In this document: in pieces, positions 1 through 64,000 of the stretch
Numbering within the stretch: position 1 is the first letter of the stretch
Layout: each line of letters opens with the position of its first letter
Program-made: the position numbers and the translations under genes
Notes under the pieces: generated by a model
Told to the model about the DNA's origin: nothing
The model's database searches: none
What the model saw: the letters and a program-made list of their open reading frames with translations, nothing else
Assembly: GCA_015067315.1 (NCBI GenBank)
Contig: SVMR01000007.1
Span: 1-64,000, forward strand
DNA: 64,000 nt
From: Oscillospiraceae bacterium
Lineage (GTDB): Bacteria > Bacillota > Clostridia > Oscillospirales > Ruminococcaceae
Direction of reading: 5' to 3'

Positions 1-535
1 GATTCTTGATAACGAGCTTTTTGATTTTCAGAAAAAGCTCATCGAATATTTTACGAAAGAAGGAAAAACCTCGCTTCTTTCCTATTGTCTTGAACTTACA
101 ACAATTGCCGCTGCCTGCGAAGCCGATGAAGCGGCGAGGGATTTCTTTATATCCTCATATTCTTCGGAGATGGCGCTTGGTCTTATAAGGGAAAACGACA
201 CCGAAAAAACAAAAATGATTTTCGGCGAATATCATCCGGAATGGACGGACGAACAATGGGTCGCAACGGAAAATATTGTTTCTGGAATTGAATATGCAAC
301 CCTTATGACTTCGGAAGAAAACATTCCTCTGCCTTTGCAGATCGAAACCGCGCTTAACTCAATAATGATGCTTTACGGAGTTCCTGAGGAAACAAGAAAA
401 ATCAAGATCGAAAAAGTTTTTGCAACCGATTACCGCGCCCTTGGAAAAACCATTCTCGCCGAATTCAAAAAATATATCAACAGCATAAACGAAAAGAACC
501 TTAAACAGGCAATTAAGGAAAAATCGAAGAAATAA
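1..535 (+). CDS. TetR-like transcriptional regulator, C-terminal part (5' end outside window)
   Basis: The reading frame is open from base 2, so the gene starts to the left of the window; the first in-frame ATG (170) is internal. The visible 177 residues are helical and hydrophilic, with alternating helices typical of the ligand-binding and dimerisation domain of TetR-family repressors (phrases such as SLLSYCLELT and GKTILAEFKKYI). No DNA-binding helix-turn-helix is visible because it would lie in the missing N-terminus. A strong hairpin terminator follows directly. The family call rests on overall character rather than on a diagnostic motif, so it is moderate; another all-helical regulator is possible. 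Confidence 0.5.
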   Translation, partial: ILDNELFDFQKKLIEYFTKEGKTSLLSYCLELTTIAAACEADEAARDFFISSYSSEMALGLIRENDTEKTKMIFGEYHPEWTDEQWVATENIVSGIEYATLMTSEENIPLPLQIETALNSIMMLYGVPEETRKIKIEKVFATDYRALGKTILAEFKKYINSINEKNLKQAIKEKSKK

Positions 536-542
536 CAAAAAA

Positions 543-580
543 CGGATAGCCATTTTCCTCATGGCTATCCGCTTTTATTT
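543..580 (+). terminator. Rho-independent terminator
   Basis: An 11-bp perfect stem, CGGATAGCCAT with ATGGCTATCCG, has a 7-nt loop and is followed by CTTTTATTT. It ends the TetR-like gene. Confidence 0.85.
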
Positions 581-602
581 ACCCACTTTTTCGTGGTTTT
601 GG

Positions 603-689
603 TGGTGCCGGTGATGGGGGTCGAACCCACACGATATCGCTATCAACGGATTTTGAGTCCGTCACGTCTGCCAATTCCATCACACCGGC
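603..689 (-). tRNA. tRNA-Leu (anticodon CAA)
   Basis: Read on the minus strand this is a class II tRNA of 87 nt including an encoded CCA. The acceptor stem is GCCGGTG/CACCGGC. The anticodon stem ACGGA/TCCGT encloses loop CTCAAAA, giving anticodon CAA for leucine TTG codons. A long variable arm and the T-arm GGGTTCGACCC are present, as expected for Leu. Confidence 0.97.
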
Positions 690-702
690 GTTTTACCTTT
701 CT

Positions 703-730
703 ATTATACACGATTTTGGCGCAAATGCAA
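703..730 (-). promoter_or_regulatory. Promoter of tRNA-Leu(CAA)
   Basis: On the minus strand TTGCAT and TATAAT are separated by 16 bp, and the tRNA begins 14 nt after the -10. This fits a sigma-A promoter. Confidence 0.6.
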
Positions 731-735
731 GATTT

Positions 736-1419
736 TTATTTTGAAAAAGAAACGGGAACGGGTTTATCCGCATAAATTCTGTTGGCGGAAACCTTGCAGT
801 CAACGGCAAAAATTTCAACTCCGTTTTCGTATGCTTCAAAAAGCGCCTTCGCAAATTTCGGGTCTGTTTCGGAATTCGGCGCAAAAGAAAAACAGCTTTT
901 CATGGCTATCACAAAAAGAATGCAGGCGCGGAACCCCTTGTGCTTCGCTTCTATAAGTTCATAAAGATGCTTTGCGCCGCGTTCCGTCGGAGCATCCGGA
1001 AAGCGCGCTTCGCCCTCAATATTGAGGGTAACGCCTTTTACTTCAAGGAATATTTTGTCCGAATTATCCTCTATGTAAAAATCAAAACGGCTTTTTTCAA
1101 AAAAAGTTTCCGGTTTAACAAGTTTTGCACCGGGGAAAAGGGTCTTGATATATTCTCCGGCAACCTTGTTCGGAGCGATTGAATCGATGTTTATGATTTC
1201 GCCGTCGCTTCTGCGAACGCCGATAAGGTCAAATTTCGTCTTCCGTTCCGGGTTCTTTGCAGGGCAAAGAAAAACCTCCGCATCCGGGAGCAGAAGTTCC
1301 TTCATCCTTCCGGTGTTCATAACGTGGCAGATTTCCTCGTTGCCGTCAATTTCAACGTGGGCGATAAAACGGTTCGGGCGGCTTTTGAATTTTCCGGAAA
1401 CGACGTTTTCGTATTTCAT
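736..1419 (-). CDS. sfsA: SfsA family protein (DNA/RNA nuclease SfsA)
   Basis: This 227-aa protein matches SfsA throughout: an N-terminal OB-like part with the signature HVMNTGRMKELL (about residues 32-43), then the C-terminal nuclease-like core. That core carries the acidic/lysine pattern DFYIEDNS...FLEVKGVTL and the conserved FPDAPTERGAKHL (about 139-151). SfsA was first described as a sugar fermentation stimulation factor in E. coli; its molecular role remains unsettled, but the core is of the PD-(D/E)XK nuclease type. The ATG overlaps the stop of the upstream radical SAM gene in an ATGA junction, so the two are translationally coupled. Confidence 0.93.
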   Translation of the reverse strand: MKYENVVSGKFKSRPNRFIAHVEIDGNEEICHVMNTGRMKELLLPDAEVFLCPAKNPERKTKFDLIGVRRSDGEIINIDSIAPNKVAGEYIKTLFPGAKLVKPETFFEKSRFDFYIEDNSDKIFLEVKGVTLNIEGEARFPDAPTERGAKHLYELIEAKHKGFRACILFVIAMKSCFSFAPNSETDPKFAKALFEAYENGVEIFAVDCKVSANRIYADKPVPVSFSK

Positions 1420-2315
1420 AAACGTTCCCCCTGAATAAGACCGTCTTTTTCAAAAGCGGAATTTATTGCGTTGAGCACCCTCTTTTTATCGGCGGACCAA
1501 AGTGGCGCGACAAGATGTTTTTTGCTTCCGTCGCCGGTAAGGCGGTGAATCGTCATTCGTGGAGGAAGGCGGCGGATACATTCTTCAAGAATACTTATGT
1601 ATTCATCCAGATCAAGAACCCTGAATTTTTCTGCCTCGTAATCTTTCGCAAGATCCGTTCCGGAAAGAACATGGAGAAGCTGGAGCTTTATTCCGTCGGC
1701 GCCGCTTTTTCCGATATATTCCGCGGTTTTAAAAATCATTTCCGGAGTTTCGCCCGGAAGACCGATTATCATATGAACGATTACGTAAATTCCCGCATCT
1801 TTAAGGCGCTTTACCGCCGAATCGAAAACCGGAAGTTCATATCCCCGGCGGATATATTCCGCTGTTTCCGGATGGATTGTCTGAAGACCCAGTTCCACCC
1901 AGACCGGTTTTGTTTTATTGAGTTTTGAAAGCAGCCCGATCACATCATCCGGAAGACAGTCCGGTCTTGTTCCGATTGAAAGAGCGACTATATCCGGATG
2001 GCTTATTGCTTCAGAAAAAAGTTTTTCCAGATAGGGAACCGGGGCATAGGTGTTTGTATAGCTTTGAAAATATGCGATATATTTTCCGGAAGGGTTTTTC
2101 TTTTCAACCCTCGCCTTCGCTTTTTCAATCTGCTCAAAAATGTTTCCGGAAGGTTTTTCGGCAAAATCCCCGGAACCGCCAAGGCAGAAAATACAGCCGC
2201 CCTTTCCGATTTTTCCGTCCCTGTTCGGGCAGGAAAAGCCGCCTTCGAGAGCGAGTTTATAGACTTTTTCTCCGAATTTTTCGCGCAGTTCTTCGTTAAG
2301 CGAACGGTATGCCAA
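1416..2315 (-). CDS. ytqA: Radical SAM protein of the TIGR01212 family (YtqA/YhcC-like)
   Basis: A 299-aa radical SAM enzyme. The iron-sulfur cluster motif is of the spaced family type, C-P-N-R-D followed by GGCIFC (residues about 30-45). Later come GTRPDCLPDD and the GLQT motif characteristic of the SPASM-less TIGR01212 group. Family members YtqA and YhcC are conserved, but their substrate is not firmly known. The start is a TTG preceded at a good distance by AAAGGGGG, and no ATG fits. It is the first gene of a two-gene operon with sfsA. A tandem TTAAGA-type site lies just upstream (2344-2366). Confidence 0.9.
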   Translation of the reverse strand: MAYRSLNEELREKFGEKVYKLALEGGFSCPNRDGKIGKGGCIFCLGGSGDFAEKPSGNIFEQIEKAKARVEKKNPSGKYIAYFQSYTNTYAPVPYLEKLFSEAISHPDIVALSIGTRPDCLPDDVIGLLSKLNKTKPVWVELGLQTIHPETAEYIRRGYELPVFDSAVKRLKDAGIYVIVHMIIGLPGETPEMIFKTAEYIGKSGADGIKLQLLHVLSGTDLAKDYEAEKFRVLDLDEYISILEECIRRLPPRMTIHRLTGDGSKKHLVAPLWSADKKRVLNAINSAFEKDGLIQGERL

Positions 2316-2343
2316 AAGGAATCCCCCTTTCCGGAAAAATTTA

Positions 2344-2366
2344 ATAAAATCTTAAAATTATCTTAC
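2344..2366 (-). promoter_or_regulatory. Candidate response-regulator site (tandem TAAGA repeats) upstream of ytqA-sfsA
   Basis: On the minus strand TAAGA recurs with an 11-bp period, followed by TTTTATT. Nearly the same arrangement lies upstream of the glycosyltransferase gene at 30562-30592. OmpR-type regulators bind such direct repeats one helical turn apart. The assignment is inference. Confidence 0.35.
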
Positions 2367-2418
2367 CACAAAATGCGTTTACTTTTCCATAGAAAAGGGA
2401 TATAATTTTTTTAAAAAG

Positions 2419-2740
2419 AGGCCCTTGTTAAAGGGGGCTGGATTTCCTCAGCCTCCCCTATCAGGGGAGGTGGATTTTTCGGCGGCAAGCCGCCGGAAAA
2501 GACGGAAGGGTGGTTCCGTTTTTTTGCGGAACGTTGGGGACGACGTTCCCTACGGTGGTGCGGAAGGCTTAAAACACTTTCAATTTATAATTTTGCATTA
2601 TGCATTTTGCATTAAAAAGGAATCCCTCCACCATCTTCGATGGTCCCCCTCCCTTTAGGCAAGGGAGGCTAATGCCTTCCGGGAAACCTTTTTTTGCGGA
2701 CGACCACATAGGGTCGCCCCTACGGAGTTCTAATTAACTT
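2419..2740. repeat. Dispersed palindromic repeat block 1
   Basis: This gene-free stretch holds several modules that recur across the window. They include the CCTCCCCT/AGGGGAGG hairpin, the GGAACG-GACG-CGTTCC palindrome followed by CTACGG, an AT-rich GCATTATGCAT run, a CTCCCTT..AAGGGAG hairpin, and GGGTCGCCCCTACGG at the right end. Confidence 0.85.
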
Positions 2741-2797
2741 GCAGCTTGCAACATTTGCGAATTTTTTGCGTCTTTATATATGAAAGGAGGTTTTGCC

Positions 2798-3856
2798 ATG
2801 AAAACTTTTTCCCTTCTTGCATATACTTTTTCACATTTTGCGGTGGATTATCTTTGCTTCTGGATTTTGTTCGGATATTTTTCCGCGGAAATTTCCGGAA
2901 CGGAAAGGGCGTTCGGCTTTATCCTCTATAATTTAATCGCCTTCGGTTTGCAGATGATAATCGGCGCATATTGCGACGAGCACAGGAGATTTCCTTCCTC
3001 CGCTCTCGGATGTGTTCTTGTTCTTGCCGCGGTTTTGCTTTCCCCGTTCGCGCCCCGGGTTTCCCTTTGCATAACCGCCCTCGGAAACGCGTTTTTCCAT
3101 GTGGGCGGCGGAATCGACAGCCTTGTTCATTCCGGCGGAAAACTTTCCCGAAGCGGAATTTTTGTTTCCGCAGGCGCCCTCGGCGTTGTTCTCGGAACTC
3201 TTCACGGAACGAAAATCGGGATGAACGATTTCAACCCGGTTCTTTTGATTGCGCCCGCTCTTCTTGCGGTTTTCTGCGCGGTGATTTGCTTTTTTGCGAA
3301 CAAAAAAGCGCCTTTGCTTGAAGACTGCGATATTTCCGGAATTGCGGACAAAAAAACCGGAATCTGGATCGTTCTCGGTCTTGCGCTTCTTTCCGTCGTA
3401 ATCCGCTCCTTCGGCGGAACGGCGATTCCCATGGAATGGAAAACAACCATGAAACTCGGGCTTGTTTCCGGCTTTGCCGCCTTCTTCGGAAAATTCATCG
3501 GCGGTTTTGCGGCGGATTTTTTCGGCGCAAGGCGCACCGGAATCATAACTCTTCTTGCTTCGCTTCCGCTTCTTGTTTTCGGAAGCGGAAATATGATTGT
3601 TTCCGCGGCGGGAATCGTTCTTTTCAATATGACCATGCCCATAACTCTCGGAATCTGCGCCGAAAGGCTTCCGAAGAACCCGGGAATTGCCTTCGGTTTA
3701 ACAACCGCGGCGCTTCTTTTGGGCGCGGTTCCAAGCTTTTTTGCCGTTGTTTCCGGAAAAATCTTCCTGCTTGTTCCGGCAGTTCTTGTTTCCGCCGCCT
3801 GCATTTATTTTTCCGCGGAAAACAAAAAATCCGTTTTGGAGGCGCATAAAAAATGA
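2798..3856 (+). CDS. MFS-like polytopic membrane protein heading the micro-protein operon
   Basis: A 352-aa, very hydrophobic protein with roughly ten to eleven membrane spans and a short basic cytoplasmic loop in the middle (NKKAPLL...DKK). This layout resembles a major facilitator superfamily transporter. A conserved-looking GKFIGGFAADFFGARRTG motif (about 231-248) fits the MFS loop between spans with the GxxxDxxGxRR pattern. I chose ATG 2798 because AAAGGAGG sits 7 nt before it; the upstream ATG at 2780 overlaps that ribosome binding site. Its stop overlaps the start of the first micro-protein (ATGA), so the operon is translationally coupled. Substrate unknown. Confidence 0.75.
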   Translation: MKTFSLLAYTFSHFAVDYLCFWILFGYFSAEISGTERAFGFILYNLIAFGLQMIIGAYCDEHRRFPSSALGCVLVLAAVLLSPFAPRVSLCITALGNAFFHVGGGIDSLVHSGGKLSRSGIFVSAGALGVVLGTLHGTKIGMNDFNPVLLIAPALLAVFCAVICFFANKKAPLLEDCDISGIADKKTGIWIVLGLALLSVVIRSFGGTAIPMEWKTTMKLGLVSGFAAFFGKFIGGFAADFFGARRTGIITLLASLPLLVFGSGNMIVSAAGIVLFNMTMPITLGICAERLPKNPGIAFGLTTAALLLGAVPSFFAVVSGKIFLLVPAVLVSAACIYFSAENKKSVLEAHKK

Positions 3857-3999
3857 TTTTTCTCGACGTCGCGCCCCTTTGGGTTCCCTATGCTTTTCTT
3901 GCGGGCGGTTTTCTTGCCGTCGGCGCAATCGCCGCAGGAATTGTTTTTATAGCCGTAAAGCTTATTAAAAAAGCCATTTCGAAAAATAAGGAGGAATAA
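3853..3999 (+). CDS. Single-span micro-protein 1 of the tandem array (48 aa)
   Basis: A 48-residue protein starting in an ATGA overlap with the MFS-like gene. Layout: N-terminal box MIFLDVAPL, a short linker, one hydrophobic span rich in Gly, Ala, Ile and Val (about residues 14-37), then a basic tail (KLIKKAISKNK). The positive-inside rule puts the N-terminus outside. It has no signal peptide and no recognised domain. Its last codons contain the AAGGAGG that serves the next gene, so reading and start sites interlock. It is related in layout and N-terminal box to the next five genes. Confidence 0.8.
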   Translation: MIFLDVAPLWVPYAFLAGGFLAVGAIAAGIVFIAVKLIKKAISKNKEE

Positions 4000-4002
4000 A
4001 AA

Positions 4003-4158
4003 ATGTATCTTCTTGACGTTGCGGTAGGCCCGATGTATGCGGTAATCGGCGGAACTTTTCTTCTGATTGCTCTTGTTGTTGCCGGAATTGTTTTCGGCGC
4101 GGTTAAACTTATTCAGTTTGCGGTACGCAAAAACAAAAAAGGAGAGAATGAAAAATGA
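4003..4158 (+). CDS. Single-span micro-protein 2 of the tandem array (51 aa)
   Basis: A 51-residue protein with N-terminal box MYLLDVAVG, one membrane span (about 13-37) and a basic tail (VRKNKKGENEK). The ATG lies 3 nt after the previous stop and is served by AAGGAGG inside the previous gene. The stop overlaps the next start as ATGA. Sequence similarity to micro-protein 1 is clearest in LLDVA and in the end of the span (GIVFxAVKLI). Function unknown. Confidence 0.8.
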   Translation: MYLLDVAVGPMYAVIGGTFLLIALVVAGIVFGAVKLIQFAVRKNKKGENEK

Positions 4159-4304
4159 GATATTTTCTTGACCTTATACTTCCCGAAGGCGAAGCTGTTG
4201 CGGAAATTGCAAAAGAACCTTCCGTTCTTCCCTATGTTCTCGGGATCGGAATCGGCGCGGCGGCAATTATCCTTATTGTTAAAGCGATCAAAAACAAAAA
4301 ATAA
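4155..4304 (+). CDS. Single-span micro-protein 3 of the tandem array (49 aa)
   Basis: A 49-residue protein beginning MRYFLDLILP. It has an acidic linker (EGEAVAEIAKEPS), a span (about 25-43) and the tail KAIKNKK. It starts in an ATGA overlap, with AAAGGAGAG upstream inside the previous gene. The acidic linker would face outside and the lysine tail inside. Function unknown; it shares box, layout and tail with its neighbours. Confidence 0.8.
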   Translation: MRYFLDLILPEGEAVAEIAKEPSVLPYVLGIGIGAAAIILIVKAIKNKK

Positions 4305-4317
4305 GGGGGAGAAAAAA

Positions 4318-4467
4318 TTGAAAATCCTTCTCGATCTTGCGCCTCTTCCCCAGGAAATTGAAGCGCTTGAAAAATCTTCCGGCGCCGCGGCAATAATCAT
4401 CGTTGCGGCGGTAATCGTTCTTGCGGCGGTTCTTATTCTTTCCGGAATCCGCAAAAACAGAAAATAA
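4318..4467 (+). CDS. Single-span micro-protein 4 of the tandem array (49 aa)
   Basis: A 49-residue protein starting at TTG 4318, placed 6-7 nt after AAGGGGGAG; the longer open frame upstream lacks a start with a binding site. It has the box MKILLDLAPL, an acidic linker (PQEIEALEKSSG), one span (about 22-43) and the tail IRKNRK. Together with micro-proteins 5 and 6 it gives the clearest consensus for the box, MxILLDLxP. Confidence 0.8.
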   Translation: MKILLDLAPLPQEIEALEKSSGAAAIIIVAAVIVLAAVLILSGIRKNRK

Positions 4468-4479
4468 GGAGGGCGCATT

Positions 4480-4626
4480 ATGAAAATTTTACTTGACCTT
4501 GTTTCCGTAAGCCCCATTGAAATTGCGGCGGATATGTTTTCGCTTTTTGCGCCCTGGATTATCGGCGGCGCGGTTGTAATTGCCGCCGTTGTTCTTATTG
4601 TTAAAGCTGTCCGAAAGAAAAAATAA
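4480..4626 (+). CDS. Single-span micro-protein 5 of the tandem array (48 aa)
   Basis: A 48-residue protein with the box MKILLDLVS, an acidic segment (PIEIAADMF), a span (about 22-41) and the tail VKAVRKKK. AAGGAGGG stands 6-7 nt before the ATG. Its first seven residues are identical to micro-protein 4, which supports origin by tandem duplication. Confidence 0.8.
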   Translation: MKILLDLVSVSPIEIAADMFSLFAPWIIGGAVVIAAVVLIVKAVRKKK

Positions 4627-4641
4627 GGGGTTTTTAAAAAA

Positions 4642-4785
4642 ATGAATATTCTTCTTGATCTTGTTCCAATCGAGCAGGAGATTCCTTCCGTTTCGGCGGA
4701 TTCCGTAATCACCGGAATAATCGTCGCAGCGGCGGTCGCTCTTCTTGCGGTTGCATTCATCCTCGGAAAAATCAAAAAGGACTGA
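4642..4785 (+). CDS. Single-span micro-protein 6 of the tandem array (47 aa)
   Basis: A 47-residue protein with the box MNILLDLVPI, an acidic linker (EQEIPSVSAD), a span (about 21-41) and the tail GKIKKD. The upstream site (AAGGGGTTT) is weaker than that of the other members, suggesting lower or coupled translation. Confidence 0.75.
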   Translation: MNILLDLVPIEQEIPSVSADSVITGIIVAAAVALLAVAFILGKIKKD

Positions 4786-4793
4786 AAAGAAAA

Positions 4794-4934
4794 ATGAAAT
4801 ATTCGTATCTTCCGGAAGCAAAAAACGATTTTTCCTTCGCTTTGCTCGGTTCAAAAGCGGAAATTATTCTTTCATCCCTTGCAATTATCGCCGGAATTGC
4901 TATAATTATATTTATTGCAAAACGTAAAAAATAA
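4794..4934 (+). CDS. Single-span micro-protein 7 of the tandem array, diverged (46 aa)
   Basis: A 46-residue protein, MKYSYLPEAK at the N-terminus, which lacks the LLDL box. It keeps the overall plan: a polar, partly acidic N-terminus, one span (about 23-41) and the tail AKRKK. It begins 8 nt after the previous stop with only a weak AAAAGAAAA before it. It is the least certain member, but continuous codon character and the downstream AAGGAG for the next gene support it. Confidence 0.7.
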   Translation: MKYSYLPEAKNDFSFALLGSKAEIILSSLAIIAGIAIIIFIAKRKK

Positions 4935-4948
4935 GGAGATTTTTCAAA

Positions 4949-5227
4949 ATGGGCAATTCCATAGCTGTTCTTATAGGCACTTCGCTTCTTTCCTTCGCTC
5001 TTATAACTCTTGTTTTCTTCGGTCTTAAAGCCCTTAACAAAAGAAAACATCCGGATAAGGACGAAATCAAGGAAACAAACCGCCAGAGAAGAGAGCGCGA
5101 AAAACTTAAACGCCAGACAACCGAAAAAGTCACCGCTTATATGAAAGGTGAAAAATCGAAAGACAGCGAAAACGTTCCCAACGGAAAGCGCTGCGGAAAA
5201 TATAAGAAGAAAAACAAAAAGAAATGA
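4949..5227 (+). CDS. Small membrane protein with long basic tail (92 aa)
   Basis: One N-terminal span (about residues 5-27) is followed by some 65 very basic, charged residues with a probable coiled-coil character (ETNRQRREREKLKRQ) and a KYKKKNKKK end. The topology would put the basic tail in the cytoplasm. AAGGAG lies 10 nt before the ATG, and the stop overlaps the next start as ATGA. It has the micro-protein plan with an enlarged cytoplasmic tail, so it could be the intracellular partner or anchor of the array. No family recognised. Confidence 0.75.
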   Translation: MGNSIAVLIGTSLLSFALITLVFFGLKALNKRKHPDKDEIKETNRQRREREKLKRQTTEKVTAYMKGEKSKDSENVPNGKRCGKYKKKNKKK

Positions 5228-5568
5228 GCATTGTTTTAATCCTTCTGCGAAACCTTCTGCTGACGGTGCTCATTGAAGGGGTGCTGGTGCTCGTTTTTGT
5301 CCGGAAGAAAGAAACCCTTTATCACAGCGTGCTCGTCAATATGCTGACGAACCCTTTGGTGAATCTTTTACTGATTTTCTGGGCAAATTTTGCGCCGTTT
5401 CAAAAAGTTCCGTGGTTTTATTTCGTCACAGCTTTTCTTGAAATTGCGGCGGTTTCAACCGAATGGATACTCTATTATAGAATGGGGGATTTCGGCATTA
5501 AAAAGGCGTTTTTTGCCTCTTTTCTGCTGAACGCCGCAAGCTATTCCTTCGGACTTTTAATCGGATAG
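5224..5568 (+). CDS. Four-span membrane protein closing the operon (114 aa)
   Basis: A 114-aa hydrophobic protein with about four spans; the central phrase is RKKETLYHSVLVNMLTNPLVN. Its start overlaps the previous stop (ATGA). Codon choice differs from the rest of the operon: CTG, CTC and GTG are frequent here, whereas CTT and GTT dominate before it. A strong bidirectional terminator follows. No known function; genes of this general look occur next to small membrane proteins in Clostridia, which is recollection and not a search result. Confidence 0.75.
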   Translation: MSIVLILLRNLLLTVLIEGVLVLVFVRKKETLYHSVLVNMLTNPLVNLLLIFWANFAPFQKVPWFYFVTAFLEIAAVSTEWILYYRMGDFGIKKAFFASFLLNAASYSFGLLIG

Positions 5569-5573
5569 AAAGC

Positions 5574-5610
5574 AAAATGAGCACCGCGTCAAAGACGCGG
5601 TGCTCATTTT
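5574..5610. terminator. Bidirectional terminator with TGAGCAC arms
   Basis: A perfect 17-bp stem (AAAATGAGCACCGCGTC and its complement) has a 3-nt loop. The A and T runs allow function in both directions for the converging operons. The arms carry the recurring word TGAGCAC. Confidence 0.92.
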
Positions 5611-6450
5611 TTATTCGTTGATTATCACATATTCATCCCCGAGGAAGCCTTCATAGGTTGTAACGGTGACCCTGTCGCCGATTTCGAGAGAACGGTAAAA
5701 ACTGCTGCTTATTTTAAACTCGGTCTTACTTCCGTTATAATCAACCGCTATATAATAGGTATCTCTGTTTTTTGAACCTTCCGAAATACGCTTGTTTTCA
5801 ATTTCCACAGTCTGCGAAATTCCTTCGGAAGTATCAAACATATAGTTTATTACCGGCATTGTTAAAAACAGCGCCGCGGCGCAAAAAAATGTCGCGATCA
5901 AAAGGAAGGAATCATTTTTCAGTTCCGGAACATAGATATATCCTTTTTTTGAAAGCGCAAGCAGCAAAAACCAACAGATAAATGCAAAACCGAACGGAAC
6001 CAGCAAGTATTTTTTCCCTTCACCAAGAATATTTATCTTCCGCGAAAGAATAGCCACCTGAAAAAGAAGATAAGCTGCAGAAAACCAAAGTGAAAGGCAG
6101 AGCCTTTCTCTTAAAAAAAGATTCCATGTCGCGGCAAAAACAAGAATCAGAAATACTGAAAATATTCCTATGCAGTCGATTCTTCCGGATTTGGAAAAAT
6201 ATTCAAACCACGGAAGCGCCGCCGCACAGGAAAAAGCGATTTTTCCGATAATTGCGTGTTCTTCCTTTGCAAGGAAACCAAGATAGATAAAAATTGCGCT
6301 TTCCGCAATTCTGCTTCCGATTATCCAAAGGGCGGTTTCCCGGAATTCTCTCATTGCAGGAGTTGCCCAAATAAAAATTCCCGCAAGAACAAGAACAGGA
6401 ATAAATATCGGAAACGGCAAATTTATTTTCTTCTGTTTTTTCGTTGCCAA
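5611..6450 (-). CDS. Polytopic membrane protein with C-terminal soluble domain, unknown
   Basis: A 279-aa protein: a basic N-terminus (KKQKKIN), about seven membrane spans up to residue 205, then about 70 soluble residues. The soluble part (TYYIAVDYNGSKTEFKISS...IGDRVTVTTYEGFLG) looks like a small beta-barrel, similar in style to the extracytoplasmic domain of DUF3592-type proteins. It stands alone between a terminator and the pseudouridine synthase gene. Function unknown. Confidence 0.65.
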   Translation of the reverse strand: MATKKQKKINLPFPIFIPVLVLAGIFIWATPAMREFRETALWIIGSRIAESAIFIYLGFLAKEEHAIIGKIAFSCAAALPWFEYFSKSGRIDCIGIFSVFLILVFAATWNLFLRERLCLSLWFSAAYLLFQVAILSRKINILGEGKKYLLVPFGFAFICWFLLLALSKKGYIYVPELKNDSFLLIATFFCAAALFLTMPVINYMFDTSEGISQTVEIENKRISEGSKNRDTYYIAVDYNGSKTEFKISSSFYRSLEIGDRVTVTTYEGFLGDEYVIINE

Positions 6451-6505
6451 AACAATCGCTCCTTTTTTGGGACGGATAATATCCGCCCATACGGTGAAAT
6501 TACAA

Positions 6506-7168
6506 TCAAATCAAAGATTTTATATCGAAAAGGTTCCAGGGATATTCTTCCGGCGGGAAAGAAAGCGCTTCAACGGATTCGCCGGTGATCGGGTGTTTGA
6601 ATGCAAGGCGGCGGCTCCAAAGGGCGGTTTCGCAGCGGTTGTCGCGGCTTCCGTATTTTCCGTCGCCCAGAAGGGGCATTTTTCTGCTTGCGAACTGAAC
6701 TCGTACCTGGTGGGTGCGGCCGGTATGGAGTTTTACAAGAACAAGAGAGATTTTTCCGTGCTCCGGATGTTCCGCTGTACCGAGAACTTTATATTCAAGG
6801 CTTGCGAATTTAACTCCTTTTCGTTCGCGTTTTACAACAAAAGTTTTGTTCTTTTGGGAATCCTTGAAAAGAAGGTCTTCGAAAACGCCTTCCGGTTCTT
6901 CCGGAACACCTTTTATCACGGCGATATATTCCTTTTCAAATTCGCGCTTCTGGATTTCTTCGGAAAGTTTTCCGGTTGCTTTCTGCATTTTTGAAAGCAC
7001 CATTGCGCCGCCGGTGTTTCTGTCAAGGCGATGGACAAGGAAGCAGGGTTTGCAGACGTGGTTCGAGGCAAGGGTTACTATATCTTCGCCGCCCGGACCC
7101 GGTTCCGAAAGGACGTTCGCCGGTTTTTCAACGATTATGATAAATTTATCTTCATAAAGAACTTTCAT
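6506..7168 (-). CDS. RluA-family RNA pseudouridine synthase
   Basis: A 220-aa catalytic domain of the RluA type, without an S4 domain. The active-site motif is HRLDRNTGG (about residues 46-54), whose aspartate is the catalytic residue. Also seen are the family phrases KEYIAVIKG, GRTHQVRVQFA and PLLGDGKYG. It isomerises uridine in rRNA or tRNA; the target cannot be told from sequence. Start ATG 7168 was preferred over the longer frame because AAAGGAG lies 9 nt upstream. The longer frame would run back into repeat sequence. Confidence 0.9.
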   Translation of the reverse strand: MKVLYEDKFIIIVEKPANVLSEPGPGGEDIVTLASNHVCKPCFLVHRLDRNTGGAMVLSKMQKATGKLSEEIQKREFEKEYIAVIKGVPEEPEGVFEDLLFKDSQKNKTFVVKRERKGVKFASLEYKVLGTAEHPEHGKISLVLVKLHTGRTHQVRVQFASRKMPLLGDGKYGSRDNRCETALWSRRLAFKHPITGESVEALSFPPEEYPWNLFDIKSLI

Positions 7169-7187
7169 AAAGCATACTCCTTTTTTG

Positions 7188-7415
7188 GTCGGACAGGGGT
7201 TGTCCCTCATCCGTCTGCTTCGCAGAGAGTTTCCTCATCAGAGGAAGGCTCCCCTCCGGAAATCTTTTTTTACGGGCGACCACACAGGGTCGCCCCTACG
7301 GCGATTCCGTTAATATCGACGGCAGACTTAAGATTGGACGGGGTTAAAATCCCTCAGTCACGGCAAATCCGTGAGAGCTTCCTTTGCGCAAGGAAGCCTT
7401 TTTATATTATCACAT
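7188..7415. repeat. Dispersed palindromic repeat block 2
   Basis: Fills most of the gap between the pseudouridine synthase and the GTPase gene. Modules seen: CCTCATCCGTC, a GGGCGACC-N-GGTCGCCC palindrome joined to CCTACGG, AATCCCTCAGTCACG, and a CTTCCTTTGCGCAAGGAAG hairpin followed by TTTTTAT. Confidence 0.8.
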
Positions 7416-7454
7416 AAAATACTCTTACGGTAAACCCTTTTTTGGGAAAATCTA

Positions 7455-7483
7455 TTGAAAAAACGGCGCAAAACGGATAAAAT
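7455..7483 (+). promoter_or_regulatory. Promoter of the EutP-like GTPase gene
   Basis: TTGAAA and TAAAAT are 17 bp apart and lie 35 bp before the chosen start codon. Confidence 0.6.
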
Positions 7484-7517
7484 AAATCCATAACAAATGT
7501 TTTCGGAGGTGTTTTTG

Positions 7518-8057
7518 TTGTCCGAAAAAGATTCCGTAAATGCCGCTCTTGTTAATCCGGAAGACCGGGAGGAATATCACCGCTCCCTTGGGCTTACGAA
7601 GAAGATCGAATCCAGAAAAATAATCCTCGTCGGCCGTTCCCGCTGCGGAAAAACGACCCTTATCCGCCGACTCCACAACCTTGATATGACCTATCACAAG
7701 ACCCAGTCCATCGAGGCATGGTCCGACGCAATCGATACCCCCGGCGAATATACCGATACTCCGTTTTTCAGCCGCGGCGCCGCCATTACTCCCGCCTATG
7801 ACGCGGATATCGTCTGCTTCTGCCATGACTGCGGAAACGATATCTGCCGCCTTCCCCAGATGTTTTCCATGAGCTTTGCAAAACCGGTCATCGGAATAGT
7901 CACAAAGGCGGACAGCGACGACGTTTCCACCGCCCAGGCGGAACTTTTTCTCCATAACGCCGGCGCAAGACATATCGTAATAACAAGTTCCCTTACCGGA
8001 AGAGGAATTGAGGAACTTATTGATTTGATTAACACCATCGACCTTAACGATTATTAA
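7518..8057 (+). CDS. EutP/PduV-like small GTPase, orphan
   Basis: A 179-aa P-loop GTPase. Motifs: G1 GRSRCGKT (about residues 39-46), G3 DTPGEY (73-78) and G4 TKAD (129-132). The stretch after the P-loop, including THKTQSIEAW-like sequence and DTPGEY, is typical of EutP/PduV. In ethanolamine and propanediol operons these proteins accompany microcompartments, but here no eut or pdu gene is near, so another role is likely. TTG 7518 is preferred because GGAGGTG lies 6 nt upstream; the ATG at 7497 precedes that site. A promoter and a terminator delimit it as a single gene. Confidence 0.85.
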   Translation: MSEKDSVNAALVNPEDREEYHRSLGLTKKIESRKIILVGRSRCGKTTLIRRLHNLDMTYHKTQSIEAWSDAIDTPGEYTDTPFFSRGAAITPAYDADIVCFCHDCGNDICRLPQMFSMSFAKPVIGIVTKADSDDVSTAQAELFLHNAGARHIVITSSLTGRGIEELIDLINTIDLNDY

Positions 8058-8085
8058 AAAAAGCACCCTTCGGGGTGCTTTTTTT
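8058..8085 (+). terminator. Rho-independent terminator
   Basis: Stem AAAAAGCACCC with GGGTGCTTTTT and a TTCG tetraloop; it ends the GTPase gene. Confidence 0.92.
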
Positions 8086-8344
8086 ATAAAATAATTTTCA
8101 CCAAATCGCCGCCGCTGCTTTGAACTTCAACAAGTTCAAGTTTTCCGCCGAATTTTTTGCGGCATTTATAAAATTCTCGGACAAATTTTCTGCAGGTTGA
8201 ACCGGTAAGACGGATTTTATATTTTTCCAGCTCTTTTCCGGCAAAAACCGGAAGAAGCGTTGCAAAGAACCGGTTGAACAAAAGCCTTGTCGGAATCCAA
8301 AGCCAAAATTTTACCTTTCCCTCTTCAGAAATTCTGATTTTCAT
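8084..8344 (-). CDS. Small protein resembling the C-terminal domain of the upstream XRE regulator (86 aa)
   Basis: An 86-aa protein whose end (LELVEVQSSGGDLVKIIL) matches the end of the preceding regulator (NLVEVESADGDVVNIFVE). It also shares a hydrophobic strand-helix part before it (VKFWLWIPTRLLF against VRVNLPCALIKLA). It therefore looks like a free-standing copy of that SHOCT-like domain. It starts 5 bp after the regulator's stop, with GGAG inside the regulator's last codons, so the pair is an operon. It might modulate the regulator by hetero-oligomerisation; this is inference. Confidence 0.7.
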   Translation of the reverse strand: MKIRISEEGKVKFWLWIPTRLLFNRFFATLLPVFAGKELEKYKIRLTGSTCRKFVREFYKCRKKFGGKLELVEVQSSGGDLVKIIL

Positions 8345-8349
8345 CGGCT

Positions 8350-8853
8350 TTACTCCACAAAAATATTTACAACGTCCCCGTCGGCGGATTCCACCTCAAC
8401 AAGGTTTCCGAAGGCGCCTTTTTCCACCATTTCAAAAATTTTTGCAAAATCGACGGATTTCATTGCGCTGTTGAGGGAATCGTTTCCGGAAATCTGGGGG
8501 ATTTCCATTCCGCATTCCAGAGCAAGTTTTATAAGCGCGCAGGGGAGATTCACCCTTACCTTATCGCCGTCATGGGAATTCACAACGATTCTGCAGATCA
8601 TTTCGTTTATATCTTTTCTTTTTTCTTCCGGAACAAAAACGGCGGCTTTTTCCTTTTTTCCGGAAAGAAGTTCGTCAACCGAAATTCCGAGGATTTCCGC
8701 AAGCTTCGGAAGAAGCGATATATCCGGGCAGGAAATATCGTTTTCCCATTTGCTCACAGCCTGGGGCGAAACAAGAAGCATTTCCGCAAGTTTGTCCTGC
8801 TTTATGTTTTTTGCTTTTCTGTTTTCTGAAATTCTTTTTCCAATGGTTTCCAT
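8350..8853 (-). CDS. XRE-family regulator with SHOCT-like C-terminal domain
   Basis: A 167-aa protein. Residues 4-60 form a Cro/CI-type helix-turn-helix (QDKLAEMLLVSPQAVSKWENDISCPDISLLPKLAEILGIS in several short segments). A linker follows, then a domain of about 80 residues with the pattern DKVRVNLPCAL and LVEVESADGDVVNIFVE. That type of domain is found after XRE helices in many Clostridia. CTCCTTT read in reverse gives AAAGGAG 10 nt before the ATG. Targets unknown. Confidence 0.85.
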   Translation of the reverse strand: METIGKRISENRKAKNIKQDKLAEMLLVSPQAVSKWENDISCPDISLLPKLAEILGISVDELLSGKKEKAAVFVPEEKRKDINEMICRIVVNSHDGDKVRVNLPCALIKLALECGMEIPQISGNDSLNSAMKSVDFAKIFEMVEKGAFGNLVEVESADGDVVNIFVE

Positions 8854-8996
8854 TCCTAAAAAACTCCTTTCGTTTTTTGCTATGGCTGAATTTTACCATT
8901 TGCCGCAGCAAAAATGAACTTACCGGAAGTTGAGTTTCCTCATAAAAACCCAACCGCTTGTTGATAAAAGGCTCAACCGGCGGTTGTTTTTGCGTT

Positions 8997-9434
8997 TTAT
9001 TTGAGTTTTTGCCATTCCGCAACGGCCATTGCGTCGCATCTTTCGTTTTCCGGATGACCCGCATGACCCTTTATCCATTGGAATTTGACTTCATGGACCG
9101 CAAGAAGATCAAGAAGCTTTTCCCAAAGATCCGGATTAAGGGCGGGTTCGCCGCCGCTTCGCTTCCAGCCTTTTTTCCGCCAACCTTCCGCCCAGCCTTT
9201 TGTAACCGCATCGGAAACGTATTTTGAATCCGTAACAACGGTTACGCGGCAAGGTTCTTTAAGGGCTTCAAGCCCGGCTATTACCGCGGTAAGCTCCATT
9301 CTGTTGTTGGTCGTGTTTTGCTCCCCGCCGGAAATTTCTTTTTCGTGTTCGCCGAAGCGAAGAATTGTTCCGAAGCCGCCGGGACCGGGATTTCCGGAAC
9401 AGGCGCCGTCGGTGAAAATTGTTACCTCTTTCAA
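8997..9434 (-). CDS. rnhA: Ribonuclease HI
   Basis: A 145-aa RNase H type 1, the usual length. Catalytic residues are visible: D9 in [14 protein letters not shown]47 in NRMELTAV, D69 in TDSKYV and the distal aspartate in NERCDAMA. The [12 protein letters not shown] motif contains the conserved histidine. It cuts the RNA strand of RNA-DNA hybrids. The start is TTG 9434, preceded by GAGGTGA. It is a single gene with no close partner on its strand. Confidence 0.96.
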
Positions 9435-9531
9435 GTGAGTTCACCTCGCTTTTTCTTCTGAAAAATATCATAGCGGTATATTGAGAAAAAAGCAAGGTTT
9501 TTAAATTTATTTTTAAGAAACTGAATTTTTA

Positions 9532-9561
9532 TTGACAAAAACGCTTATTATATATTATTAT
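9532..9561 (+). promoter_or_regulatory. Promoter of the RNase J gene, with long leader
   Basis: TTGACA at 9532 and TATTAT at 9556 are 18 bp apart, giving a leader of nearly 200 nt before the start codon. The 327-bp gap (9435-9761) holds this promoter and AT-rich leader only; no repeat module is seen. Confidence 0.65.
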
Positions 9562-9761
9562 AATAGTAACGTATGTGACCGGAATTAATTTAATATTTTT
9601 TATTTTCCATGCCGATTTTTCGGTTTGGAATTTTTCTGTTTGCAATTTATTGCAAAAAACGCAAAAAAAACGGAATTTTTGCGGAAGATAAATGCTTAAA
9701 TCTGACTTTTAATTCGGAAAATTACATAAAACAAAACGTTACTTGAGAAGGAGGATGAATT

Positions 9762-11735
9762 TTGAACCATACTTTAAGAGCAAAACAGCAGAAAGCAAAT
9801 CTTGATAAACTCGATAAAATTCTTGCTTCCCTTCCGGAAGCGCAGTATGACCACAGCGAAGAGGAAGCGCCGGCAAAAAAACAAAAAAGCAAAAAATCCG
9901 CGGATTCCGCAAAGAAACAGACCAAAAAAACAAAAAAATCTTCTCCCGCAAAAGAGGATAAAAAAGCCGTTTCCGCCGAAGAAAAAACCGGCTGGAGCTG
10001 GAACAAAAAAAAGCGCGGACGCCCCACTTCCGCTTCAAAAAAACCGCCGCTTAAAATAATTCCTCTCGGCGGTCTTGGGGAAATCGGAAAAAACCTCACC
10101 GTTTATGAATACGAAAACGAAATAATAATCGTTGACTGCGGAATGGCGTTTCCGGACGACGAAATGCTCGGAATCGACCTTGTAATCCCGGATTTCACCT
10201 ATCTTGAGGAGAACAAAGAGAAAATCAAGGGTCTTTTCATCACCCACGGTCACGAAGACCATATCGGCGCCGTTCCCTATCTTCTTCAGAAGCTCAACAT
10301 CCCGGTTTTTGCAACCCGTTTTTCAATGGCGCTTATTGAAAACAAACTCGGGGAAAAAGGTCTTCTCGGAAGCGCGAAGCTCAACGTTGTAAAACCCGGC
10401 GACATTGTTCCCGCAGGAATTATGAGCGTTGAATTCATCTTCGTAAACCATTCCATTCCGGATTCCTGCGCCCTTGCGATCCATACTCCCGCAGGCGTTG
10501 TTATCCAGACCGGCGACTATAAAATTGATTACACCCCCGCAAGAGGCGGAATAATCGACCTTGCCCGTTTCGGCGAACTTGGAAACAAAGGCGTTCTTGC
10601 GCTTCTTTCCGATTCCACCAACGCGGAAAGACCCGGCAGCACCCCCAGCGAAAGAATTGTCGGCGAAAGCTTCGATATGCTTTTCAAAAACGGCGCAGAC
10701 AAAAGAATCATCGTCGCGACTTTTTCCTCCAACGTTCACCGCGTCCAGATGGTCATTGAATCCGCGGTAAAATTCGGAAGAAAAGTTGCGGTTTCCGGAA
10801 GAAGCATGGAACAGGTCGTCGCAAAGGCCATTGAACTCGGATATCTCGAAGCCCCCGCAGGAACCGTTGTTTCCCTCGACGCGGTCAGCAAAATGCCCGA
10901 AAACGAAGTTTGCATCGTAACCACCGGAAGCCAGGGCGAACCCATGTCCGCCCTTACAAGAATGTCCACCGGCGACCACAGAAAAGTTAATATCACTTCC
11001 CGGGACCTTGTTATTATTTCCGCATATCCCATTCCGGGCAACGAAAAATATGTCGGCAAGGTTGTAAACGAACTGATGAAGCTCGGCGCGGAAGTTGTTT
11101 ATGAAAAATACAGCCAGATCCATGTTTCCGGTCACGCCTGCCAGGACGAGCAGAAACTTATGCTTGCCCTTACAAAACCCAGATATTTCATTCCCGTTCA
11201 CGGCGAATACAAACATCTTAAAAAGCACAGCGACCTTGCGATACAGATGGGAATGGCGGAAGAAAACGTTGTTATTCCGGAACTCGGAAGAGTTATTGAA
11301 CTTTCGGTAAACGGAATTTCCGCCGTTGATACCGTAACCGCAGGCGCGGTTCTTGTTGACGGACTCGGAGTCGGCGACGTCGGAAACGTTGTTCTCCGGG
11401 ACAGAAAACATCTCGGCGAGGACGGAATCATGGTTGTTTCCGTAACTCTCAGCAACAAAGGAAAAATCCTTTCCGGACCGGATATTCTTTCCCGGGGTTT
11501 TGTTTACGTAAAGGATTCGGAAAAACTTATTAACGATACCAAAAAGGTTGTTGAAACCGCCGTTCTTTCCGGAATTTCCGAAAACAAGCGGGATTGGCAG
11601 AACCTTAAAACAAGAATCCGCGATTCCGCAGGAAGCTATCTTTACACCGCAACCCAGCGTTCCCCGATGATTCTTCCGATTATCACCGAAATAAGCGAGG
11701 ACGATTTTGATATCGACGAGGACGATATTATTTAA
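9762..11735 (+). CDS. rnj: Ribonuclease J with Lys-rich N-terminal extension and AT-hook-like motif
   Basis: A 657-aa metallo-beta-lactamase and beta-CASP nuclease for mRNA decay and rRNA maturation. The core starts near residue 96 (LKIIPLGGLGEIGKN). The zinc motif HGHEDH is at 162-167, and other family motifs (SDSTNAE, GSQGEP, PVHGEYKHL) are intact. About 95 extra N-terminal residues are lysine and alanine rich and end in KKKRGRPTS, which resembles an AT-hook. Such extensions occur in some Clostridia and Actinobacteria. The start is TTG 9762, 7 nt after AAGGAGG. It has its own promoter and terminator. Confidence 0.95.
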   Translation: MNHTLRAKQQKANLDKLDKILASLPEAQYDHSEEEAPAKKQKSKKSADSAKKQTKKTKKSSPAKEDKKAVSAEEKTGWSWNKKKRGRPTSASKKPPLKIIPLGGLGEIGKNLTVYEYENEIIIVDCGMAFPDDEMLGIDLVIPDFTYLEENKEKIKGLFITHGHEDHIGAVPYLLQKLNIPVFATRFSMALIENKLGEKGLLGSAKLNVVKPGDIVPAGIMSVEFIFVNHSIPDSCALAIHTPAGVVIQTGDYKIDYTPARGGIIDLARFGELGNKGVLALLSDSTNAERPGSTPSERIVGESFDMLFKNGADKRIIVATFSSNVHRVQMVIESAVKFGRKVAVSGRSMEQVVAKAIELGYLEAPAGTVVSLDAVSKMPENEVCIVTTGSQGEPMSALTRMSTGDHRKVNITSRDLVIISAYPIPGNEKYVGKVVNELMKLGAEVVYEKYSQIHVSGHACQDEQKLMLALTKPRYFIPVHGEYKHLKKHSDLAIQMGMAEENVVIPELGRVIELSVNGISAVDTVTAGAVLVDGLGVGDVGNVVLRDRKHLGEDGIMVVSVTLSNKGKILSGPDILSRGFVYVKDSEKLINDTKKVVETAVLSGISENKRDWQNLKTRIRDSAGSYLYTATQRSPMILPIITEISEDDFDIDEDDII

Positions 11736-11740
11736 AAAAT

Positions 11741-11774
11741 AAAAAGCCGGAAGGGAAAACCCTTCCGGCTTTTT
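11741..11774. terminator. Bidirectional terminator
   Basis: A 15-bp stem AAAAAGCCGGAAGGG with its complement and loop AAAA lies between the converging RNase J and M23 genes. Confidence 0.93.
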
Positions 11775-11779
11775 TGTGT

Positions 11780-12493
11780 TTATTTGATTTTTGTAAGCGG
11801 GTCGATGAATTTTCCGTTTTCCTTCATTGCAAAATGTAGGTGGGAATCCTTATCGACTTCCGCAAGATTTGTTTCGCCGAGTTTTCCGATAACTTCGCCG
11901 GCTTTTATTTCGTCACCGGCTTTAACTGCGGTTTCCGGCGCAAGACCGCTGTAAATTGTAACGACGTTTCCGTCATGCTGGATTTCAACAACCGTTCCCC
12001 AAAGAGGATCTTCGGTTACGGAAAGGATTTTTCCGTCCGCGGCGGCAAGAATTTCGGTTCCCGCTTCTGCGGCTATATCGATTCCGTCATGGGTGCGCCA
12101 TTCGTTGAGCGCCTCATATTTTACAAGTTCGCCGTCGCTGTGGCTTCCGCAGATTTCACCTTTTACGGGCATCTGGAAAGCGGTTTTCTTTTTAAAAATG
12201 CTGAAAGTTGATTCTTCGCTTTTGGAGGGTTCTTCATCTTCGATTTTAACGTCCTCTTTCGGTTTTGCAACGTCTTCCGCCGCAAAGAGAGATTCTTCCG
12301 GGTCATATTCCTCGTCGGCAATAACCCGGTTTTCCGGCTTCGGAATATTTTCCGCTTCGTTTACGGAACTTATTGTCCGGTCAACGGTTACCCAGGCGGC
12401 GGTTACCGCGCCGAGAAGGCAGACTGCAAGGGCGGCATAGAAACCTTTTCCGGAAAGGAATCCGCCGAGATCGCTTCTTTTTTTGTTTTTCAT
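11780..12493 (-). CDS. Membrane-anchored M23 (LytM) metallopeptidase
   Basis: A 237-aa protein: a basic N-terminus, one span (about residues 17-37), an acidic linker rich in Glu and Lys (50-105), then an M23 domain. The zinc-site pattern is complete, with THDGIDIAAEAGT (HxxxD) and SHLHFA (HxH), so it can be an active peptidoglycan endopeptidase. Size and layout resemble SpoIIQ of sporulating Clostridia, but no sporulation gene is next to it. ATG 12493 has AAAGGTGG upstream, and the longer frame has no binding site. Confidence 0.85.
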   Translation of the reverse strand: MKNKKRSDLGGFLSGKGFYAALAVCLLGAVTAAWVTVDRTISSVNEAENIPKPENRVIADEEYDPEESLFAAEDVAKPKEDVKIEDEEPSKSEESTFSIFKKKTAFQMPVKGEICGSHSDGELVKYEALNEWRTHDGIDIAAEAGTEILAAADGKILSVTEDPLWGTVVEIQHDGNVVTIYSGLAPETAVKAGDEIKAGEVIGKLGETNLAEVDKDSHLHFAMKENGKFIDPLTKIK

Positions 12494-12581
12494 TTTTATA
12501 ACCACCTTTTTAAAAAATCCTTTTGGATTTATTTTTGCCCGGGCGGAAAATTTTATTCCGGAGCAAAAATGAAAAATATGG

Positions 12582-12619
12582 TTAAAAAACAAAAAAACGG
12601 CGGAACAAAAATTCCGCCG
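12582..12619 (-). terminator. Terminator of the lipoprotein gene
   Basis: On the minus strand CGGCGGAA, a 6-nt loop and TTCCGCCG are followed by TTTTTTTGTTTTTT. Confidence 0.85.
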
Positions 12620-12643
12620 CGCGCGCTTCTTTTTTTTAAAAAA

Positions 12644-13258
12644 TTATTCAAAGGAAAGCATTCCCACAAGATCGTTTATTTCATCTTCGGAAAGGCTTGC
12701 AAGAGTTGCGGTTGCCATCCAGCTTCCGCTTTGTTTTACGATAACTTTCTGATAAATTGTAGTGCCCGCATATTCAAGGACGATATCGAGGCAGGGAACT
12801 TCGTATTCGCCAATTTTGATGTTGGTGATGGAAGAATCAACAACGCCGTCTTTTGCTCCGGAAGAAAGGAGAGTTGTCATAACGGTTTCAAGATAATAGT
12901 TTGCGTCGGTCATTCCGCCGATTGTTCCGAGATCCTCATAGTTGATCGAAACGGTTCCGCCGGTTGTGTTTTCAACGCAGTAAACGTCATAGATATGGTC
13001 GCCGGCAATTTCGGTTCCTTCGCCATAAATTTCTTCCGCGGCAACTCCCATTGAAAGAGCGATTTCGTCATCGGTGAGGAAATACCAATTTTCTCCCGCG
13101 GAAAAAATTACGCCGAAAGCTTCGTTTTTATAAATTCCGTTTTCAACGGTTCCGCGTGCGGGAACAATTTCTTCGGTTTCGGGTTCAGCTTCTCCGGAAC
13201 ATGCGCCGAAGGAAAGAACCATTGCAAGGGCAATTAAAAAAGATAAAAATTTTTTCAT
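12644..13258 (-). CDS. Secreted lipoprotein of unknown function
   Basis: A 204-aa protein with a lipoprotein signal peptide (MKKFLSFLIALAMVLSFGAC, lipid-modified Cys at 20). A short acidic linker and a compact, probably mainly beta extracellular domain follow. The domain pattern (IYKNEAFGVIFSAGENWYFLTDDEI...) resembles small clostridial lipoproteins that carry a folded domain after the phrase for a native, non-cleaved segment. It is flanked by its own promoter and terminator. No substrate clue. Confidence 0.8.
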   Translation of the reverse strand: MKKFLSFLIALAMVLSFGACSGEAEPETEEIVPARGTVENGIYKNEAFGVIFSAGENWYFLTDDEIALSMGVAAEEIYGEGTEIAGDHIYDVYCVENTTGGTVSINYEDLGTIGGMTDANYYLETVMTTLLSSGAKDGVVDSSITNIKIGEYEVPCLDIVLEYAGTTIYQKVIVKQSGSWMATATLASLSEDEINDLVGMLSFE

Positions 13259-13307
13259 TTTCTTTCTTCAACTTTCTTTTAAAAATAGTTTTGTTAAGAC
13301 GGTATAT

Positions 13308-13336
13308 AGTATAACACTAAGTTATTTTAATGTAAA
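13308..13336 (-). promoter_or_regulatory. Promoter of the lipoprotein gene
   Basis: On the minus strand TTTACA and TATACT are spaced by exactly 17 bp, about 50 bp before the start codon. Confidence 0.7.
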
Positions 13337-13400
13337 AGAGTTTTTTATAAAAAACTTTGTAAATTTTTCGGGAACAAAAGAATTTTTGTAATTTTTCCAC

Positions 13401-13429
13401 TTGAACATATTGCCCGAAGGTGATATTAT
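13401..13429 (+). promoter_or_regulatory. Promoter of the first Nudix gene
   Basis: TTGAAC and TATTAT with a 17-bp spacer, 42 bp before the start codon. Confidence 0.6.
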
Positions 13430-13470
13430 TATATTTAGTGAAAGTTTTGCCAAAATAGGAGATTTTGAAA

Positions 13471-13890
13471 ATGAAGCACGAAAAATCCTGTGGTGGCCTT
13501 ATTTATCGTGAACACGACGGCGAAACTCATATTCTTTTGCTCAAACACCGCTGCGGCGGCCATTGGTCATTCCCGAAAGGCCATATGGAAGCCGGCGAAA
13601 CAGAGATGGAAACCGCCCTTCGCGAAATCCGCGAAGAAACCGGTCTTCGCGTTTTCCTGCGCGAAGGTTTCCGCGAAGCTGTTGAATATTCGCCCAAGCC
13701 CAACGTTAAAAAACAGGTCATTTATTTCATCGGATTCACCCTTAACGAATCCACCCTCCACCCCCAGGAAGAGGAAGTAAGCGAGCTTCAGTGGATGGAA
13801 ATCCATGCCGCGTACGAAGCAGTTACCTTCCGCAACGATAAAAATCTTATTGCAAAAGCAATGGATTTTATCGACCGCAGAGGAATGTAA
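13471..13890 (+). CDS. Nudix hydrolase, bis(5'-nucleosyl)-tetraphosphatase-like
   Basis: A 139-aa single-domain Nudix protein. The Nudix box runs from GHMEAGETEMETALREI to the REIREETGL end (about residues 36-58), with all Glu ligands for the metal. The opening (SCGGLIYREHDGETHILLLKHR...WSFPKGH) matches the group of asymmetrical Ap4A hydrolases. ATG 13471 was chosen because AGGAG lies 9 nt upstream; the in-frame TTG at 13465 would be too close. Substrate not proven. Confidence 0.88.
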   Translation: MKHEKSCGGLIYREHDGETHILLLKHRCGGHWSFPKGHMEAGETEMETALREIREETGLRVFLREGFREAVEYSPKPNVKKQVIYFIGFTLNESTLHPQEEEVSELQWMEIHAAYEAVTFRNDKNLIAKAMDFIDRRGM

Positions 13891-13897
13891 AAAAATT

Positions 13898-13925
13898 GAG
13901 CACGGAGCTAATCTCCGTGCTCTTT
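13898..13925 (+). terminator. Terminator with GAGCAC arms
   Basis: Stem GAGCACGGAG with CTCCGTGCTC, then TTTTTAT; it follows the Nudix gene and carries the recurring GAGCAC word. Confidence 0.92.
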
Positions 13926-13954
13926 TTATATGTTTTTTGCGGAACAAATCAAAG

Positions 13955-14130
13955 GCTTGCCGCTGTGAAGTATTGTGCTTCGCACAATGTGAAGTTAAGT
14001 GTGCCACCCACGCCCGCAGGCACTTCACTTGCCGAAGGCATACTTCACGCACCGGAGGCGCACATCACAGACAAAGTCTGCATCACGCACGCAGTGCGCA
14101 TCTCGTTCCGAAGGAACGCATCGCGCAAAG
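13955..14130. repeat. String of seven mini-hairpins
   Basis: Very small hairpins follow one another in a stretch without genes: TGTGCTTCGCACA, GCCCGCAGGC, TTGCCGAAGGCA, GCACCGGAGGCGC, CAGACAAAGTCTG, GCACGCAGTGC and GTTCCGAAGGAAC. I recall strings of this style from other Clostridia, often near tRNAs. Role unknown. Confidence 0.7.
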
Positions 14131-14133
14131 AAT

Positions 14134-14204
14134 CCCGATTTACAAAAAAACAAAGGGAACGGCATTGCCGTTCCCTTTGTTTTGGTGCGGATGATGGGAC
14201 TTGA
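14134..14204 (-). pseudogene. Duplicated 3' end of tRNA-Leu(CAG) with its terminator
   Basis: These 71 bp are identical to 14375-14445. They hold the last part of the tRNA (acceptor 3' strand, CCA and half of the T-arm) plus the CAAAGGGAACGGC hairpin terminator. The rest of the tRNA is missing here. The 170 bp between the copies contain no gene. Confidence 0.9.
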
Positions 14205-14379
14205 TAAGCTTTTGCTTCGCAAAATCTTAATGCTTTGCTCGACACTCGGCGGTTTTTAATTTATACCACAGAAAAAGCAAAAATTTCCGCCTCGTTAACA
14301 CTCGCAAACCTCTCCGGCTAAAAACGATTCACTGAATCGTTTTATTAACGCCGTCGTCCGGTTTGGTTCAAGTCCCCGA

Positions 14380-14420
14380 TTTACAAAAAAACAAAGGGAA
14401 CGGCATTGCCGTTCCCTTTG
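14380..14420 (-). terminator. Terminator of tRNA-Leu(CAG)
   Basis: On the minus strand a 14-bp stem CAAAGGGAACGGCA/TGCCGTTCCCTTTG is followed by TTTTTTTGT. It starts 3 nt after the CCA end. Confidence 0.92.
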
Positions 14421-14423
14421 TTT

Positions 14424-14511
14424 TGGTGCGGATGATGGGACTTGAACCCACAAGGTGTTGACCACCACCGGAACCTGAATCCGGCGCGTCTGCCGATTCC
14501 GCCACATCCGC
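14424..14511 (-). tRNA. tRNA-Leu (anticodon CAG)
   Basis: A class II tRNA of 88 nt with an encoded CCA. The acceptor is GCGGATG/CATCCGC and the anticodon loop is TTCAGGT, giving CAG for leucine CTG codons. The variable arm is long and the T-arm contains GGTTCAAGTCC. Confidence 0.96.
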
Positions 14512-14524
14512 ATTATTATTAATA

Positions 14525-14553
14525 ATTTTATCATTATATATAAATGCTGTCAA
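14525..14553 (-). promoter_or_regulatory. Promoter of tRNA-Leu(CAG)
   Basis: On the minus strand TTGACA and TAAAAT lie 17 bp apart, 13 bp before the tRNA. Confidence 0.75.
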
Positions 14554-14635
14554 GCAAAATTAAAAAAACGGCTTATATTTTAAAAATTTCTGCAAAAACT
14601 AATCCCAAAACAATCGAAAGGAATGAAGCAGAAAA

Positions 14636-16336
14636 ATGAAAATAAAAAAAATCCTGTCGTTTTTGCTTGCGGCGGTTCTTCTCTTCGGATTTTCCGGATG
14701 CGGAAACCGAACCGAAGATGAGGAAAACAGTCCGAATCCGGAAATGACGGAAAACAACGAACTGGTAATTTATCACAGCAGCACTTCTCTTTCCCCGATG
14801 CTTATGGAAATTACGGAAAAATATTCCGCGGAAACAGGGAAAAAAGTTTCCTCAAAACTTGCGGGAACGGATTTTCTCGGTGAAATGAAAACAAATTCCG
14901 CCGCAATTTATATTATCGATACTCATTCCGACCTTTCCGAATGGCATTCCGGCGGACTTTTCAACGATTTTCTTACGGACTCAAGCCTTTCCTCCGTAAC
15001 GGATAAGATCCATTCCGGACTTTATTACAGCGCGGACGGAATCGGAAACTACGGAATCCCACTTGTTCTTGAAGGATACGGATATATTTTTGACAGGGAA
15101 ATGATTTCCGCAATTTTCGGCGGCGAAAACGCCGGAAAACTTATTGATGATTTAAGAACCTGTTCTTTTACCGAATTTGAATCCTTTGTTTCCGCTGTCG
15201 AAACCTGGATTGCGTCCCCTTCCGCCGCAAAAATCAAAATCGGCGAAAACGAATATACCTTTTTCGCGGAAAAAACCGGAAAAGCGGAAAATCTTAAGGG
15301 AATTTTCTCACTCAACAGCGAAAGCACCCGGGCAATGGAACATCTTATGAGCTATGCCCTTGCAACAAAATTCAGAAGCCGCTATGACGTTATGTCCGTA
15401 ACCGAAGAAGCGGTTTCCGGAATGGAAAAAGTTTTTGACGCCTATGCAAGGGTTCTTGATTTCCACACAAGCCATATTGCCGGAACCGAAGGAACTCTTG
15501 GCAGGGGAGAGGAATTCACCGGCGGAGATTACAACTATTCGACCTCAATTGACCTTCTTACAAGGGGAAACGCTCTTTTCTATCCGGGCGGAACTTCCGA
15601 CACTGCGGATTTTGAAAAATCCGCCGAAGGTTTCAGCAGCAATCTCGATATAATCCCGATGAAGCTTCCTCTTTCCGATGAGGAAATAACCGTTCCCGGA
15701 ATGACCGCCGAAAAACTCCAGAGTTCAATCGTAATCGGAAGCCGATATTATATTGCAATTAACCCGAAAGCGGAAGAATCCGCCGCGAAGGACGCAAGGG
15801 ATTTTGTAAGCTGGCTTTTTGGAAGCGAAGGCGGAAGCAACGCTTTTTCCGGCGCTTTCGGCGCAGTTCCTTTCAATTTTGAATATGTAATGGGCGAAAA
15901 CCCCGCAGATTCCGAAGGTTCTTCCCCTGCGGATGAATCCGGAAACGCCGGACAGAGCGCGGAAAGTTCTTCTGCGGAAAGCGGTTCCCCGGAAGGCAAA
16001 TCTTCCCAGGAAAACAATGCCGCACCGGAAAACGCTTCTCCCGAAGAAAATCAGACACCCGAAGAAAACCCGGATATGATCGGTCCGATCAACCCGAGCC
16101 ATAATATCAGCAACAGTCTTATGTCCGCCGTTGCGGAATATTATGCCGCAGGAAACTGGATTCCGGATCTTTCCTTTGCCCTTCCGGCAGATTTTGCCGA
16201 AAAAATCCTCGGCGAAGGACTTTCGGATTTCTGGGGAATGGAAAATTGGGCGGATTCCGACAAAAAAGGTCTTGTTGAAAGAATAATCGGCGGTTGGAAG
16301 GACCGTATTAACAAGGATAATTCCGCCGTAGGCTGA
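14636..16336 (+). CDS. Orphan extracellular solute-binding lipoprotein with a low-complexity insert
   Basis: A 566-aa protein: lipoprotein signal (LLFGFSGC, Cys about 22), then a two-lobed solute-binding fold of the family 1 type (ELVIYHSSTSLSPMLMEITEKYSAETGKKV at the start, in short pieces the classic opening). The C-terminal lobe is interrupted by about 60 residues rich in Ser, Glu, Pro and Asn (about 425-485), after which folded sequence resumes. No permease or ATPase genes adjoin it, so it may share a transporter elsewhere or act as a receptor. Ligand unknown. Confidence 0.8.
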   Translation: MKIKKILSFLLAAVLLFGFSGCGNRTEDEENSPNPEMTENNELVIYHSSTSLSPMLMEITEKYSAETGKKVSSKLAGTDFLGEMKTNSAAIYIIDTHSDLSEWHSGGLFNDFLTDSSLSSVTDKIHSGLYYSADGIGNYGIPLVLEGYGYIFDREMISAIFGGENAGKLIDDLRTCSFTEFESFVSAVETWIASPSAAKIKIGENEYTFFAEKTGKAENLKGIFSLNSESTRAMEHLMSYALATKFRSRYDVMSVTEEAVSGMEKVFDAYARVLDFHTSHIAGTEGTLGRGEEFTGGDYNYSTSIDLLTRGNALFYPGGTSDTADFEKSAEGFSSNLDIIPMKLPLSDEEITVPGMTAEKLQSSIVIGSRYYIAINPKAEESAAKDARDFVSWLFGSEGGSNAFSGAFGAVPFNFEYVMGENPADSEGSSPADESGNAGQSAESSSAESGSPEGKSSQENNAAPENASPEENQTPEENPDMIGPINPSHNISNSLMSAVAEYYAAGNWIPDLSFALPADFAEKILGEGLSDFWGMENWADSDKKGLVERIIGGWKDRINKDNSAVG

Positions 16337-16349
16337 TAAAGCAAAAAAT

Positions 16350-16385
16350 GAGCACGGTGCTCAAAAGCGCCGTGCTCAAACTTTT
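16350..16385 (+). terminator. Terminator with three GAGCAC words
   Basis: GAGCACGG pairs with CCGTGCTC, followed by AAACTTTTTT. A second, smaller palindrome TGAGCACGGTGCTCA is nested in the 5' arm. Confidence 0.85.
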
Positions 16386-16844
16386 TTATTTGATTTCGCA
16401 AAAAAGCTCGCCGTTTTTTCTTCCGTAATAAATTTCGGAAAGTTCCTCGTTTTCAAAAACCTTCACCATATCCCCGAAGCCTTCCGCAAGAACGAAATTT
16501 TCGAGTTCGGTTCTTTTTATCCAGAAAACCTCGCCCTCTTCCGAGGATGAAAGTTCTCCGGAAAATTCATCGGTTTTAAAGAAAAGGCAGACGAATCTTT
16601 CGCCGGTTCCTCTGATTTTAAACTGTTTTGTTCCGCAAAGTTTAGGGTTTTTAATAAGGAGTCCCGTTTCTTCAAAAACTTCGCGGATCGCTGCGGAAAC
16701 AAAACTTTCGTCCGGTTCAACGTGACCGCCGGGAAAATTTATTCCGGGCCAGTTTTTGTTTTTTCTGTCCTGAACAAGAATGTTTCCGCCGCCGTCATAT
16801 ACCATGCACATGACGGTGAGTTCAACCGGTTCGGTTCTTCCCAA
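16386..16844 (-). CDS. Nudix hydrolase, MutT/8-oxo-dGTP diphosphatase-like
   Basis: A 152-aa Nudix protein. The box GGHVEPDESFVSAAIREVFEETGL spans about residues 39-62 and is complete. The N-terminal pattern (ELTVMCMVYDGGGNILVQDRK) and the NWPGINFPGGH approach match proteins annotated as 8-oxo-dGTP diphosphatases. It lies 14 bp downstream of lexA in the same orientation, so the two may be cotranscribed. A sanitising role next to the SOS regulator would be sensible, but this is inference. Confidence 0.87.
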   Translation of the reverse strand: MGRTEPVELTVMCMVYDGGGNILVQDRKNKNWPGINFPGGHVEPDESFVSAAIREVFEETGLLIKNPKLCGTKQFKIRGTGERFVCLFFKTDEFSGELSSSEEGEVFWIKRTELENFVLAEGFGDMVKVFENEELSEIYYGRKNGELFCEIK

Positions 16845-16858
16845 AAAAACAGCCCCTT

Positions 16859-17434
16859 TTAATCGTAAGTTCTCATAACGGAAACAACTTTTCCGAGAAT
16901 TTCGACGGAATCGACAATAATCGGTTCATAATCGTCGTTTTCCGGCTGGAGGCGGAAATGTCCGTCCTCTTTATAAAAACGTTTTACCGTTGCGGAATCT
17001 TCAACAAGGGCAACGACAATCTGTCCGTTGACCGCTTCGGGGGTTCTTCTTACAACAACAATGTCGCCGTCAAGAATTCCGCATTTTATCATGGAATTTC
17101 CGTGAACATGAAGGGCAAAAAGATTTGTTGTATCGCCTGCAAAGGGAACGAATTCATCGACTTCCTCTTCTGCAAGAATCGGGGAACCCGCGGCAACGTG
17201 ACCGAGAACGGGAATTGTTCCGGGGGGAGTTGCGGTTTTGATGCTTATTGCGCGGTTCTGGTTTTCGCCCATGGAAATTCTTCCCTCCGCCTGAAGTTCC
17301 TTAAGATAGCGGTGGACGGTTGAAGTTGATTTTATATCAAGTTCGGCGCAGATTTCCCGGACTGTCGGCGGGTATCCGTTTTCCCTGATAAAATCGGTCA
17401 TATAATTAAGAATAAGTTCAGCCTTGTTTCCCAT
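16859..17434 (-). CDS. lexA: LexA repressor
   Basis: A 191-aa SOS repressor. It has an N-terminal winged helix (YPPTVREICAELDIKSTSTVHRYL in segments, about residues 21-44), the Ala-Gly self-cleavage site in GHVAAGSP (82-83), and a catalytic Ser114 (GNSM) and Lys151 (TVKRF) dyad. ATG 17434 lies 11 nt after AAAGGAG; a TTG three codons earlier is too close. Two operator sites overlap its promoter, so it represses itself. Confidence 0.97.
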   Translation of the reverse strand: MGNKAELILNYMTDFIRENGYPPTVREICAELDIKSTSTVHRYLKELQAEGRISMGENQNRAISIKTATPPGTIPVLGHVAAGSPILAEEEVDEFVPFAGDTTNLFALHVHGNSMIKCGILDGDIVVVRRTPEAVNGQIVVALVEDSATVKRFYKEDGHFRLQPENDDYEPIIVDSVEILGKVVSVMRTYD

Positions 17435-17476
17435 TAAAACCAATTCTCCTTTCGGCGTTTATAATAATCCAAATGA

Positions 17477-17515
17477 ATTATAGCACATATGTTCGGTTTT
17501 GTAAACATATGTTCG
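17477..17515 (-). promoter_or_regulatory. lexA promoter with two SOS operators
   Basis: On the minus strand TTTACA and TATAAT are 17 bp apart. Two CATATGTTCG sites (17483-17495 and 17503-17515), centres 20 bp apart, fill the spacer and overlap the -35. They match the Bacillus/Clostridium SOS box, so LexA should bind as two dimers on one face of the helix. Confidence 0.92.
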
Positions 17516-17608
17516 CCCAAAAAAATTGTTGTTTACAAAAATATTTTAAAAATTCTTATGTTTTTTCACACGTTGTTCACTTTTCTGTAACAAATAAATA
17601 ATTCCGGG

Positions 17609-17735
17609 TGGTATAATATAGATGTACTCAAAAAGAGCCGCAAACTTTTTGGGTTACACCCTCCTCAAAAACTCAAACTAAATGACTTACAAAAAAAGAA
17701 AGAACACCGGGATTGACCACCCCGGTGTTTTTTCT
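17609..17735 (+). ncRNA. Candidate small RNA with anti-Shine-Dalgarno motif
   Basis: An extended -10 (TGGTATAAT, 17609-17617) is followed by about 110 nt ending in a strong terminator (AACACCGGG, loop, CCCGGTGTT, then TTTTCTTTT at 17703-17738). No reading frame with a binding site is present. The transcript contains ACCCTCCTC, complementary to Shine-Dalgarno sequences, in an A-rich single-stranded-looking stretch. This is the layout of C-rich-motif sRNAs of Firmicutes. It is transcribed divergently from lexA. Existence and role are inference from sequence only. Confidence 0.5.
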
Positions 17736-17740
17736 TTTAT

Positions 17741-17950
17741 AAAAGCCTTCCCTGGGGTAAGGTGGCAAAACCAGAGGTTTTGACGGATGAGGGGTAAACC
17801 CTGTCCAATAAAAAACGGGCGCACGCACAGGTGCGCCCCTAAGACATTTTGATAAAACCCTATGATTTACAGTAGGGAACGGTCTTGACCGTTCCGCAAA
17901 AAGAGAAACGAGTTGCCGAGCCTTCTTGCGCAGCAAAGAATCCGCTTCCC
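17741..17950. repeat. Dispersed palindromic repeat block 3
   Basis: Modules seen: AAGCCTTCCCTGGGGTAAGGTGG-type hairpin in short form, a GGGCGCAC-N-GTGCGCCC palindrome, and GTAGGGAACGGTC with its complement GACCGTTCC. Confidence 0.8.
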
Positions 17951-17954
17951 GAAA

Positions 17955-18004
17955 AATTGTAGAAAAATGCTACAATTGACAGCCGCCTTTATAAAAGATA
18001 TAAT
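17955..18004 (+). promoter_or_regulatory. Consensus promoter and inverted-repeat operator of the MATE gene
   Basis: TTGACA (17976) and TATAAT (17999) with a 17-bp spacer form a perfect sigma-A promoter. AATTGTAG-N7-CTACAATT (17955-17977) runs into the -35. A promoter this strong with an operator on it suggests tight repression of the pump. Confidence 0.75.
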
Positions 18005-18047
18005 AATCTTCGGTTTGAATTTTTAAAAGAGAAGAGGCGTTTTTCCT

Positions 18048-19406
18048 TTGGCAACCGAATCTTCCGCAAGGCGAATTGACATGACTTCCGGACCTATCTG
18101 GAAATGCATGGTAAGCTTTGCAATTCCCGTTTTTATCGGGCATCTTTTCCAGCAGCTTTACAACACCGCCGACTCCATAATAGTCGGCAACTTTGTCGGA
18201 AAGCAGGCCCTTGCCGCCGTTTCAAGCAGCGGAAACTTAATCTTTATGATGACCGGTTTTTTCATGGGTCTTTGCATGGGCGCCGGAGTAATCATAAGCC
18301 GCTATCTTGGCGCAAGGGAATACGAAAAAATGCAAAAGGCTATCCATACCGCCGTTGCCTTTGCCCTTTGCTGCGGTCTTGTTCTTTCGGTAATGGGTCT
18401 TTGGCTTGCGCCGAAACTTCTTGTTCTTATGAAAACTCCGGAAAACGTTCTTCCTCTTTCGACAACCTATTTCCGGATATATTTCTTCGGAAGCTTTTTT
18501 ACCCTTACATATAACGTCTGTGCGGGAATTCTGCAGGCGGTGGGCGATTCAAAAAGCCCTCTTCGCTTCCTGATTGCTTCATCAATGACCAACATAGCTC
18601 TCGACCTTATTTTTGTCGGGGTTTTCAAATGGGGAGTTGCCGGCGCCGCTGTTGCAACGGTTATAAGCCAGATGCTTTCCGCCGCGCTCGGTTTCAGAAA
18701 GCTTCTTAAAAGCGAAGGCTATTATCAGCTTCATGTAAAACAGATAGGTTTCGATTTAAGCCGTCTTAAAGAAATTCTCCACCAGGGAATCCCGGCCGGA
18801 ATCAACAACTCTATTATCTCCATTGCGAACGTTGTTGTTCAGTCCAACATAAACGCCTTTGGCGATGACGCAATGGCAGGATGCGGATCCTATTCAAAAA
18901 TCGAAGGATTCATCTTCATCCCGATTATGTCCTTTTCCATGGCGATTACGACCTTCATAAGCCAGAACCTTGGCGCCGGCAACCACGAAAGAGCGCTTAA
19001 AGGTTCCCGCTTCGGTGTTGCTTCCGCAATGGTTTCGGCGGAAGTTCTCGGCGCGCTTCTCTGGCTGATCTGCCCCTGGATCATTCCTCTTTTCAACGAT
19101 GACCCCGCCGTTGTGGCAATCGGCGTCAACCAGATGAGAACCGAATCCCTTTTCTTCTGTCTTCTTGCATTTGCCCATTCCGTTTCCGCGGTAATGCGCG
19201 GCGCGGGAAGAGCAAAAATGCCCATGTATACAATGCTCCTTTGCTGGTGCATAATCCGCGTTGCCTATATCACGGTTGCCGTAAAATTCTTCCCAGTAAT
19301 AAACACCGTTTACTGGGCGTATCCTCTTACATGGGGTCTCAGCTGCATAATTTTTGCGATTTATTATTTCAAGGGCGATTGGCTCTATACATACGATTAC
19401 AGATAA
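18048..19406 (+). CDS. MATE family multidrug/toxin efflux protein
   Basis: A 452-aa protein with twelve membrane spans in two homologous halves, the usual MATE length. Family phrases: SFAIPVFIGHLFQQLYNTAD (start of the first half), GNFVGKQALAAVS, and in the second half GIPAGINNSIISIANVVVQS. It exports cationic drugs or metabolites using a sodium or proton gradient. The start is TTG 18048 with a GAGAAGAGG site 7-8 nt upstream. Its promoter carries a candidate operator, and a terminator follows, so it is a single-gene unit. Confidence 0.93.
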   Translation: MATESSARRIDMTSGPIWKCMVSFAIPVFIGHLFQQLYNTADSIIVGNFVGKQALAAVSSSGNLIFMMTGFFMGLCMGAGVIISRYLGAREYEKMQKAIHTAVAFALCCGLVLSVMGLWLAPKLLVLMKTPENVLPLSTTYFRIYFFGSFFTLTYNVCAGILQAVGDSKSPLRFLIASSMTNIALDLIFVGVFKWGVAGAAVATVISQMLSAALGFRKLLKSEGYYQLHVKQIGFDLSRLKEILHQGIPAGINNSIISIANVVVQSNINAFGDDAMAGCGSYSKIEGFIFIPIMSFSMAITTFISQNLGAGNHERALKGSRFGVASAMVSAEVLGALLWLICPWIIPLFNDDPAVVAIGVNQMRTESLFFCLLAFAHSVSAVMRGAGRAKMPMYTMLLCWCIIRVAYITVAVKFFPVINTVYWAYPLTWGLSCIIFAIYYFKGDWLYTYDYR

Positions 19407-19436
19407 AAAAAGCTCCCTTTTCACAAGGGAGCTTTT
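19405..19436 (+). terminator. Rho-independent terminator
   Basis: AAGCTCCCTT pairs with AAGGGAGCTT and is followed by TTTTAA after the MATE gene. Confidence 0.92.
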
Positions 19437-19439
19437 TTA

Positions 19440-19930
19440 AATTCAGAATGCAAAGCACATAATGCAGAATTATAAATTGAAAGTTAATTAGAACTCCGTA
19501 GGGGCGACCCTGTGTGGTCGCCCGCAAAAAAAGGATTCCCGGAGGGTATAGCGCCCCTTGTTAAAAGGGGGATGGCCACGAAGTGGCGGGGGGATTCCTT
19601 TTTAATGCAGAATGCAAAGCATAATGCAGAATTATAATTTAAAATTGGAAGTGATTTAAGCCTTCCGCGCCACCGTAGGGAACGTCGTCCCCGACGTTCC
19701 GGAAAAACAAAACCACCCTTCCGTCTTTTTCGAGGGCAAGCCGCCGAAAAATTCACCTCCCCTCAAGGGGAGGTAAAAAAACAGCCGGTAATCCTTGCAG
19801 AATCCCCCAGTCACGCGCCTGTTCTTAAAGGCGTGACAGCCCCCTTTAACAAGGGGGCCTATTAAAGATAAATCCCGCATTGCTGCGGGATTTTTTCACG
19901 GCGGGAGCAAGCCCCCGCCCTACTGTTTTT
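19440..19930. repeat. Dispersed palindromic repeat block 4 (longest mosaic)
   Basis: Holds almost every module in series: GCATAATGCAGAATT runs (twice), GTAGGGGCGACCC..GGTCGCCC, CCCCTTGTTAAAAGGGG, GTAGGGAACGTCG/CGACGTTCC, CCTCCCCTCAAGGGGAGG, a CAGTCACGC/GCGTGACAG pair, an AATCCCGCA/TGCGGGATT hairpin, and CGGCGGGAGCAAGCCCCCGCC. No gene is seen in it. Confidence 0.85.
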
Positions 19931-19945
19931 TTGGAGGTATATTTT

Positions 19946-21685
19946 TTACATGGATTCCGGAACGGAAACTTTGAGCATTGTGAGGACGTTTTTGATAACA
20001 ATTTTGGTTGCGGAAGCAATGGCCATTCTTGCATACATTCTGTCCTCTTCTTCACAGCGGCAGCGGCATGCGTTATAGAATTTGTGGAACATTGTCGCAA
20101 CTTCGATAGCGTATTTGGTGATTCTGGAAGGATCGTAGGTTTTTACGGATTCTTCGATTTCGCCGGGGAATTTTGCAAGCTCGGTAACAAGAGCGAATTC
20201 TTCCGGTTCGGTATAGGTATAGCAGGAAATATCCTCTTTTACCTGAACTCCTTCTTCCGCAAGAGCGCGAAGAATGGAGCAGATTCTTGCGTGAGCATAC
20301 TGAACGTAATAAACGGGGTTATCGTTGGTGTTCTTGACGGCAAGACCGAGGTCGAAGAGAAGGTGGGTATTGGGTTCGCGCATGTTGAAGAGGAATCTTG
20401 CTGCGTCGATCGGAACTTCGTCAAGAAGGTCGGTAAGGGTGATTGCTTTACCGGTACGTTTGCTCATTTTTTCGGGTTTTCCGTCGCGCATAAGTTCGAC
20501 CATCTGCATAAGGACAACGTCGAGCTTGCTTCCATCAAGACCGACTGCGTCCATTGCGCCCTGGAGTCTTGCGACGTGACCGTGGTGGTCTGCGCCCCAG
20601 ACGTTGATGACTTTATCGAATCCGCGTTCGGCAAATTTGTTGTAATGGTAAGCGATGTCGCCTGCGAAATAGGTGGGGTTTCCGTTTGCGCGGATGATTA
20701 CGTCGTCCTTGAGTTCAAGAGCTTCGATCTGTTTATCGGTTTTGCCTTCTTTTTTGAAGCGTTCGGTGAGAACTTCGGCGTTTTTGTACCAAAGGGCGCC
20801 GTCTTTTTCGTAGGTAAGACCTTTTTCGGTGAGGATCTTTACAACTTTTTCGATGGAACCGTCGTTATAAAGGCTGCTTTCGCGGAACCATACGTCGTAG
20901 TTGATGCGGTATTTTCCGAGGTCGCGCTGAAGACCTTCAACGTTTGCGGGAAGGGCGTATGCAACAAGAGCCGCTTTTCTTTCGGCGGAATCTGCGTTAA
21001 CGTATTTATCGCCGTTAATTTCAGTGAATTCTTTTGCGCGGACTTTGATATCTTCGCCGTGGTAACCGTCTTCGGGGAATTCGATTTCGTCTTCGCCGAG
21101 ATGGAGCTGGAGATATCTTGCTTCAAGGGATTTTCCGAATTTTTCGATCTGGTTGCCTGCGTCGTTGATATAGAATTCGCGGGTTACGTCATATCCGCAC
21201 CATTTCATTGCTTCCGCAAGACCGTCGCCGATGGCGCCGCCTCTTGCGTTGCCCATATGCATGGGGCCGGTGGGGTTTGCGGAAACAAATTCGACCATGA
21301 TTTTTTTGCCTTTGCCCATATTTCCGGTACCGTAGGTATCTTTTTCGGTAAGAACGGCGGAAACAGTTTCTGCAAACCAATGGGGAGCATAGAAAACGTT
21401 GAGGAATCCGGGTCCTGCAACTTCTGCTTTTTCAAAATAAGTTCCGTCAAGGCTGATATGGGAAACAATAGCTTCGGCAATCTGGCGGGGAGCTTTGCGG
21501 AAAGCTTTTGCGGAAACCATCGCCACGTTTGAAGCAAGGTCGCCGTTTTTGTTGTCTGCCGGAATTTCGATATTGAATTTCGGGATTTCGCCTTCCGGAA
21601 GTTCGCCTGCGGCGATTGCATCCTTCACCGCTTTTTCGATAAGTTCTTTGTACTGCGCTTTGGCCTCGGCCACTAAGTTACGCAT
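19946..21685 (-). CDS. argS: Arginine-tRNA ligase
   Basis: A 579-aa class I aminoacyl-tRNA synthetase of the usual length. It has an N-terminal additional domain, the HIGH-type motif HMGN (about 143-146 in NPTGPMHMGNARGG), the KMSKR motif in the second half, and a C-terminal DALR anticodon-binding domain. ATG 21685 lies 10 nt after AAGGAG; the in-frame GTG at 21694 is only 1 nt from it. The start overlaps the DUF1934 gene by 8 bp. This pair order is also found in Bacillus (ywiB-argS). Confidence 0.97.
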   Translation of the reverse strand: MRNLVAEAKAQYKELIEKAVKDAIAAGELPEGEIPKFNIEIPADNKNGDLASNVAMVSAKAFRKAPRQIAEAIVSHISLDGTYFEKAEVAGPGFLNVFYAPHWFAETVSAVLTEKDTYGTGNMGKGKKIMVEFVSANPTGPMHMGNARGGAIGDGLAEAMKWCGYDVTREFYINDAGNQIEKFGKSLEARYLQLHLGEDEIEFPEDGYHGEDIKVRAKEFTEINGDKYVNADSAERKAALVAYALPANVEGLQRDLGKYRINYDVWFRESSLYNDGSIEKVVKILTEKGLTYEKDGALWYKNAEVLTERFKKEGKTDKQIEALELKDDVIIRANGNPTYFAGDIAYHYNKFAERGFDKVINVWGADHHGHVARLQGAMDAVGLDGSKLDVVLMQMVELMRDGKPEKMSKRTGKAITLTDLLDEVPIDAARFLFNMREPNTHLLFDLGLAVKNTNDNPVYYVQYAHARICSILRALAEEGVQVKEDISCYTYTEPEEFALVTELAKFPGEIEESVKTYDPSRITKYAIEVATMFHKFYNACRCRCEEEDRMYARMAIASATKIVIKNVLTMLKVSVPESM

Positions 21686-22115
21686 TTTCTTCACACTCCT
21701 TGACTACTATGTTAACTTCATTTTCGCTTGCAAACATTGCGTTTATATCCATTGAATATTTAAAATTAAGGGTTCCGCCGTTATCCAAAAGCCCGTTTTC
21801 AATTCCGTAACCCTGGATCCCCATTATCCAATCGGCATAGCCGTTGTCGTAATGGCATTGGTGGCGTTCGCCTTTTTCAATAATAAGCTGCTGGTTTCTT
21901 TTGCCGCTTCGGGTCATTGTAACGCGGCTGTCCCCTTCGATTTTAAGAAGGGTTTTCATGGTCGGTTCGGTATCTTCCTCGTCCATTTCCTCATAGGCAA
22001 GATAAAGAACGTCCCGCCTTTTGTAATAGCGCCCTTTTGTATAAAGTTCAATGGTGTCTTTTTCACCGTCAACTTCCTGGGTGCCTTTTATGAAAATCAT
22101 AACATCCTTTTTCAT
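21678..22115 (-). CDS. DUF1934 (YwiB-like) protein
   Basis: A 145-aa protein of the DUF1934 family, which adopts a calycin-like beta-barrel. Matching phrases: IFIKGTQEVDGEKDTIEL at the start, then YEE...KTLLKIEGDSRVTMTRSG and GTLNFKYSMDINAMFASENEV near the end. ATG 22115 has AAGGAAA upstream; the longer frame begins in repeat sequence. It overlaps and precedes argS as in other Firmicutes. Function unknown. Confidence 0.88.
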   Translation of the reverse strand: MKKDVMIFIKGTQEVDGEKDTIELYTKGRYYKRRDVLYLAYEEMDEEDTEPTMKTLLKIEGDSRVTMTRSGKRNQQLIIEKGERHQCHYDNGYADWIMGIQGYGIENGLLDNGGTLNFKYSMDINAMFASENEVNIVVKECEENA

Positions 22116-22135
22116 CTGGCATTTTCCTTTTTTAT

Positions 22136-22168
22136 TGTAGGACGGGGGCTTGCTCCCGCCGTTTATTT
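22136..22168. repeat. Single copy of the GGGAGCAAGCCCCCG repeat module
   Basis: GTAGGACGGGGGC pairs imperfectly with GCTCCCGCCG; the same module is at 19899, 36275 and 53695. Confidence 0.75.
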
Positions 22169-22230
22169 GCATTTTATCGGAGAATGAATCTCCGTCATCG
22201 CTTATGTGATGCTTAGGCAAAGAAGGCTTT

Positions 22231-23043
22231 TCAGAGTTCCTCTATTTCGAGCCTTGTTACGTCGGAAAGTTCCTCACCGAGGAATTCTTTTCCAAGCCTT
22301 GCGAAGCCTTCTTCCTTATCGGTTACGAAGAACTTCATTCCGCCGATTTTTTTCGTTCCGGAAAGCATATCCCTTTCTTCAAGAAGAGCTTTTGCGCCGA
22401 GAGCCGCTTCTTTTCCGGAATCGATAAGGTTGAGTTTGTGCTCCGTAATTGAATCAATAAGATTATAAAGCAGCGGATAATGGGTGCAGCCGAGGATAAG
22501 GGTATCTATATCCTTTCCGTCGAACGCGGAAAGATAATCCTTTGCAACAAGCCGGGTTACTTCGCAGTTCGATGCAAAATATCCGTTTTCAACAAGGGGA
22601 ACAAAAAGCGGGCAGGCTTTTCCGGTGAAACTTGCTTCCGGAAGAATTTCCGCGGTGAGTTTTTCATAGGAACCGCTTGCAACAGTGGCTGCGGTTGCAA
22701 TAAGGCCGATGTTTTTGTTTTTCGTTGCGGAAACGGCGGCTTTCACCGTTGATTCAAGAACGCCCATGCAAGGGATTTTTCTTCCTTCGTTCATCTTTTT
22801 CCCGAGAACGGAAGAAACCGTTCCGCAGGCCACAAGAATCATCTTTACGTCCTGTTTTTCAAGGAAATCCATGCATTGCTTTGCGTATTCTTTTATAATA
22901 TGAGGACTTCTGCTTCCGTAAGGAACTCTTCCGGTGTCGCCGAAGAAGATTATATCTTCCCCGGGAAGAACCCGCCGGAGTTCCCGGACGGCGGTTAAAC
23001 CGCCCAATCCGGAATCGAAAACGCCTATTGGTCTGTTATCCAT
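22231..23043 (-). CDS. murI: Glutamate racemase
   Basis: A 270-aa enzyme supplying D-glutamate for peptidoglycan. The signature FDSGLGGLTAV is near the N-terminus, and the two catalytic cysteines sit in VACGTVSS and LGCTHYPLL. GDTGRVPYGSRS is also conserved. ATG 23043 has AAGAGG upstream; the longer frame starts in a weak context. Together with ddl just upstream on the same strand it forms a cell-wall precursor group, although repeat block 6 separates them. Confidence 0.96.
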   Translation of the reverse strand: MDNRPIGVFDSGLGGLTAVRELRRVLPGEDIIFFGDTGRVPYGSRSPHIIKEYAKQCMDFLEKQDVKMILVACGTVSSVLGKKMNEGRKIPCMGVLESTVKAAVSATKNKNIGLIATAATVASGSYEKLTAEILPEASFTGKACPLFVPLVENGYFASNCEVTRLVAKDYLSAFDGKDIDTLILGCTHYPLLYNLIDSITEHKLNLIDSGKEAALGAKALLEERDMLSGTKKIGGMKFFVTDKEEGFARLGKEFLGEELSDVTRLEIEEL

Positions 23044-23099
23044 AAAATCATAACCTCTTAATGCTTCCATAAAAGGAGAGCGGAATTTTGCCAAAGGTA

Positions 23100-23271
23100 A
23101 AAGACTTGCGGGCTTTAAAACAGGCTCCCCAGAGGGGGAGCTGTCAGCGAAGCTGACTGAGGAGGGATAATCCCCCGACAGGATATGATAAGCGCTCCGC
23201 GTTATCTGTTAATCCCTCTTTCGTCATTTGCTGCGCAAATGCCACCTTCCCCTCCGGGAAGGCTTTTTTTA
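23100..23271. repeat. Dispersed palindromic repeat block 6, reaching into the ddl stop codon
   Basis: Modules: GGCTCCCCAGAGGGGGAGC hairpin, a GCTGTCAGCGAAGCTGACTG hairpin, and CCTTCCCCTCCGGGAAGG followed by a T-run. The last T's of that run are part of the ddl stop codon (TAA on the minus strand). Confidence 0.8.
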
Positions 23272-24330
23272 TTCGCACGCAAGTTCCAGAAGTTTATCGA
23301 TAAGTTCGGAATAGCTCATTCCGGTGCTCATGATAAGCTTCGGATACATTGAAATATTGGTGAAACCGGGAAGGGTGTTCGGTTCGTTAAGAACAATTTT
23401 TCCGGAATCGCCGTCAATAAGGAAATCAACTCTGGTAAGACCGGCACAGCCGAGGATTTTATAGGCTTTTTTTGCGGTTTCGCGGATTTCTTCCGCGACG
23501 GAATCTTCAATTCTTGCTTTGATGAAAGTTTCGCTTTCGTCATTGAAATATTTTGCGTCGTAGCTGTAAAATTCATCCGCCGGAACAATTTCTCCCGGTC
23601 CGCCCACAATGAGTTCGTCGTTTCCGAGCACGGCACATTCAACTTCGATGGGGCTCCGCACCGCTTCTTCAATGATGATTTTAACGTCGTGCTCAAAAGC
23701 AAGTTCCATTGCTTCTTTGAGCATTTCGGCGGATTTAACTTTGCTGATGCCGACGGAAGAACCGGCGTTTGCGGGTTTTACGAAAACCGGCCAGCCGAGT
23801 TCGCTTTCAACTTCCTTTTCCGCTTCGGAATAATCGGTATTTCCGCGGAAATAGGTGAGCCATTTTACCTGGGGAATACCTGCGCCTTTAAGAAGGGTAT
23901 GGCAGATGTCCTTATCCATGCAGGCGGCGGAAGAAAGGACTTTGCAGCCAACATAGGGAAGACCCGCGATTTCAAGAAGTCCCTGCATTGTTCCGTCTTC
24001 GCCGTTTTTACCGTGAAGAACCGGATAAACAACGTCGATATAAAGTTCTTCCCAACCGTTTTCGTCTTCTACCATAAGGCCGTGAACGGTTCTGTCCGGG
24101 CAGATAAATGCTTTTTTAAGATTTTCGGTATTTTTATCCCATTCATGGGCGCGGACTTTTTCGATATCGCCGGAATAGAGATACCATTCGCCGGTCTTTG
24201 TGATTCCGATGAGGACGGGGTTATATTTTTCCCTGTCGATGTTTTCGAAAACGCAGGAAACGGAAAGACAGGAAACCTCATATTCGCTTGAAACTCCGCC
24301 GAAAAGCAGAGCGACTGTTTTTTTTGCCAT
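23269..24330 (-). CDS. ddl: D-alanine-D-alanine ligase
   Basis: A 353-aa ATP-grasp enzyme. Conserved stretches: LLFGGVSSEYEVS (about residues 8-20), YPVLHGKNGEDGT, the ATP-binding FVKPANAGSSVGIS, and the metal/phosphate region LNEPNTLPGFTNISMYPK. The HGxxGEDG and NxxPGFT patterns are those of standard Ddl enzymes. ATG 24330 is preceded by AAGAGG, somewhat distant. Its stop codon is formed at the edge of a repeat-borne terminator. Confidence 0.96.
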   Translation of the reverse strand: MAKKTVALLFGGVSSEYEVSCLSVSCVFENIDREKYNPVLIGITKTGEWYLYSGDIEKVRAHEWDKNTENLKKAFICPDRTVHGLMVEDENGWEELYIDVVYPVLHGKNGEDGTMQGLLEIAGLPYVGCKVLSSAACMDKDICHTLLKGAGIPQVKWLTYFRGNTDYSEAEKEVESELGWPVFVKPANAGSSVGISKVKSAEMLKEAMELAFEHDVKIIIEEAVRSPIEVECAVLGNDELIVGGPGEIVPADEFYSYDAKYFNDESETFIKARIEDSVAEEIRETAKKAYKILGCAGLTRVDFLIDGDSGKIVLNEPNTLPGFTNISMYPKLIMSTGMSYSELIDKLLELACE

Positions 24331-24399
24331 TTTTATATAAAACCTCTTTTCGAGTTTTAATTCAAAGGTTTTCCGAAAAAACGGAAGCAACGATCTTTT

Positions 24400-24578
24400 G
24401 GTGTCCGCCGCTCCGCGGCGGACATACTGAAAGTATAAAACAAACCTCTTTTCGGTTTATAATCGGTTTTAACGGAACGGTCAAGACCGTTCCCTACGGT
24501 TCGGATTGGTCAATAAAAGCCCCTCATCCGCCTTTCGCCTTCGGCGAAATTCACCTTCCACCAAGGGAAGGCTTTTTA
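24400..24578. repeat. Dispersed palindromic repeat block 7, reaching into the DUF4364 stop codon
   Basis: GTCCGCCG-CTC-CGGCGGAC hairpin, GGAACGGTCAAGACCGTTCC palindrome, a TTCGCCTTCGGCGAA hairpin and CCTTCCACCAAGGGAAGG followed by TTTTTA. The TTA is the stop codon of the next gene on the minus strand. Confidence 0.8.
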
Positions 24579-25133
24579 AAATTCCCCTGCAAGGGTTTCA
24601 AGAACACCCATATAAGCTCCGGCGGGGTCGCCGAGGAATTTTTCCTTTACCGCAAGGGCCTGTTCCCTGGTCGGCATGAAAAGGGAAAGATCCATAAGAT
24701 CCGTTCCGATATCGGTTACGCGGATATGGATCATATATCCGTCCTCGGTTTTTGTGATTGTAACAAGGTTTTCCTTTTCTATGCGGCGGCGCTGGATAAT
24801 ATTCTTCGAATTTTCAAGCGATTTTTCCCTTACCGAAAGGGGAAGATCGTTTTCAAGGGATTTTGCAACGGTTTTTCCTTTTTCGGTAACGGTATATTCG
24901 TTTATTCCGGAATCGGTTTTGAACGCAACGACGCATCCGCTTTCCCGCAGTTCCGAAAGAGCATCCGCAAATTCAAAATAGTTTGCCGCTCCGTCGGAAA
25001 GAATAGCCTCTGTCATTTCGTCAAAACCCATGGGCTCGCCGAGTTCGGAAAGGATATGGCAGATAAGGATTCTTATTTCTCTTCCGTCCGTAAGTCCGCC
25101 GGGACGGATTCCCGCGGTAAAAGTTTCTTCCAT
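24576..25133 (-). CDS. DUF4364 family protein (winged-helix-like)
   Basis: A 185-aa protein with an N-terminal winged-helix arrangement (REIRILICHILSELGEPMGFDEMTEAIL in segments; SELRESGCV; YTVTEKGKTV). A mixed C-terminal part follows (about 100-180). This matches DUF4364, found widely in Clostridia and thought to act in regulation. Start ATG 25133 has GGAGAGG 5 nt upstream; an ATG at 25151 overlapping the thpR stop (ATGA) is the alternative. Partner and target unknown. Confidence 0.75.
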   Translation of the reverse strand: MEETFTAGIRPGGLTDGREIRILICHILSELGEPMGFDEMTEAILSDGAANYFEFADALSELRESGCVVAFKTDSGINEYTVTEKGKTVAKSLENDLPLSVREKSLENSKNIIQRRRIEKENLVTITKTEDGYMIHIRVTDIGTDLMDLSLFMPTREQALAVKEKFLGDPAGAYMGVLETLAGEF

Positions 25134-25147
25134 TTTTCCCTCTCCGT

Positions 25148-25666
25148 TCATAAAAGTTTTTTGGAATAAATTTCGGTATATTTCAAAACGCCTTCAATAC
25201 GTTCCGATTTCATAAGGCTTATGCGGTTTGCTGAAACCGCCTTTTCCGGAAGAAGTTTTTCGGTTTCCTCCGCCGAAAAATCCTCCCCGGGTCTGAATTT
25301 TCTTGCAAGGGTTATATGGGGAACAAATTCCCGCTCCTCAGGTTCAAAACCGAGATTTTTGAGCTTTTCAAAAACCTCTTTCCGGAGATTTTGGAGTTTT
25401 TCGTTTTCCTCGGTTCCCGCCCAGAAAATTCCTTTTTCAAAGGTTCCCATTCCGGAAATTTTAAATTCAAAAGCCGGAAATTCGATTTTTGAAAGGGCGG
25501 ATCTGATTTCATCTTCCCTTTCCGTTTCGCCGATGAAAACAAGGGTAAGATGAAGATTTTCCTTTGCGGAAAAATTCCCTCCGGAAGAATTTTCCGCCGC
25601 TTTTCCGGCGGCAAAAAGGGCGTTTTTTGTTTCATCATCAAAACACAAAGCGGTAAAAAGCCTCAT
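25148..25666 (-). CDS. thpR: RNA 2',3'-cyclic phosphodiesterase (ThpR / 2'-5' RNA ligase family)
   Basis: A 172-aa two-histidine phosphoesterase. Both active-site motifs are present, HLTL (about 40-43) and HITL (about 123-126), with the usual spacing. It opens cyclic 2',3'-phosphates on RNA ends; its cellular substrate is uncertain. ATG 25666 follows GGAGG at 6 nt. It shares orientation with DUF4364 downstream and psuG upstream, the latter behind a 13-bp hairpin. Confidence 0.9.
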   Translation of the reverse strand: MRLFTALCFDDETKNALFAAGKAAENSSGGNFSAKENLHLTLVFIGETEREDEIRSALSKIEFPAFEFKISGMGTFEKGIFWAGTEENEKLQNLRKEVFEKLKNLGFEPEEREFVPHITLARKFRPGEDFSAEETEKLLPEKAVSANRISLMKSERIEGVLKYTEIYSKKLL

Positions 25667-25690
25667 TTTTGCCTCCGTTAAAACCCACAA

Positions 25691-25722
25691 ACGGAGGGAC
25701 TTTCAGAAAAAAGTCCCTCCGT
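25691..25722 (-). terminator. Hairpin between psuG fusion and thpR
   Basis: A 13-bp perfect stem ACGGAGGGACTTT with its complement and a 6-nt loop. The U-tract on the minus strand is poor (TTTGTGGG), so it may be a leaky terminator or an mRNA-end stabiliser. Confidence 0.7.
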
Positions 25723-25737
25723 AAGGAATATTCTTTA

Positions 25738-27684
25738 TCAGTCGGTTTTTACGCATTTATGCGGAATTTCGTGCTTCTGGAAAAGCTGTCCGCATCTGGT
25801 GCATTTCCATGCCCAGGGATGTTCGCCGGTGAATTCAAGCGGACCTTTGCAGTCAACATATTCCGGTTCGGCGGCTTTTGCCTCTTCCTTATGTTTCTGT
25901 TCGCCTGCCGCTTCGGCAAGGCGCTGTTTTCTTTCTTCGGCGCGTTTGCGGTAAAATTCCGGGTCATAGGCGGTCATTCCTTCGGAATCGGTTTCGGGTT
26001 TGACCTGGTTATCCGGTTTGCGTTTCTGTTCATGTACCGGAGGAACGTATTCGGTTACGGTATATTCTTCCTCTTCTTCCGGTTCTTCCGCCGGGGCGGG
26101 AGCAGGTTCTTCTTCAGCAGCCTCTTCGGTTTCTTCGGGAATTTTTTCCTCAACGGGTTCTTCGTAAACTTCTTCGACAGTTTCCTCTTCGAAAACAGGT
26201 TCCTCGATTACTTCCTCAACGATTTCTTCCGGTTCTTCAATTACTGGTTCTTCGGCAACGGGTTCCGGAGCTTTTTCGCGTTTCGGAGCAAAGGGATTTA
26301 CCCATTCTTCGTCGGGAATGGATTTATAGGGGTTCGGCGCGGGAACAGGTTCCGGCTGGGGTTCGGGAATAGGTTCCGGGCGAACGGGTTTATAAGGATT
26401 TACGTAAGCGGGAGCAGGCGCAGGAGCAGGAGCAGGCTGCATGGGCGGCTGCTGTGGCATTGCGTAAGGATTCTGCTGATACTGGGGCATCTGCTGGGGC
26501 ATCGCATAAGGATTCTGCTGATACTGAGGCATCTGCTGGGGGTTCTGCTGATACTGCATCTGCTGCTGGGGCATTGCATAGGGATTCATATAGGGGTTCA
26601 TATAAGGATTGGGAGCCATCTGCTGAACAGCGGCAACGCGCTGGGCAATAAGGGTTTCCATTTCGCCTCTGAACGCATTGAGTTCCTCTTTGATGGATTC
26701 CGCGGTGTCGTCGGCGATTTCCGCCCGGAGTTCGTCAAGGCTTGCTTCCTCTTCTTCGCCTTCGGAAAGGGCGGCAAGCTGAACGGCGGTTTTTGCGGCG
26801 AGTTTTGCGTTGTTGTAAACAAGTTCGATATTGGAATCAAGGCTCATTCCGCCGGTCATCTCTTTTACGAGAGTCAGGAGGAAGGGGGTGAGTTCCTTGC
26901 CTTTGATGTTGTTTTCTTCGGCTTTTTTAACGGCGATTTCGATTGCTCTGTCGGCCATGCCTTTGGACATTGCGTATTCCTTCGGAATGGGGTTTCCGAC
27001 AAGCATGCCGCCGTGGATTCCGAGATCGAGTTTTGCTTTGAATGCTGCGGCAAGTTCGTTCGGGGTGTTGATTCTGTAATCAACGCCGAAACCGCTTTCT
27101 CTGCAATAGAATGCGGGGAGTTCGTCGGTTCCGTAACCGATTACCGGAACGCCTTTTGTTTCAAGATATTCAAGGGTAAGACCGATATCAAGGATGGATT
27201 TTGCGCCGGCGCAAACGACCATGACGTCGGTTCTTCCGAGTTCTTCAAGGTCTGCGGAAATATCCATGGTGGTTTCCGCGCCGCGGTGAACGCCGCCGAT
27301 TCCGCCGGTTGCGAAGATTTTGATTCCTGCCATTGCGGCGATGATCATGGTGGAAGCAACGGTTGTTGCGCCGTCCTGCTTCAATGCGGCAAGAAGGGGA
27401 AGGTCGCGGCGGCTTGCCTTTGCGATTTTGGTTCCTTTTTTGCCGAAATATTCAATTTCCTGGTCGGAAAGACCGACTTTGAATTTACCGCCGATTATTG
27501 CAATGGTTGCGGGAACGGCTCCTTCCTTGCGGATGAGTTTTTCAACGTTCCTTGCGGTGTTTACGTTCTGGGGATAGGGCATTCCGTGGCTGATGATTGT
27601 GGATTCAAGAGCAACGACGGGTTTTCCGTTTTCAAGAGCGGATTTAACTTCCGGTGCAATATCAAGATACTTTGCAAGATTCAT
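25738..27684 (-). CDS. psuG: Pseudouridine-5'-phosphate glycosidase fused to a long low-complexity tail and a zinc finger
   Basis: The first about 305 of 648 residues are a complete PsuG: ALESTIISHGMPYP at the start, the catalytic-lysine region KASRRDLP, and VGNPIP. PsuG splits pseudouridine 5'-phosphate into uracil and ribose phosphate. The reading frame then continues without break. Residues about 310-350 are acidic and helical, about 350-430 form a Pro/Gln/Tyr/Met-rich segment with repeats of NPYAMPQQ and MPQYQQ, and about 430-590 are Pro/Glu-rich. The end carries a small C2HC-type finger (CTRCGQLFQKHEIPHKC). Normal PsuG ends near 305. AGGAGG lies 9 nt before the ATG. Confidence 0.9.
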   Translation of the reverse strand: MNLAKYLDIAPEVKSALENGKPVVALESTIISHGMPYPQNVNTARNVEKLIRKEGAVPATIAIIGGKFKVGLSDQEIEYFGKKGTKIAKASRRDLPLLAALKQDGATTVASTMIIAAMAGIKIFATGGIGGVHRGAETTMDISADLEELGRTDVMVVCAGAKSILDIGLTLEYLETKGVPVIGYGTDELPAFYCRESGFGVDYRINTPNELAAAFKAKLDLGIHGGMLVGNPIPKEYAMSKGMADRAIEIAVKKAEENNIKGKELTPFLLTLVKEMTGGMSLDSNIELVYNNAKLAAKTAVQLAALSEGEEEEASLDELRAEIADDTAESIKEELNAFRGEMETLIAQRVAAVQQMAPNPYMNPYMNPYAMPQQQMQYQQNPQQMPQYQQNPYAMPQQMPQYQQNPYAMPQQPPMQPAPAPAPAPAYVNPYKPVRPEPIPEPQPEPVPAPNPYKSIPDEEWVNPFAPKREKAPEPVAEEPVIEEPEEIVEEVIEEPVFEEETVEEVYEEPVEEKIPEETEEAAEEEPAPAPAEEPEEEEEYTVTEYVPPVHEQKRKPDNQVKPETDSEGMTAYDPEFYRKRAEERKQRLAEAAGEQKHKEEAKAAEPEYVDCKGPLEFTGEHPWAWKCTRCGQLFQKHEIPHKCVKTD

Positions 27685-27726
27685 GAAATCTGGCTCCTCC
27701 TTTTTAGGCGAACTTTTACATATAAT

Positions 27727-27755
27727 ATAATAATAAAAATAAAGCGCTTTGTCAA
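27727..27755 (-). promoter_or_regulatory. psuG promoter with cre-like palindrome
   Basis: On the minus strand TTGACA and TATTAT have a 17-bp spacer, which contains the palindrome AAAGCGCTTT (27741-27750). The core fits LacI/CcpA-type operators, although the outer cre bases do not match. It is divergent from the cysK promoter. Confidence 0.6.
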
Positions 27756-27762
27756 ATAATAA

Positions 27763-27791
27763 TTGCGTAAAAGGCGGGAAAAGGGTATAAT
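27763..27791 (+). promoter_or_regulatory. Promoter of cysK
   Basis: TTGCGT and TATAAT with a 17-bp spacer. The leader to cysK (about 120 nt) contains a copy of the CCGTCCCCGACGG-type repeat module (27801-27885). Confidence 0.65.
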
Positions 27792-27800
27792 ATTTTTATT

Positions 27801-27885
27801 CGGCACAATCAGCCGCAGGTACCGCCGTCCCCGACGGTCCGAAAAAAATAAAACGGAATGCTGGGGACAGCGTTCCCTGACTTTG
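27801..27885. repeat. Dispersed repeat block 8 in the cysK leader
   Basis: Contains GCCGTCCCCGACGGTCCG and GGAATGCTGGGGACAGCGTTCC palindromes in short form, related to the GGAACGTCGTCCCCGACGTTCC module elsewhere. Confidence 0.7.
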
Positions 27886-27913
27886 AAAAAAGAATCCGAA
27901 AGGAGATTTTTAT

Positions 27914-28843
27914 ATGAAAATCGCAAAAAATTTCAGCGAACTTATCGGAAACACCCCGATGCTCGAACTTTGCGGGATCGAGGAAGAGCTCGGTCTTGAA
28001 GCAAGGATTTTTGCAAAGCTTGAAGGACTTAATCCCGGCGGAAGCATCAAGGACAGAGTTGCGTGCTCAATGATTGACGAAGCAGAGAAAAACGGCATGC
28101 TCAAGCCGAATTCTTTGATTATAGAACCCACCAGCGGAAACACAGGAATCGGTCTTGCGGCGGTTGCGGCGGAACGCGGTTACCGCTGTATAATCATAAT
28201 GCCCGATACCATGAGCATTGAACGCAGAGCGGTGCTCAAAGCTCTCGGCGCGGAACTTATTCTGATCGACGGCACCCTCGGAATGACCGGATGCATCGCA
28301 AAGGCGAAGGAACTTCTTGAGGAAAACCCCGGTTCCTTTATGCCCGCCCAATTCAAAAACCCGGCAAATCCCCTTGCACATATCCTTACAACCGGTCCCG
28401 AAATGGTCGAACAGATGGACGGAAAAATCGATATTTTTGTTGCCGGAAGCGGAACCGGCGGAACGGTTAGCGGCTGCGGGAAATATCTTAAAGACAATAT
28501 TCCCGGAGTTAAAATCGTTGCGGTCGAACCCGCTGCATCCCCTCTTTTAAGCGGAAAAGGTCCCGCCGCAAAACACAAAATCCAGGGAATCGGACCCAAC
28601 TATATTCCGGATAACGTCGATTTTTCCGTTATCGACGAGGTGATTTCCGTTTCCAACGAGGACGCTTACGAATACGGAAGAATGATTGCCGCAAAGCAGG
28701 GTTATCTTGCGGGGATTTCTTCCGGCGCGGCGCTTTGCGCGGCTGTTGAACTTGCAAAACGCCCGGAAAACAAGGGCAAAAACATCGTTACGATTTTTCC
28801 CGATACCGGAAACCGCTATCTTTCCGGCGATTATCTCGGATAA
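27914..28843 (+). CDS. cysK: Cysteine synthase (O-acetylserine sulfhydrylase)
   Basis: A 309-aa PLP enzyme making cysteine from O-acetylserine and sulfide. The PLP lysine is in NPGGSIKDRVA (about 40-50), the substrate loop is PTSGNTGIGLA, and the phosphate-binding loop is GSGTGGTVSG. The C-terminus ends FPDTGNRYLS, as in CysK. GAAAGGAG precedes the ATG. It stands alone with its own promoter and terminator; no cysE is nearby. Confidence 0.96.
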   Translation: MKIAKNFSELIGNTPMLELCGIEEELGLEARIFAKLEGLNPGGSIKDRVACSMIDEAEKNGMLKPNSLIIEPTSGNTGIGLAAVAAERGYRCIIIMPDTMSIERRAVLKALGAELILIDGTLGMTGCIAKAKELLEENPGSFMPAQFKNPANPLAHILTTGPEMVEQMDGKIDIFVAGSGTGGTVSGCGKYLKDNIPGVKIVAVEPAASPLLSGKGPAAKHKIQGIGPNYIPDNVDFSVIDEVISVSNEDAYEYGRMIAAKQGYLAGISSGAALCAAVELAKRPENKGKNIVTIFPDTGNRYLSGDYLG

Positions 28844-28853
28844 AAAAGCAAAC

Positions 28854-28881
28854 AAAAAAGCACCCGGAGGGGTGCTTTTTT
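28854..28881 (+). terminator. Rho-independent terminator
   Basis: AAAAAAGCACCC, loop GGAG, GGGTGCTTTTTT after cysK. Confidence 0.92.
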
Positions 28882-29235
28882 TAATGCATAATGCAGAATT
28901 ATAAATTGTAACTCCGTAGGGGTGACCCTATGTGGTCGCCCGCAAAAAGGATTCCCGGAGGGCGATAGCCCCCCCTTGCCTAAAGGGGAGAGGGCCACGA
29001 AGTGGCGGGGGATTCCTTCTTAAAACCTTGGTGCTTTTTATAGAAACACCCTTGCGGTCGCCCCTACATTGTTTCAATAAACCTCTACGCGTTACGGTAG
29101 GGAACGTCGTCCCCGACGTTCCGCAAAAACCGTTTCCACCCTTTCGTCTTTTCCGACGGCAAGCCGCCGAAAAATCCACCTCCCCTGATATGGGAGGCTG
29201 AACAGAATCCAGCCCATTTTGACAAGAAGGCCTTT
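28882..29235. repeat. Dispersed palindromic repeat block 9
   Basis: Fills the gap between cysK and the converging glycosyltransferase gene with GCATAATGCAG, GTAGGGGTGACCC..GGTCGCCC, CCCCTTGCCTAAAGGGG, a second partial GGTCGCCCCTAC, GTAGGGAACGTCG/CGACGTTCC and CCTCCCCTGATATGGGAGG modules. Confidence 0.85.
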
Positions 29236-29245
29236 TGCAAAATTT

Positions 29246-30496
29246 TCAGGCGCTTCGTTTTAATTCGGAAACGCTTGTTTTGATTTTATGTTCAATGGGT
29301 TTCCATTCAACTTTTTTAAAAATCGCTGCGACGGAAATGGGGATATAGGTGAACATAAAAAGCGGAAAAGTGAAGGCGTAAAAGATTTTTTTGATTTTTG
29401 AAGTATGGATCTGCTTCCATTCGGAAACCGTTGTAACAGCGCCGATTGCAAAAAGGGTGAGATACATATTGAAAAGCCATTCTCCTGCGGAAGCGATTAT
29501 CGGAAGAAGGCTTTCGCCGGAAAAAACGGCCTGGATAGAGGAGGCAAGATTGATCGCCGCGCAGCTTATTGAAAGAACGACCGCCGGCATTATGTTCATG
29601 GTCATGTCAAAACAGGAAAAATCTCCCCGGAAAATCCCTTTGAAAAGTTCCTTTCCGTATTTTCCGAAAACCTGGAGATAACCCTTTGCCCAGCGGATTC
29701 TCTGGCGCCAGGATTGGCGGAAGGAAACGGGCTGTTCGTCATAAAGAACGGCGTTTTTGCAAAAACCGATTTTTTCTCCCCGGGTTATGTTATGAACGGT
29801 GAATTCAATATCCTCGGTAAGAAGATGAAAAGGCCAACCGCCGCATTTTTCAAGAATTACCCTGCTGAAAAAGAAGCCCGTTCCGGAAACGGCGCAGGAA
29901 TTTCCCAGAAGAAAACGGGAATTGTTGAGATATCTGCTTTCGCGCAGAAACCAAAGGGAATATCCTGCGGAAATCCAGTTGTCGCCGTAGTTTTTTGAAT
30001 TCCGGTAGCCGGTTATGATATTGAATCCGTCGGAAAAAGTTTTGTTCATTTCCTCGATATAGTTTTCCTCAAGAACGTTATCCGCGTCAAAAACAAAAAA
30101 TCCGTCAAAATAATTTTTCGGGTAATCTTCGGAAATATGGGAAAGAAGTTCTTCAAGGGCGTAGCCTTTTCCGATTTTTTCAAGGTTAAAGCGTTTATAA
30201 ACCTTTGCGCCTAAGCTCCGGGCGGTTTTTGCGGTTTCGTCGGTGCAGTTATCCGCAACAACGAAAACCCGGACGTTTTCTTTTCCATAAGTCTGGGAAT
30301 TTATGCTTTTTATAAGTTCGCCGATAACTTTTTCTTCGTTTCTTGCGGAAACAAGAACGGCAAAGCGGTGTTTCTTTTCCGGTTTATGGGGAGGTTCTTT
30401 CCCGAAAAGCGAAACGGGGATATAAAAAAACTGGTACGCATAGCAAAGAAAGAAAATTACGGATATTATAAAGTTGAAAATTACAATAGTTCCCAT
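29246..30496 (-). CDS. Membrane glycosyltransferase family 2, processive type
   Basis: A 416-aa protein. An N-terminal span (about residues 5-25) is followed by a GT-A domain starting VLVSARNEEKVIGELIKSI. The sugar-nucleotide aspartates are in FVFDADN, the base is in LTEDIEF, and the acceptor motif QRIRW follows. C-terminal spans come after that. The DxD, ED and QxxRW set is that of processive enzymes such as cellulose, hyaluronan and poly-GlcNAc synthases. Product unknown. AAGGAG sits 7 nt before ATG 30496. A candidate regulator site lies upstream. Confidence 0.9.
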   Translation of the reverse strand: MGTIVIFNFIISVIFFLCYAYQFFYIPVSLFGKEPPHKPEKKHRFAVLVSARNEEKVIGELIKSINSQTYGKENVRVFVVADNCTDETAKTARSLGAKVYKRFNLEKIGKGYALEELLSHISEDYPKNYFDGFFVFDADNVLEENYIEEMNKTFSDGFNIITGYRNSKNYGDNWISAGYSLWFLRESRYLNNSRFLLGNSCAVSGTGFFFSRVILEKCGGWPFHLLTEDIEFTVHNITRGEKIGFCKNAVLYDEQPVSFRQSWRQRIRWAKGYLQVFGKYGKELFKGIFRGDFSCFDMTMNIMPAVVLSISCAAINLASSIQAVFSGESLLPIIASAGEWLFNMYLTLFAIGAVTTVSEWKQIHTSKIKKIFYAFTFPLFMFTYIPISVAAIFKKVEWKPIEHKIKTSVSELKRSA

Positions 30497-30561
30497 TTTT
30501 TGCTCCTTAAAAAACATTTCTGAATAGATTTTAGAAGAAATATTTTTAAGAAACAATTACA

Positions 30562-30592
30562 TAAAATCTTAAAGTTTTCTTAAGATTTTATT
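30562..30592 (-). promoter_or_regulatory. Candidate regulator site upstream of the glycosyltransferase gene
   Basis: TAAAATCTTAA-N7-TTAAGATTTTA is a perfect 11-bp inverted repeat that also reads as tandem TTAAGA with an 11-bp period. The ATAAAATCTTAAA part is shared with 2344-2366. Confidence 0.45.
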
Positions 30593-30639
30593 AATTTATT
30601 CCGTTTAGGAATAAAAAAGCAGAATTTCAGCGGAAATTT

Positions 30640-30719
30640 ACGGAGGGAACCCGGAGGGCATTGCCTCCCTTGCCTAAAGGGAGGTAAAAAACAGGCGGAG
30701 AATATCCGCCCGGTTTTTA
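30640..30719. repeat. Dispersed repeat block 10, reaching into the proC stop codon
   Basis: CTCCCTTGCCTAAAGGGAG and GGCGGAGAATATCCGCC modules; the following TTTTTA provides the proC stop codon on the minus strand. Confidence 0.8.
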
Positions 30720-31514
30720 TAAATCGAAATTCTTTTCGTATGCGGCGATAACCGCTTCGGTGACCGCGGAACGGAAACCGCCTTTTTCAAGGGCACGCAC
30801 GCCTTGAATCGTTGTTCCGCCGGGGGAACAGACTTCGTCCTTGAGCTGTCCCGGATGCTTTTTGCTTTCAAGAATCAGTTTTGCGGAACCGAGAACCATT
30901 TGCGCCGCAAATTCAACCGCCTGTGCTCTCGGAAGTCCGCAGGCAACCCCGCCGTCTGCCAACGCCTCAACAAAAAGGTCAACGAATGCCGGTCCGCATC
31001 CGGCAACGGAAGCGCCCGCATCCATGAGTTTTTCCGGAAGAAGCGAAAATCTTCCCGCCTCCTTCATTGAACCGAGGAAGAAAGAAACTTCCTCTTCGGA
31101 AACTTCGCCGTTCGGCGCATAGAGGATCATTCCTTCGCCGATTGCGGCGGGAGTGTTCGGCATAATGCGGATAACCGGATAATTTCCGCCGGCGTTTTCA
31201 CAGATCCTTTCGCAGGTGAATGCCGCGAGCATAGAAACAAGAACAAAACGGTCGGTTCTTTTTTTGAGCACCGGAATAATTTCCTCCATTGTATCTTTGA
31301 GCATCTGGGGTTTTACTCCAAGGAAAATATAGTCCGCTTCCGCGGCGACAGTAACGTTGCCGCAAACTTTTCCGCCGGTCTTTTCCGCAAGAGCATCAGC
31401 TTTTTCGCAGATTTTGTCCGAAAGCAGAAGTTCGTTTTTGCTGTTCGATTTTGCGGCGGCAAGAATCAAAGCGCCGCCCATATTTCCGGTTCCGATGAAC
31501 CCGAGTTTTTTCAA
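30717..31514 (-). CDS. proC: Pyrroline-5-carboxylate reductase
   Basis: A 265-aa enzyme catalysing the last step of proline synthesis. It opens with the NADPH-binding pattern GFIGTGNMGGA and carries the C-terminal ProC signature (CSPGGTTIQGVRALE...) within residues about 225-250, plus RIMPNTPAAIGEG. I chose TTG 31514, giving MKKLGFIG, because GGGAGGCG lies 8 nt upstream. The ATG-based frame would add 34 residues not found in ProC. Confidence 0.95.
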   Translation of the reverse strand: MKKLGFIGTGNMGGALILAAAKSNSKNELLLSDKICEKADALAEKTGGKVCGNVTVAAEADYIFLGVKPQMLKDTMEEIIPVLKKRTDRFVLVSMLAAFTCERICENAGGNYPVIRIMPNTPAAIGEGMILYAPNGEVSEEEVSFFLGSMKEAGRFSLLPEKLMDAGASVAGCGPAFVDLFVEALADGGVACGLPRAQAVEFAAQMVLGSAKLILESKKHPGQLKDEVCSPGGTTIQGVRALEKGGFRSAVTEAVIAAYEKNFDL

Positions 31515-31567
31515 AAAAATCGCCTCCCGTGGAATTATGTTTTTATTATAAACCTTTGCGCCAAACC

Positions 31568-31596
31568 TTGCAATATAGCTTTTTTTGATATATAGT
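31568..31596 (+). promoter_or_regulatory. Promoter of the adenosine deaminase gene
   Basis: TTGCAA and TATAGT with a 17-bp spacer, 41 bp before the start codon. Confidence 0.55.
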
Positions 31597-31637
31597 TTAA
31601 TTATAGATAAATTCAAAAATCAGGGAGGATAAAAATT

Positions 31638-32621
31638 ATGAAAACACCCGGCCTTATCGATCTCCATCTCCATCTTGACGGTTCCCTTTCCGTAAAATCC
31701 GTAAAAGAACTTGCGGCAATGCAGAATATCGAAATTCCCGAAAACGAAGAGGAACTTCTCAGACAGCTCCGAGTCAACGACGATTGCAAGGACCTTACCG
31801 AATATCTTGAAAAATTCGCTTTCCCGGGAAAACTCCTCCAGACAAAAGAAGCAATCGCTCTTTCCGTTTATAACCTTCAGGAAGAACTCAAGGAACAGGG
31901 ACTTATCCATGCGGAAATCCGCTTTGCTCCCCAGCTTCATACCCATAAAGGTCTTTCCCAGACCGAAGTTGTCGAAGCGGCAATCGAAGGACTTAACAGA
32001 AGCGATTTTTCCGCCGGACTTATCCTTTGCTGCATGCGCGGAACCGATAACCACGAAGAAAATATCGAAACAGTAAAAGTTGCAAAAGAATTCCTCGGAA
32101 AAGGCGTTGTTTCCGTTGATATTGCCGGCGCGGAAGCGCTTTTCCCCACCGAAAATTTCGGCGACCTTTTTGAACTTGCAAAAGAACTCGAAATTCCCTA
32201 TACAATCCATGCCGGCGAAGCCGACGGTCCCAAAAGCGTATGGAAAGCTCTTGAATACGGAACAAAACGCCTCGGCCACGGCGTCCGTTCCCTCGAAGAC
32301 CCCGCTCTTATCGAAAAAATTGTCGCAGAAGGAATCACCCTTGAAGTCTGCCCCACCAGCAACCTTCACACCTGCATGTTCCCCTCTATCGAGGAATATC
32401 CCCTTCGCAAACTTATGGAAGCAGGCGTTAAAGTCACCATCAACACCGACAATATGACCGTTTCCAACATAAGTCTTGCAAAAGAATTCAGAAAACTCAT
32501 CGCCGCTTTTGATCTTACCGACGAGGAGATCAAAGGCTTTGCAAGAAACTCCGTCGCGGCCTGCTTTGCCGACGAAGAAACGAAAAAAGTTCTTCTTGAA
32601 AAGATTGAAAAGGCGGAATAA
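31638..32621 (+). CDS. add: Adenosine deaminase
   Basis: A 327-aa zinc hydrolase converting adenosine or deoxyadenosine to inosine. Metal and catalytic residues are visible in order: HLHLDGS (about 10-16), HAGEA (the catalytic Glu), RLGHG (the catalytic His) and NTDN (the metal Asp). Length fits the family. The GGAGG site is well placed. The next gene follows after 15 bp with its own GGAGG, so the TIGR04076 gene is probably cotranscribed. Confidence 0.95.
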   Translation: MKTPGLIDLHLHLDGSLSVKSVKELAAMQNIEIPENEEELLRQLRVNDDCKDLTEYLEKFAFPGKLLQTKEAIALSVYNLQEELKEQGLIHAEIRFAPQLHTHKGLSQTEVVEAAIEGLNRSDFSAGLILCCMRGTDNHEENIETVKVAKEFLGKGVVSVDIAGAEALFPTENFGDLFELAKELEIPYTIHAGEADGPKSVWKALEYGTKRLGHGVRSLEDPALIEKIVAEGITLEVCPTSNLHTCMFPSIEEYPLRKLMEAGVKVTINTDNMTVSNISLAKEFRKLIAAFDLTDEEIKGFARNSVAACFADEETKKVLLEKIEKAE

Positions 32622-32636
32622 TATCTCGGAGGATTT

Positions 32637-32951
32637 ATGAAAAGGGTAAGAATAACGGCTTTACGCAGAACAATTTATCCGGATCTGATTGAAAAATATG
32701 AAAACCCGATGGAGCATGCCTGCGACGTTAAGGAAGGGCAGGTCTGGATCGCCGAAGGCTGGGAAAAACCGGAAGGCTTTTGCGACAGCGCATGGGAGAG
32801 CATTTCCGCTTTTGTGATGACTTTGGCTCACGGCGGCGAAAACTTCTATGACGGCTGGATGAAAAACCCGAAAACGGCGATGATAAGCTGCAACGACGGA
32901 TTCCGGCCGGTGAGCTTTTATCTTGAAGCGTTGGATGAGGATTCGGAATAA
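32637..32951 (+). CDS. TIGR04076 family protein
   Basis: A 104-aa protein of the TIGR04076 family. Matching pattern: KRVRITALRRTIYPDLIEKY at the start, CDVKEGQVWI in the middle and EGFCDSAWESISAFVMTLAHGG, with two conserved cysteines. Members are small proteins of unknown function, common in anaerobes. GGAGG lies 6 nt before the ATG. It is probably in an operon with add. Confidence 0.88.
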   Translation: MKRVRITALRRTIYPDLIEKYENPMEHACDVKEGQVWIAEGWEKPEGFCDSAWESISAFVMTLAHGGENFYDGWMKNPKTAMISCNDGFRPVSFYLEALDEDSE

Positions 32952-32984
32952 CGAGGCAAAAAATGAGGTTTTTTGAGGTGTATT

Positions 32985-33905
32985 ATGGTTAAACTTGGTT
33001 CTTTGAAAGAAGTTAAAGATTTGAGAAGCGTATGGCCGCACGAGGCGCTTGATTTTACTCCTTGGCTTGCCGAAAACATCGATTTTCTCGGAGAAACTTT
33101 GGGTCTTGATATAGCGGTTGAGGAAACCGAATCTTCTGTCGGAAGTTTCAATGTTGATATTCTTGCTTTTGAAGTTGGTACCGACAGAAAAATAATAATA
33201 GAAAATCAGCTTGAAGATACAAACCATGACCACCTTGGAAAAATCATTACATATGCTTCAGGTAAAGACGCAGACATTATTATTTGGGTTGTTAAGCATG
33301 CAAGGGAAGAACACAAAGCTGCAATAGAATGGCTTAATAATCACACAGATGAAAAAATAGAGTTTTTCCTTTGCGAGATAAAGCTGTTCCGAATCGGTGA
33401 ATCGCAGATTGCCCCCTCTTTTGTTATCGTTGAAAAGCCAAATGACTGGACGAAAGAAATTAAAAAAATCACTACAACAAATCCTACTCAACAGCAGAGA
33501 TTGGAATATTGGCAAGCTTTCAATGATTATGCTTTTCAAAATGCTGAATTTGCAAAATGTTTCAACAAGAGAAAACCTTCAACAGACCATTGGATGAGTT
33601 TGTCAATAGGTTCTTCCGCTTGTCATATTGACATTTCCAGAATACAAAAAAGAAAAATGCTTGAAGTTGAGATATATATAAATGAGGACAAAGAACTTTT
33701 TCATTCACTGTATTCAAATAAGGCAGAAATAGAAGCCACCGCCGGATTAAAATTTGATTGGCGAGAACTTCCGGAAAGAAAAGCAAGCAGAATCATTATT
33801 GAAAGAAAAGCTGATTTAGATAATGAAAACGAATGGTTCCAACAATTTGAATGGATTATGAGTGTTTGTATGAAAATGAAGAATTCTTTTAAAAAATATA
33901 TTTAA
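32985..33905 (+). CDS. DUF4268 protein with PD-(D/E)XK nuclease-like N-terminus, probably transferred
   Basis: A 306-aa protein. The first about 150 residues show the pattern NVDILAFE...KIIIENQLE...DHDHLGKIITYA, a PD-(D/E)XK-type core seen in proteins joined to DUF4268. The C-terminal part (about 165-300) fits DUF4268. Such genes often occur in defence and mobile islands. From about 33150 codon use changes: ATA, AAT, TTG and GAT increase and the sequence becomes AT-rich, unlike neighbours. The start is ATG 32985 after GAGGTG. Nuclease activity is inference. Confidence 0.75.
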   Translation: MVKLGSLKEVKDLRSVWPHEALDFTPWLAENIDFLGETLGLDIAVEETESSVGSFNVDILAFEVGTDRKIIIENQLEDTNHDHLGKIITYASGKDADIIIWVVKHAREEHKAAIEWLNNHTDEKIEFFLCEIKLFRIGESQIAPSFVIVEKPNDWTKEIKKITTTNPTQQQRLEYWQAFNDYAFQNAEFAKCFNKRKPSTDHWMSLSIGSSACHIDISRIQKRKMLEVEIYINEDKELFHSLYSNKAEIEATAGLKFDWRELPERKASRIIIERKADLDNENEWFQQFEWIMSVCMKMKNSFKKYI

Positions 33906-33915
33906 TGGTGTGAAC

Positions 33916-34401
33916 ATGATTAAAATTCTTTTCGTCTGCCACGGCAACATCTGCCGCAGTCCCATGGCGGAATTTGTTATGAAAGACCTGCTCGAAAAAA
34001 ACGGGCGCGAATATGAATTCGAAATTTCCTCCGCCGCAACAAGCACCGAGGAAATCCGGAACGGAATCGGAAATCCGGTTTATCCCCCGGCGAAAAAGCT
34101 CCTTGCAAAAAAGGGAATTGATTGCAGCGGAAAGCGCGCAAGGCAGATGACCCGCTCCGATTACGATTATTACGATTTGCTCATCGGAATGGATAATTGG
34201 AATATCCGCAATATGCTCCGCATAACCGGCGGCGACCCGGACGGAAAAATCAGAATGCTCCTCGATTTTACCGGAAGACCCGGCGAAGTTGCGGACCCTT
34301 GGTACAGCGGGGATTTTGAAACGACCTACCGGGACGTTCTCGAAGGCTGCGAAGGAATCCTTTTAAGCCTTCCCTCGGGGGAAGGTGGATTTTTCGGTTA
34401 A
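33916..34401 (+). CDS. Low molecular weight protein-tyrosine-phosphatase, 3' end in a repeat
   Basis: A 161-aa enzyme. The P-loop CHGNICRS is at residues about 8-15 (C-x5-R-S), with the general-acid aspartate in DPWYSGDFETTY, so it should be active. Targets may be tyrosine kinases of capsule or signalling systems. The final residues (SLPSGEGGFFG) are encoded by dispersed repeat sequence starting near 34361, which also supplies the stop. The start could also be GTG 33910, two codons earlier. Confidence 0.92.
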   Translation: MIKILFVCHGNICRSPMAEFVMKDLLEKNGREYEFEISSAATSTEEIRNGIGNPVYPPAKKLLAKKGIDCSGKRARQMTRSDYDYYDLLIGMDNWNIRNMLRITGGDPDGKIRMLLDFTGRPGEVADPWYSGDFETTYRDVLEGCEGILLSLPSGEGGFFG

Positions 34402-34430
34402 AAACCGAAAAAGACGGATGAGGGGAAAAT
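34361..34430. repeat. Dispersed repeat block 11, overlapping the phosphatase 3' end
   Basis: CCTTCCCTCGGGGGAAGG hairpin followed by TGGATTTTTCGG, its complement and GACGGATGAGGGG. It forms the last codons and stop of the phosphatase gene. Confidence 0.85.
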
Positions 34431-34466
34431 GAAAAAAAAAGTCCTTGCGAATATATCCGCCACCAC

Positions 34467-34495
34467 TTGAAAACGATGTGAATCCGTGCTATATT
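34467..34495 (+). promoter_or_regulatory. Promoter of the ABC-F leader
   Basis: TTGAAA and TATATT with a 17-bp spacer; transcription would start near 34502 and give a 230-nt leader. Confidence 0.65.
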
Positions 34496-34525
34496 AAAAC
34501 CATAAAACATGAAAAGGGTGAAAAG

Positions 34526-34712
34526 ATGCGCAAATAATCCGTTTTTGATGTAAGAAAAACAACCGAAAAACCTTCGGCGCTTCCGCAATTTTGCGGCGGC
34601 TTTGTTCCTTATGGAAAAACGCAGATTATTTGCTTAAAAGGCCCTTTTTTATCCAAAAAAACGAGCTTTTGTTGGTCTACGTTCGCTTTGCCGAAGGCAG
34701 ACCTTTTTTATT
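34526..34712 (+). promoter_or_regulatory. uORF and transcription attenuator controlling the ABC-F gene
   Basis: A three-codon uORF (ATG CGC AAA TAA, 34526-34537) follows GGGTGAAAAG. GCAAATAATC, inside it, is fully complementary to GATTATTTGC at 34624-34633, and CGTTTTT to AAAAACG beside it, giving a long alternative stem. A terminator hairpin (GGTCT...AGACC then TTTTTTATT, 34675-34715) ends just before the ribosome binding site. This is the plan of ribosome-mediated attenuators of antibiotic-resistance ABC-F genes. Confidence 0.75.
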
Positions 34713-34731
34713 CCCGAAAAGGAGGGAATTT

Positions 34732-36267
34732 ATGCTCCAGATTAAAAATCTTTCGATGAACCATACAAAAGATTCCCACGTTCTTTCCGAAAATCTTTCC
34801 TTTGTTATCAACGAAGGGGACAAAGCCGCAATTATCGGCGAGGAAGGAAACGGGAAATCGACCCTTTTAAAGCTTATCTATGACCCGGAACTTGTTGAGG
34901 ATTATATTGAATATTCCGGCGAAATAATCCGCGGCGGCGCGGTTTTCGGCTATCTTGCCCAGGAAATTTCCGATTCCGAAAAGGAACTTTCCGTTGCGGA
35001 ATTCTGCCGGAATTCCGAAGGTTTTTCCGAGCTTCTTCCTTATGAAATCCATGACATCGCTTCGCAGATAGGCATCGACCCGGAAATTTTTGAATCCGAA
35101 AGAAAGATGAAAACCCTTTCCGGCGGCGAAAAAGTAAAAGTCCGGATGGCGGCGGTAATGGCAAGGCGCCCGGATATTCTTCTTCTCGATGAACCTTCCA
35201 ACGATATTGATATCGAAACTCTCGAATGGCTGGAAAATTTCATCAATTACTGCGGACTTTCGGTTCTTTTCATAAGCCATGACGAAACCCTTCTTGAACG
35301 CACCGCGGATATGATAATCCATATGGAACAGCTCCGCAGAAAAACAAGGGCAAGATGCACCGTTTCAAAAACCGATTATAAAACTTACGTTTCCGAGCGT
35401 CTTTCCGGTTTTGAAAAACAGGAACAGCTTGCAAGAAGCGAAAAGCGGGATTTCGACAAAAAGATGGACCGTTACCGCCAGATTTACCAGAAAGTTGACC
35501 ATCAACAGGAAAACATTTCCCGCGGCGACCCGCACGGCGGCGCACTTTTAAAGAAAAAGATGCATTCCGTAAAATCCATGGGACGCCGCTTTGAAAAAGA
35601 AAAAGAAAACCTTACCCAAATGCCCGAAAGCGAAGACGCAATTTTCCTCCGCTTCGGCGAAGAAGCAAAAATTCCGAATGGAAAAAGGGTGGTTTCTTTT
35701 GAAATTCCGGAACTTTATGCGGGCGAAAAACGCCTTTGCGGTGAAATAAAGCTTGAGGTTTCCGGCGGTGAAAAAATCTGCATAATCGGAAAAAACGGTG
35801 CCGGAAAAACAACCCTTCTCCGGAAAATCGCCGAAGAACTCCTTTCCCGAAAAGACGTTAAGGCGGCATATATGCCCCAGAATTATGAGGAAGGATTCGA
35901 TCTTTCAAAAGACCCCATCGAACTTCTTGCAAAAGGCGGAACAAAGGAAGAACGCACCAGGATCCGCACCTATCTCGGAAGCATCAAATTCACCGCGGAC
36001 GAAATGAGCCACCCCGCAAAGGAACTTTCCGGCGGGCAGAAGGCGAAGCTTTTTTTCGCGAAAATGGCTCTTGGGGATTACAACGTACTTATTCTTGACG
36101 AGCCGACCCGGAATCTTTCGCCCCTTTCGAACCCGATGATAAGGGACGTTCTTAAAAACTTCGGCGGGGTTATAATAAGCGTTTCCCACGACAGAAAATA
36201 TATCTCCGAAGTTTGCGAAAAAGTTCTTGAACTTTCCGAAAGCGGACTGAAAAAAGTTGAAAATTGA
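34732..36267 (+). CDS. ABC-F family ATPase, probable ribosome-protection type
   Basis: A 511-aa protein with two ATP-binding cassettes and no membrane part. NBD1 has Walker A GEEGNGKST (about 36-44), signature LSGGE and LLLDEPSNDID. A charged linker of about 100 residues follows. NBD2 has GKNGAGKTT, LSGGQ and ILDEPTRNLS. ABC-F proteins act at the ribosomal E site, and those with attenuator leaders usually give antibiotic resistance. ATG 34732 follows AAAAGGAGGG. Regulation by the leader supports a resistance role, but the drug class cannot be read from sequence. Confidence 0.9.
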   Translation: MLQIKNLSMNHTKDSHVLSENLSFVINEGDKAAIIGEEGNGKSTLLKLIYDPELVEDYIEYSGEIIRGGAVFGYLAQEISDSEKELSVAEFCRNSEGFSELLPYEIHDIASQIGIDPEIFESERKMKTLSGGEKVKVRMAAVMARRPDILLLDEPSNDIDIETLEWLENFINYCGLSVLFISHDETLLERTADMIIHMEQLRRKTRARCTVSKTDYKTYVSERLSGFEKQEQLARSEKRDFDKKMDRYRQIYQKVDHQQENISRGDPHGGALLKKKMHSVKSMGRRFEKEKENLTQMPESEDAIFLRFGEEAKIPNGKRVVSFEIPELYAGEKRLCGEIKLEVSGGEKICIIGKNGAGKTTLLRKIAEELLSRKDVKAAYMPQNYEEGFDLSKDPIELLAKGGTKEERTRIRTYLGSIKFTADEMSHPAKELSGGQKAKLFFAKMALGDYNVLILDEPTRNLSPLSNPMIRDVLKNFGGVIISVSHDRKYISEVCEKVLELSESGLKKVEN

Positions 36268-36271
36268 AAGT

Positions 36272-36575
36272 GCAGGGCGGGGGCTTGCTCCCGCCGCAAA
36301 AAAGATTCCCGGAGGGCATTAGCGCCCCTTGTTAAAGGAGACTCCCCTGTTAGGGGAGATGTCTGCGAAGCAGACAGAGGGGTTGCCGTTTGCGGCTGAG
36401 CAAATAGGGCCACGAAGTGGCGAGGGGATTCTTTTCAATGTAAAGCTGGAAAGTTAATTAGAACTCCGTAGGGGCGACCCTTGCGGTCGCCCGCAAAAAA
36501 CCGGAGGTCAGCCTTCCCTTGGGAAAAGGTGGATTTTCTGCAACTTGTTGCTGAAAAGACGGATGAGGTGTCAAC
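36272..36575. repeat. Dispersed palindromic repeat block 12
   Basis: Contains GGGCGGGGGCTTGCTCCCGCC, CCCCTTGTTAAAGG, CTCCCCTGTTAGGGGAG, a GTCTGCGAAGCAGAC hairpin, GTAGGGGCGACCC..GGTCGCCC and a CTTCCCTTGGGAAAAGG module. No gene is seen. Confidence 0.85.
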
Positions 36576-36618
36576 CCCGTCTGTTTTCCGAAAATTTTGA
36601 TTTAAAGGAGCCGATTAA

Positions 36619-37254
36619 ATGAATAAATTTGCCGTTTTAATTTATCCCGATTTTTCTTTGCAGGAAATAACTTGCCTGACCTCGGCACTTTCGGTATGGT
36701 TCGGAGAAAAAATCGATTTTATCGCAAGCGAAAAGAAAGAATATAAAAGCGAGGAAGGCTTTGAAATTTTCCCCGGAAAGACTGTTAAAGAAGCAAAAAT
36801 CACCGATTATGACTGCGTGATTCTTCCGGGAACAATAAATCCTCTTCCTGCGCTTTATGATGAAAAACTGATTGATTTCATCATAAGCGGAAAGGGAACG
36901 GACGTTGTTTTTGCGGCAATTTCCTCTTCGCCGCTGCTTCTTGCAAAATCCGGAATTCTTGAAAACAAAAAATTCACCGCCGGATTTTTCATGCAAATGG
37001 CGGAAGTCTTTCCTTTTGTTGAAAAGGAAAATTTCATCCATAAAGGAATCGTTTGCGACGGGAATATCATAACCGGAATCGGAATGTTTTTCCGGGAATT
37101 TGCAAAAGAAGTTCTTCTTCGCTTCGGATACGATGTTGGAGAAAATTTTATGCTTGATAAACCGGCGGATTTTTCCGAAGATGAGCTTACTTTTTATTGG
37201 TCGGAAGAAAATTATTCCGAATTTCTGGAAGAATTGAAAGAATATGAAAAATAA
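36619..37254 (+). CDS. DJ-1/PfpI-like protein lacking the nucleophile cysteine
   Basis: A 211-aa class I glutamine amidotransferase-like fold: an opening KFAVLIYPDFSLQEITCLTSALSV in strands and helices, the acid strand YDCVILPGTINPL (about 64-76), and the elbow region VVFAAISSSPLLLAKSGIL. In active DJ-1/PfpI proteins the elbow reads CxG with a reactive Cys; here it is Ser. It may be a non-catalytic or sensor form. AAGGAG precedes the ATG. It is a single gene between repeat blocks. Confidence 0.8.
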   Translation: MNKFAVLIYPDFSLQEITCLTSALSVWFGEKIDFIASEKKEYKSEEGFEIFPGKTVKEAKITDYDCVILPGTINPLPALYDEKLIDFIISGKGTDVVFAAISSSPLLLAKSGILENKKFTAGFFMQMAEVFPFVEKENFIHKGIVCDGNIITGIGMFFREFAKEVLLRFGYDVGENFMLDKPADFSEDELTFYWSEENYSEFLEELKEYEK

Positions 37255-37261
37255 AACCCCG

Positions 37262-37525
37262 TCCGATTAAAAACCGCACATTGTTTCAATAACCTCTCTG
37301 CGTTTTGTTTTTTCAGGTGGAACGGATTGCCACGCCTTCTGCGAAGGCTCGCAATGACAGACCAATGTCATTCTGAGCGAAGCGAAGAATCCGTTCTCTT
37401 TTAAAAGGATTCCCGGAGGGATTCCTATTTAAAATACCGGTAAATTATAAAAGAATCCCCCAGTCTTTTTTAACCGCAGGCGGTTAAAAAATCCAGTACC
37501 CTTTGACAAGGGGGACTTTTTGAGA
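37262..37525. repeat. Dispersed palindromic repeat block 13
   Basis: Contains the module GCCTTCGCAGAAGGC with ATGACA...TGTCATTCTGAGCGAAGC, known widely in bacteria, plus AATCCCCCAGTC, a TTTTTAACCGCAGGCGGTTAAAAA hairpin in short form, and CCCTTTGACAAGGGGG. Confidence 0.85.
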
Positions 37526-37567
37526 ACAGTTCTTCCGTCTTTTCCCGGACGGGAATTTCGATTTGCG

Positions 37568-37596
37568 TTGACGGTTTGAAGAAATATTGGTATAAT
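37568..37596 (+). promoter_or_regulatory. Promoter of the Cys-rich protein gene
   Basis: TTGACG and TATAAT with a 17-bp spacer and an upstream TGG extension, 38 bp before the start codon. It is among the strongest promoters in the window. Confidence 0.75.
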
Positions 37597-37634
37597 TTAT
37601 ACAGATTTATTTTTGGCGGAAAGGGCTTTTTTCG

Positions 37635-37958
37635 ATGGAACACAAATGTAAATGCAAAAACGGCGGAAAGGGACATAATTTCATTCCGGACCGGATCACC
37701 GTTACCGGCGAGGGCGGAAAGGAAATTTCGAACCGCGACCTTGTCTGTCACCATTGCGTATATAAAAAGCGCGGGGATACTTCTTCGTGCCTGCGTTTTG
37801 ATATAAAACCGAAAGAAGTTCTTGCCGGCGGAAAATGCGAAGCATTCCTGAGCGGCGATCTTGGCGGAAAAAGCCAGGGCTGCGGAAACGATTGCAGCGG
37901 CTGCGGAGATTGCGGCGACTGCAAAAACAACTGCGGCTCCTGCGGATGTGAACATTGA
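37635..37958 (+). CDS. Cysteine-rich probable metal-binding protein (107 aa)
   Basis: A 107-aa protein with 14 cysteines. The N-terminal part (about 1-75) has CKC, CHHC and two further cysteines in an ordered context (HNFIPDRITVTG), like a small zinc-binding domain. The last about 26 residues hold eight cysteines in CG/C-spaced order (GCGNDCSGCGDCGDC), resembling metallothionein or metal-storage tails. It has a strong promoter and no signal peptide. The binding site for ribosomes is weak. Metal and role unknown. Confidence 0.75.
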   Translation: MEHKCKCKNGGKGHNFIPDRITVTGEGGKEISNRDLVCHHCVYKKRGDTSSCLRFDIKPKEVLAGGKCEAFLSGDLGGKSQGCGNDCSGCGDCGDCKNNCGSCGCEH

Positions 37959-37987
37959 TTTTTACTTTTCTGAAAGAGGTGACATAA

Positions 37988-38500
37988 ATGCCCATTAACA
38001 TCATCTATCGCGAAGCTGAACCTTCCGATGCCGGAAAATTCCTTGAATACTGCAAAAGGGTCGGTGCGGAAAGCAACAACCTCACCTTCGGCGCGGAAGG
38101 AATTCCTTTCACAATTTCCCAGGAAGCGGATTTCATCCGAAAATTTGCCGGAAACCCGGATTCCGTAATGCTTGTTGCCTTTGATGAAGGCGAACTTGTC
38201 GGAACCGGCGCGGTTTCGGTTGTTTCCGGAAAACCGCGTTTTTCCCACAGAAGGGATATTGCCATTTCCGTAAGAAAAGATTATTGGGGAAAAGGAATCG
38301 GTTCCGGACTTATGAATCTCCTTTTGGATTTCTGCAAAAAATCCGGGGCGGAATCCGTTGAACTGGAAGTCCGTTCCGACAACGAAAGAGCCATTTCCCT
38401 TTATAAAAAATTCGGTTTTGAAAAAATCGGAACAAACGAAAGATATTTCAAAATCGACGAAGAATTCTTTTCCGCCGATTATATGAATCTTTATCTGTGA
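37988..38500 (+). CDS. GNAT family N-acetyltransferase
   Basis: A 170-aa single GNAT domain. The acetyl-CoA loop is VRKDYWGKGIGSGLM (about 97-111). Motif B is represented by AISLYKKFGFEKIG. Opening INIIYREAEPSDAGKF and the usual length fit small-molecule or protein acetyltransferases. AGAGGTG precedes the ATG. The stop overlaps the next start by one base (TGATG), so the two are cotranslated. Confidence 0.9.
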   Translation: MPINIIYREAEPSDAGKFLEYCKRVGAESNNLTFGAEGIPFTISQEADFIRKFAGNPDSVMLVAFDEGELVGTGAVSVVSGKPRFSHRRDIAISVRKDYWGKGIGSGLMNLLLDFCKKSGAESVELEVRSDNERAISLYKKFGFEKIGTNERYFKIDEEFFSADYMNLYL

Positions 38501-39114
38501 TGAAAATTTTCGGTTTTGATTTCAGCAAACTTTCCTATTCAAAGGAAGAAAACTTAAAACACAACAGGCGCGTTATGAAGACCCTTGAGCGGAGCATAAA
38601 AAACGGTTTTTCGCCGGACGGTTTTATTGAAAACCAAAACCGCCTTGCCTGCATCAGATATTCCGCAAGAAATTTTGCCTATTGCGGCTGCGGCTGCATA
38701 GCCTATTGGAATATCCTTTTTTCAAGGGGCAGAATAATCGGAATCCCGCGGCTTGCTTCGGAAATGGAACGGGGATGCGTTTTTCGCGGAGTTTTCGGAA
38801 CAAACGCATATTTTATGAAGCGCTTTATGGAAAAGAAGGGCGAAAAAATCGAAGTTTCCCTTTCCCCGGAAGAAATTCTTCAAAACGGAGCAAAAGAAGC
38901 GATTGTAATGTATTATAAAAAGCCGAGAATTGCCCATTACGTTGCTTTCACCTCCGCCGGAAAAGACGAAAACGGAAAAAATCTTTACCGTTTTTACAAC
39001 GTCGGCGGAAAAATCATGCGGAAATTCGGCGAGGGAAACCCGGTTATTATGACGCTTGAGGATTTTATTGAGCAAACCGCATATAATTTTTCGATATATT
39101 TTAAACTTAACTAA
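38500..39114 (+). CDS. Papain/C39-like cysteine protease-type protein, unknown substrate
   Basis: A 204-aa protein with a possible triad: Cys in YCGCGCIAYWNILF (about 60-73), His in IAHYVAFT (about 144-151) and a polar residue in YRFYNVGG. The order and spacing recall cysteine peptidases of the papain or C39 type that begin their core with a CG..AxxN helix. It is coupled to the GNAT gene, so the two could act on the same substrate or peptide. No signal peptide. Family not firmly recognised. Confidence 0.55.
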   Translation: MKIFGFDFSKLSYSKEENLKHNRRVMKTLERSIKNGFSPDGFIENQNRLACIRYSARNFAYCGCGCIAYWNILFSRGRIIGIPRLASEMERGCVFRGVFGTNAYFMKRFMEKKGEKIEVSLSPEEILQNGAKEAIVMYYKKPRIAHYVAFTSAGKDENGKNLYRFYNVGGKIMRKFGEGNPVIMTLEDFIEQTAYNFSIYFKLN

Positions 39115-39142
39115 AAAAATCCCGCAGTTCTGCGGGATTTTT
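39115..39142 (+). terminator. Rho-independent terminator
   Basis: AAAAATCCCGCA, loop GTTC, TGCGGGATTTTT after the protease-like gene. Confidence 0.92.
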
Positions 39143-39149
39143 TTGTTTA

Positions 39150-39360
39150 AAGCCGGAAGTTAATCAGAACTCCGTGGGGTAGCCTCACTTGTTAAAGGGA
39201 GGCGGCATTTCCGTATGAAATGACGGAGGGATTCCTCCTCAAAATACCGGTAAATTATAAAAGAATCCCCCAGTCTTTTTTAACTGCAGGCGGTTAAAAA
39301 ATCCGGCCCCCTTTAGGCAAGGGGGCCTTTTTTGAATCCACTTCCCCTGATAGGGGAGGC
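39150..39360. repeat. Dispersed palindromic repeat block 14
   Basis: Contains CACTTGTTAAAGGGAGG, CATTTCCGTATGAAATG, the TTTTTAACTGCAGGCGGTTAAAAA-type hairpin in part, CCCCCTTTAGGCAAGGGGG and CCCCTGATAGGGG modules. Confidence 0.85.
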
Positions 39361-39362
39361 AG

Positions 39363-39398
39363 AAAAAAAGCTCCTGCATTATAAATGCGGGAGCTTTT
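39363..39398 (-). terminator. Terminator of the XRE gene
   Basis: GCTCCTGCAT pairs with ATGCGGGAGC (one G-U), and AAAAAAA on the left gives the T-run on the minus strand. It overlaps the last codons of the XRE gene. Confidence 0.75.
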
Positions 39399-39624
39399 AT
39401 TGCGCGAATATATCGTCAAAACCGACTTTTAAAATTTCTTTCAACAAAATAATTTCATCGGGATAAATATGCCTTTGTCCGACTTCAATTTTTGCGACGG
39501 CGCTTCTTGTGATATCGCATCCGCGAACCTGAAGCTGTGCGGCAAGTTCTTCCTGCGTAAGCTTTGCTTTTTCGCGCAGATTGCGGATGTTTTTGCCTAT
39601 CCTTTTTTCAACATCAATATTCAT
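39397..39624 (-). CDS. Small XRE-family regulator (75 aa)
   Basis: A 75-aa protein consisting of one Cro/CI-type helix-turn-helix (KNIRNLREKAKLTQEELAAQL, then SAVAKIEVGQRHIYPDEI) with no extra domain. ATG 39624 has AAGGTG at 8 nt. It is divergent from a 79-aa protein gene, and a matching inverted repeat lies between them, so autoregulation and control of the partner are likely. Confidence 0.88.
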   Translation of the reverse strand: MNIDVEKRIGKNIRNLREKAKLTQEELAAQLQVRGCDITRSAVAKIEVGQRHIYPDEIILLKEILKVGFDDIFAQ

Positions 39625-39635
39625 ACAACACACCT

Positions 39636-39716
39636 TTTGCACTTATTTAAGAACAAAATCCTTGACATTATTATATGAAGATGTTATTGTTGTTTTGCAC
39701 CTATATAAGTGCAAAT
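39636..39716. promoter_or_regulatory. Shared control region of the XRE / 79-aa gene pair
   Basis: TTGACA (39662) and TATTGT (39685), 17 bp apart, face the 79-aa gene. Just downstream lies TTGCAC-N8-GTGCAA (39695-39714), and a half-site TTTGCACTTAT (39637-39647) sits near the XRE start. The XRE protein is the obvious candidate to bind them. Confidence 0.65.
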
Positions 39717-39739
39717 AAAATATTTTTACAGGTGCTGAT

Positions 39740-39979
39740 GTGGATAAACACAAGGAAAATAATTTTCTTATAGAAGCTATTGAAGAATTATATGCAGATA
39801 TCGGGAAAATTTCAGGATACACAAAAGAGGAAGCGGACGCTCTTTGCTTATATATCCTGATGACGCAGGAAATTTTTGACAAATGCTTAAAAACCGCGGC
39901 TGAAACCCGGGATTTTGAAACGGAAGATTATCTTTATAAAACCTTTCCGGATTTTTTAAAAACAGAGAACAGCGGATAA
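39740..39979 (+). CDS. Small acidic protein paired with the XRE regulator (79 aa)
   Basis: A 79-aa, mostly helical acidic protein (EAIEELYADIGKISGY...LKTAAETRDFETEDYLY) with no recognised domain. The start is GTG 39740 with AGGTG 5 nt before; the overlapping ATG at 39738 is in another frame. The stop codon lies inside a repeat module (GCGGATAATATCCGC), so the original C-terminus may have been altered. Divergence from the XRE gene suggests a regulator/effector or regulator/anti-regulator pair. Confidence 0.65.
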   Translation: MDKHKENNFLIEAIEELYADIGKISGYTKEEADALCLYILMTQEIFDKCLKTAAETRDFETEDYLYKTFPDFLKTENSG

Positions 39980-40210
39980 TATCCGCCCCTACATTGATTT
40001 AATAAACCTTTCTGCGTTTTGTTTTTTCAGGGGAAACGGATTGCCACGCCTTCTGCGAAGGCTCGCAATGACAGACCAATGTCATTCTGAGCAAAGCGAA
40101 GAATCCGTTCTCTTTAAAAGGATTCCCGGAGGGCAATAGCCTCCCTTGTTAAAGGGAGCCTTTTTGAATCCACCTCCCTGATAGGGAAGGCAGAAAGCGG
40201 GCGGAAAATA
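39970..40210. repeat. Dispersed palindromic repeat block 15, overlapping the 79-aa gene stop
   Basis: Contains GCGGATAATATCCGCCCCTACATT, the GCCTTCGCAGAAGGC / TGTCATTCTGAG module, CTCCCTTGTTAAAGGGAG and CTCCCTGATAGGGA. The next about 100 bases to 40319 are AT-rich and hold only the leader of the lipoprotein gene. Confidence 0.85.
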
Positions 40211-40319
40211 TGCCGCGAAATAAAAAATAAGAAATTTTTTCTTTTTCAATGCAACAAAACCGGCGAAAAAACGCACTTAATATATGTAAGAATTTTTTTG
40301 CAAAACGGGGGTGCCGTAA

Positions 40320-41411
40320 TTGAAAAAGTTTATTGTTTTTGCCGCTGTGTTTATCCTTCTTTTTGCCGGATGTTCGCAAAAGCCGGAGGAAATTGTTCCG
40401 GAAAATCCCGAACCGGAAGTTTCCGGATCCCTTTCGGAAAAGGAACAGCCTGAGGAAACCCCGACCGAAGTTCCGGAAACGGATTACGTTTGGGAAAACT
40501 TCATTGAAGAAATGGCGAAGCACGGCTATAAAAGGGAGGAAATCGAATCTCTTGCGGATTACGGTTTTACAATGGAAGAAATAACCGCAATGAACTGGGC
40601 GGACGTTGTCCGGGGGCTCGGGATGGTTCAGTACGGTTTTGAGAGGGAAGAAGTTGAATCCGCCCTTGAAATTCTTGAAAGCGGAGCGGCAAAAGATGAC
40701 GAAACCTTTGTTTTAAGCGGCGACAGCACAACCCGTTTTGAACTTATCGAAGAATTTGCCGCAAAGGTAAAAAGAAACGAAAGCGCCTTTGTTCACGGAA
40801 CAATGGCGGGAAATACGCTTTATTTTTATTTTGAACTTTCCTTCGAACCCGGCGGCGCAATAAAATACCGCGAGATTTCGGAATTCCGCGTTTTTAAAAC
40901 GGAATTCACCGAAATTTACGATAACGAAGCTTTTATCAGCTTTGTCAACGAAGAAGGAAAAAATTTTTCTCTCCCGAAAATCGAACTTTGGGCGGGGGAA
41001 CAGCTTAAATATTCCGCAAACATGGACGTTCCCGGAATGCCCGTAACTCTTGATTCGGCAAAGAAAGAGGCAAGAAAAATCATGCTTTCCGCAAACGGTT
41101 ACGCAAGGTTCCCCGGAAACGAAGGCAAGAAATTTTTCTATTCAAACTGCGCGGTTCTTGCGGACGATTATTCCGAATATGCGGACATATATTTTGAAAA
41201 TCTGGAGCCGAAATGCGAAGGTATTTTCGATATTGCGGGAAAACCTTATTACCTTATTTATTTTTATGACGGCGAAAGTTTTGTCGGCGAAGGATATTAT
41301 ATCTGCGCGGAAGGAAGCAACGTTGCCTTCGGCGTGAGCATGGTTGACGGAAGGCTTTTGCCTGTTGAATATTTCCCGAAGGCGAAAACTTCTGTCGGAA
41401 CCGGCAAATAA
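40320..41411 (+). CDS. Lipoprotein of unknown function (363 aa)
   Basis: A 363-aa protein with a lipoprotein signal (VFILLFAGC, Cys about 19) and a Pro/Glu-rich linker to about residue 60. A helical part follows with repeated phrases of the type HGYKREEIESLADYGFTMEEI and QYGFEREEVE, like short helical repeats. A beta-rich domain makes up the C-terminal 200 residues. The start is TTG 40320, 6 nt after GGGGGTG. No known family recognised; probably an envelope protein. Confidence 0.75.
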   Translation: MKKFIVFAAVFILLFAGCSQKPEEIVPENPEPEVSGSLSEKEQPEETPTEVPETDYVWENFIEEMAKHGYKREEIESLADYGFTMEEITAMNWADVVRGLGMVQYGFEREEVESALEILESGAAKDDETFVLSGDSTTRFELIEEFAAKVKRNESAFVHGTMAGNTLYFYFELSFEPGGAIKYREISEFRVFKTEFTEIYDNEAFISFVNEEGKNFSLPKIELWAGEQLKYSANMDVPGMPVTLDSAKKEARKIMLSANGYARFPGNEGKKFFYSNCAVLADDYSEYADIYFENLEPKCEGIFDIAGKPYYLIYFYDGESFVGEGYYICAEGSNVAFGVSMVDGRLLPVEYFPKAKTSVGTGK

Positions 41412-41439
41412 ACCGCATGAGCACGGCAAAAAGCAAAAT

Positions 41440-41472
41440 GAGCACGGAGATTTTTTATCCCGTGCTCAATTT
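41440..41472 (+). terminator. Terminator with GAGCAC arms
   Basis: GAGCACGG, a 12-nt loop, CCGTGCTC, then AATTTTTAT. A third TGAGCAC stands 18 bp upstream. Confidence 0.85.
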
Positions 41473-41596
41473 TTATATTTTCCATTCGGAAGAATTTAAA
41501 AAAATTTTATTTTCCGCGCAACCGAAACGCGGTATAATCTGTCTTAGCGGATGAAAGGTCCTTTCGAAAAAACAAAAAAAGGAGGGAAACGGAATT

Positions 41597-42154
41597 TTGG
41601 AAGAAGAAAGAATAACTGCTTTGCTTTTTGAACGCAGCGAGGAAGCGCTTTCCGCTCTTTCGGAAAAATACGGAAGAATCTGTGAAAACGTTGCAAAAAA
41701 CATCCTTAAAAACAACGAGGAAGCAGAAGAAACCGTAAGTTCGGCGCTTCTTGCCGTTTGGAATTCCGTTCCGCCAAAAAGACCGGAACATATCGGAGCT
41801 TATTTCATAAAAACCGCAAGAAATCTTGCTCTTAACAGGCTTGAATTTCTTTCGGCGGAAAAACGCGGAAGCGGAAACGCCGAAGTTGCTCTTTCGGAAC
41901 TGGAAGAATGTATTCCTTCCGGAACGTCGGTTGAACAGAAAATTGACGAAAGCGTTTTTAAAACCGCCGTTGAGGATTTTCTTCGGAACCAGCCGAAAGA
42001 AAAACGGAATATATTCATTCTCCGTTATTGGTATATGTATTCCGTATCCGAAATTTCGGAAAAATACGGAATCGGCGAAAGCAAGGTAAAATCCGTTCTT
42101 TTCCGGATGAGGAACGAACTCCGAAAAAAACTAAAAAAGGAGGATTTTATATGA
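41597..42154 (+). CDS. ECF-type RNA polymerase sigma factor
   Basis: A 185-aa sigma-70 family protein. Region 2 spans about residues 15-80 (SEKYGRICENVAKNIL, EEAEETVSSALLAVW, TARNLALNRLE). Region 4 covers about 125-180 with a helix-turn-helix (SVSEISEKYGIGESKVKSVLFRMRNELRKKL). The start is TTG 41597 behind AGGAGG at 11 nt. The stop overlaps the start of the membrane partner (ATGA), the classic sigma/anti-sigma arrangement. Confidence 0.9.
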   Translation: MEEERITALLFERSEEALSALSEKYGRICENVAKNILKNNEEAEETVSSALLAVWNSVPPKRPEHIGAYFIKTARNLALNRLEFLSAEKRGSGNAEVALSELEECIPSGTSVEQKIDESVFKTAVEDFLRNQPKEKRNIFILRYWYMYSVSEISEKYGIGESKVKSVLFRMRNELRKKLKKEDFI

Positions 42155-42954
42155 CAAAAAACGCTCTTGAAATGATAAACGACATTGATGACGAAATGCT
42201 TCTTTCCGCACTTGAAAAACCCGCGGAAAAGAAAACCGTTTTAAGATTCGGAAAACTCCGCTGGACAGCGGTTGCCGCCGTAATCGCGCTTTTGGTTTCC
42301 GTTCCGGTTGTTGCGGAAGTTTTCGGATTCAGCGTTGCTTTCCATGAAAACGATAAAAAGCTTGAAGTGAGCACAAACGCGGTTTTTGCCGCCGAAGAAT
42401 TTTCCGAAGAGGTAAGAGCTGTAAAAGGTCAGGAATATTTTGTTATGCAGAATATGGAGGAAGCCGAAAATTTCATCGGAATCAACATGCCCGACAACGC
42501 GGTTCTTGATAAAGCGTATCCTTACTACGTTCAGATGGACTTTTTCTCCGAAGGAAATCCGCAGAGAGTTCACTGTAACGTCTTCGTCGGTGAAAATGAA
42601 GGAAATCTTCTTACCGCAACCGCAGAAGCATGGTATGTTTTTGAGGACTATGAAACCAACGGATTCGGACCGGACGACGTTACTGTATCTGTAAAATACA
42701 AAGCAGTCTGTGACCGGAATCCCTCTTCCGGAACTGCCGGATACGGCTTCAATCTTGACAATATTACCCCCGAAATCGAAAAATATATAACTCCCTCCGG
42801 AAGGGAATGTGAAATTGCGCTGTACGAGGGTTACGGATTCGACGCAAAAGGCGTTGCCGTTGTTGACAGGATCCTTGTTATTGTTGAAGTTTCCGGAAGC
42901 GAAAAAGAAGCGGTTTTTGAAACCGTTAAAGCGATTCTTGACGCATACAATTAA
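42151..42954 (+). CDS. Membrane protein partner of the sigma factor (probable anti-sigma)
   Basis: A 267-aa protein: a cytoplasmic N-terminus of about 37 residues (MINDIDDEMLLSALEKP), one span (about 38-57), and an extracellular domain of about 200 residues with mixed strands. The size and overlap with the ECF gene indicate a transmembrane anti-sigma factor sensing an extracellular signal. The extracellular part resembles DUF4367-like domains in style only. AAGGAGG lies 7 nt before the ATG. The signal is unknown. Confidence 0.78.
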   Translation: MTKNALEMINDIDDEMLLSALEKPAEKKTVLRFGKLRWTAVAAVIALLVSVPVVAEVFGFSVAFHENDKKLEVSTNAVFAAEEFSEEVRAVKGQEYFVMQNMEEAENFIGINMPDNAVLDKAYPYYVQMDFFSEGNPQRVHCNVFVGENEGNLLTATAEAWYVFEDYETNGFGPDDVTVSVKYKAVCDRNPSSGTAGYGFNLDNITPEIEKYITPSGRECEIALYEGYGFDAKGVAVVDRILVIVEVSGSEKEAVFETVKAILDAYN

Positions 42955-42971
42955 AAAATTCTCTTGTGCCG

Positions 42972-43007
42972 AAACCGACCTATGGTTACTATCATGGGTC
43001 GGTTTTT
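42972..43007 (+). terminator. Rho-independent terminator
   Basis: AAACCGACC, a 16-nt loop, GGTCGGTTT and a T-run after the anti-sigma gene. Confidence 0.85.
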
Positions 43008-43029
43008 TTGTGTTATACGGAGCCATCGG

Positions 43030-43095
43030 CGTGACTGGGAGGGTGTTTTCCCTCTAAACCCCTGCGGGGCGCCTCTCCCGGAGGGAGAGGCAGGA
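43030..43095. repeat. Short dispersed repeat copy
   Basis: GTGACTGGGAGGG and CCTCTCCCGGAGGGAGAGG, related to the CCTCCCC/GGGGAGG module. Confidence 0.65.
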
Positions 43096-43103
43096 TATGA
43101 TAT

Positions 43104-43141
43104 ATACAAAAACAGTCCCGACAGACGAGATGCCGGGACTG
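43104..43141 (-). terminator. Terminator of malQ
   Basis: On the minus strand CAGTCCCG pairs with CGGGACTG across a 13-nt loop and is followed by TTTTTGTAT. Confidence 0.85.
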
Positions 43142-43180
43142 CAACTGTTTTATGGCTACCCGCTTTTACGGGCGCTTTTT

Positions 43181-44650
43181 TTATATTCTGCCGAAGCGGG
43201 TTGTTATTTCGAGGATATATTTTCCGAGTTTTTCGGAAGCGAAACCGGGTTTTGCGCGCCAGGTCCAGTTTTTATCCGAAAGGGTTCCCGGAAGATTCAT
43301 TCTTGCCTCTTCGCCCAGTTCAAGGTAATCCTGCATCAGAATTACGCAAAGGCGGCTGTTTGAAGCCATACAGCCGCGGATAAGACCTTTTGCAAGACCT
43401 TCCTCTTCGGTGAGCCCGAGATATTTTTTTCCTTCCTCAAGGTCTCTTTCCGCAACGTCGGACAGCCATTGCACAAGGGTCGGGTTATCGTGAGTTCCGG
43501 AATAAACGACGGAATTTTCCGGATATGTATGGGGAAGATAGTTTCCCGCTTCGCGGGAATCGAAGGCGAACTGCATTATCTTCATTCCAGGATAGCCGGA
43601 ATCTTCCTGGAGTTTTCTTACTTCCGGAGTTACAAAGCCGAGATCTTCGGCGATAAAATCCACGTCCGGAATTGATTTTACTGCGTTAATGAAATCCATT
43701 CCCGGACCTTTTTCCCAACGTCCGTTCATTGCGGTTTTTTCGCCGGCGGGAATTGACCAATAGCTTTCAAATCCGCGGAAATGGTCGATGCGGATTATAT
43801 CATACATATGTTTTGCGGCGCCGAGGCGGCGTTTCCACCAGGCAAAACCGTTTTTCTTCATCTTATCCCAATCATAGATCGGGTTTCCCCAAAGCTGACC
43901 GTCTGCGCTGAAGGAATCCGGCGGGCAGCCCGCAACTCTTTTCGGATTGAGATTTTCGTCAAGAAGAAATTCGCCCGGTTCCGCCCAGACGTCAGCGGAA
44001 TCAAGGGGAACATAAATCGGAATATCGCCGACGATTTTTATTCCGTTTTCGTTCGCGTATCCCCGGAGTTTTTCCCATTGGGAGAAAAATTCAAACTGGA
44101 GAAAATATTTGAACGCAATATCTTCTTTTAATTCTTCGCGTTTTTCCCCGAGGGATTTTTCATCCCGAAGGCGGAGTTCTTCCGGCCATTCGGTCCAGGG
44201 TTTTCCCCCGAAGGAATCCTTTATTGCGGTGAAAAGCGCATATTCCGAAAGCCAGCCTTCGTTTTCGGAAACGAATTTATTGTATTTTTCGTCCGGAACA
44301 AAGCGGTTGAAGGCAAGGCGGAGCACTTTTGTTCTGTTTTCATAAAGCACGCCGAAATCGACTTTTTCCTCATTGTTTCCCCAGAAAAAAGATTCGGTCT
44401 CCTTTTTTTCAAGAAGACCGTTATCCATCAAGGTTTCCAGATCGATGAGATAGTGGTTTCCGGCAAAGGCAGAGCAGGATTGGTAAGGTGAATCTCCGTA
44501 ACCGGTTGGCGAAAGGGGCAGGATCTGCCAGACTTTCTGGCCGGCTTTTTTAAGGAAATCCACAAATTCATAGGCATTTTTTCCCATTGTTCCGATTCCG
44601 AAGGGACCGGGAAGAGAGGAAATATGCATCAAGATTCCGCTTTCTCTCAT
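43181..44650 (-). CDS. malQ: 4-alpha-glucanotransferase (amylomaltase)
   Basis: A 489-aa GH77 enzyme that rearranges alpha-1,4-glucans in maltodextrin and glycogen use. Opening SGILMHISSLPGPFGIGT and GDSPYQSCSAFAGN are signatures. The nucleophile aspartate is in IRIDHFRGF, the acid/base in IAEDLG and the third acid in GTHDNPT. It is 32 bp downstream of the LacI-type regulator gene on the same strand and close to a maltodextrin-type ABC transporter, so it completes a sugar-use locus. Confidence 0.97.
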   Translation of the reverse strand: MRESGILMHISSLPGPFGIGTMGKNAYEFVDFLKKAGQKVWQILPLSPTGYGDSPYQSCSAFAGNHYLIDLETLMDNGLLEKKETESFFWGNNEEKVDFGVLYENRTKVLRLAFNRFVPDEKYNKFVSENEGWLSEYALFTAIKDSFGGKPWTEWPEELRLRDEKSLGEKREELKEDIAFKYFLQFEFFSQWEKLRGYANENGIKIVGDIPIYVPLDSADVWAEPGEFLLDENLNPKRVAGCPPDSFSADGQLWGNPIYDWDKMKKNGFAWWKRRLGAAKHMYDIIRIDHFRGFESYWSIPAGEKTAMNGRWEKGPGMDFINAVKSIPDVDFIAEDLGFVTPEVRKLQEDSGYPGMKIMQFAFDSREAGNYLPHTYPENSVVYSGTHDNPTLVQWLSDVAERDLEEGKKYLGLTEEEGLAKGLIRGCMASNSRLCVILMQDYLELGEEARMNLPGTLSDKNWTWRAKPGFASEKLGKYILEITTRFGRI

Positions 44651-44682
44651 TTTGGAAAAGCTCCTTATATTGAATTTATTTT

Positions 44683-45699
44683 TTATTCTTCGGCTTGGAT
44701 TTTTGCTGTGCTTTCCCTTTGGTGAACGGCAAAGGGAATCATTTCGTGTTTTGTGCTTCCGTTTTTTTCGATGCAGTCCAAAAGGATTTCGACGCTTCTT
44801 TTTGCCATTTTTCTTACGGACTGTTCAACGGTGCTGAGTTTCGGAACAAGGAAGGAACCGAGAACAAGACCGTCGAAGCCGAAAACCGAAACGTCTTCCG
44901 GAACTCTTAATCCGTTATCTTTAAGGGCGCGTATTGCGCCGATTGCCATAACGTCCGCAACGGCAAAAATCGCAGTGAAATTCCGCTTGTTTTTAAGAAG
45001 GCGGCAGGTTGCGTCATAACCGTCCTGATAGGAAAAGCGGACGCCGCAATAATCCGTTTTTTCCTCAAAAACAATACCGTGCTCTTTGCAGGATTCGAGG
45101 CAGCCTTCGTAACGAAGGCGTCCGGTATCGGAATTTTCCTTATCGCCGCCGACAACGGCAATTCTTCTGTGACCCAAAGCTATAAGGGTATCCATTGCGG
45201 CTTTTGCGGCTTTCCGGTCGTCGGTTGAAACGCTTGAAAGATTTTCGAACGGAAGTTCCGAAGCATCGCTTGATACAAGGACGCAGGGAATTTCGATTTT
45301 ATCAAAATCGGAAAGAAAATGTCCGGTGTTTCCGCCAAGGACAAGGATTCCCTGGGGTTTTTTCTCCCTGCAAAGGCGTACCGCCCGAAGAACCTCGTTG
45401 TCGTCTTCGTCGATATAATCCACCAGAAGGGGATATTCCGTTTTTGCGATTTCGCTTTGGATATATTCCACAAGGGAACCGAACATTTCGTTGGAGGTGC
45501 CTTTTACTACAACAATAATCGAATCGGAACGCTGCTGTTTAAGGTTTTTTGCGTTGTCGTTGACTTCAAAACCGCTTTCTTCGATTGCCCGAAGAATTTT
45601 TGCCCTTGCCTTGCGGCTTACGTTCGGGCGGTTATTGAGAACCCTTGAAACGGTCGCAACGCCGTAACCGGTGAGTTCCGCAAGATCCTTTATTGTCAT
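44683..45699 (-). CDS. LacI-family transcriptional regulator of the maltodextrin locus
   Basis: A 338-aa protein. It has the LacI helix-turn-helix and hinge at residues 1-50 (MTIKDLAELTGYGVATVSRVLNNRPNVS is split here as TIKDLAELTG and VATVSRVLNN). A periplasmic-binding-type effector domain follows (GYDATCRLL, VFGFDG, STVEQSVRKMA). It lies between malQ and the permeases. A GGAAACG-N9-CGTTTCC operator sits on the binding-protein promoter. It is likely the local sugar-responsive repressor. Confidence 0.93.
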   Translation of the reverse strand: MTIKDLAELTGYGVATVSRVLNNRPNVSRKARAKILRAIEESGFEVNDNAKNLKQQRSDSIIVVVKGTSNEMFGSLVEYIQSEIAKTEYPLLVDYIDEDDNEVLRAVRLCREKKPQGILVLGGNTGHFLSDFDKIEIPCVLVSSDASELPFENLSSVSTDDRKAAKAAMDTLIALGHRRIAVVGGDKENSDTGRLRYEGCLESCKEHGIVFEEKTDYCGVRFSYQDGYDATCRLLKNKRNFTAIFAVADVMAIGAIRALKDNGLRVPEDVSVFGFDGLVLGSFLVPKLSTVEQSVRKMAKRSVEILLDCIEKNGSTKHEMIPFAVHQRESTAKIQAEE

Positions 45700-45742
45700 T
45701 TTTCCGGCACCCCCTTTCGATTGTTTTTTTGGTTAAAAGTTA

Positions 45743-46597
45743 TCAGCCTTTTACTGCGCCGGCAGCAACACCTTTAATGATGTGTTTCTGGCAGGTGAGA
45801 TAGAAGATGATTACGGGGACGATGCTCAGGAGGATAAGCGCCATTGTTGCGCCGAGGTCAACGGTTCCGTAGCTTCCTTTGAGGTACTGGATATGGATCG
45901 GGATGGTTCTGTATTCGGTTCTGTCGAGAACGAGATAGGGAAGAAGATAGTCGTTCCAGATCCACATGATTTCGAGGATCGCAACGGAAATTATGGTGGG
46001 TTTCATCATCGGGAGAACAACGCTGAAATAGGTGCGGAAGGGGTTGCAGCCGTCGATTGCCGCGGCTTCTTCGATATCAAGCGGAATTCCTTTGATAAAA
46101 CCGACGAACATGAATACCGCAAGACCCGCTCCGAAACCGAGATAGATTACAGGAATTGTCCAGGGGGTGTTGAGTTTTAAGGTATCTGCGGTTTTGGAAA
46201 GGGTGAACATTACCATCTGGAAAGGAACTACCATGGAGAATACGCAGGCATAATATACGATTCTGCAAACGAGGGAATCAACACGGGAGATATACCATGC
46301 GGCCATGGAAGTGAAGAGAAGGATAAGTGCCGTTCCGAGAAGGGTGATTACGATTGAATAGAGGACGGATTTTGCGAAAGGATATCCGCCGAAGGTCATA
46401 CCGGTTATGAAGTTGTCAAATTCCGCAAAGCTTTCGGCTGTGGGAAGCTTGAAAGTTTCGGTTTTTACGAAGGTGTTCTTCTTGAAGGAGTTTACAACTA
46501 CCATTGCAACGGGGAAAACATAGAAAATTGAAAGAAGAACAAAAAGAACTGTTGTAAGATTTTTTCCTAATTTTTCTTTCTGGAAAGCGCCTTTCAT
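45743..46597 (-). CDS. Sugar ABC transporter permease, MalG type
   Basis: A 284-aa permease with six spans, of the carbohydrate uptake CUT1 class. The cytoplasmic coupling motif is EEAAAIDGCNPFRTYFSVVLP (EAAxxDG, about residues 185-205 in two parts). The N-terminal KLGKNLTTVLF and a C-terminal GVAAGAVKG are typical of MalG-like subunits. The start touches the stop of the MalF-like gene (TAATG). Confidence 0.94.
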   Translation of the reverse strand: MKGAFQKEKLGKNLTTVLFVLLSIFYVFPVAMVVVNSFKKNTFVKTETFKLPTAESFAEFDNFITGMTFGGYPFAKSVLYSIVITLLGTALILLFTSMAAWYISRVDSLVCRIVYYACVFSMVVPFQMVMFTLSKTADTLKLNTPWTIPVIYLGFGAGLAVFMFVGFIKGIPLDIEEAAAIDGCNPFRTYFSVVLPMMKPTIISVAILEIMWIWNDYLLPYLVLDRTEYRTIPIHIQYLKGSYGTVDLGATMALILLSIVPVIIFYLTCQKHIIKGVAAGAVKG

Positions 46598-47511
46598 TAC
46601 TGCTGTACCTCCTTTTTACGGGTTGCGGAAAGCTGGGCGATTGCCAGGGTTGCAACAAGAATAAAGAACAGAACCGCTTTTGCCTGGGCAACGCCGCGGG
46701 ATGCTGTATTCTGTCCGTAGAAAGTGTTGTAAATGTTGAGTGCAAGCATTTCGGTTGTGCGGACCGCGGAACCGTCCGGATTGATTTCGAAGGGATAACC
46801 GCCGGTGAGGGCAAGGTTCTGGTCGAAGAGCTTGAATCCGTTGGTGAGGGAAAGGAAGGTGCAGATTGTGATGGAGGGCATTACGTTCGGGATGGTGACT
46901 TTGAAAAGAGTCTGCCAACCGTTTGCGCCGTCGATTTTTGCAGCTTCAAGCATATCTTCCGGAACAGCCTGAAGACCCGCTATGTAGATGATCATCATAT
47001 AACCGATCTGCTGCCAGCAGGTGAGGATTATAAGTCCCCAGAATCCCCAGCTTTTATCCATGAGAATGGAAGTCTGGTAATAACCGAGGAAGCCGTCAAA
47101 AATCATGCTCCAGATATAACCGAGAACGATACCGCCGATGAGGTTCGGCATGAAGAAAACGGTTCTGAAAATATTTGCGCCTCTTATTTTCTGGGTGAGA
47201 GCATAGGCAACCGCAAACGCAAACACGTTAATAAGAACAAGGGATACAACCGCAAAAAGGGCGGTGAATCCGAAGGAATACATAAAGCTCTGGTCTGCAA
47301 GGGCTTTTTCATAGTTGGAGATTCCGACCCATTCCCAGTTGCTTGTGGTCTTGAACTTGCAGAAAGAAAGGAAAAGACCATGGAAGAAGGGCCATACAAA
47401 TCCGATTAAGAATGCCGCGACGACCGGCATAAGGAAAAGAGGGGACCAGCGCTGGATCGGTCTGCGTATCATATCGCTGTTGACCGCGGCGCTGTCGTGA
47501 CTGCGTTTCAT
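46597..47511 (-). CDS. Sugar ABC transporter permease, MalF type
   Basis: A 304-aa permease with six spans. The coupling motif is MLEAAKIDGANGWQTLFKVTIP (EAAxxDG, centred near residue 205). N-terminal residues before the first span are polar and basic. ATG 47511 has AGGAG 10 nt upstream; the longer frame has no start signal. It forms the channel with the MalG-like subunit and depends on the MsmX-type ATPase encoded 2.2 kb away. Confidence 0.93.
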   Translation of the reverse strand: MKRSHDSAAVNSDMIRRPIQRWSPLFLMPVVAAFLIGFVWPFFHGLFLSFCKFKTTSNWEWVGISNYEKALADQSFMYSFGFTALFAVVSLVLINVFAFAVAYALTQKIRGANIFRTVFFMPNLIGGIVLGYIWSMIFDGFLGYYQTSILMDKSWGFWGLIILTCWQQIGYMMIIYIAGLQAVPEDMLEAAKIDGANGWQTLFKVTIPNVMPSITICTFLSLTNGFKLFDQNLALTGGYPFEINPDGSAVRTTEMLALNIYNTFYGQNTASRGVAQAKAVLFFILVATLAIAQLSATRKKEVQQ

Positions 47512-47592
47512 AATTGCTTCAACTCCTGCCAATTGAATTATAAAAAAGATTCACCGAAAAAGCTTCGCGCGGCCTTTTCGATGATATATTAA

Positions 47593-47624
47593 AAAAACGG
47601 AGCGAGCTTTATGGCTCGCTCCGT
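47593..47624 (-). terminator. Attenuating terminator between binding protein and permeases
   Basis: ACGGAGCGAGC pairs with GCTCGCTCCGT, and TTTTTTTAAT follows on the minus strand. Partial termination here would give more binding protein than permease. Confidence 0.88.
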
Positions 47625-47670
47625 TTTGTCAAAGCGAAACTGCTTTGTTTGTTTTTTAAGAATTCAGATA

Positions 47671-49008
47671 TCAGCCGTTTGCAAGAGCATACTGAACTGC
47701 CCAACCGTCGATGAATGCGGTTACAACAGTTGCCCAGTTTGCATCGGTAGGATCTGCGTTGTATGCGTTGATTGCTGCAACAGCGGTTGCACGGTAATCG
47801 TCAACGTTGGGCTGATAGTTGGTTACCCAAGCGAAGTTATAGCAGCCGTCTGCAAGATATGCGTTAGCCTGTGCAAGGAATCTGTTGGTGGATTCTGCAG
47901 CAGATTTATAAGGCATTACGCCGAAGGTGGTAACAGCCATTTCGGAAGCTTCGGGATCGGTTACGAGCCATACGAGGAAGTCCATGGTTGCCTGGATGTC
48001 TTCTTCGGAAGCAGTTCCGTTGATTGCCCAGTAGTTTTCGGTACCGCAGTTAAGACCTGCTTTTTCTTCGCCTTCAATGCCGCTGTAATAAGGGATCATG
48101 TAAAGATCTTCAGCGTTCATGCCTTTGTCGAGAAGACCCTGGTATTCCCAGTTGCCGTTGCAGTAGAATGCTGCTTTGCCTTCTGCAAATTCAGCTGCTG
48201 CATCGAAACCGCCGTTTGCAAGTTCTTTACGATCGGTGGTGGAGTTTTCGAGCATGAGATCGAAGAGGTTGCGGAAGTTATCCATGTATGCGCCGGTAAG
48301 GGTTGCAGGACCGTATGCGCCGTTGCCCCATGCTTCGGGATCGTCACGGTATTCGTGAACATATTCGAGGTTGATGAGGTGGCCGGTGAATCTCCAAGAG
48401 GAAGAACCGTCCATACCTGCGGAAGTGAATGCGCTGAAACCAAGGGTATCTTTGTTTGCGGTGATGTCTTCAACAACAGCTTTGAGGGTTTCGAAGTTGG
48501 TGATTTCGGAAACGTCGTGGCCTGCTTCATTAAGAAGAGCGTTGTTTACGATGATGCCGTAGCATTCATAGCAGTAACCGATGGAAACAAGTTTGCCGTC
48601 TTCGTCATATACGTTGTATGCGTCGGTGGAAAGTTCTGCTTCGATTGCGGTGCCGGTAAGATCAAGGCAATATTCGCCCCAGGTGGGAACACCGTTGGGA
48701 GATACTACAAAGATGGTAGGAGCGTTGCTCTTATCCATTTCTGCGGTAAGGGTTTCGCTGTAGGTACCGGATGCTGCGGTTTCTACTTTTACTTCTACGC
48801 CGGTTTTGCTGGTGTAGAGTTCTGCGATTGCTTTGAGAGCTTCATCAGATTCGGGTTTGAAGTTGAGCCAATAAACGGAACCGGTTGCTGCGGTTTCGCC
48901 TTCGCCTTCGCCTTCGTTGCCGGGTTCATTGGGAGTTTCTTCCTGTCCGCATGCTGCGAAGGAGAGAACCATTGCGAGAGCCATGAGAATAGCAAAAAGC
49001 TTTTTCAT
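47671..49008 (-). CDS. Sugar-binding lipoprotein of the ABC transporter
   Basis: A 445-aa family 1 solute-binding protein. Lipoprotein signal (VLSFAAC, Cys about 20), a Gly/Glu linker, then the fold with SVYWLNFKPESDEALKAIAELY and the central phrase FVVSPNG. The C-terminal part carries many aromatic residues (CYNFAWVTNYQP) suited to sugar stacking. Next to malQ, the likely ligands are maltose or maltodextrins. AGGAGG precedes the ATG. It is the first gene of the operon and has a LacI-type operator. Confidence 0.93.
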   Translation of the reverse strand: MKKLFAILMALAMVLSFAACGQEETPNEPGNEGEGEGETAATGSVYWLNFKPESDEALKAIAELYTSKTGVEVKVETAASGTYSETLTAEMDKSNAPTIFVVSPNGVPTWGEYCLDLTGTAIEAELSTDAYNVYDEDGKLVSIGYCYECYGIIVNNALLNEAGHDVSEITNFETLKAVVEDITANKDTLGFSAFTSAGMDGSSSWRFTGHLINLEYVHEYRDDPEAWGNGAYGPATLTGAYMDNFRNLFDLMLENSTTDRKELANGGFDAAAEFAEGKAAFYCNGNWEYQGLLDKGMNAEDLYMIPYYSGIEGEEKAGLNCGTENYWAINGTASEEDIQATMDFLVWLVTDPEASEMAVTTFGVMPYKSAAESTNRFLAQANAYLADGCYNFAWVTNYQPNVDDYRATAVAAINAYNADPTDANWATVVTAFIDGWAVQYALANG

Positions 49009-49053
49009 TTAGTTTTCCTCCTAAATTATCTTTCGGGTTTTTCCCATTTTTTT

Positions 49054-49114
49054 GGAAACGATTTCATGCCGTTTCCACGGTTAATAATATACTCTTTTAA
49101 TAAGGTATTTTCAA
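49054..49114 (-). promoter_or_regulatory. Promoter and LacI/CcpA-type operator of the sugar transporter operon
   Basis: On the minus strand TTGAAA (49114-49109) and TATATT (49091-49086) are 17 bp apart. GGAAACG-N9-CGTTTCC lies immediately downstream (49054-49076). Its ATGAAATCGTTTCCA half also satisfies the cre consensus, so both the local LacI regulator and CcpA could act here. Confidence 0.75.
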
Positions 49115-49317
49115 CAGCTTTTTCAAAGTTCTATATTTCATATAATTGGAAGGTTTTTAATTTGTTGATTTTGCCCACAGGTTTTTAAGGATTTGTTGCA
49201 TTTTTACTGATTTTCACGTATATTATCTGTTTTTGCATCATTAAAACTGCTTATTTTGCAATTTTCCCTTCATTTTCGTGCAAAGACTGTTGTTTTTGAG
49301 CAGAGGACAGAGGCGCG

Positions 49318-49480
49318 GATTTTTGCGTGAGCGGGGGATTTTTTAACCGCCTGCGGTTAAAAAAGGCTGGGGGATTCTTTTGTAATTTTCCGGTATTTTA
49401 AGGAAGAATCCCTCCGTCATTTCCTGCGGAAATGCCACCTCCCTTTAACAAGGGAGGCTATTGCCTTCCGGGAATTTTTG
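49318..49480. repeat. Dispersed palindromic repeat block 16
   Basis: Contains TTTTTTAACCGCC..GGCGGTTAAAAAA-type hairpin in part, CATTTCCTGCGGAAATG and CTCCCTTTAACAAGGGAG. The gap from 49115 to 49317 is AT-rich with no other feature that I can see. Confidence 0.8.
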
Positions 49481-49533
49481 TTTTAGGTAATAATTCACAA
49501 AAATTCTGCGTAAAGTCTATGAAATGACACGGA

Positions 49534-49562
49534 TTGAAATTTTTATTTTCCGGTGTTATCAT
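49534..49562 (+). promoter_or_regulatory. Promoter of the MsmX-type ATPase gene
   Basis: TTGAAA and TATCAT with a 17-bp spacer and a TGT extension. It leaves a leader of about 180 nt before the main start codon. Confidence 0.5.
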
Positions 49563-49627
49563 TATAATAACTTATTGTATGCCGTTCTACTCCACCAAAT
49601 AGGCTGCATACATAAAAGAAGGAGGAT

Positions 49628-49759
49628 ATGTCAAAACCGCCCGACTCGCGGTGCGGCAGTGTGGAGACCTGCCGTAATGTCTTGTTCCGCTTTGCCGGAA
49701 AAGGCGAGGGATTTCGCCCGGATGGGGATTTCCCGGAGTCGTATTTATGGCAACTGTAA
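49628..49759 (+). CDS. Possible leader peptide of the MsmX-type gene (43 aa)
   Basis: An ATG only 4 nt after GAAGGAGG, a better binding site than that of the main gene, opens a 43-codon frame. It overlaps the first 13 bases of the ATPase gene. The peptide (MSKPPDSRCG...PESYLWQL) is not recognised. The same bases can form several hairpins (CGGCAG/CTGCCG, TTCCG/CGGAA, GGCGA/TCGCC). It may be a coupled leader ORF or a structured leader RNA that happens to be open. Confidence 0.4.
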   Translation: MSKPPDSRCGSVETCRNVLFRFAGKGEGFRPDGDFPESYLWQL

Positions 49760-50928
49760 CACTTAAAGACGTCAGAAAAGTTTATCCGTTCAACGGTGAT
49801 GACGCAAAAAAAATCAAAAAAGGCGAACCGCTTAAAACAAACCTTACCGTTCTTCCCGACGGTCTTCTTGCAGTTCACGATTTCAACCTTGACATCAAAG
49901 ATAAGGAATTCATCGTTCTTGTCGGACCTTCCGGCTGCGGAAAATCCACAACCCTTCGTATGATTGCAGGTCTTGAAGAAATTTCCGGCGGCGATCTTCT
50001 TATCGGTGACAAACGCATGAACGACGTTGCTCCGAAAGACCGCGATATCGCAATGGTCTTCCAGAACTATGCTCTTTATCCCCACATGACCGTTTATGAA
50101 AACCTTGCTTTTGCGCTTAAACTCCGCAAAACCCCGAAGGACGAAATCGACAGAAAAGTTAAGGAAGCCGCGGAAATCCTTGATATTACCCAATATCTCG
50201 GAAGAAAACCGAAGGCTCTTTCCGGCGGTCAGCGTCAGCGTGTTGCCATCGGCCGTGCAATCGTCCGCGATCCCCAGGTTATGCTTATGGACGAACCTCT
50301 TTCCAACCTTGACGCAAAACTCCGCAACCAGATGCGCGCGGAAATCATCAAACTCCGCCAGAAAATCAACACCACTTTTATCTATGTAACCCATGACCAG
50401 ACCGAAGCAATGACTCTCGGCGACAGAATCGTTATCATGAGCGACGGTTTTATCCAGCAGGTCGGAACTCCCCAGGAAGTTTTCAATCATCCTTACAACC
50501 TTTTTGTTGCGGGATTCATCGGTTCTCCTCAAATGAACTTCTTCGACGCAAAACTTCTTAAAAAAGACGGAGTTTATTCCGTTGTTCTTGACGGACATGA
50601 AGTTGTTCTTTCCGAAGAAAAACAGAAAGCTCTTGCCGAAAACGGAGTTGAAGAACAGGATATCACCCTCGGCGTCCGTCCGGAACATATCGTTCTTTCC
50701 GATAACGGCGTTTCCGCAGGCATTGACGTTTCCGAAATGATGGGTTCTTCCGTACATCTTCACGTTACCGCCGTCGGTCAGGACGTTATCGTAATCGTCA
50801 ACACCATGAATATGACCCCTTCCGAAGTTTCCGAACTCTGCGCAGGCAAAGAAGTTAAATTCGATTTTGGCGGAAACAACTGCCACGTTTTCAACAAGGA
50901 AACCGGCATTAACCTCGAAGCAAAATAA
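49747..50928 (+). CDS. MsmX/UgpC-type multi-sugar ABC transporter ATPase
   Basis: A 393-aa ATPase. Walker A is GPSGCGKST (about 58-66), the Q-loop is MVFQNYALYPHMTV, the signature LSGGQRQRVAIGRA, Walker B VMLMDEPLSNLD, and the switch HD is in VTHDQTEA. A C-terminal regulatory OB-type domain (about 240-390) follows. Residues 14-42 hold a short family-untypical insert (GDDAKKIKKGEPLKTN). It energises CUT1 permeases such as those at 45.7-47.5 kb, with which it is divergent. GGAG lies 8 nt before the ATG. Confidence 0.95.
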   Translation: MATVTLKDVRKVYPFNGDDAKKIKKGEPLKTNLTVLPDGLLAVHDFNLDIKDKEFIVLVGPSGCGKSTTLRMIAGLEEISGGDLLIGDKRMNDVAPKDRDIAMVFQNYALYPHMTVYENLAFALKLRKTPKDEIDRKVKEAAEILDITQYLGRKPKALSGGQRQRVAIGRAIVRDPQVMLMDEPLSNLDAKLRNQMRAEIIKLRQKINTTFIYVTHDQTEAMTLGDRIVIMSDGFIQQVGTPQEVFNHPYNLFVAGFIGSPQMNFFDAKLLKKDGVYSVVLDGHEVVLSEEKQKALAENGVEEQDITLGVRPEHIVLSDNGVSAGIDVSEMMGSSVHLHVTAVGQDVIVIVNTMNMTPSEVSELCAGKEVKFDFGGNNCHVFNKETGINLEAK

Positions 50929-50940
50929 TCTTTGCATAAC

Positions 50941-50970
50941 AAAAAAGACCGCCCAACGGGCGGTTCTTTT
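50941..50970 (+). terminator. Rho-independent terminator
   Basis: AGACCGCCC, loop AAC, GGGCGGTTCT and a T-run after the ATPase gene; the A-run also allows use by the converging peptidase gene. Confidence 0.9.
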
Positions 50971-50976
50971 TTTATT

Positions 50977-51885
50977 TTAAATTGTTTTTAAAAATTTTAT
51001 GATTCCTTCTGTGAGCACCGCGATGTTGCGTTCGTCCATAATGGTGTCACGGGGTGTATGTATTCTGTCCATATAAAGTCCGAGTTTTGACTTCTTGAAA
51101 GCGGCAACGCCGATATTCTTCTTGAAATTCTTTTGGTCGGAAGGGTAATATACAAACTTCGATTTTTCGATGAGCACGTTTTTTTCCGTAACGTCAGCGA
51201 AGGCGGCTTTAATGTTCTCAAAATGTTCCGGGAAGGCTTTTTTATTAAGAATAAGCATCAGATAATCTCCGTCGGAAACGCAGTCAAAGTTGATGAGGAG
51301 TTTATCTTTCATAACCTTCTTATGTTCCTTTGCAAAGGTTGAAGAGCCGAAAAGCCCCTTTTCCTCGTTATCGAAGAAAACGAAGCAGCTTTGAGCACGT
51401 TCTTCCTCCGTCATGGCGTTCATAAGCTCGATAAGGGTTATGACACCGGAGGTGTTGTCGTTAACGGTGTGTTTGTTGGCGGGACCAAGTATCATAAGGA
51501 ACAAAATTGCCCAGTAGGTGATTAGAGTGAACAGGGCTGTGGCGTTTGAATCATCGAAAAGATAGCCCGCAGCACCGCCAACAACGGAACCGATTATCAG
51601 CATCGGAATTACGAGCACAAAGGTATAGAGGACGGATACCAAAACACTTTTCGGCATTATGAAATTGGGTATCGGCATTACGGCGCAGGTATCGTAATGG
51701 GCGCCGAAAACCACCTTTGCGGTATCCGGATTTCCTATAACTATGTTGCGGCTGTAGCCGATGGCGTCCTCTTCCACCTTAATTTCCGGAAAATGAGCAC
51801 GGAGATATTCGATGAAAGCGGTTTTTTGCTTCCTTGTTTTGCGAACCTGGTATTTTTCGAGGATCTCTTCTGAAATCGAGGTCAT
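50977..51885 (-). CDS. M28-type metallopeptidase with two inserted membrane spans
   Basis: A 302-aa zinc peptidase. Metal ligands in order: GAHYDT (about 61-66), VNDNTSG (about 143-149), DNEEKGLFGS (catalytic and metal Glu), FDCVSDGD and HTPRDT near the C-terminus. Between the first and second ligand lie two strong membrane spans (about 80-135), unusual for M28, so the active site probably sits at the membrane. AAAGAG precedes the ATG. The coding sequence is unusually rich in GTG-CTC (word TGAGCAC four times). Substrate unknown. Confidence 0.85.
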   Translation of the reverse strand: MTSISEEILEKYQVRKTRKQKTAFIEYLRAHFPEIKVEEDAIGYSRNIVIGNPDTAKVVFGAHYDTCAVMPIPNFIMPKSVLVSVLYTFVLVIPMLIIGSVVGGAAGYLFDDSNATALFTLITYWAILFLMILGPANKHTVNDNTSGVITLIELMNAMTEEERAQSCFVFFDNEEKGLFGSSTFAKEHKKVMKDKLLINFDCVSDGDYLMLILNKKAFPEHFENIKAAFADVTEKNVLIEKSKFVYYPSDQKNFKKNIGVAAFKKSKLGLYMDRIHTPRDTIMDERNIAVLTEGIIKFLKTI

Positions 51886-51904
51886 TTTATCATCTCTTTT
51901 CGTA

Positions 51905-51942
51905 AAAAACGGGCGGCCGCACAGGGCCGCCCCTACATTTGA
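51905..51942. repeat. Dispersed repeat block 17
   Basis: GGGCGGCCGCACAGGGCCGCCC followed by CTACATTT, a variant of the GGGCGACC/GGTCGCCC module, between the two peptidase genes. Confidence 0.75.
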
Positions 51943-51945
51943 AAA

Positions 51946-53331
51946 TTAAAATTCAACTTCCTGGAGGCGGATAAGGGTTGCGATATAGATTTTGAGCGCT
52001 TCGAGCATGAATTCGACGGAAGCACCTTCGTCAACGCAATGAACCGCGCCGACCCATTCGGGCATGGGTCTTTCCGGATGCTCGGGTCCGAAGGAAACAG
52101 CGTTCGGGAAGTCGCGGGCATAGGTTCCGCCGCCCATGGTGTAAAGTTCGGCGTTTTCGCCGGTGATTTCGTTGTAGGTGTTGATGCAGGTCCGAATCTC
52201 CGCGGAGTCCGGTTCGATATAGAAAGGCTCCATTTCGGCAACGGTTTCGCAGACGCAGTGCTCACCGAATTTTTCGTTGATTGCCGCGGTGATCTGAGCA
52301 CCGGAGGTATTGGTGGGATAGCGGCTGTCGAGGCTCTGGAAGAATTTTCCGTCCCTGATTCCGATGATTCCGCCGACTATTGTAAGGGGAGAGAACTTTT
52401 TGTCGTCCGCATCGACGCCGATTCCGGTTCCGTAGGGGCAGGAATGGAGAGCTTTGAGCACGGAGAGATATTCCGCTTCCGCTTCGGAGCAAAGGTTGTT
52501 GTCAAGGATATAATTTACAAGCACGCCAATGGCGTTTACGGTGCCTTCGGGCATGGATGCGTGTCCGGATTTGCCGGAAGCGCTTATTGTGATGAATCCG
52601 TCTTTTGCGGAAACTTCAATGTTTTCCGCCTTTTCCGGAAAGGCTCCGCTGCATTTGAGCACGGCGGTTGCTTTATCCGGAATTACGTTGAATGCCATTC
52701 CGCCTTCAATGCTCACGATTTTTTCCGGAGCGCATTTTGAATAAATCATGCCCTGGTAAATTCCCTTTTCGCCGTTGCAGACCGGGAAGTTTGAATCCGG
52801 GCTGAATGCAAAAGCCGGCGCGGGATAGTTTTTGAGATAGTACTGAACGTCGCCCATTCCGGTTTCCTCATTTGCGCCGAGAAGAGCGCGGACGGAATAG
52901 CAAAGAGGGATATTTTTTTCTTTAAGATATTTGAGGGCATAGAGGCAGACAACGCTTGGACCTTTGTCATCCATAACGCCGCGGCCGATTATATAACCGT
53001 CCTTTTCCCACATTTCGAAAGGAGATTTTGTCCAGCCTTCGCCCACGGGAACAACGTCCAGATGGGTTACGGTTGCGATATATTTTTCCTTGTTTTCGCC
53101 GGGAAGTTCGGCATAGCCGATATAGTTTTCGCAGTTTTTGGTTTCAAGACCCAGTTCGGAAGCAATTTTGAGACCCAGTTCAAGGGCTTTTTTCGGTTCT
53201 TTGCCGAAGGGGGCATCCTCCTCCGGTTCGCCTTCGATGCTTGGAACGGCAACAAGGCGGGCAATATCCCGGAGGATATTTTCTTTGTTTTCCTCGATGA
53301 AAAGGTCTATGTCTTTAAGGTTGATTTCCAT
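51946..53331 (-). CDS. Dipeptidase PepV-type (M20 family, Sapep)
   Basis: A 461-aa M20 metallopeptidase. Metal and catalytic residues: THLDVVP (about 89-95), GRGVMDDKGP (about 115-124), ANEETGMGD (catalytic Glu) and the C-terminal MGGGTYAR. The N-terminal FGKEPKKALELGLKIASELG region is typical of the dipeptidase PepV/Sapep group rather than of DapE or PepT. It hydrolyses dipeptides in the cytoplasm. AAAGGAG precedes the ATG. The TGAGCAC word occurs four times in the gene. Confidence 0.93.
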   Translation of the reverse strand: MEINLKDIDLFIEENKENILRDIARLVAVPSIEGEPEEDAPFGKEPKKALELGLKIASELGLETKNCENYIGYAELPGENKEKYIATVTHLDVVPVGEGWTKSPFEMWEKDGYIIGRGVMDDKGPSVVCLYALKYLKEKNIPLCYSVRALLGANEETGMGDVQYYLKNYPAPAFAFSPDSNFPVCNGEKGIYQGMIYSKCAPEKIVSIEGGMAFNVIPDKATAVLKCSGAFPEKAENIEVSAKDGFITISASGKSGHASMPEGTVNAIGVLVNYILDNNLCSEAEAEYLSVLKALHSCPYGTGIGVDADDKKFSPLTIVGGIIGIRDGKFFQSLDSRYPTNTSGAQITAAINEKFGEHCVCETVAEMEPFYIEPDSAEIRTCINTYNEITGENAELYTMGGGTYARDFPNAVSFGPEHPERPMPEWVGAVHCVDEGASVEFMLEALKIYIATLIRLQEVEF

Positions 53332-53407
53332 TTTTATAAAATCTCCTTTCGGTTTTTTCCATAGTTAAAGTATAACCGTTTTTCGGTGAAGGTCAAGTGG
53401 GGGGAAA

Positions 53408-53710
53408 GAAAAATGCATAATGCAAAGTGTAAAATTAAGGGGCGGATTTTGTACGCCAGTTTTTTAGTAAGAAAGGCCCCCTTGTCAAAGGGGGCTGTCA
53501 CGCATTTATGAACAGGTGCGTGACTGGGGGATTCTTTTCAGCCTCCCCTATTAGGGGAGGTGTCACCGTAGGTGACGGAAGGGTGGTTCTGCAAAACCAA
53601 TGTAGGGGCGACCTACCCCAAGGGTACTTCCTCGCACTTCGTGCTCAGGGCGCTATGCGGTCGCCCGTTTTTTATTGGAATCATCTGTTTAATGTAGGGC
53701 GGGGGCATTT
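53408..53710. repeat. Dispersed palindromic repeat block 18, with a nested insertion
   Basis: Contains GCATAATGCAA, CCCCCTTGTCAAAGGGGG, CAGTCACG/CGTGACTG, CCTCCCCTATTAGGGGAGG, GTCACCGTAGGTGAC, and GTAGGGGCGACC. The last module's two halves are separated by about 50 bp (53615-53664) of other sequence before GGTCGCCCG resumes. It ends in GTAGGGCGGGGGC beside the next gene's stop. Confidence 0.85.
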
Positions 53711-54832
53711 TCAGAAAATTTCAGATTTTGCTTTTATCAGTTCGATTATTTCTTTTTCGTTTTCGATTTCGGAAGAATAGGGATAGGTTTTCACGGTTTT
53801 TTCGAAAACCTCGAGGCATTTTTGCGCCATTGTGATGTTTTTGAGATAGAGAAGCTGGTAGGCATATGCAAGGCGGCGGCGGGAAACATAGTTTGCGGTT
53901 GCTTTTATGTATTTATCCAGTTCCCTTGTATAAAGGGCGTTTATTTCTTCCGGAGCCGCTCCGCGGAAAATCCGAAGGAAAAGAAGTTCGCAGGAAAGTT
54001 CGTTCCGATGAAGACCCAAAAGTCCCGGCGCATGGAGCATATAATTTGCAACCGTTTCCGCCTTTTCAAAATCGTGGATGTCGAAATAATAATTGTATTT
54101 CATAACGCCGACGGTGCAGACCATCGGATCGAAAAGATCTTCGCCGCTTGGAACAAAAAACCATTCCTCCGGCATATTTTTATAGCGTTCGCCTTTCGAA
54201 ATAAGTCCGTTTACGTAAAGCTGGAGCCAGAAAGCCCGGAGAGCGGAAGGGTTTTTTCCGAGAACAAGGGCGTTGTTTCCGTCGTTGGAAATTCCGTTTA
54301 CCCGAAGGGGGATTCCGTTAAGAAGGACGTTTCCGAAACCGACCGCGCAAAGAATTCCGGAAAAAAGCGCGGCGAAGCTTCCTTTTTCCGCAATAGCAAA
54401 GAGAAGAAAGAAAAGAACCGCGGAAAGGAAGTTGAAAATACAGCCGCCGAAATTATAGAGAGCTGTTGGAAGATCTTCCTTCCAGGGGGGCGGCATCATA
54501 AGGCATTGACCGCCGGTTCCGACGATATTATAGAGCTTTATCCGGAGTTTTCCGTCTTTTTTAATGAACATAAAGCTTCCGATACGGAAGGATATGAATT
54601 TATATCCGGTTAAAAGACCGAAAACAAGATGACCGAATTCATGGATAACCGATTGGATCAAGTATGCGGCGAGGATAAGAACCATGCAGAAAAACATCTG
54701 CAGAGCAAAATCCCCCGGCGTTCCGAAGAATTTTTCCGGATCCGATGAAAGAACCACGAAAATTCCGCAAAGTACGCCCACCGCAAGATAGAGAATGAAC
54801 GCTATTGTATTACCGCTTTTTTTGTTTTTCAA
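53711..54832 (-). CDS. M50-type (site-2 protease family) membrane metalloprotease with helical C-terminus
   Basis: A 373-aa protein. Spans at about 10-28 and 43-75, the second carrying the zinc motif HEFGH; further spans lie at about 125-170. LLNGIPLRVNGISNDG supplies the NxxP...DG motif of site-2 proteases. The last about 170 residues are soluble and helical with a TPR-like look. It may cleave membrane-bound regulators, or serve as a non-regulatory peptidase. No partner gene adjoins. Confidence 0.85.
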   Translation of the reverse strand: MKNKKSGNTIAFILYLAVGVLCGIFVVLSSDPEKFFGTPGDFALQMFFCMVLILAAYLIQSVIHEFGHLVFGLLTGYKFISFRIGSFMFIKKDGKLRIKLYNIVGTGGQCLMMPPPWKEDLPTALYNFGGCIFNFLSAVLFFLLFAIAEKGSFAALFSGILCAVGFGNVLLNGIPLRVNGISNDGNNALVLGKNPSALRAFWLQLYVNGLISKGERYKNMPEEWFFVPSGEDLFDPMVCTVGVMKYNYYFDIHDFEKAETVANYMLHAPGLLGLHRNELSCELLFLRIFRGAAPEEINALYTRELDKYIKATANYVSRRRLAYAYQLLYLKNITMAQKCLEVFEKTVKTYPYSSEIENEKEIIELIKAKSEIF

Positions 54833-54920
54833 AAAAAACGCCTCCTTTTATAAATACATTATATAATAAAGCGGAAGGGAAAATAAAGACGGAATGTAAA
54901 TTTTGGGGATAAATATTTTG

Positions 54921-54949
54921 TTGACAGAGTGCTTTTTCGGTGATATAAC
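54921..54949 (+). promoter_or_regulatory. Promoter of the YbaK-like gene
   Basis: TTGACA and TATAAC with a 17-bp spacer, 37 bp before the start codon. Confidence 0.75.
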
Positions 54950-54986
54950 CGTTTTATAAAAAGCTTTCCGGGAGGGATTTTTAAAA

Positions 54987-55457
54987 ATGGCTATCGAAAA
55001 AGTAAGGGAATATTTCAGAAAATTCGGAATAGAGGACAAAATTCTTGAATTTGATGTTTCTTCCGCAACAGTTGAACTTGCGGCGGCGGCGCTTGGCTGT
55101 GAAGGAAAGCGAATTGCAAAAACCCTTTCGTTTACGGTCGGGGAAAAACCGATTTTGATCGTTGCCGCAGGCGACGCAAAAATCGCCAACCCCAAATATA
55201 AGGCAAAATTCGGCACAAAGGCCGTTATGCTTTCCTATGACGACGCGGAAAAACTTATCGGTCATGCTGTCGGCGGAGTTTGTCCCTTTGCGGTAAACGA
55301 AGGCGTTGCGGTATATCTCGACGAATCCCTTAAAAGATTCGAAACGGTTTTTCCCGCCTGCGGAAGCAGCAACAGCGCCATTGAACTTTCAATTCCGGAA
55401 CTTGAAAAATATTCCGGATTTTCGGAATGGATCGACGTTTGCAAGGATTGGGAATAA
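54987..55457 (+). CDS. YbaK/EbsC-type aminoacyl-tRNA deacylase
   Basis: A 156-aa editing domain. The conserved lysine is in RIAKTLSF (about 42-49), followed by ILIVAAGDAKI and the GGVCPFAV loop, as in the YbaK/ProX superfamily. Members hydrolyse mischarged Cys- or Ala-tRNA. GGGAGGG lies 11 nt before the ATG. It has its own promoter; a repeat block rather than a simple terminator follows. Confidence 0.92.
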   Translation: MAIEKVREYFRKFGIEDKILEFDVSSATVELAAAALGCEGKRIAKTLSFTVGEKPILIVAAGDAKIANPKYKAKFGTKAVMLSYDDAEKLIGHAVGGVCPFAVNEGVAVYLDESLKRFETVFPACGSSNSAIELSIPELEKYSGFSEWIDVCKDWE

Positions 55458-55467
55458 ATCCTGGGCA

Positions 55468-55915
55468 AAAAGACCGGGGATTCTTTTCAGCCTCCCCTAT
55501 TAGGGGAGGTGTCACCGCAGGTGACGGAAGGGTGGTTCTGTTTTTTGCGGAACGCGTAGAGGTTTATTGAAACAATGTAGGGGCGGATATTATCCGCCCG
55601 TTTTTTATAAAAAAGGCCCCCTTGCCTAAATGTGGCTGTCACGCATTTATAAACAGGTGCGTGACTGGGGGATTCTGTATAGATTATCGGCTGGATTTAA
55701 TTAAATAGGATTTACACCCTTTCGTCTTTTGCCTTCGACAAAATCCAGCTCCCTTTGCACAAGGGAGCCTGCCCTCCGGTTTTTTTGTTTGGAGATACGG
55801 ATTCTTCGCTTCGCTCAGAATGACATTGGTCTGTCATTACGAGCCTTCGCAGAAGGCGTGACAATCCGTTCCCCATTAAAAAACATTTTGCATTAAAAAA
55901 GCACCCGCAAGGGTG
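55468..55915. repeat. Dispersed palindromic repeat block 19
   Basis: Contains CCTCCCCTATTAGGGGAGG, GTCACCGCAGGTGAC, GTAGGGGCGGATATTATCCGCCC, CAGGTGCGTGACTGG, a TTCGCTTCGCTCAGAATGACA / GCCTTCGCAGAAGGC module, and at the right end AAAAGCACCC-GCAA-GGGTGCTTTT, which can terminate the converging phosphoesterase gene. Confidence 0.85.
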
Positions 55916-55921
55916 CTTTTT

Positions 55922-56755
55922 TCAGACTATGTCGATTATTACAAGTTCCGGGCGGTTGAAAATCCGGGGAACGGGGTTTGATTCCTTTGCAAGACCGCGG
56001 CTTACTATCATTGCCGTTCCGTCTTTTTCATAAAAACCGCCGGCATATTTCGGGAAGATTCCTTCGCCGGGACAATAAAGCCCGTTGAGCAGACCGGGGA
56101 TTCTCCATTGTCCGCCATGAGCATGACCGCAGAGAACAAGATCGAAACCGAGTTCGGTATAATGCTCAAAATTTTCCGGGCGGTGGATTAAAAGCACGTT
56201 GAAGGATTCTTCAAAATGATAATTTCCGGAAACTTCGCGGATATGTTCAAGCTGTTCGCTTAAATTTCCATAGGCGCTTGTATCGTCAAAACCGTAGATA
56301 TCCGGTGTTCCGCTTGTCATGGAAACTGCCGCTTTTGTATGGGTTCCGTCAAGAACCCGGATTCCGCAGGAAGCGACGATTTCCTTATAATAATCAAGTT
56401 TTTCGTGCCTTACCTCATGGTTTCCGGAGATATAGTAACATTCGAATTCCGCGCCGAGAGCCTTCAGCGCGGTGACTGCATTTTCGTCCGGCATCTTTCT
56501 GCTGTCGAAGATATCCCCGCCGAAAAGAACCGCGTCCGGATTTTGAGCACGGACCGCTTTTATAAGGTCGCTCTGGTCGCTTCCGCCATAGGTGCAGGAA
56601 TGCAGATCCGTTATCAAAGCTATGCGGAAAGGGGTTTCGCTCTTCGGATTTTCGATTTCGTAATGCACGGTTTTTAACCTTGAATCAATCGCGAGCACCA
56701 CGAAAGCAAGGGAAAGAGCGATTATGAGCACCATTAGAAAAAATTTTTTGTTCAT
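55922..56755 (-). CDS. Membrane-anchored metallophosphoesterase (YkuE-like)
   Basis: A 277-aa protein with an N-terminal span (about residues 4-22) and a calcineurin-type phosphoesterase domain. Metal motifs in order: DLHS (about 49-52), GGDIFD (about 78-83), GNHE (about 113-116), HRPE and CGHAHGGQ. This set and the membrane anchor match YkuE-like enzymes, some of which act on UDP-diacylglucosamine or similar lipids; the substrate here is unknown. ATG 56755 has AGAGGA upstream. Confidence 0.9.
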   Translation of the reverse strand: MNKKFFLMVLIIALSLAFVVLAIDSRLKTVHYEIENPKSETPFRIALITDLHSCTYGGSDQSDLIKAVRAQNPDAVLFGGDIFDSRKMPDENAVTALKALGAEFECYYISGNHEVRHEKLDYYKEIVASCGIRVLDGTHTKAAVSMTSGTPDIYGFDDTSAYGNLSEQLEHIREVSGNYHFEESFNVLLIHRPENFEHYTELGFDLVLCGHAHGGQWRIPGLLNGLYCPGEGIFPKYAGGFYEKDGTAMIVSRGLAKESNPVPRIFNRPELVIIDIV

Positions 56756-56783
56756 TGAAAAATCCTCTTGAGGTTGGTCGGCT

Positions 56784-57002
56784 TTATTCCTCCGGATCGC
56801 CGATATAGGTGAAGCGCTGATATGTTTTTCCGTCCCGCTCGACGGTTTCTTCCCACATTGAAGCGGGGCGGACCCAAAGACCGAATTCCCCATAGAGGGC
56901 GCGGTAAACAACCATTTCCTCAAGGGTTTCGCTGTGTTTTGCCGTTCCGATTACTTCATATTCGTTGCCTTTGAAATGGCGGTATTTTCCGGGTTTTATC
57001 AT
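56784..57002 (-). CDS. DUF1653 protein (72 aa)
   Basis: A 72-aa protein fully covered by the DUF1653 pattern: GKYRHFKGNEYEVIGTAKHSETLEEMVVYRALYG in short blocks, then WVRPASMWEETV. It is a small beta-barrel-like fold of unknown function. It lies 28 bp before the phosphoesterase gene on the same strand, probably in one transcript with the CPBP gene upstream (21 bp away). Confidence 0.92.
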   Translation of the reverse strand: MIKPGKYRHFKGNEYEVIGTAKHSETLEEMVVYRALYGEFGLWVRPASMWEETVERDGKTYQRFTYIGDPEE

Positions 57003-57023
57003 TTTGAAAACTCCTTTTTTAAA

Positions 57024-57689
57024 TTATTTTAAAAGAATAAATCCCACTGTGTTTATTCCGAAATTCGCGAACATATGCACAAACCAGGAGGTATAAACCG
57101 AACCTGTTTTTTCGTTAAGGCGGTTAAAAACAATTCCGCCGGCAAAAAGCCCGAAAAGGGCAAGGGCAAAAACCGGAAGGCTGAACCAGCCGAGCATCAT
57201 CGCGGTATGATAGAGAGAAAAAGCTCCGGCGCTGAAAATATATGCGAATTTTCTTCCGGAAAGATTTTTTGCGTTATGGAAAACGAAACCCCGGAAGAAA
57301 AATTCTTCAAGAAGGGAATTCGCAAAGGAAATATAGAGCGAAACGAAAAGAAAATTTTCTTTTGTGACGCCGGCGTTTTCCGAAAGGGAACCGGCAATTT
57401 TTGAAAAATCAATTATTCCCGAAAGGGCAAAATATCCGCCGGTTATGATAAGATAGATTCCCGCGCCGAGAAGAAGCGCCGTTTTTAAGCCGCTTTTGCT
57501 GAATCTGAGGAAGGAAGTTAAATCCGTTTCCTTGAAAAAGCGGGCAAAAAGAAGCGGAATTATCAGAAAAACCGCAATTTTAACGGCGGATTTTGCGGCA
57601 TAGCCGGGCATTATCACGCCGTCGGTGAACGCCATTATTCCGCAGGCGAGGATTACTGCGGCGATGAAATATAAAAGCCGTTTTTTCAA
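57024..57689 (-). CDS. CPBP family intramembrane metalloprotease
   Basis: A 221-aa membrane protein with about seven spans. The CPBP (Abi) motifs are present: LLEEFFFRGF (EExxxR, about 125-134), SLYHTAM (histidine in the next span) and WFVHMFAN. Such proteins include Rce1-like proteases and bacteriocin-immunity proteins. I chose TTG 57689 (MKKRLLYF) because AGAGGTG lies upstream; the longer frame starts inside repeat sequence. Role here unknown. Confidence 0.88.
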   Translation of the reverse strand: MKKRLLYFIAAVILACGIMAFTDGVIMPGYAAKSAVKIAVFLIIPLLFARFFKETDLTSFLRFSKSGLKTALLLGAGIYLIITGGYFALSGIIDFSKIAGSLSENAGVTKENFLFVSLYISFANSLLEEFFFRGFVFHNAKNLSGRKFAYIFSAGAFSLYHTAMMLGWFSLPVFALALFGLFAGGIVFNRLNEKTGSVYTSWFVHMFANFGINTVGFILLK

Positions 57690-57737
57690 AAAAGCGGTCA
57701 CCTCTTTTTTAACAGGTATAATATTATTGGTAAATTC

Positions 57738-57985
57738 AAGAAGGAATCCCTCCGTCATTGCTTACACGATGCCACCTCCTTTTGACAAGGGAGGCTGCCC
57801 TCCGGGTTCTTGGTAATCCCTCATCCGTCACGCTTTATTCTTGGGGCGTGCCACCTTCCCCTCTGGGAAGGCTAAAACCAGACCGGAATCCTTTTTGCGG
57901 AATGCCGGGGACGATGTTTCCTATGGTTTTACAAATCATTGTGCACTATGCACTATGCACTATGCATTATGCATTGATTATATCT
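57738..57985. repeat. Dispersed palindromic repeat block 20, overlapping the tcdA stop
   Basis: Contains AATCCCTCCGTCATTG, CTCCTTTTGACAAGGGAG, CCTTCCCCTCTGGGAAGG, and a run of four ATGCACT/ATGCATT units (57945-57975) that encodes the last residues and stop of tcdA on the minus strand. Confidence 0.85.
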
Positions 57986-58671
57986 CTTACGCATTTTCCC
58001 GCAAGGAGATATCCCGCAACAGGCGGGACAAAAGAGATGCTGCCCGGGGCGTGGCGTCCGTTTTCGGAATCGAGGGCGCATTTTTTGGCTTCCTCGGTGC
58101 TGAAAAGAACTTTTTGCTTTTCGATTCCGCGTTTTTTAAGTTCCTTTCGGATAACTTTTGCAAGACCGCAGCCGCAGCCGGCGGTTTCGGATATATCACC
58201 GATGCGGAGTTTTTCCGGATCGAGGCGGTTGCCCGTTCCAAGGCACATCAGAAGATTTATTCCGCGGTTTTTGCATTCCTCCGCGATATGGAGTTTTGCG
58301 GTTACGGTATCGATTGCGTCGATTATATAATCCGGGTTCCAGTCATAGAGAAAAGCGGAATTTTCCGGAAGATAGAATTCTTTTTTATAGGTTACGTCCG
58401 CATCCGGAGCGATTTTTTCAAAACGGATTTTTGCCGCTTCGATTTTATCCATTCCGACTGTTTCGTATGTTGCAAGAATCTGGCGGTTTATGTTGGTTTC
58501 ATCAACGGAATCGCCGTCGATGAAAAGGAGATGACCGATTCCCGCTCGCAAAAGCGCTTCGGCGGCAGCTCCGCCGACTCCGCCGAGACCCATTACGGCA
58601 ACCCTTGCGTTATTCAGTTTTTCAAGCGCTTCTTTTCCGAGGAAAAGTTCGGTTCTTTCAAGACGGGACAT
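57967..58671 (-). CDS. tcdA: tRNA threonylcarbamoyladenosine dehydratase (TcdA)
   Basis: A 234-aa E1/ThiF-type enzyme that forms the cyclic t6A ring on tRNA. The nucleotide loop is GLGGVGGAAAEALLRAG (about 27-43), the adenylation site DETNINRQ, and the zinc/cys region ETAGCGCGLAK. ATG 58671 has AAGGAG about 12 nt upstream; the longer frame begins in repeat sequence. The last codons lie in a repeat run. The 6S RNA gene is next to it, as I recall for yrvM and 6S-1 in Bacillus. Confidence 0.94.
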   Translation of the reverse strand: MSRLERTELFLGKEALEKLNNARVAVMGLGGVGGAAAEALLRAGIGHLLFIDGDSVDETNINRQILATYETVGMDKIEAAKIRFEKIAPDADVTYKKEFYLPENSAFLYDWNPDYIIDAIDTVTAKLHIAEECKNRGINLLMCLGTGNRLDPEKLRIGDISETAGCGCGLAKVIRKELKKRGIEKQKVLFSTEEAKKCALDSENGRHAPGSISFVPPVAGYLLAGKCVRDIINA

Positions 58672-58714
58672 TTTCTTTGGTTCTCCTTTTGTTTTTTGTT
58701 GAAAGGGATTTCCT

Positions 58715-59052
58715 CCGGGAATCATTTTTGCGGAACGGTCAAGACCGTTCCCTACAATAAAGCGGCGGGTTTATAATTCAAAACCGTAGGGGCAGATATT
58801 ATCCGCTGGTTTTAACTGGACAGAGTTACAATCCTTCACCCGACTTCGTCGGGAGCAAACTCTTGCGGTGACCAAAATATTCTGCGGCATTTGCCTTGAA
58901 TATTTTGACCGCGGCGCCAAACCTTGCTCGCTTCATCGTCCACAGGACGCGCTTCGCAAGCTTTGCTCTTTACACAAGGGAGCCTGCCCTCCGGGTTAAT
59001 TATAATCCCTCTTTCGTCACCTTCGGTGACACCTTCCCCTCTGGGAAGGCTT
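58715..59052. repeat. Dispersed palindromic repeat block 21
   Basis: Contains GGAACGGTCAAGACCGTTCC, GTAGGGGCAGATATTATCCGC, an unusual insert with AAAATATTC..GAATATTTT arms (58875-58916), GCGAAGCGCG-type bases and CCTTCCCCTCTGGGAAGG. It separates tcdA and the 6S RNA gene. Confidence 0.8.
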
Positions 59053-59244
59053 ACAAAAATACCCCGCTTTGCCGAACAGTCCATCGTTGAAACCCGGTCA
59101 TATGACAAGGGTGGGTAAAGTTCTCCCGGCAAATTCACGTTCCCCTGATCCAAAAGGCAGGGCCTACATTACAGTGCCGGAGCGGAACTCCCGTTTAACG
59201 ATTGTTGGATTAAAAAAACGGACGATTCTCGCACAAAGCAGGGT
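59053..59244 (-). ncRNA. ssrS: 6S RNA
   Basis: On the minus strand the sequence folds into one long rod. An 11-bp closing stem ACCCTGCTTTG/CAAAGCGGGGT is followed by a second stem (GTCC/GGAC), a large central bubble, a distal stem (GGGAGTTC/GAAC.., CTCCGGC/GCCGG) and an apical hairpin CCCTG/CAGGG. This is the 6S architecture, which mimics an open promoter and binds the main RNA polymerase. A -10 (TATAGT, 59255-59250) stands 6 nt before the first paired base. TTTTTGT follows the closing stem. Neighbour tcdA supports the call. Confidence 0.8.
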
Positions 59245-59274
59245 GTTTTACTATATTATGTTTTTCGGCGGAAA

Positions 59275-59553
59275 TTATGCTTCGTAATCTTCCTCGCCGA
59301 AATAAAGACCGTAAATTTCGTCATATTCATCTTCATCGACGATTTCTTCAAGATAATCGCAATCGCCGTCGATTACATATTCGAGAATTACCGGTTCTTC
59401 AAGTTCCCGTTCCTCTTCGGAAAGACCTTCGGGATAGAGCACGCAATATTTTTTTCCGTTGTGTTCAATTGCATCAACGAGTTCGAATTCAATATCCCTT
59501 CCGTTTTCGTCGGTCAGGGTAACGGTGTTGTATTCTTCAAAATCCTGCGGCAT
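59275..59553 (-). CDS. DUF1292 (YrzB-like) protein 1 (92 aa)
   Basis: A 92-aa, very acidic protein of the DUF1292 family: VTLTDENGRDIEFELVDAIEHNGKKYCVLYP in blocks, then a Glu/Asp-rich end (VDEDEYDEIYGLYF). Members are common small proteins of Firmicutes, often near ruvX and mafB-type genes; function unknown. It lies 5 bp after a second DUF1292 gene, so both are in one transcript. The downstream side is the 6S RNA gene. Confidence 0.9.
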   Translation of the reverse strand: MPQDFEEYNTVTLTDENGRDIEFELVDAIEHNGKKYCVLYPEGLSEEERELEEPVILEYVIDGDCDYLEEIVDEDEYDEIYGLYFGEEDYEA

Positions 59554-59558
59554 AAAAA

Positions 59559-59888
59559 TCAGCTTTCCTGTTCGTTTTCGAACTCATAGAGTTCTTCGAG
59601 GCGGTCGATGAAAATTTCGGAAATTTCGTTGTATTCGTCGTCATCTTCGATGGGTTCGAGGAATTCTTCGCCGTCTTCTTCAACAACTTTGAGAATTACG
59701 AGTTCGCCGTCGTCGGAATCGACGTTTTCAGCGGTTTCGGTGGGGATAAGCGCAAAATATTCGTTGTTTTCGGTTACGAGGGAATCAACAATTTCGAATT
59801 CGGTTTCTTTTCCGTTTTCGTCAACAAGGGTTACAAAATCGTTGCCGTAATCTTCGTTTTCAGCGGGGTTGTTGTTCTGTTTGCTCAT
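59559..59888 (-). CDS. DUF1292 (YrzB-like) protein 2 (109 aa)
   Basis: A 109-aa acidic paralogue of the next gene, with the same core (VTLVDENGKETEFEIVDSLVTENNEYFALIP) in blocks and an acidic tail (DDDEYNEISEIF). It has a longer polar N-terminus (MSKQNNNPAENEDYG). The two genes look like a local duplication. GGAGAAATT precedes the ATG. Function unknown. Confidence 0.9.
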   Translation of the reverse strand: MSKQNNNPAENEDYGNDFVTLVDENGKETEFEIVDSLVTENNEYFALIPTETAENVDSDDGELVILKVVEEDGEEFLEPIEDDDEYNEISEIFIDRLEELYEFENEQES

Positions 59889-59926
59889 TTTAATTTCTCC
59901 GTTTCATGGGTGATTTTTACATTAAT

Positions 59927-59955
59927 ATATTATAATAATCCGGCGATAAAGTCAA
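59927..59955 (-). promoter_or_regulatory. Promoter of the DUF1292 pair
   Basis: On the minus strand TTGACT is followed at 17 bp by TAATAT (or at 15 bp by TATAAT), about 40 bp before the start codon. Confidence 0.6.
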
Positions 59956-59979
59956 CGAGATTTTTGAGTTTATTTTTTG

Positions 59980-60669
59980 TTAATCCGAAATTTCAACGGA
60001 AATTATTTTTACCGGGGAAAGGGCGGAATATCCGCCGGTATAGCCGGATTTTTTGGCGGAAGCGATTTTTTCCGCAGTATCAAAACCGGAAATGATTTTT
60101 CCGAAAACGATTGTTTTTTCTTCATATTCCGGAATTCCGCCGAATTCTTCATAGAGGGCGGATTTTTCTTCCGGGAAGGTTTTTTCGGATATATAAGCTT
60201 TTGAAAAACCGGAAAGGGATTTGTTCATAACAATAAAAAAGCTTGGGGAAACGAAATCTTCTTCGAGGACGAAGGCAAGGGTTCCGTAAAGGCAGGCAAA
60301 TTCCGTTTTTTCCGCGGAAAAATTTTCGGCAGGAACAGAAACCTGGATAAACATATTTTCCGCAAGGGTTTTGAATTCCGTTCCGTCAAAGGCGCCGCTT
60401 TTTGCAAGTTCAAGGAATTTTTTCCCGGCGGAGGATTCGGGAACGGAAATTTCCATTTCGCCCAGATCGGTTTTTATCACCGCTTTTGTTCCGTTTTCGG
60501 AAATCAGATATTCGCTTTTTTTCGTTTCAAAATCTTTTTCAATCGCCGGTTTTTCGGATTCCGGTCTTTTGGAACCGAAGAATCCGAAAGCCGCAAGAAT
60601 TCCGAAAAGGGATATCAGCAGAACAAGGAATATTGTTGTTACGATTCCGAGGATTTTAATGTTTTTCAA
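59980..60669 (-). CDS. Membrane-anchored, diverged cyclophilin-type peptidyl-prolyl isomerase
   Basis: A 229-aa protein: one N-terminal span (about 7-30), a charged linker, then a cyclophilin-like domain from about residue 62 (KTDLGEMEISVPE, GAFDGTEFKTLAENMFIQ, FFIVMNKS, IVFGKIISGFDTAEKIA, PVKIISVEI). The strand order matches cyclophilins, but several active-site residues (the FxxxFHR motif and GTGG loop) are not preserved. Activity is therefore doubtful, and it may act as a folding or binding module outside the membrane. Confidence 0.8.
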   Translation of the reverse strand: MKNIKILGIVTTIFLVLLISLFGILAAFGFFGSKRPESEKPAIEKDFETKKSEYLISENGTKAVIKTDLGEMEISVPESSAGKKFLELAKSGAFDGTEFKTLAENMFIQVSVPAENFSAEKTEFACLYGTLAFVLEEDFVSPSFFIVMNKSLSGFSKAYISEKTFPEEKSALYEEFGGIPEYEEKTIVFGKIISGFDTAEKIASAKKSGYTGGYSALSPVKIISVEISD

Positions 60670-60715
60670 AATTTTCGGTCTCCTTTCCGGTGAATTATAT
60701 GGGTGAAAATTTAAT

Positions 60716-60795
60716 CGGGCGGGGGCTGACCCTCCGGGTTCTTGGTAATCCCTCTTTCGTCTGCTTCGCAGACACCTTCCCCCAGGGGAAGGCTA
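60716..60795. repeat. Dispersed repeat block 22, supplying the hemW stop codon
   Basis: GGGCGGGGGCTG, GTCTGCTTCGCAGAC, and CCTTCCCCCAGGGGAAGG followed by CTA, which is the hemW stop (TAG on the minus strand). Confidence 0.85.
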
Positions 60796-61908
60796 ATATA
60801 AAATTTCCGCGGTAAGGGCGTTTGAAAGAAGAAAACCTTTCGGGGTGAAGGAAATCCGGGTTCCGTTTATCCGGAGAAGACCGGAAGCTTCGAAAGGCTT
60901 TGCGTTTTCAAGAATTTCCCCGGCGGAAACTTCCGGGAATTTTTCCGCAAGTTCCGAAATATCGAGCCCTTCGGCAAGTCGAAGACGGAGCATTGCATAT
61001 TCTTCCCAGCCGCCGCCGGAAGATTCCTCTTTTTCGTTTTCGTCAAAAGGTTTTTCGAGGAAATCCGCTATGCTCCGGTCAAAATAAAAACGGCGTCCTT
61101 CCATGAAAGAATGGGCGGAAGGTCCGATTCCGATATATTCGTCGTCCAGCCAATAGCGCAGGTTATGGAAGGAGCGTTTTCCGTCCTTCGCGAAATTTGA
61201 AATTTCGTACTGCTCAAAACCGCGCTTTTCAAGTTCCTCGCAGGCAAGGAGATAAAAATCCGCCGCTTTTTCCTCATCGGCGCAGAGAAAACGCAGTTCG
61301 CTTTTTGAAAGGGGAGTTCCTTCCTCGATTTTAAGCATATAGGATGATATGTGGGAAACGCCGAGGGAAGAACAGAATTCAATGCTTTCTTTAAGGGAAT
61401 CCTCCGTCTGGTAGGGGATTCCGAGCATCAAATCGAGGGATATATTGTCAAAACCGGCTTTTTGGGCGGTTTTTACCGTTTCTTCCGCTTCCTTCGGGGA
61501 ATGGATTCTTCCGAGGGTGGAAAGTTCCTTTTCGTTTGCGCTTTGAAGACCGAAGGAAAGGCGGTTTATTCCGGCGGATTTAAGAACGGAAAAATCGACC
61601 CGCTCCGAAACGCCCGGATTTCCCTCCGCGGTAACTTCCGCATCGGAAGTCAGATAGGGTTTTGCCGCTTCCATTATTTCGCAAAGGTGTTTTTCTCCCA
61701 GAAGCAGGGGAGTTCCGCCGCCGAAATACAAAGAGTTATAAGACCTTGCATACCTTTTTCCGTAAAATTCAATCGCTTCGATTACGCGGTTTTTATAAAT
61801 TCCGAAATATTCCTCGCCCTTCGGAAATGAATAAAAATCGCAGTATCTGCATTTTTGCATGCAGAAGGGGATATGAATATACAGCCCCGCGGGGTTCTTT
61901 TTATTCAA
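60793..61908 (-). CDS. hemW: Radical SAM protein HemW-type (oxygen-independent coproporphyrinogen oxidase family)
   Basis: A 371-aa radical SAM protein. The cluster motif CMQKCRYCDF (CxxxCxxC, about 16-25) follows GLYIHIPFC. GGGTPLLL, GLQSANEKEL and the HNLRYW motif (about 248-253) are HemW signatures, and the extra cysteine typical of HemN is missing. HemW proteins act as haem chaperones rather than as porphyrin oxidases. TAG in the flanking repeat ends the frame. It stands upstream of a DnaA-box-like cluster. Confidence 0.92.
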   Translation of the reverse strand: MNKKNPAGLYIHIPFCMQKCRYCDFYSFPKGEEYFGIYKNRVIEAIEFYGKRYARSYNSLYFGGGTPLLLGEKHLCEIMEAAKPYLTSDAEVTAEGNPGVSERVDFSVLKSAGINRLSFGLQSANEKELSTLGRIHSPKEAEETVKTAQKAGFDNISLDLMLGIPYQTEDSLKESIEFCSSLGVSHISSYMLKIEEGTPLSKSELRFLCADEEKAADFYLLACEELEKRGFEQYEISNFAKDGKRSFHNLRYWLDDEYIGIGPSAHSFMEGRRFYFDRSIADFLEKPFDENEKEESSGGGWEEYAMLRLRLAEGLDISELAEKFPEVSAGEILENAKPFEASGLLRINGTRISFTPKGFLLSNALTAEILY

Positions 61909-62041
61909 TATGCTCCCTCCTTCATTTTTTCCGCTTTTTCGGCAAAAACGGTGCTCATTTTACATTTTTTCGTGGAAAAATTTTATTAACATGGAAAACT
62001 TTTTGCTTTAAACGGCTTTAAAAAGCGGTTTTTTTGAGCAC

Positions 62042-62132
62042 TTTTCAACCTTTTCAACATTGGCGTTGTTGAAAACTCATGTTTTTGTTGAGAAAAACCA
62101 TTGAAAACCCATAGTTTTCAACATTTTCCACA
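62042..62132. promoter_or_regulatory. Cluster of DnaA-box-like sequences
   Basis: Within 91 bp lie TTTTCAACC, TTTTCAACA, TGTTGAAAA, TGTTGAGAA, a second TTTTCAACA and a consensus-fitting TTTTCCACA (62124-62132), in both orientations in an AT-rich gap. Similar clusters occur in Firmicute origins, but dnaA is not in this window. Confidence 0.45.
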
Positions 62133-62298
62133 GAGTACTCCACCAAATGGCTTAAATATGCCGTTTATGAATAATTTTTTTGTTGAAATCCGTTTTTTGA
62201 TACTTTCGGGTATATTTTTCCGGTTAATTGGAATTAATTGGAAATCCTGTATAACTGATTTTCTTTATTCACCGGATGCTGAAAGATGCTCGGAATTT

Positions 62299-63270
62299 TC
62301 ATTCATTTTCGGAGGCGAGCAGGACCCGGTCGATCAGATTTTCGAGATCTTCCGGAGTTTCGAGAGCGCCGCATTCTCTTCGGAATTCGGCGGCGCCGCG
62401 CATTCCCTTAATATACCAGGAGGAATGTTTTCTTGCCTCGCGCATGCCGGTATATTCCCCTTTGTATTTGCAGAGGAGTTCGATATGTTTTTTTAGGACG
62501 GCCATTCTTTCTTCCGGGGTCGGTTCCGGAAGAAGTTCGCCGGTTTCCATATAATGCGCGATCTGTCTGAAAATCCAGGGGTTTCCCATTGCGCCACGGC
62601 CGACCATTACAAGATCACAGCCGGTCTGGTCATAAAGAGCCTTTGCGCTTTCCGGCGAAACAACGTCGCCGTTTCCGATTACGGGAACGGAAACCGCCTC
62701 TTTAACCCGGCGGATAATATCCCAGTTTACCGGCGGAGCATACATCTGGGTGCGGGTTCTTCCGTGAACGGTAAGGGCGGAAGCTCCGTTTGCTTCGCAG
62801 ATGCAGGCAAATTCCACGGCGTTGAGGTGTTCGTTATCCCAACCGGCGCGGAATTTTACCGTTACGGGGATATCCACCGCGTCAACGACCGCCCGGACGA
62901 TTCTTCCCGCAAGTTCCGGATCTTTCATAAGTGCGGAACCGCCGCCGTTTCCGGCGACCTTCGGAACAGGGCAGCCGAAATTTATATCTATTGCGTCCGG
63001 TTTATATTCAAGGGCAAGTTTTGCGGCTTCCGCCATAACTTCCGGTTCGGAACCGAAAAGCTGGACGGCGCAGGGTCTTTCCGCTTCGTTTATTTCAAGA
63101 AGTTCGGCGGATTTTTTGCTTCCGTAGGAAAGACCTTTTGAACTTGTCATTTCTCCCACGGTCCATACCGCGCCGAATTCACGGCTTATTTCTCTCATCG
63201 CTCTGTCGCCGACACCCGCAAGGGGAGCAAGGGCGGCATATTTCGGAAGTTCTATGTTTCCTATTTTCAT
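62299..63270 (-). CDS. dus: tRNA-dihydrouridine synthase (DusB type)
   Basis: A 323-aa FMN enzyme reducing uridine in tRNA. Opening YAALAPLAGVGDRAMREI, GEMTSSKGL and the catalytic cysteine in NFGCPVPKVAGNGGG (about 96-110) are present, with HGRTRTQMY and GNGDV further on and a helical C-terminal domain. Its start overlaps the stop of the upstream M23 peptidase gene (ATGA). The end is followed by an AT-rich gap with DnaA-box-like sites. Confidence 0.95.
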   Translation of the reverse strand: MKIGNIELPKYAALAPLAGVGDRAMREISREFGAVWTVGEMTSSKGLSYGSKKSAELLEINEAERPCAVQLFGSEPEVMAEAAKLALEYKPDAIDINFGCPVPKVAGNGGGSALMKDPELAGRIVRAVVDAVDIPVTVKFRAGWDNEHLNAVEFACICEANGASALTVHGRTRTQMYAPPVNWDIIRRVKEAVSVPVIGNGDVVSPESAKALYDQTGCDLVMVGRGAMGNPWIFRQIAHYMETGELLPEPTPEERMAVLKKHIELLCKYKGEYTGMREARKHSSWYIKGMRGAAEFRRECGALETPEDLENLIDRVLLASENE

Positions 63271-64000
63271 TCTGCTGCCTCCCCAAAATCAAGATCCGGT
63301 TCCGTCCCGAGGAAAAGGTTCGGATCCACAAAAACACCGCCCACGGAAATTCCGAAATGGAGGTGGTTTCCGGTTGAAAGTCCCGTTGTTCCGACTGTTC
63401 CGATAACCGTGTTTTTATCGACGAAATCCCCTTCGGAAACTTTTATTTCGTTCATATGGTAATGCCAGCTCATAATTCCGCAGCCATGGTCAATTATAAC
63501 TGTGTTTCCCGTAAGTCCGAGTATTCCGGCAAAATAGATTTTTCCGCTGTTCGTTGCAAAAACGGGAGTTCCGCCGCCGGCAGCCATATCGATTGCGTCA
63601 TGCCATTCGGTTCTTCCGCTTGAAAAAGTTCGGAAAGTTCCGAAGGAAGTTGTTTCCTTATACCAGGAATTTCCGAGAGGCATTGCAAATTCCCCTTCCC
63701 AAAGGGGTTCTTCGGAAAAATAAAATCTTTTTTCTTCGAAGAATTCCGCAAAGGCTTCCCGGACTGCGGTATCCTCGATTGTTGCTTCGAGGGTTGCCTG
63801 TTCGACAACAAGATACTGCTTTTTGAAATTTTTATCGAGAACAATAACTCCGCCGACATAATTATAATCTTCGGAGGAAATTTCGATCGGATAATATCCC
63901 GCTTCTGTATCCGGTTTTACGGGGATGAAGCAATACCATTTTCCGTTTTTTTCAAAAAAACGACGGGAATTTCCCATGATATCGGTGAAAACCGCTTCGG
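63267..64000 (-). CDS. M23 metallopeptidase, N-terminal part outside the window
   Basis: The frame remains open to the right edge (codons reading EAVFTDI before the first ATG at 63977), so the gene is cut by the window. The visible about 244 residues contain a beta-rich region (KWYCFIPVKPDTEAGYYPIEI) and an M23/LytM domain with WHDAIDMAAGGGT (HxxxD), the HYHM strand and NHLHF (HxH). All zinc and catalytic positions are intact. It probably acts on the cell wall. The stop overlaps dus (ATGA). Confidence 0.9.
   Translation of the reverse strand, partial: EAVFTDIMGNSRRFFEKNGKWYCFIPVKPDTEAGYYPIEISSEDYNYVGGVIVLDKNFKKQYLVVEQATLEATIEDTAVREAFAEFFEEKRFYFSEEPLWEGEFAMPLGNSWYKETTSFGTFRTFSSGRTEWHDAIDMAAGGGTPVFATNSGKIYFAGILGLTGNTVIIDHGCGIMSWHYHMNEIKVSEGDFVDKNTVIGTVGTTGLSTGNHLHFGISVGGVFVDPNLFLGTEPDLDFGEAAE

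Follow-up and report, generated by a model that had tools for sequence, protein, structure and literature searches.

What might be the role of seven consecutive micro-proteins encoded immediately behind the gene of an MFS-like multi-span protein? The window in which they lie, i.e. the whole stretch of DNA analyzed, comprises 64,000 nucleotides from an Oscillospiraceae bacterium. As an earlier note had proposed, we found seven same-strand frames of 46-51 codons at 3853-4934; this interval describes the array correctly but leaves out the last two genes (4949-5227 and 5224-5568) of a larger unit, in which the MFS-like gene and the genes of 2-7 micro-proteins are accompanied by those of a basic-tailed one-span protein and of a 4TM protein. 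The features in the window are as follows:

2798..3856, + strand: MFS-like multi-span protein, 352 aa from the ATG at 2798; the start may instead be the in-frame ATG further upstream at 2780
3853..3999, + strand: micro-protein 1, 48 aa; box DVAP at 3865-3876; orthologue group A
4003..4158, + strand: micro-protein 2, 51 aa; box DVAVGP at 4015-4032; orthologue group B
4155..4304, + strand: micro-protein 3, 49 aa; box DLILP at 4170-4184; orthologue group F
4318..4467, + strand: micro-protein 4, 49 aa; TTG start; box DLAP at 4333-4344; orthologue group E
4480..4626, + strand: micro-protein 5, 48 aa; box DLVSVSP at 4495-4515; orthologue group D
4642..4785, + strand: micro-protein 6, 47 aa; box DLVP at 4657-4668; outside the orthologue groups examined
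4794..4934, + strand: micro-protein 7, 46 aa; YLP family, lacking the Asp box; orthologue group Y
4949..5227, + strand: predicted one-span protein with a long basic tail, 92 aa
5224..5568, + strand: 4TM protein, 114 aa; predicted N-out/C-out
5574..5610, + strand: terminator-like element with a 17-bp perfect stem, a 3-nt loop and a T-rich 3' side

The start of micro-protein 1 overlaps the stop of the MFS-like gene (ATGA) and the frame of micro-protein 3 overlaps that of micro-protein 2, with the remaining gaps in the array being 3-15 nt. Shine-Dalgarno-like stretches (GGAGG, GGAG, GGGGGAG or AGGGG) precede micro-proteins 1-6; the claim of a binding site or overlap for every frame is borne out for these six but not for micro-protein 7, upstream of which we did not find a clear stretch of this kind.

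Within the genus, the MFS-like gene is present in 13 of 15 genomes, and between this single gene and the 4TM gene lie 2 to 7 micro-proteins, in an orthologous order among operons. Peptide-profile matches at E<1e-3 were confined to the operon contigs of these 13 genomes (two contigs in G009), with only weaker, partial matches in G011 and G014, the two without the MFS gene, in agreement with the linkage to the MFS-like gene put forward earlier; an unlinked copy was not found in the genus at this threshold with the profile, which represents the micro-protein type only. Micro-protein 2 has an orthologue in 12 of the 13 operons; the remaining operon, in G009, is divided between contigs. The basic-tailed one-span protein is present in all 11 operons extending that far and the 4TM gene lies downstream in all 11 with a contig long enough (the window and 10 others). 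The genus orthologues fall into seven groups covering six of the seven micro-proteins (micro-protein 6 belongs to none), and pN was below pS in 124/124 pairs, including 66/66 for group B (micro-protein 2) and 21/21 for group Y (micro-protein 7), with group ratios of 0.24-0.62, bearing in mind that the pairs are not independent and the distances uncorrected. Two outcomes that would have refuted the earlier note, a lack of conservation of frames or box in relatives and a lack of coding selection, were looked for and not found.

The box, [hydrophobic]2-D-[hydrophobic]-x(1-4)-P, is carried by six of the seven micro-proteins, compared to a mean of 0.29 and a maximum of 4 out of seven when the first 18 residues were shuffled 2000 times, so the six frames said to share it do so well beyond chance. 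The box is absent from micro-protein 7 and from the basic-tailed one-span protein, an observation that we have counted against the explanation favored below. With respect to charge, the C-tail harbors more K/R than the N-tail in 43/43 peptides (mean 4.7 vs. 0.8), a set consisting of 42 peptides chosen by box pattern plus micro-protein 7, whereas D/E average 2.8 in the N-tail vs. 0.9 in the C-tail. This distribution fits C-in for all 43, and the predicted topology is an outward N-tail of ~18-23 residues, a single span and a basic cytoplasmic tail. The notion of one plan for all seven frames therefore holds for charge, but micro-protein 7 belongs to a conserved family of its own, whose members start with a YLPKA-type sequence. 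We found no fitting family in Pfam, NCBIfam or PHROGs; as for TatA/TatE, Pfam TatA_B_E was matched by micro-protein 2 only, at 14.7 vs. a 21-bit cut-off, and NCBIfam tatAE scored 11.3 vs. 53.9 bits.

The window protein is named MFS-like only, because it scored 12.4 bits with Pfam MFS_1 (PF07690), far under the gathering score of 33.4, a result that speaks against the explanation favored below. Among 10 relatives scanned, two exceeded this score (L065 at 42.5 bits, L104 at 40.3 bits), L097 fell below it at 29.2 bits and seven had no match at E 0.001; MFS_1 was also matched by 6 of the 16 rows of A2 at E 0.01, while NCBIfam yielded no match at E 0.001 for eight relatives. Across 71 aligned rows, H101 and R203 are conserved in all, K232 in 70 and H13 in 69, and position D17 is Asp in 62 and Glu in 7. 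A further departure of the window protein from MFS_1 is its regular pairing with a 4TM gene. The 4TM protein belongs to a family of 476 homologues at E 0.001, with conserved residues within predicted spans (E18, N39, TNP42-44, E73, E80 and N103) and a charge pattern fitting N-out/C-out in 66/66 rows.

Beyond the genus, we fetched 67 MFS loci of bacteria and archaea; 66 have a 4TM homologue, always on the same strand and within 1 kb. In a sample of 197 genomes of the order, the 4TM gene adjoins 11 of 14 full-length or near-full-length MFS matches, at a distance of up to 0.41 kb in ten cases and of 1.4 kb in the window; G172 and G227, both of one genus, have the MFS relative with no 4TM gene detected, and a third case (G206) could not be judged because the contig ends. 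A nearby Asp-box protein was read at 52 of the 67 loci and not at the other 15, in two of which (L058 and L088) the contig ends. By reading, 32 of the 34 MFS-4TM gaps of at least 90 nt encode one or more proteins in which basic residues follow a span. A boxed protein is encoded in 30, and in 28 of these a span comes after the box; at L064 and L099, the sole strong hydrophobic stretch of the boxed protein is a signal peptide. Of the 33 loci lacking a gap of this size, a further 22 have a boxed membrane protein within 2.5 kb. An automated scan, whose patterns were composed after examples were known and allowed 0-6 residues between the hydrophobic residue and Pro, returned 56 same-strand matches near the MFS-4TM pair (45 of 67 loci), vs. 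none on the opposite strand near the pair and 2 in 493 kb of flanks on both strands.

The boxed partners range from 40-70 aa peptides to apparently secreted proteins (L064, L099 and part of L080), multi-span proteins of 155-179 aa and proteins of 200-530 aa with C-terminal spans. Given the secreted examples and those with several hydrophobic stretches (L072 and L083), the partner is not always a one-span protein. In distant taxa, the partners have a signal peptide predicted to end A|D, which makes the box the predicted mature N-terminus, a property overlooked in the earlier note; the box itself proved conserved, as noted there. In the window's clade, these proteins lack the signal peptide. On the MFS tree, with 61 rows labelled, three changes in export mode suffice.

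A second line of evidence comes from a family of 1052 homologues at E 0.001, hypothetical proteins for which we have coined the label 'ADMGPKPS'. Like the units above, they combine a predicted signal peptide, a D-x-G-P-K N-terminus and a homologous 4TM domain, but in a single fused polypeptide with a beta-rich domain and in genomes mostly without the MFS gene. Among full-length fused frames, 15 of 17 start with SP-AD-x-G-P-K, and [AGS]D-x-x-P occurs within the first 60 residues of 119 of 120 homologues among the matches listed. In a structural model of a fused protein, inclusive of the uncut signal peptide, the box region is least certain (mean pLDDT 50 for residues 21-30), and docking is thus not predicted there.

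The sequences show the frames, the box, the gene linkage across bacteria and archaea, the fusion of a D-x-G-P-K N-terminus with the 4TM in other genomes and, for six micro-proteins, coding selection. We surmise, with about an even chance of being right, that the seven micro-proteins are N-out/C-in subunits of a membrane complex, with the outward box docking onto the 4TM/MFS pair. The hetero-oligomeric complex of the earlier note is thereby retained as the best reading, albeit with the addition of the 4TM protein, the most regular neighbor of the MFS gene, which had been missed. In distant taxa, the partner would be exported via a signal peptide cut just before the Asp, whereas the micro-proteins of the window's clade would pass their short acidic N-tail through the membrane directly, as the Pf3 coat protein does. 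The outward Asp box (D-hydrophobic-x-P) may then contact the 4TM protein, a contact proposed because fused proteins retain both elements in genomes where the MFS gene is mostly missing. The MFS protein, a putative solute transporter, would be linked to the one-span subunits through the 4TM protein, and the tandem array may provide alternative or combined subunits tuning the MFS-4TM unit. A complex containing Asp-box micro-proteins is apparently undescribed.

Another reading, which we regard as possible but rather unlikely, is that the MFS-4TM pair serves to mature or sort other proteins, with the Asp-box proteins as tagged cargo; this would be the equivalent, at the N-terminus, of the rhombosortase and exosortase tag systems. 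Very diverse partners have mainly the box after the signal peptide in common, and the many-to-one pairing with often adjacent genes found in MFS-4TM units resembles that of GlyGly-CTERM/rhombosortase, for which PMC3237569 describes a short motif, a span and a basic cluster, with many proteins per membrane protein and consecutive genes; PEP-CTERM/exosortase is alike in these respects. In CTERM systems, however, the motif sits beside the C-terminal span, while the larger relatives here carry the box at the predicted mature N-terminus, and a motif directly before a C-terminal span and basic cluster was found, roughly, in the micro-proteins only. Among the unit's genes, we found no rhomboid or exosortase match in Pfam or NCBIfam. 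Also against cargo sorting, the micro-proteins of the window have hardly any ectodomain that could be sorted, the fused family holds the box permanently attached to the 4TM domain, the peptide profile revealed no unlinked micro-protein copy in the genus at E<1e-3, and no protease family match for the window genes was found in Pfam or NCBIfam.

Less probable still, in our estimation, is that the micro-proteins are regulators switching the MFS protein on or off singly, like AcrZ on AcrB, with no complex-building role with the 4TM protein. Their size and predicted topology class suit the small transporter regulators covered in PMC7267776, and 2-7 of them face a single MFS gene, but the Asp box is also fused to 4TM domains where the MFS gene is mostly missing. 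AcrZ is similarly a small one-span protein with a multi-span transporter partner (the latter presumed here), but it acts on an RND pump (PMC7267776), in contrast to the units described here, in which up to seven paralogues, an Asp box and a 4TM partner go together with an MFS-like protein.

A multi-peptide leaderless bacteriocin with exporter and immunity protein, raised in the earlier note, seems very unlikely: tandem small cationic hydrophobic peptides do stand beside a transporter-like gene, but the unit persists in different genera, families and domains, occurring in most genomes of the genus and, in related form, in archaea and candidate phyla, the peptides have larger relatives, acidic N-tails and a strict box, and no bacteriocin family appeared among Pfam and NCBIfam matches up to E 1. 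Chance open frames next to a transporter gene, suggested by lengths under usual gene-calling limits, can practically be dismissed in view of the pN/pS pairs, the orthologous order, the excess of boxes over shuffles and the ribosome-binding sites.

Returning to the micro-proteins as subunits of a membrane complex, this reading joins three protein sets for which we found no curated family (micro-proteins near or below gene-calling limits, the 4TM family and the fused family) into one testable system, and predicts partners and topology for each. More broadly and more tentatively, since we would put it at somewhat less than even, these units may represent a membrane system, as yet without a name, that bacteria and archaea share: the 4TM protein would cooperate with an MFS-type transporter and recognize partners by the Asp box at their exposed N-terminus, as a mirror image of C-terminal tag systems. 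In one clade, the partners would have lost their signal peptides and multiplied to as many as seven interchangeable micro-subunits. The array also provides, from uncultured gut Clostridia, an example of tandem micro-proteins whose multi-span partner is regularly linked to them, and archaea have related units.

The seven micro-protein genes, each encoding a predicted one-span protein, stand between a gene for an MFS-like protein and one for a predicted four-span protein (4TM) in a closely packed cluster of the window:

2798-3856 (+): MFS-like gene
3853-4934 (+): seven micro-protein genes
4949-5227 (+): gene for a predicted one-span protein with a long basic tail
5224-5568 (+): gene for the 114-aa 4TM protein
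5574-5610 (+): terminator-like perfect 17-bp stem

Because ATGA start/stop overlaps join the MFS gene to micro-protein gene 1, gene 2 to gene 3 and the gene at 4949 to that at 5224, with remaining intergenic gaps of 3-15 nt, the sequence suggests that the whole cluster is likely a single transcript. The basic tail of the 4949-5227 protein (VPNGKRxGKYKKK) is strongly conserved in 11/11 operons of the genus that extend to the gene; a family match to this protein was sought and none was found, and its type did not appear in the MFS-4TM gap listings of other genera. We also noticed a dispersed short element with GGTCGCCCCTAC on both strands of the window (2712, 7288 and 29056, +; 19498, 36468 and 53602, -), one copy being upstream of the MFS gene.

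The earlier note had claimed a common N-terminal box in six of the seven frames, and this is borne out: the motif [hydrophobic]2-D-[hydrophobic]-x(1-4)-P falls within residues 3-12 of six, vs. a mean of 0.29 of seven (maximum 4) when the first 18 residues were shuffled in 2000 trials. Micro-protein 7, which starts MKYSYLPEAK, is a separate family of its own (group Y). Conservation of frames and box in related genomes held as well; among 15 genomes of the genus the MFS protein is present in 13, and matches to a boxed-peptide profile (E<1e-3) were confined to the operon contigs of these 13, with weaker, partial matches only in the MFS-less G011 and G014. Coding selection was likewise evident for micro-proteins 1-5 and 7 (orthologue groups A-F and Y), with pN<pS in 124/124 non-independent orthologue pairs and pN/pS by group of 0.24-0.62 on uncorrected distances. 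Between the MFS and 4TM genes lie 2 to 7 micro-proteins (two in G012, three in G010, seven in the window), and the 4TM gene follows downstream in all 11 genus operons whose contig extends there (window and ten others). The predicted topology of the micro-proteins agrees with their charges, K/R residues being more numerous in the C-tail than in the N-tail of 43/43 peptides. In genome G002 (L024 4988-5305, contig C44), micro-proteins B and C share a single continuous 105-aa frame, either a two-span fusion, which would be topologically odd with both boxes outside, or an internal restart.

The 4TM protein has 476 homologues at E 0.001, with no Pfam domain on the 120 matches listed. T14, E18, E73, E80 and N103 never vary over 66 diverse rows, and N39, T42, N43, P44, S99, S106 and G110 almost never. 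AlphaFold2 confidently predicted four helices (mean pLDDT 90.8); a fold relative of the model was sought and none found, a result that is not proof of a new fold. Since K/R counts place loops 1-2 and 3-4 inside in 66/66 rows, the protein is predicted to be N-out/C-out.

An MFS-profile scan of the genome_contigs collection counted 318 relatives, of which the best 80 loci were kept; L032-L043, taken by length to be the genus contigs, were left out, as was L094 (no MFS frame at cut-off) from the 68 loci examined (L044-L111), giving 67. Among these, drawn from the best 80 of 318, a 4TM homologue occurs in 66/67, always on the strand of the MFS gene and at most 1 kb from it (at most 0.5 kb in 60/66, at most 0.1 kb in 31); in six it precedes that gene. 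At the sole locus without one (L105), the contig stops 220 nt past the MFS gene. The MFS frame of L099 is split into three pieces. Locus titles include Oscillospiraceae, Lachnospiraceae, Bacilli, Coriobacteriia, Dehalococcoidia, candidate phyla, Methanosarcina and Methanobrevibacter, mostly from MAGs, so that individual taxon labels are uncertain. Over 71 MFS rows, H101 and R203 are found in 71, K232 in 70, H13 in 69 and D17 in 62 (Glu in 7). Locus L101 (6258-7919) carries a doubled unit, with two 4TM homologues upstream of one MFS gene, and also upstream two other one- or two-span proteins starting MANPIYVTPEP and FADMGTPEQ.

Of the 34 MFS-4TM gaps of at least 90 nt, 32 encode one or more proteins in which basic residues follow a span; in the gap proteins of L064 and L099 the signal peptide is the sole strong hydrophobic stretch. 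By reading, 30 of the 34 encode a boxed protein (exceptions L063, L089, L098 and L102). At loci lacking such a gap, a boxed membrane protein lies within 2.5 kb in 22/33, the other 11 including L058 and L088, whose contigs end too early. The boxed proteins of L072 and L083 have several hydrophobic stretches. Pattern scanning near the pair of MFS and 4TM genes gave 56 same-strand matches in 45/67 loci and none on the opposite strand there, vs. 2 in 493 kb of control flanks further off (both strands); in the 64-kb window it recovered two further frames besides five of the six boxed micro-proteins. Since the patterns postdate the first examples and permit 0-6 residues ahead of Pro, the evidence is the near/far contrast, not the absolute count. 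Several pairs have neighbouring proteins of about 200-300 aa that combine a signal peptide, a D-x(4)-P-kind start then FY, and a C-terminal span (L108 10400-11197; L111 6443-7264; L106 9636-10529; L078 9403-10008; L091 1775-2587; L110 9793-10590); those of L106 and L111 had no Pfam match at E 0.1. Beside the L098 pair, two adjoining proteins (9783-12778) begin ADVGMP (467 aa) and ADIGMP (529 aa), with sub-cut-off SH3_3 matches (24.4 and 15.6 of 27 bits).

The partner's predicted signal peptide ends A|D in archaea, candidate phyla and many Clostridia, so that examples of predicted mature N-termini are DVVSPG (L067), DILPPPG (L080), DIPVPPG (L093), DLISPPG (L070) and DVINP (L062). In the window's clade, Asp is preceded merely by M and about 3-10 residues, mostly hydrophobic next to Asp. 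A quick-search tree of 74 MFS proteins, with SH-aLRT as its only branch support, requires 3 changes of export mode over 61 labelled rows (labels assigned by hand, 13 rows unlabelled); the no-signal-peptide label is clustered (5 changes vs. a shuffled mean of 23.9), and the signal-peptide label of L098 and L102 rests on a larger downstream protein. Because export mode changes on this tree, the conserved feature would be the exported Asp box more than its route. The N-tail of Pf3 coat protein is transferred directly, and the short acidic one of the window's clade may cross the membrane in the same way.

A sample of the order (197 genomes) gave a 4TM match in 32 genomes and an MFS match in 15, of which two are weak and partial. 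The remaining 13 genomes contain 14 stronger MFS matches; 11 of these adjoin a 4TM gene, ten at no more than 0.41 kb and the window's at 1.4 kb, past the array. G172 and G227, of one genus (L152, L153), have an MFS relative and no detected 4TM homologue, which was possibly lost or strongly diverged; the MFS match of G206, of that genus, sits where its contig ends. No MFS match occurs in the 22 other genomes that have a 4TM match, and in 18 of these the 4TM domain lies in stop-to-stop frames of 241-339 codons. The loci of the best 4TM matches include 17 full-length frames of a fused family that joins box and 4TM in one protein; 15 of the 17 have a predicted signal peptide and an AD-x-G-P-K start (L132 has ADVGLKP, L137 none). 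For one fused protein, 1052 homologues were found at E 0.001, and 119 of the 120 listed carry [AGS]D-x-x-P within 60 residues; D26, G28, P29, K30, P31 and S32 are invariant over 48 aligned rows. In G191 the pair coexists with a frame of fused size. The same picture emerges from 299 genomes sampled from the phylum, with side-by-side genes in the window, G372, G377, G302 (pair at contig end) and G437 (MFS match in pieces), and frames of 228-326 codons without an MFS match in 11/12 other 4TM-match genomes.

Because box and 4TM are conserved and permanently joined in the fused family, we surmise that the box may be a structural element contacting the 4TM protein; the fused-protein model (a beta-rich domain and four helices) gives no docking pose since its box lies in uncertain coil. 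As the stand-alone 4TM gene is tightly linked to the MFS gene, MFS protein, 4TM protein and boxed partner may form a three-part membrane assembly. We give an even chance to the micro-proteins being subunits of an MFS-4TM membrane complex. The main rival, a tag-and-processing system in which Asp-box proteins are the tagged partners of the pair, is less likely but is retained, because the diversity of boxed proteins, some apparently secreted, recalls the many-to-one pairing described for GlyGly-CTERM (PMC3237569). That some boxed partners are not one-span proteins counts slightly against the subunit reading and in favour of this rival.

Returning to the subunit reading, we rate the unit as kin of the small one-span subunits of transporter-like complexes; the literature and family databases searched yielded no named family for it and no description of the gene set, and nothing seen in the neighbourhood names a substrate. 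A bolder reading, of a new N-terminal recognition system, we offer tentatively. We postulate that the MFS protein would transport a substrate, that the micro-proteins may represent the partner in minimal form, having multiplied in the window's genus, and that their array would tune the unit.
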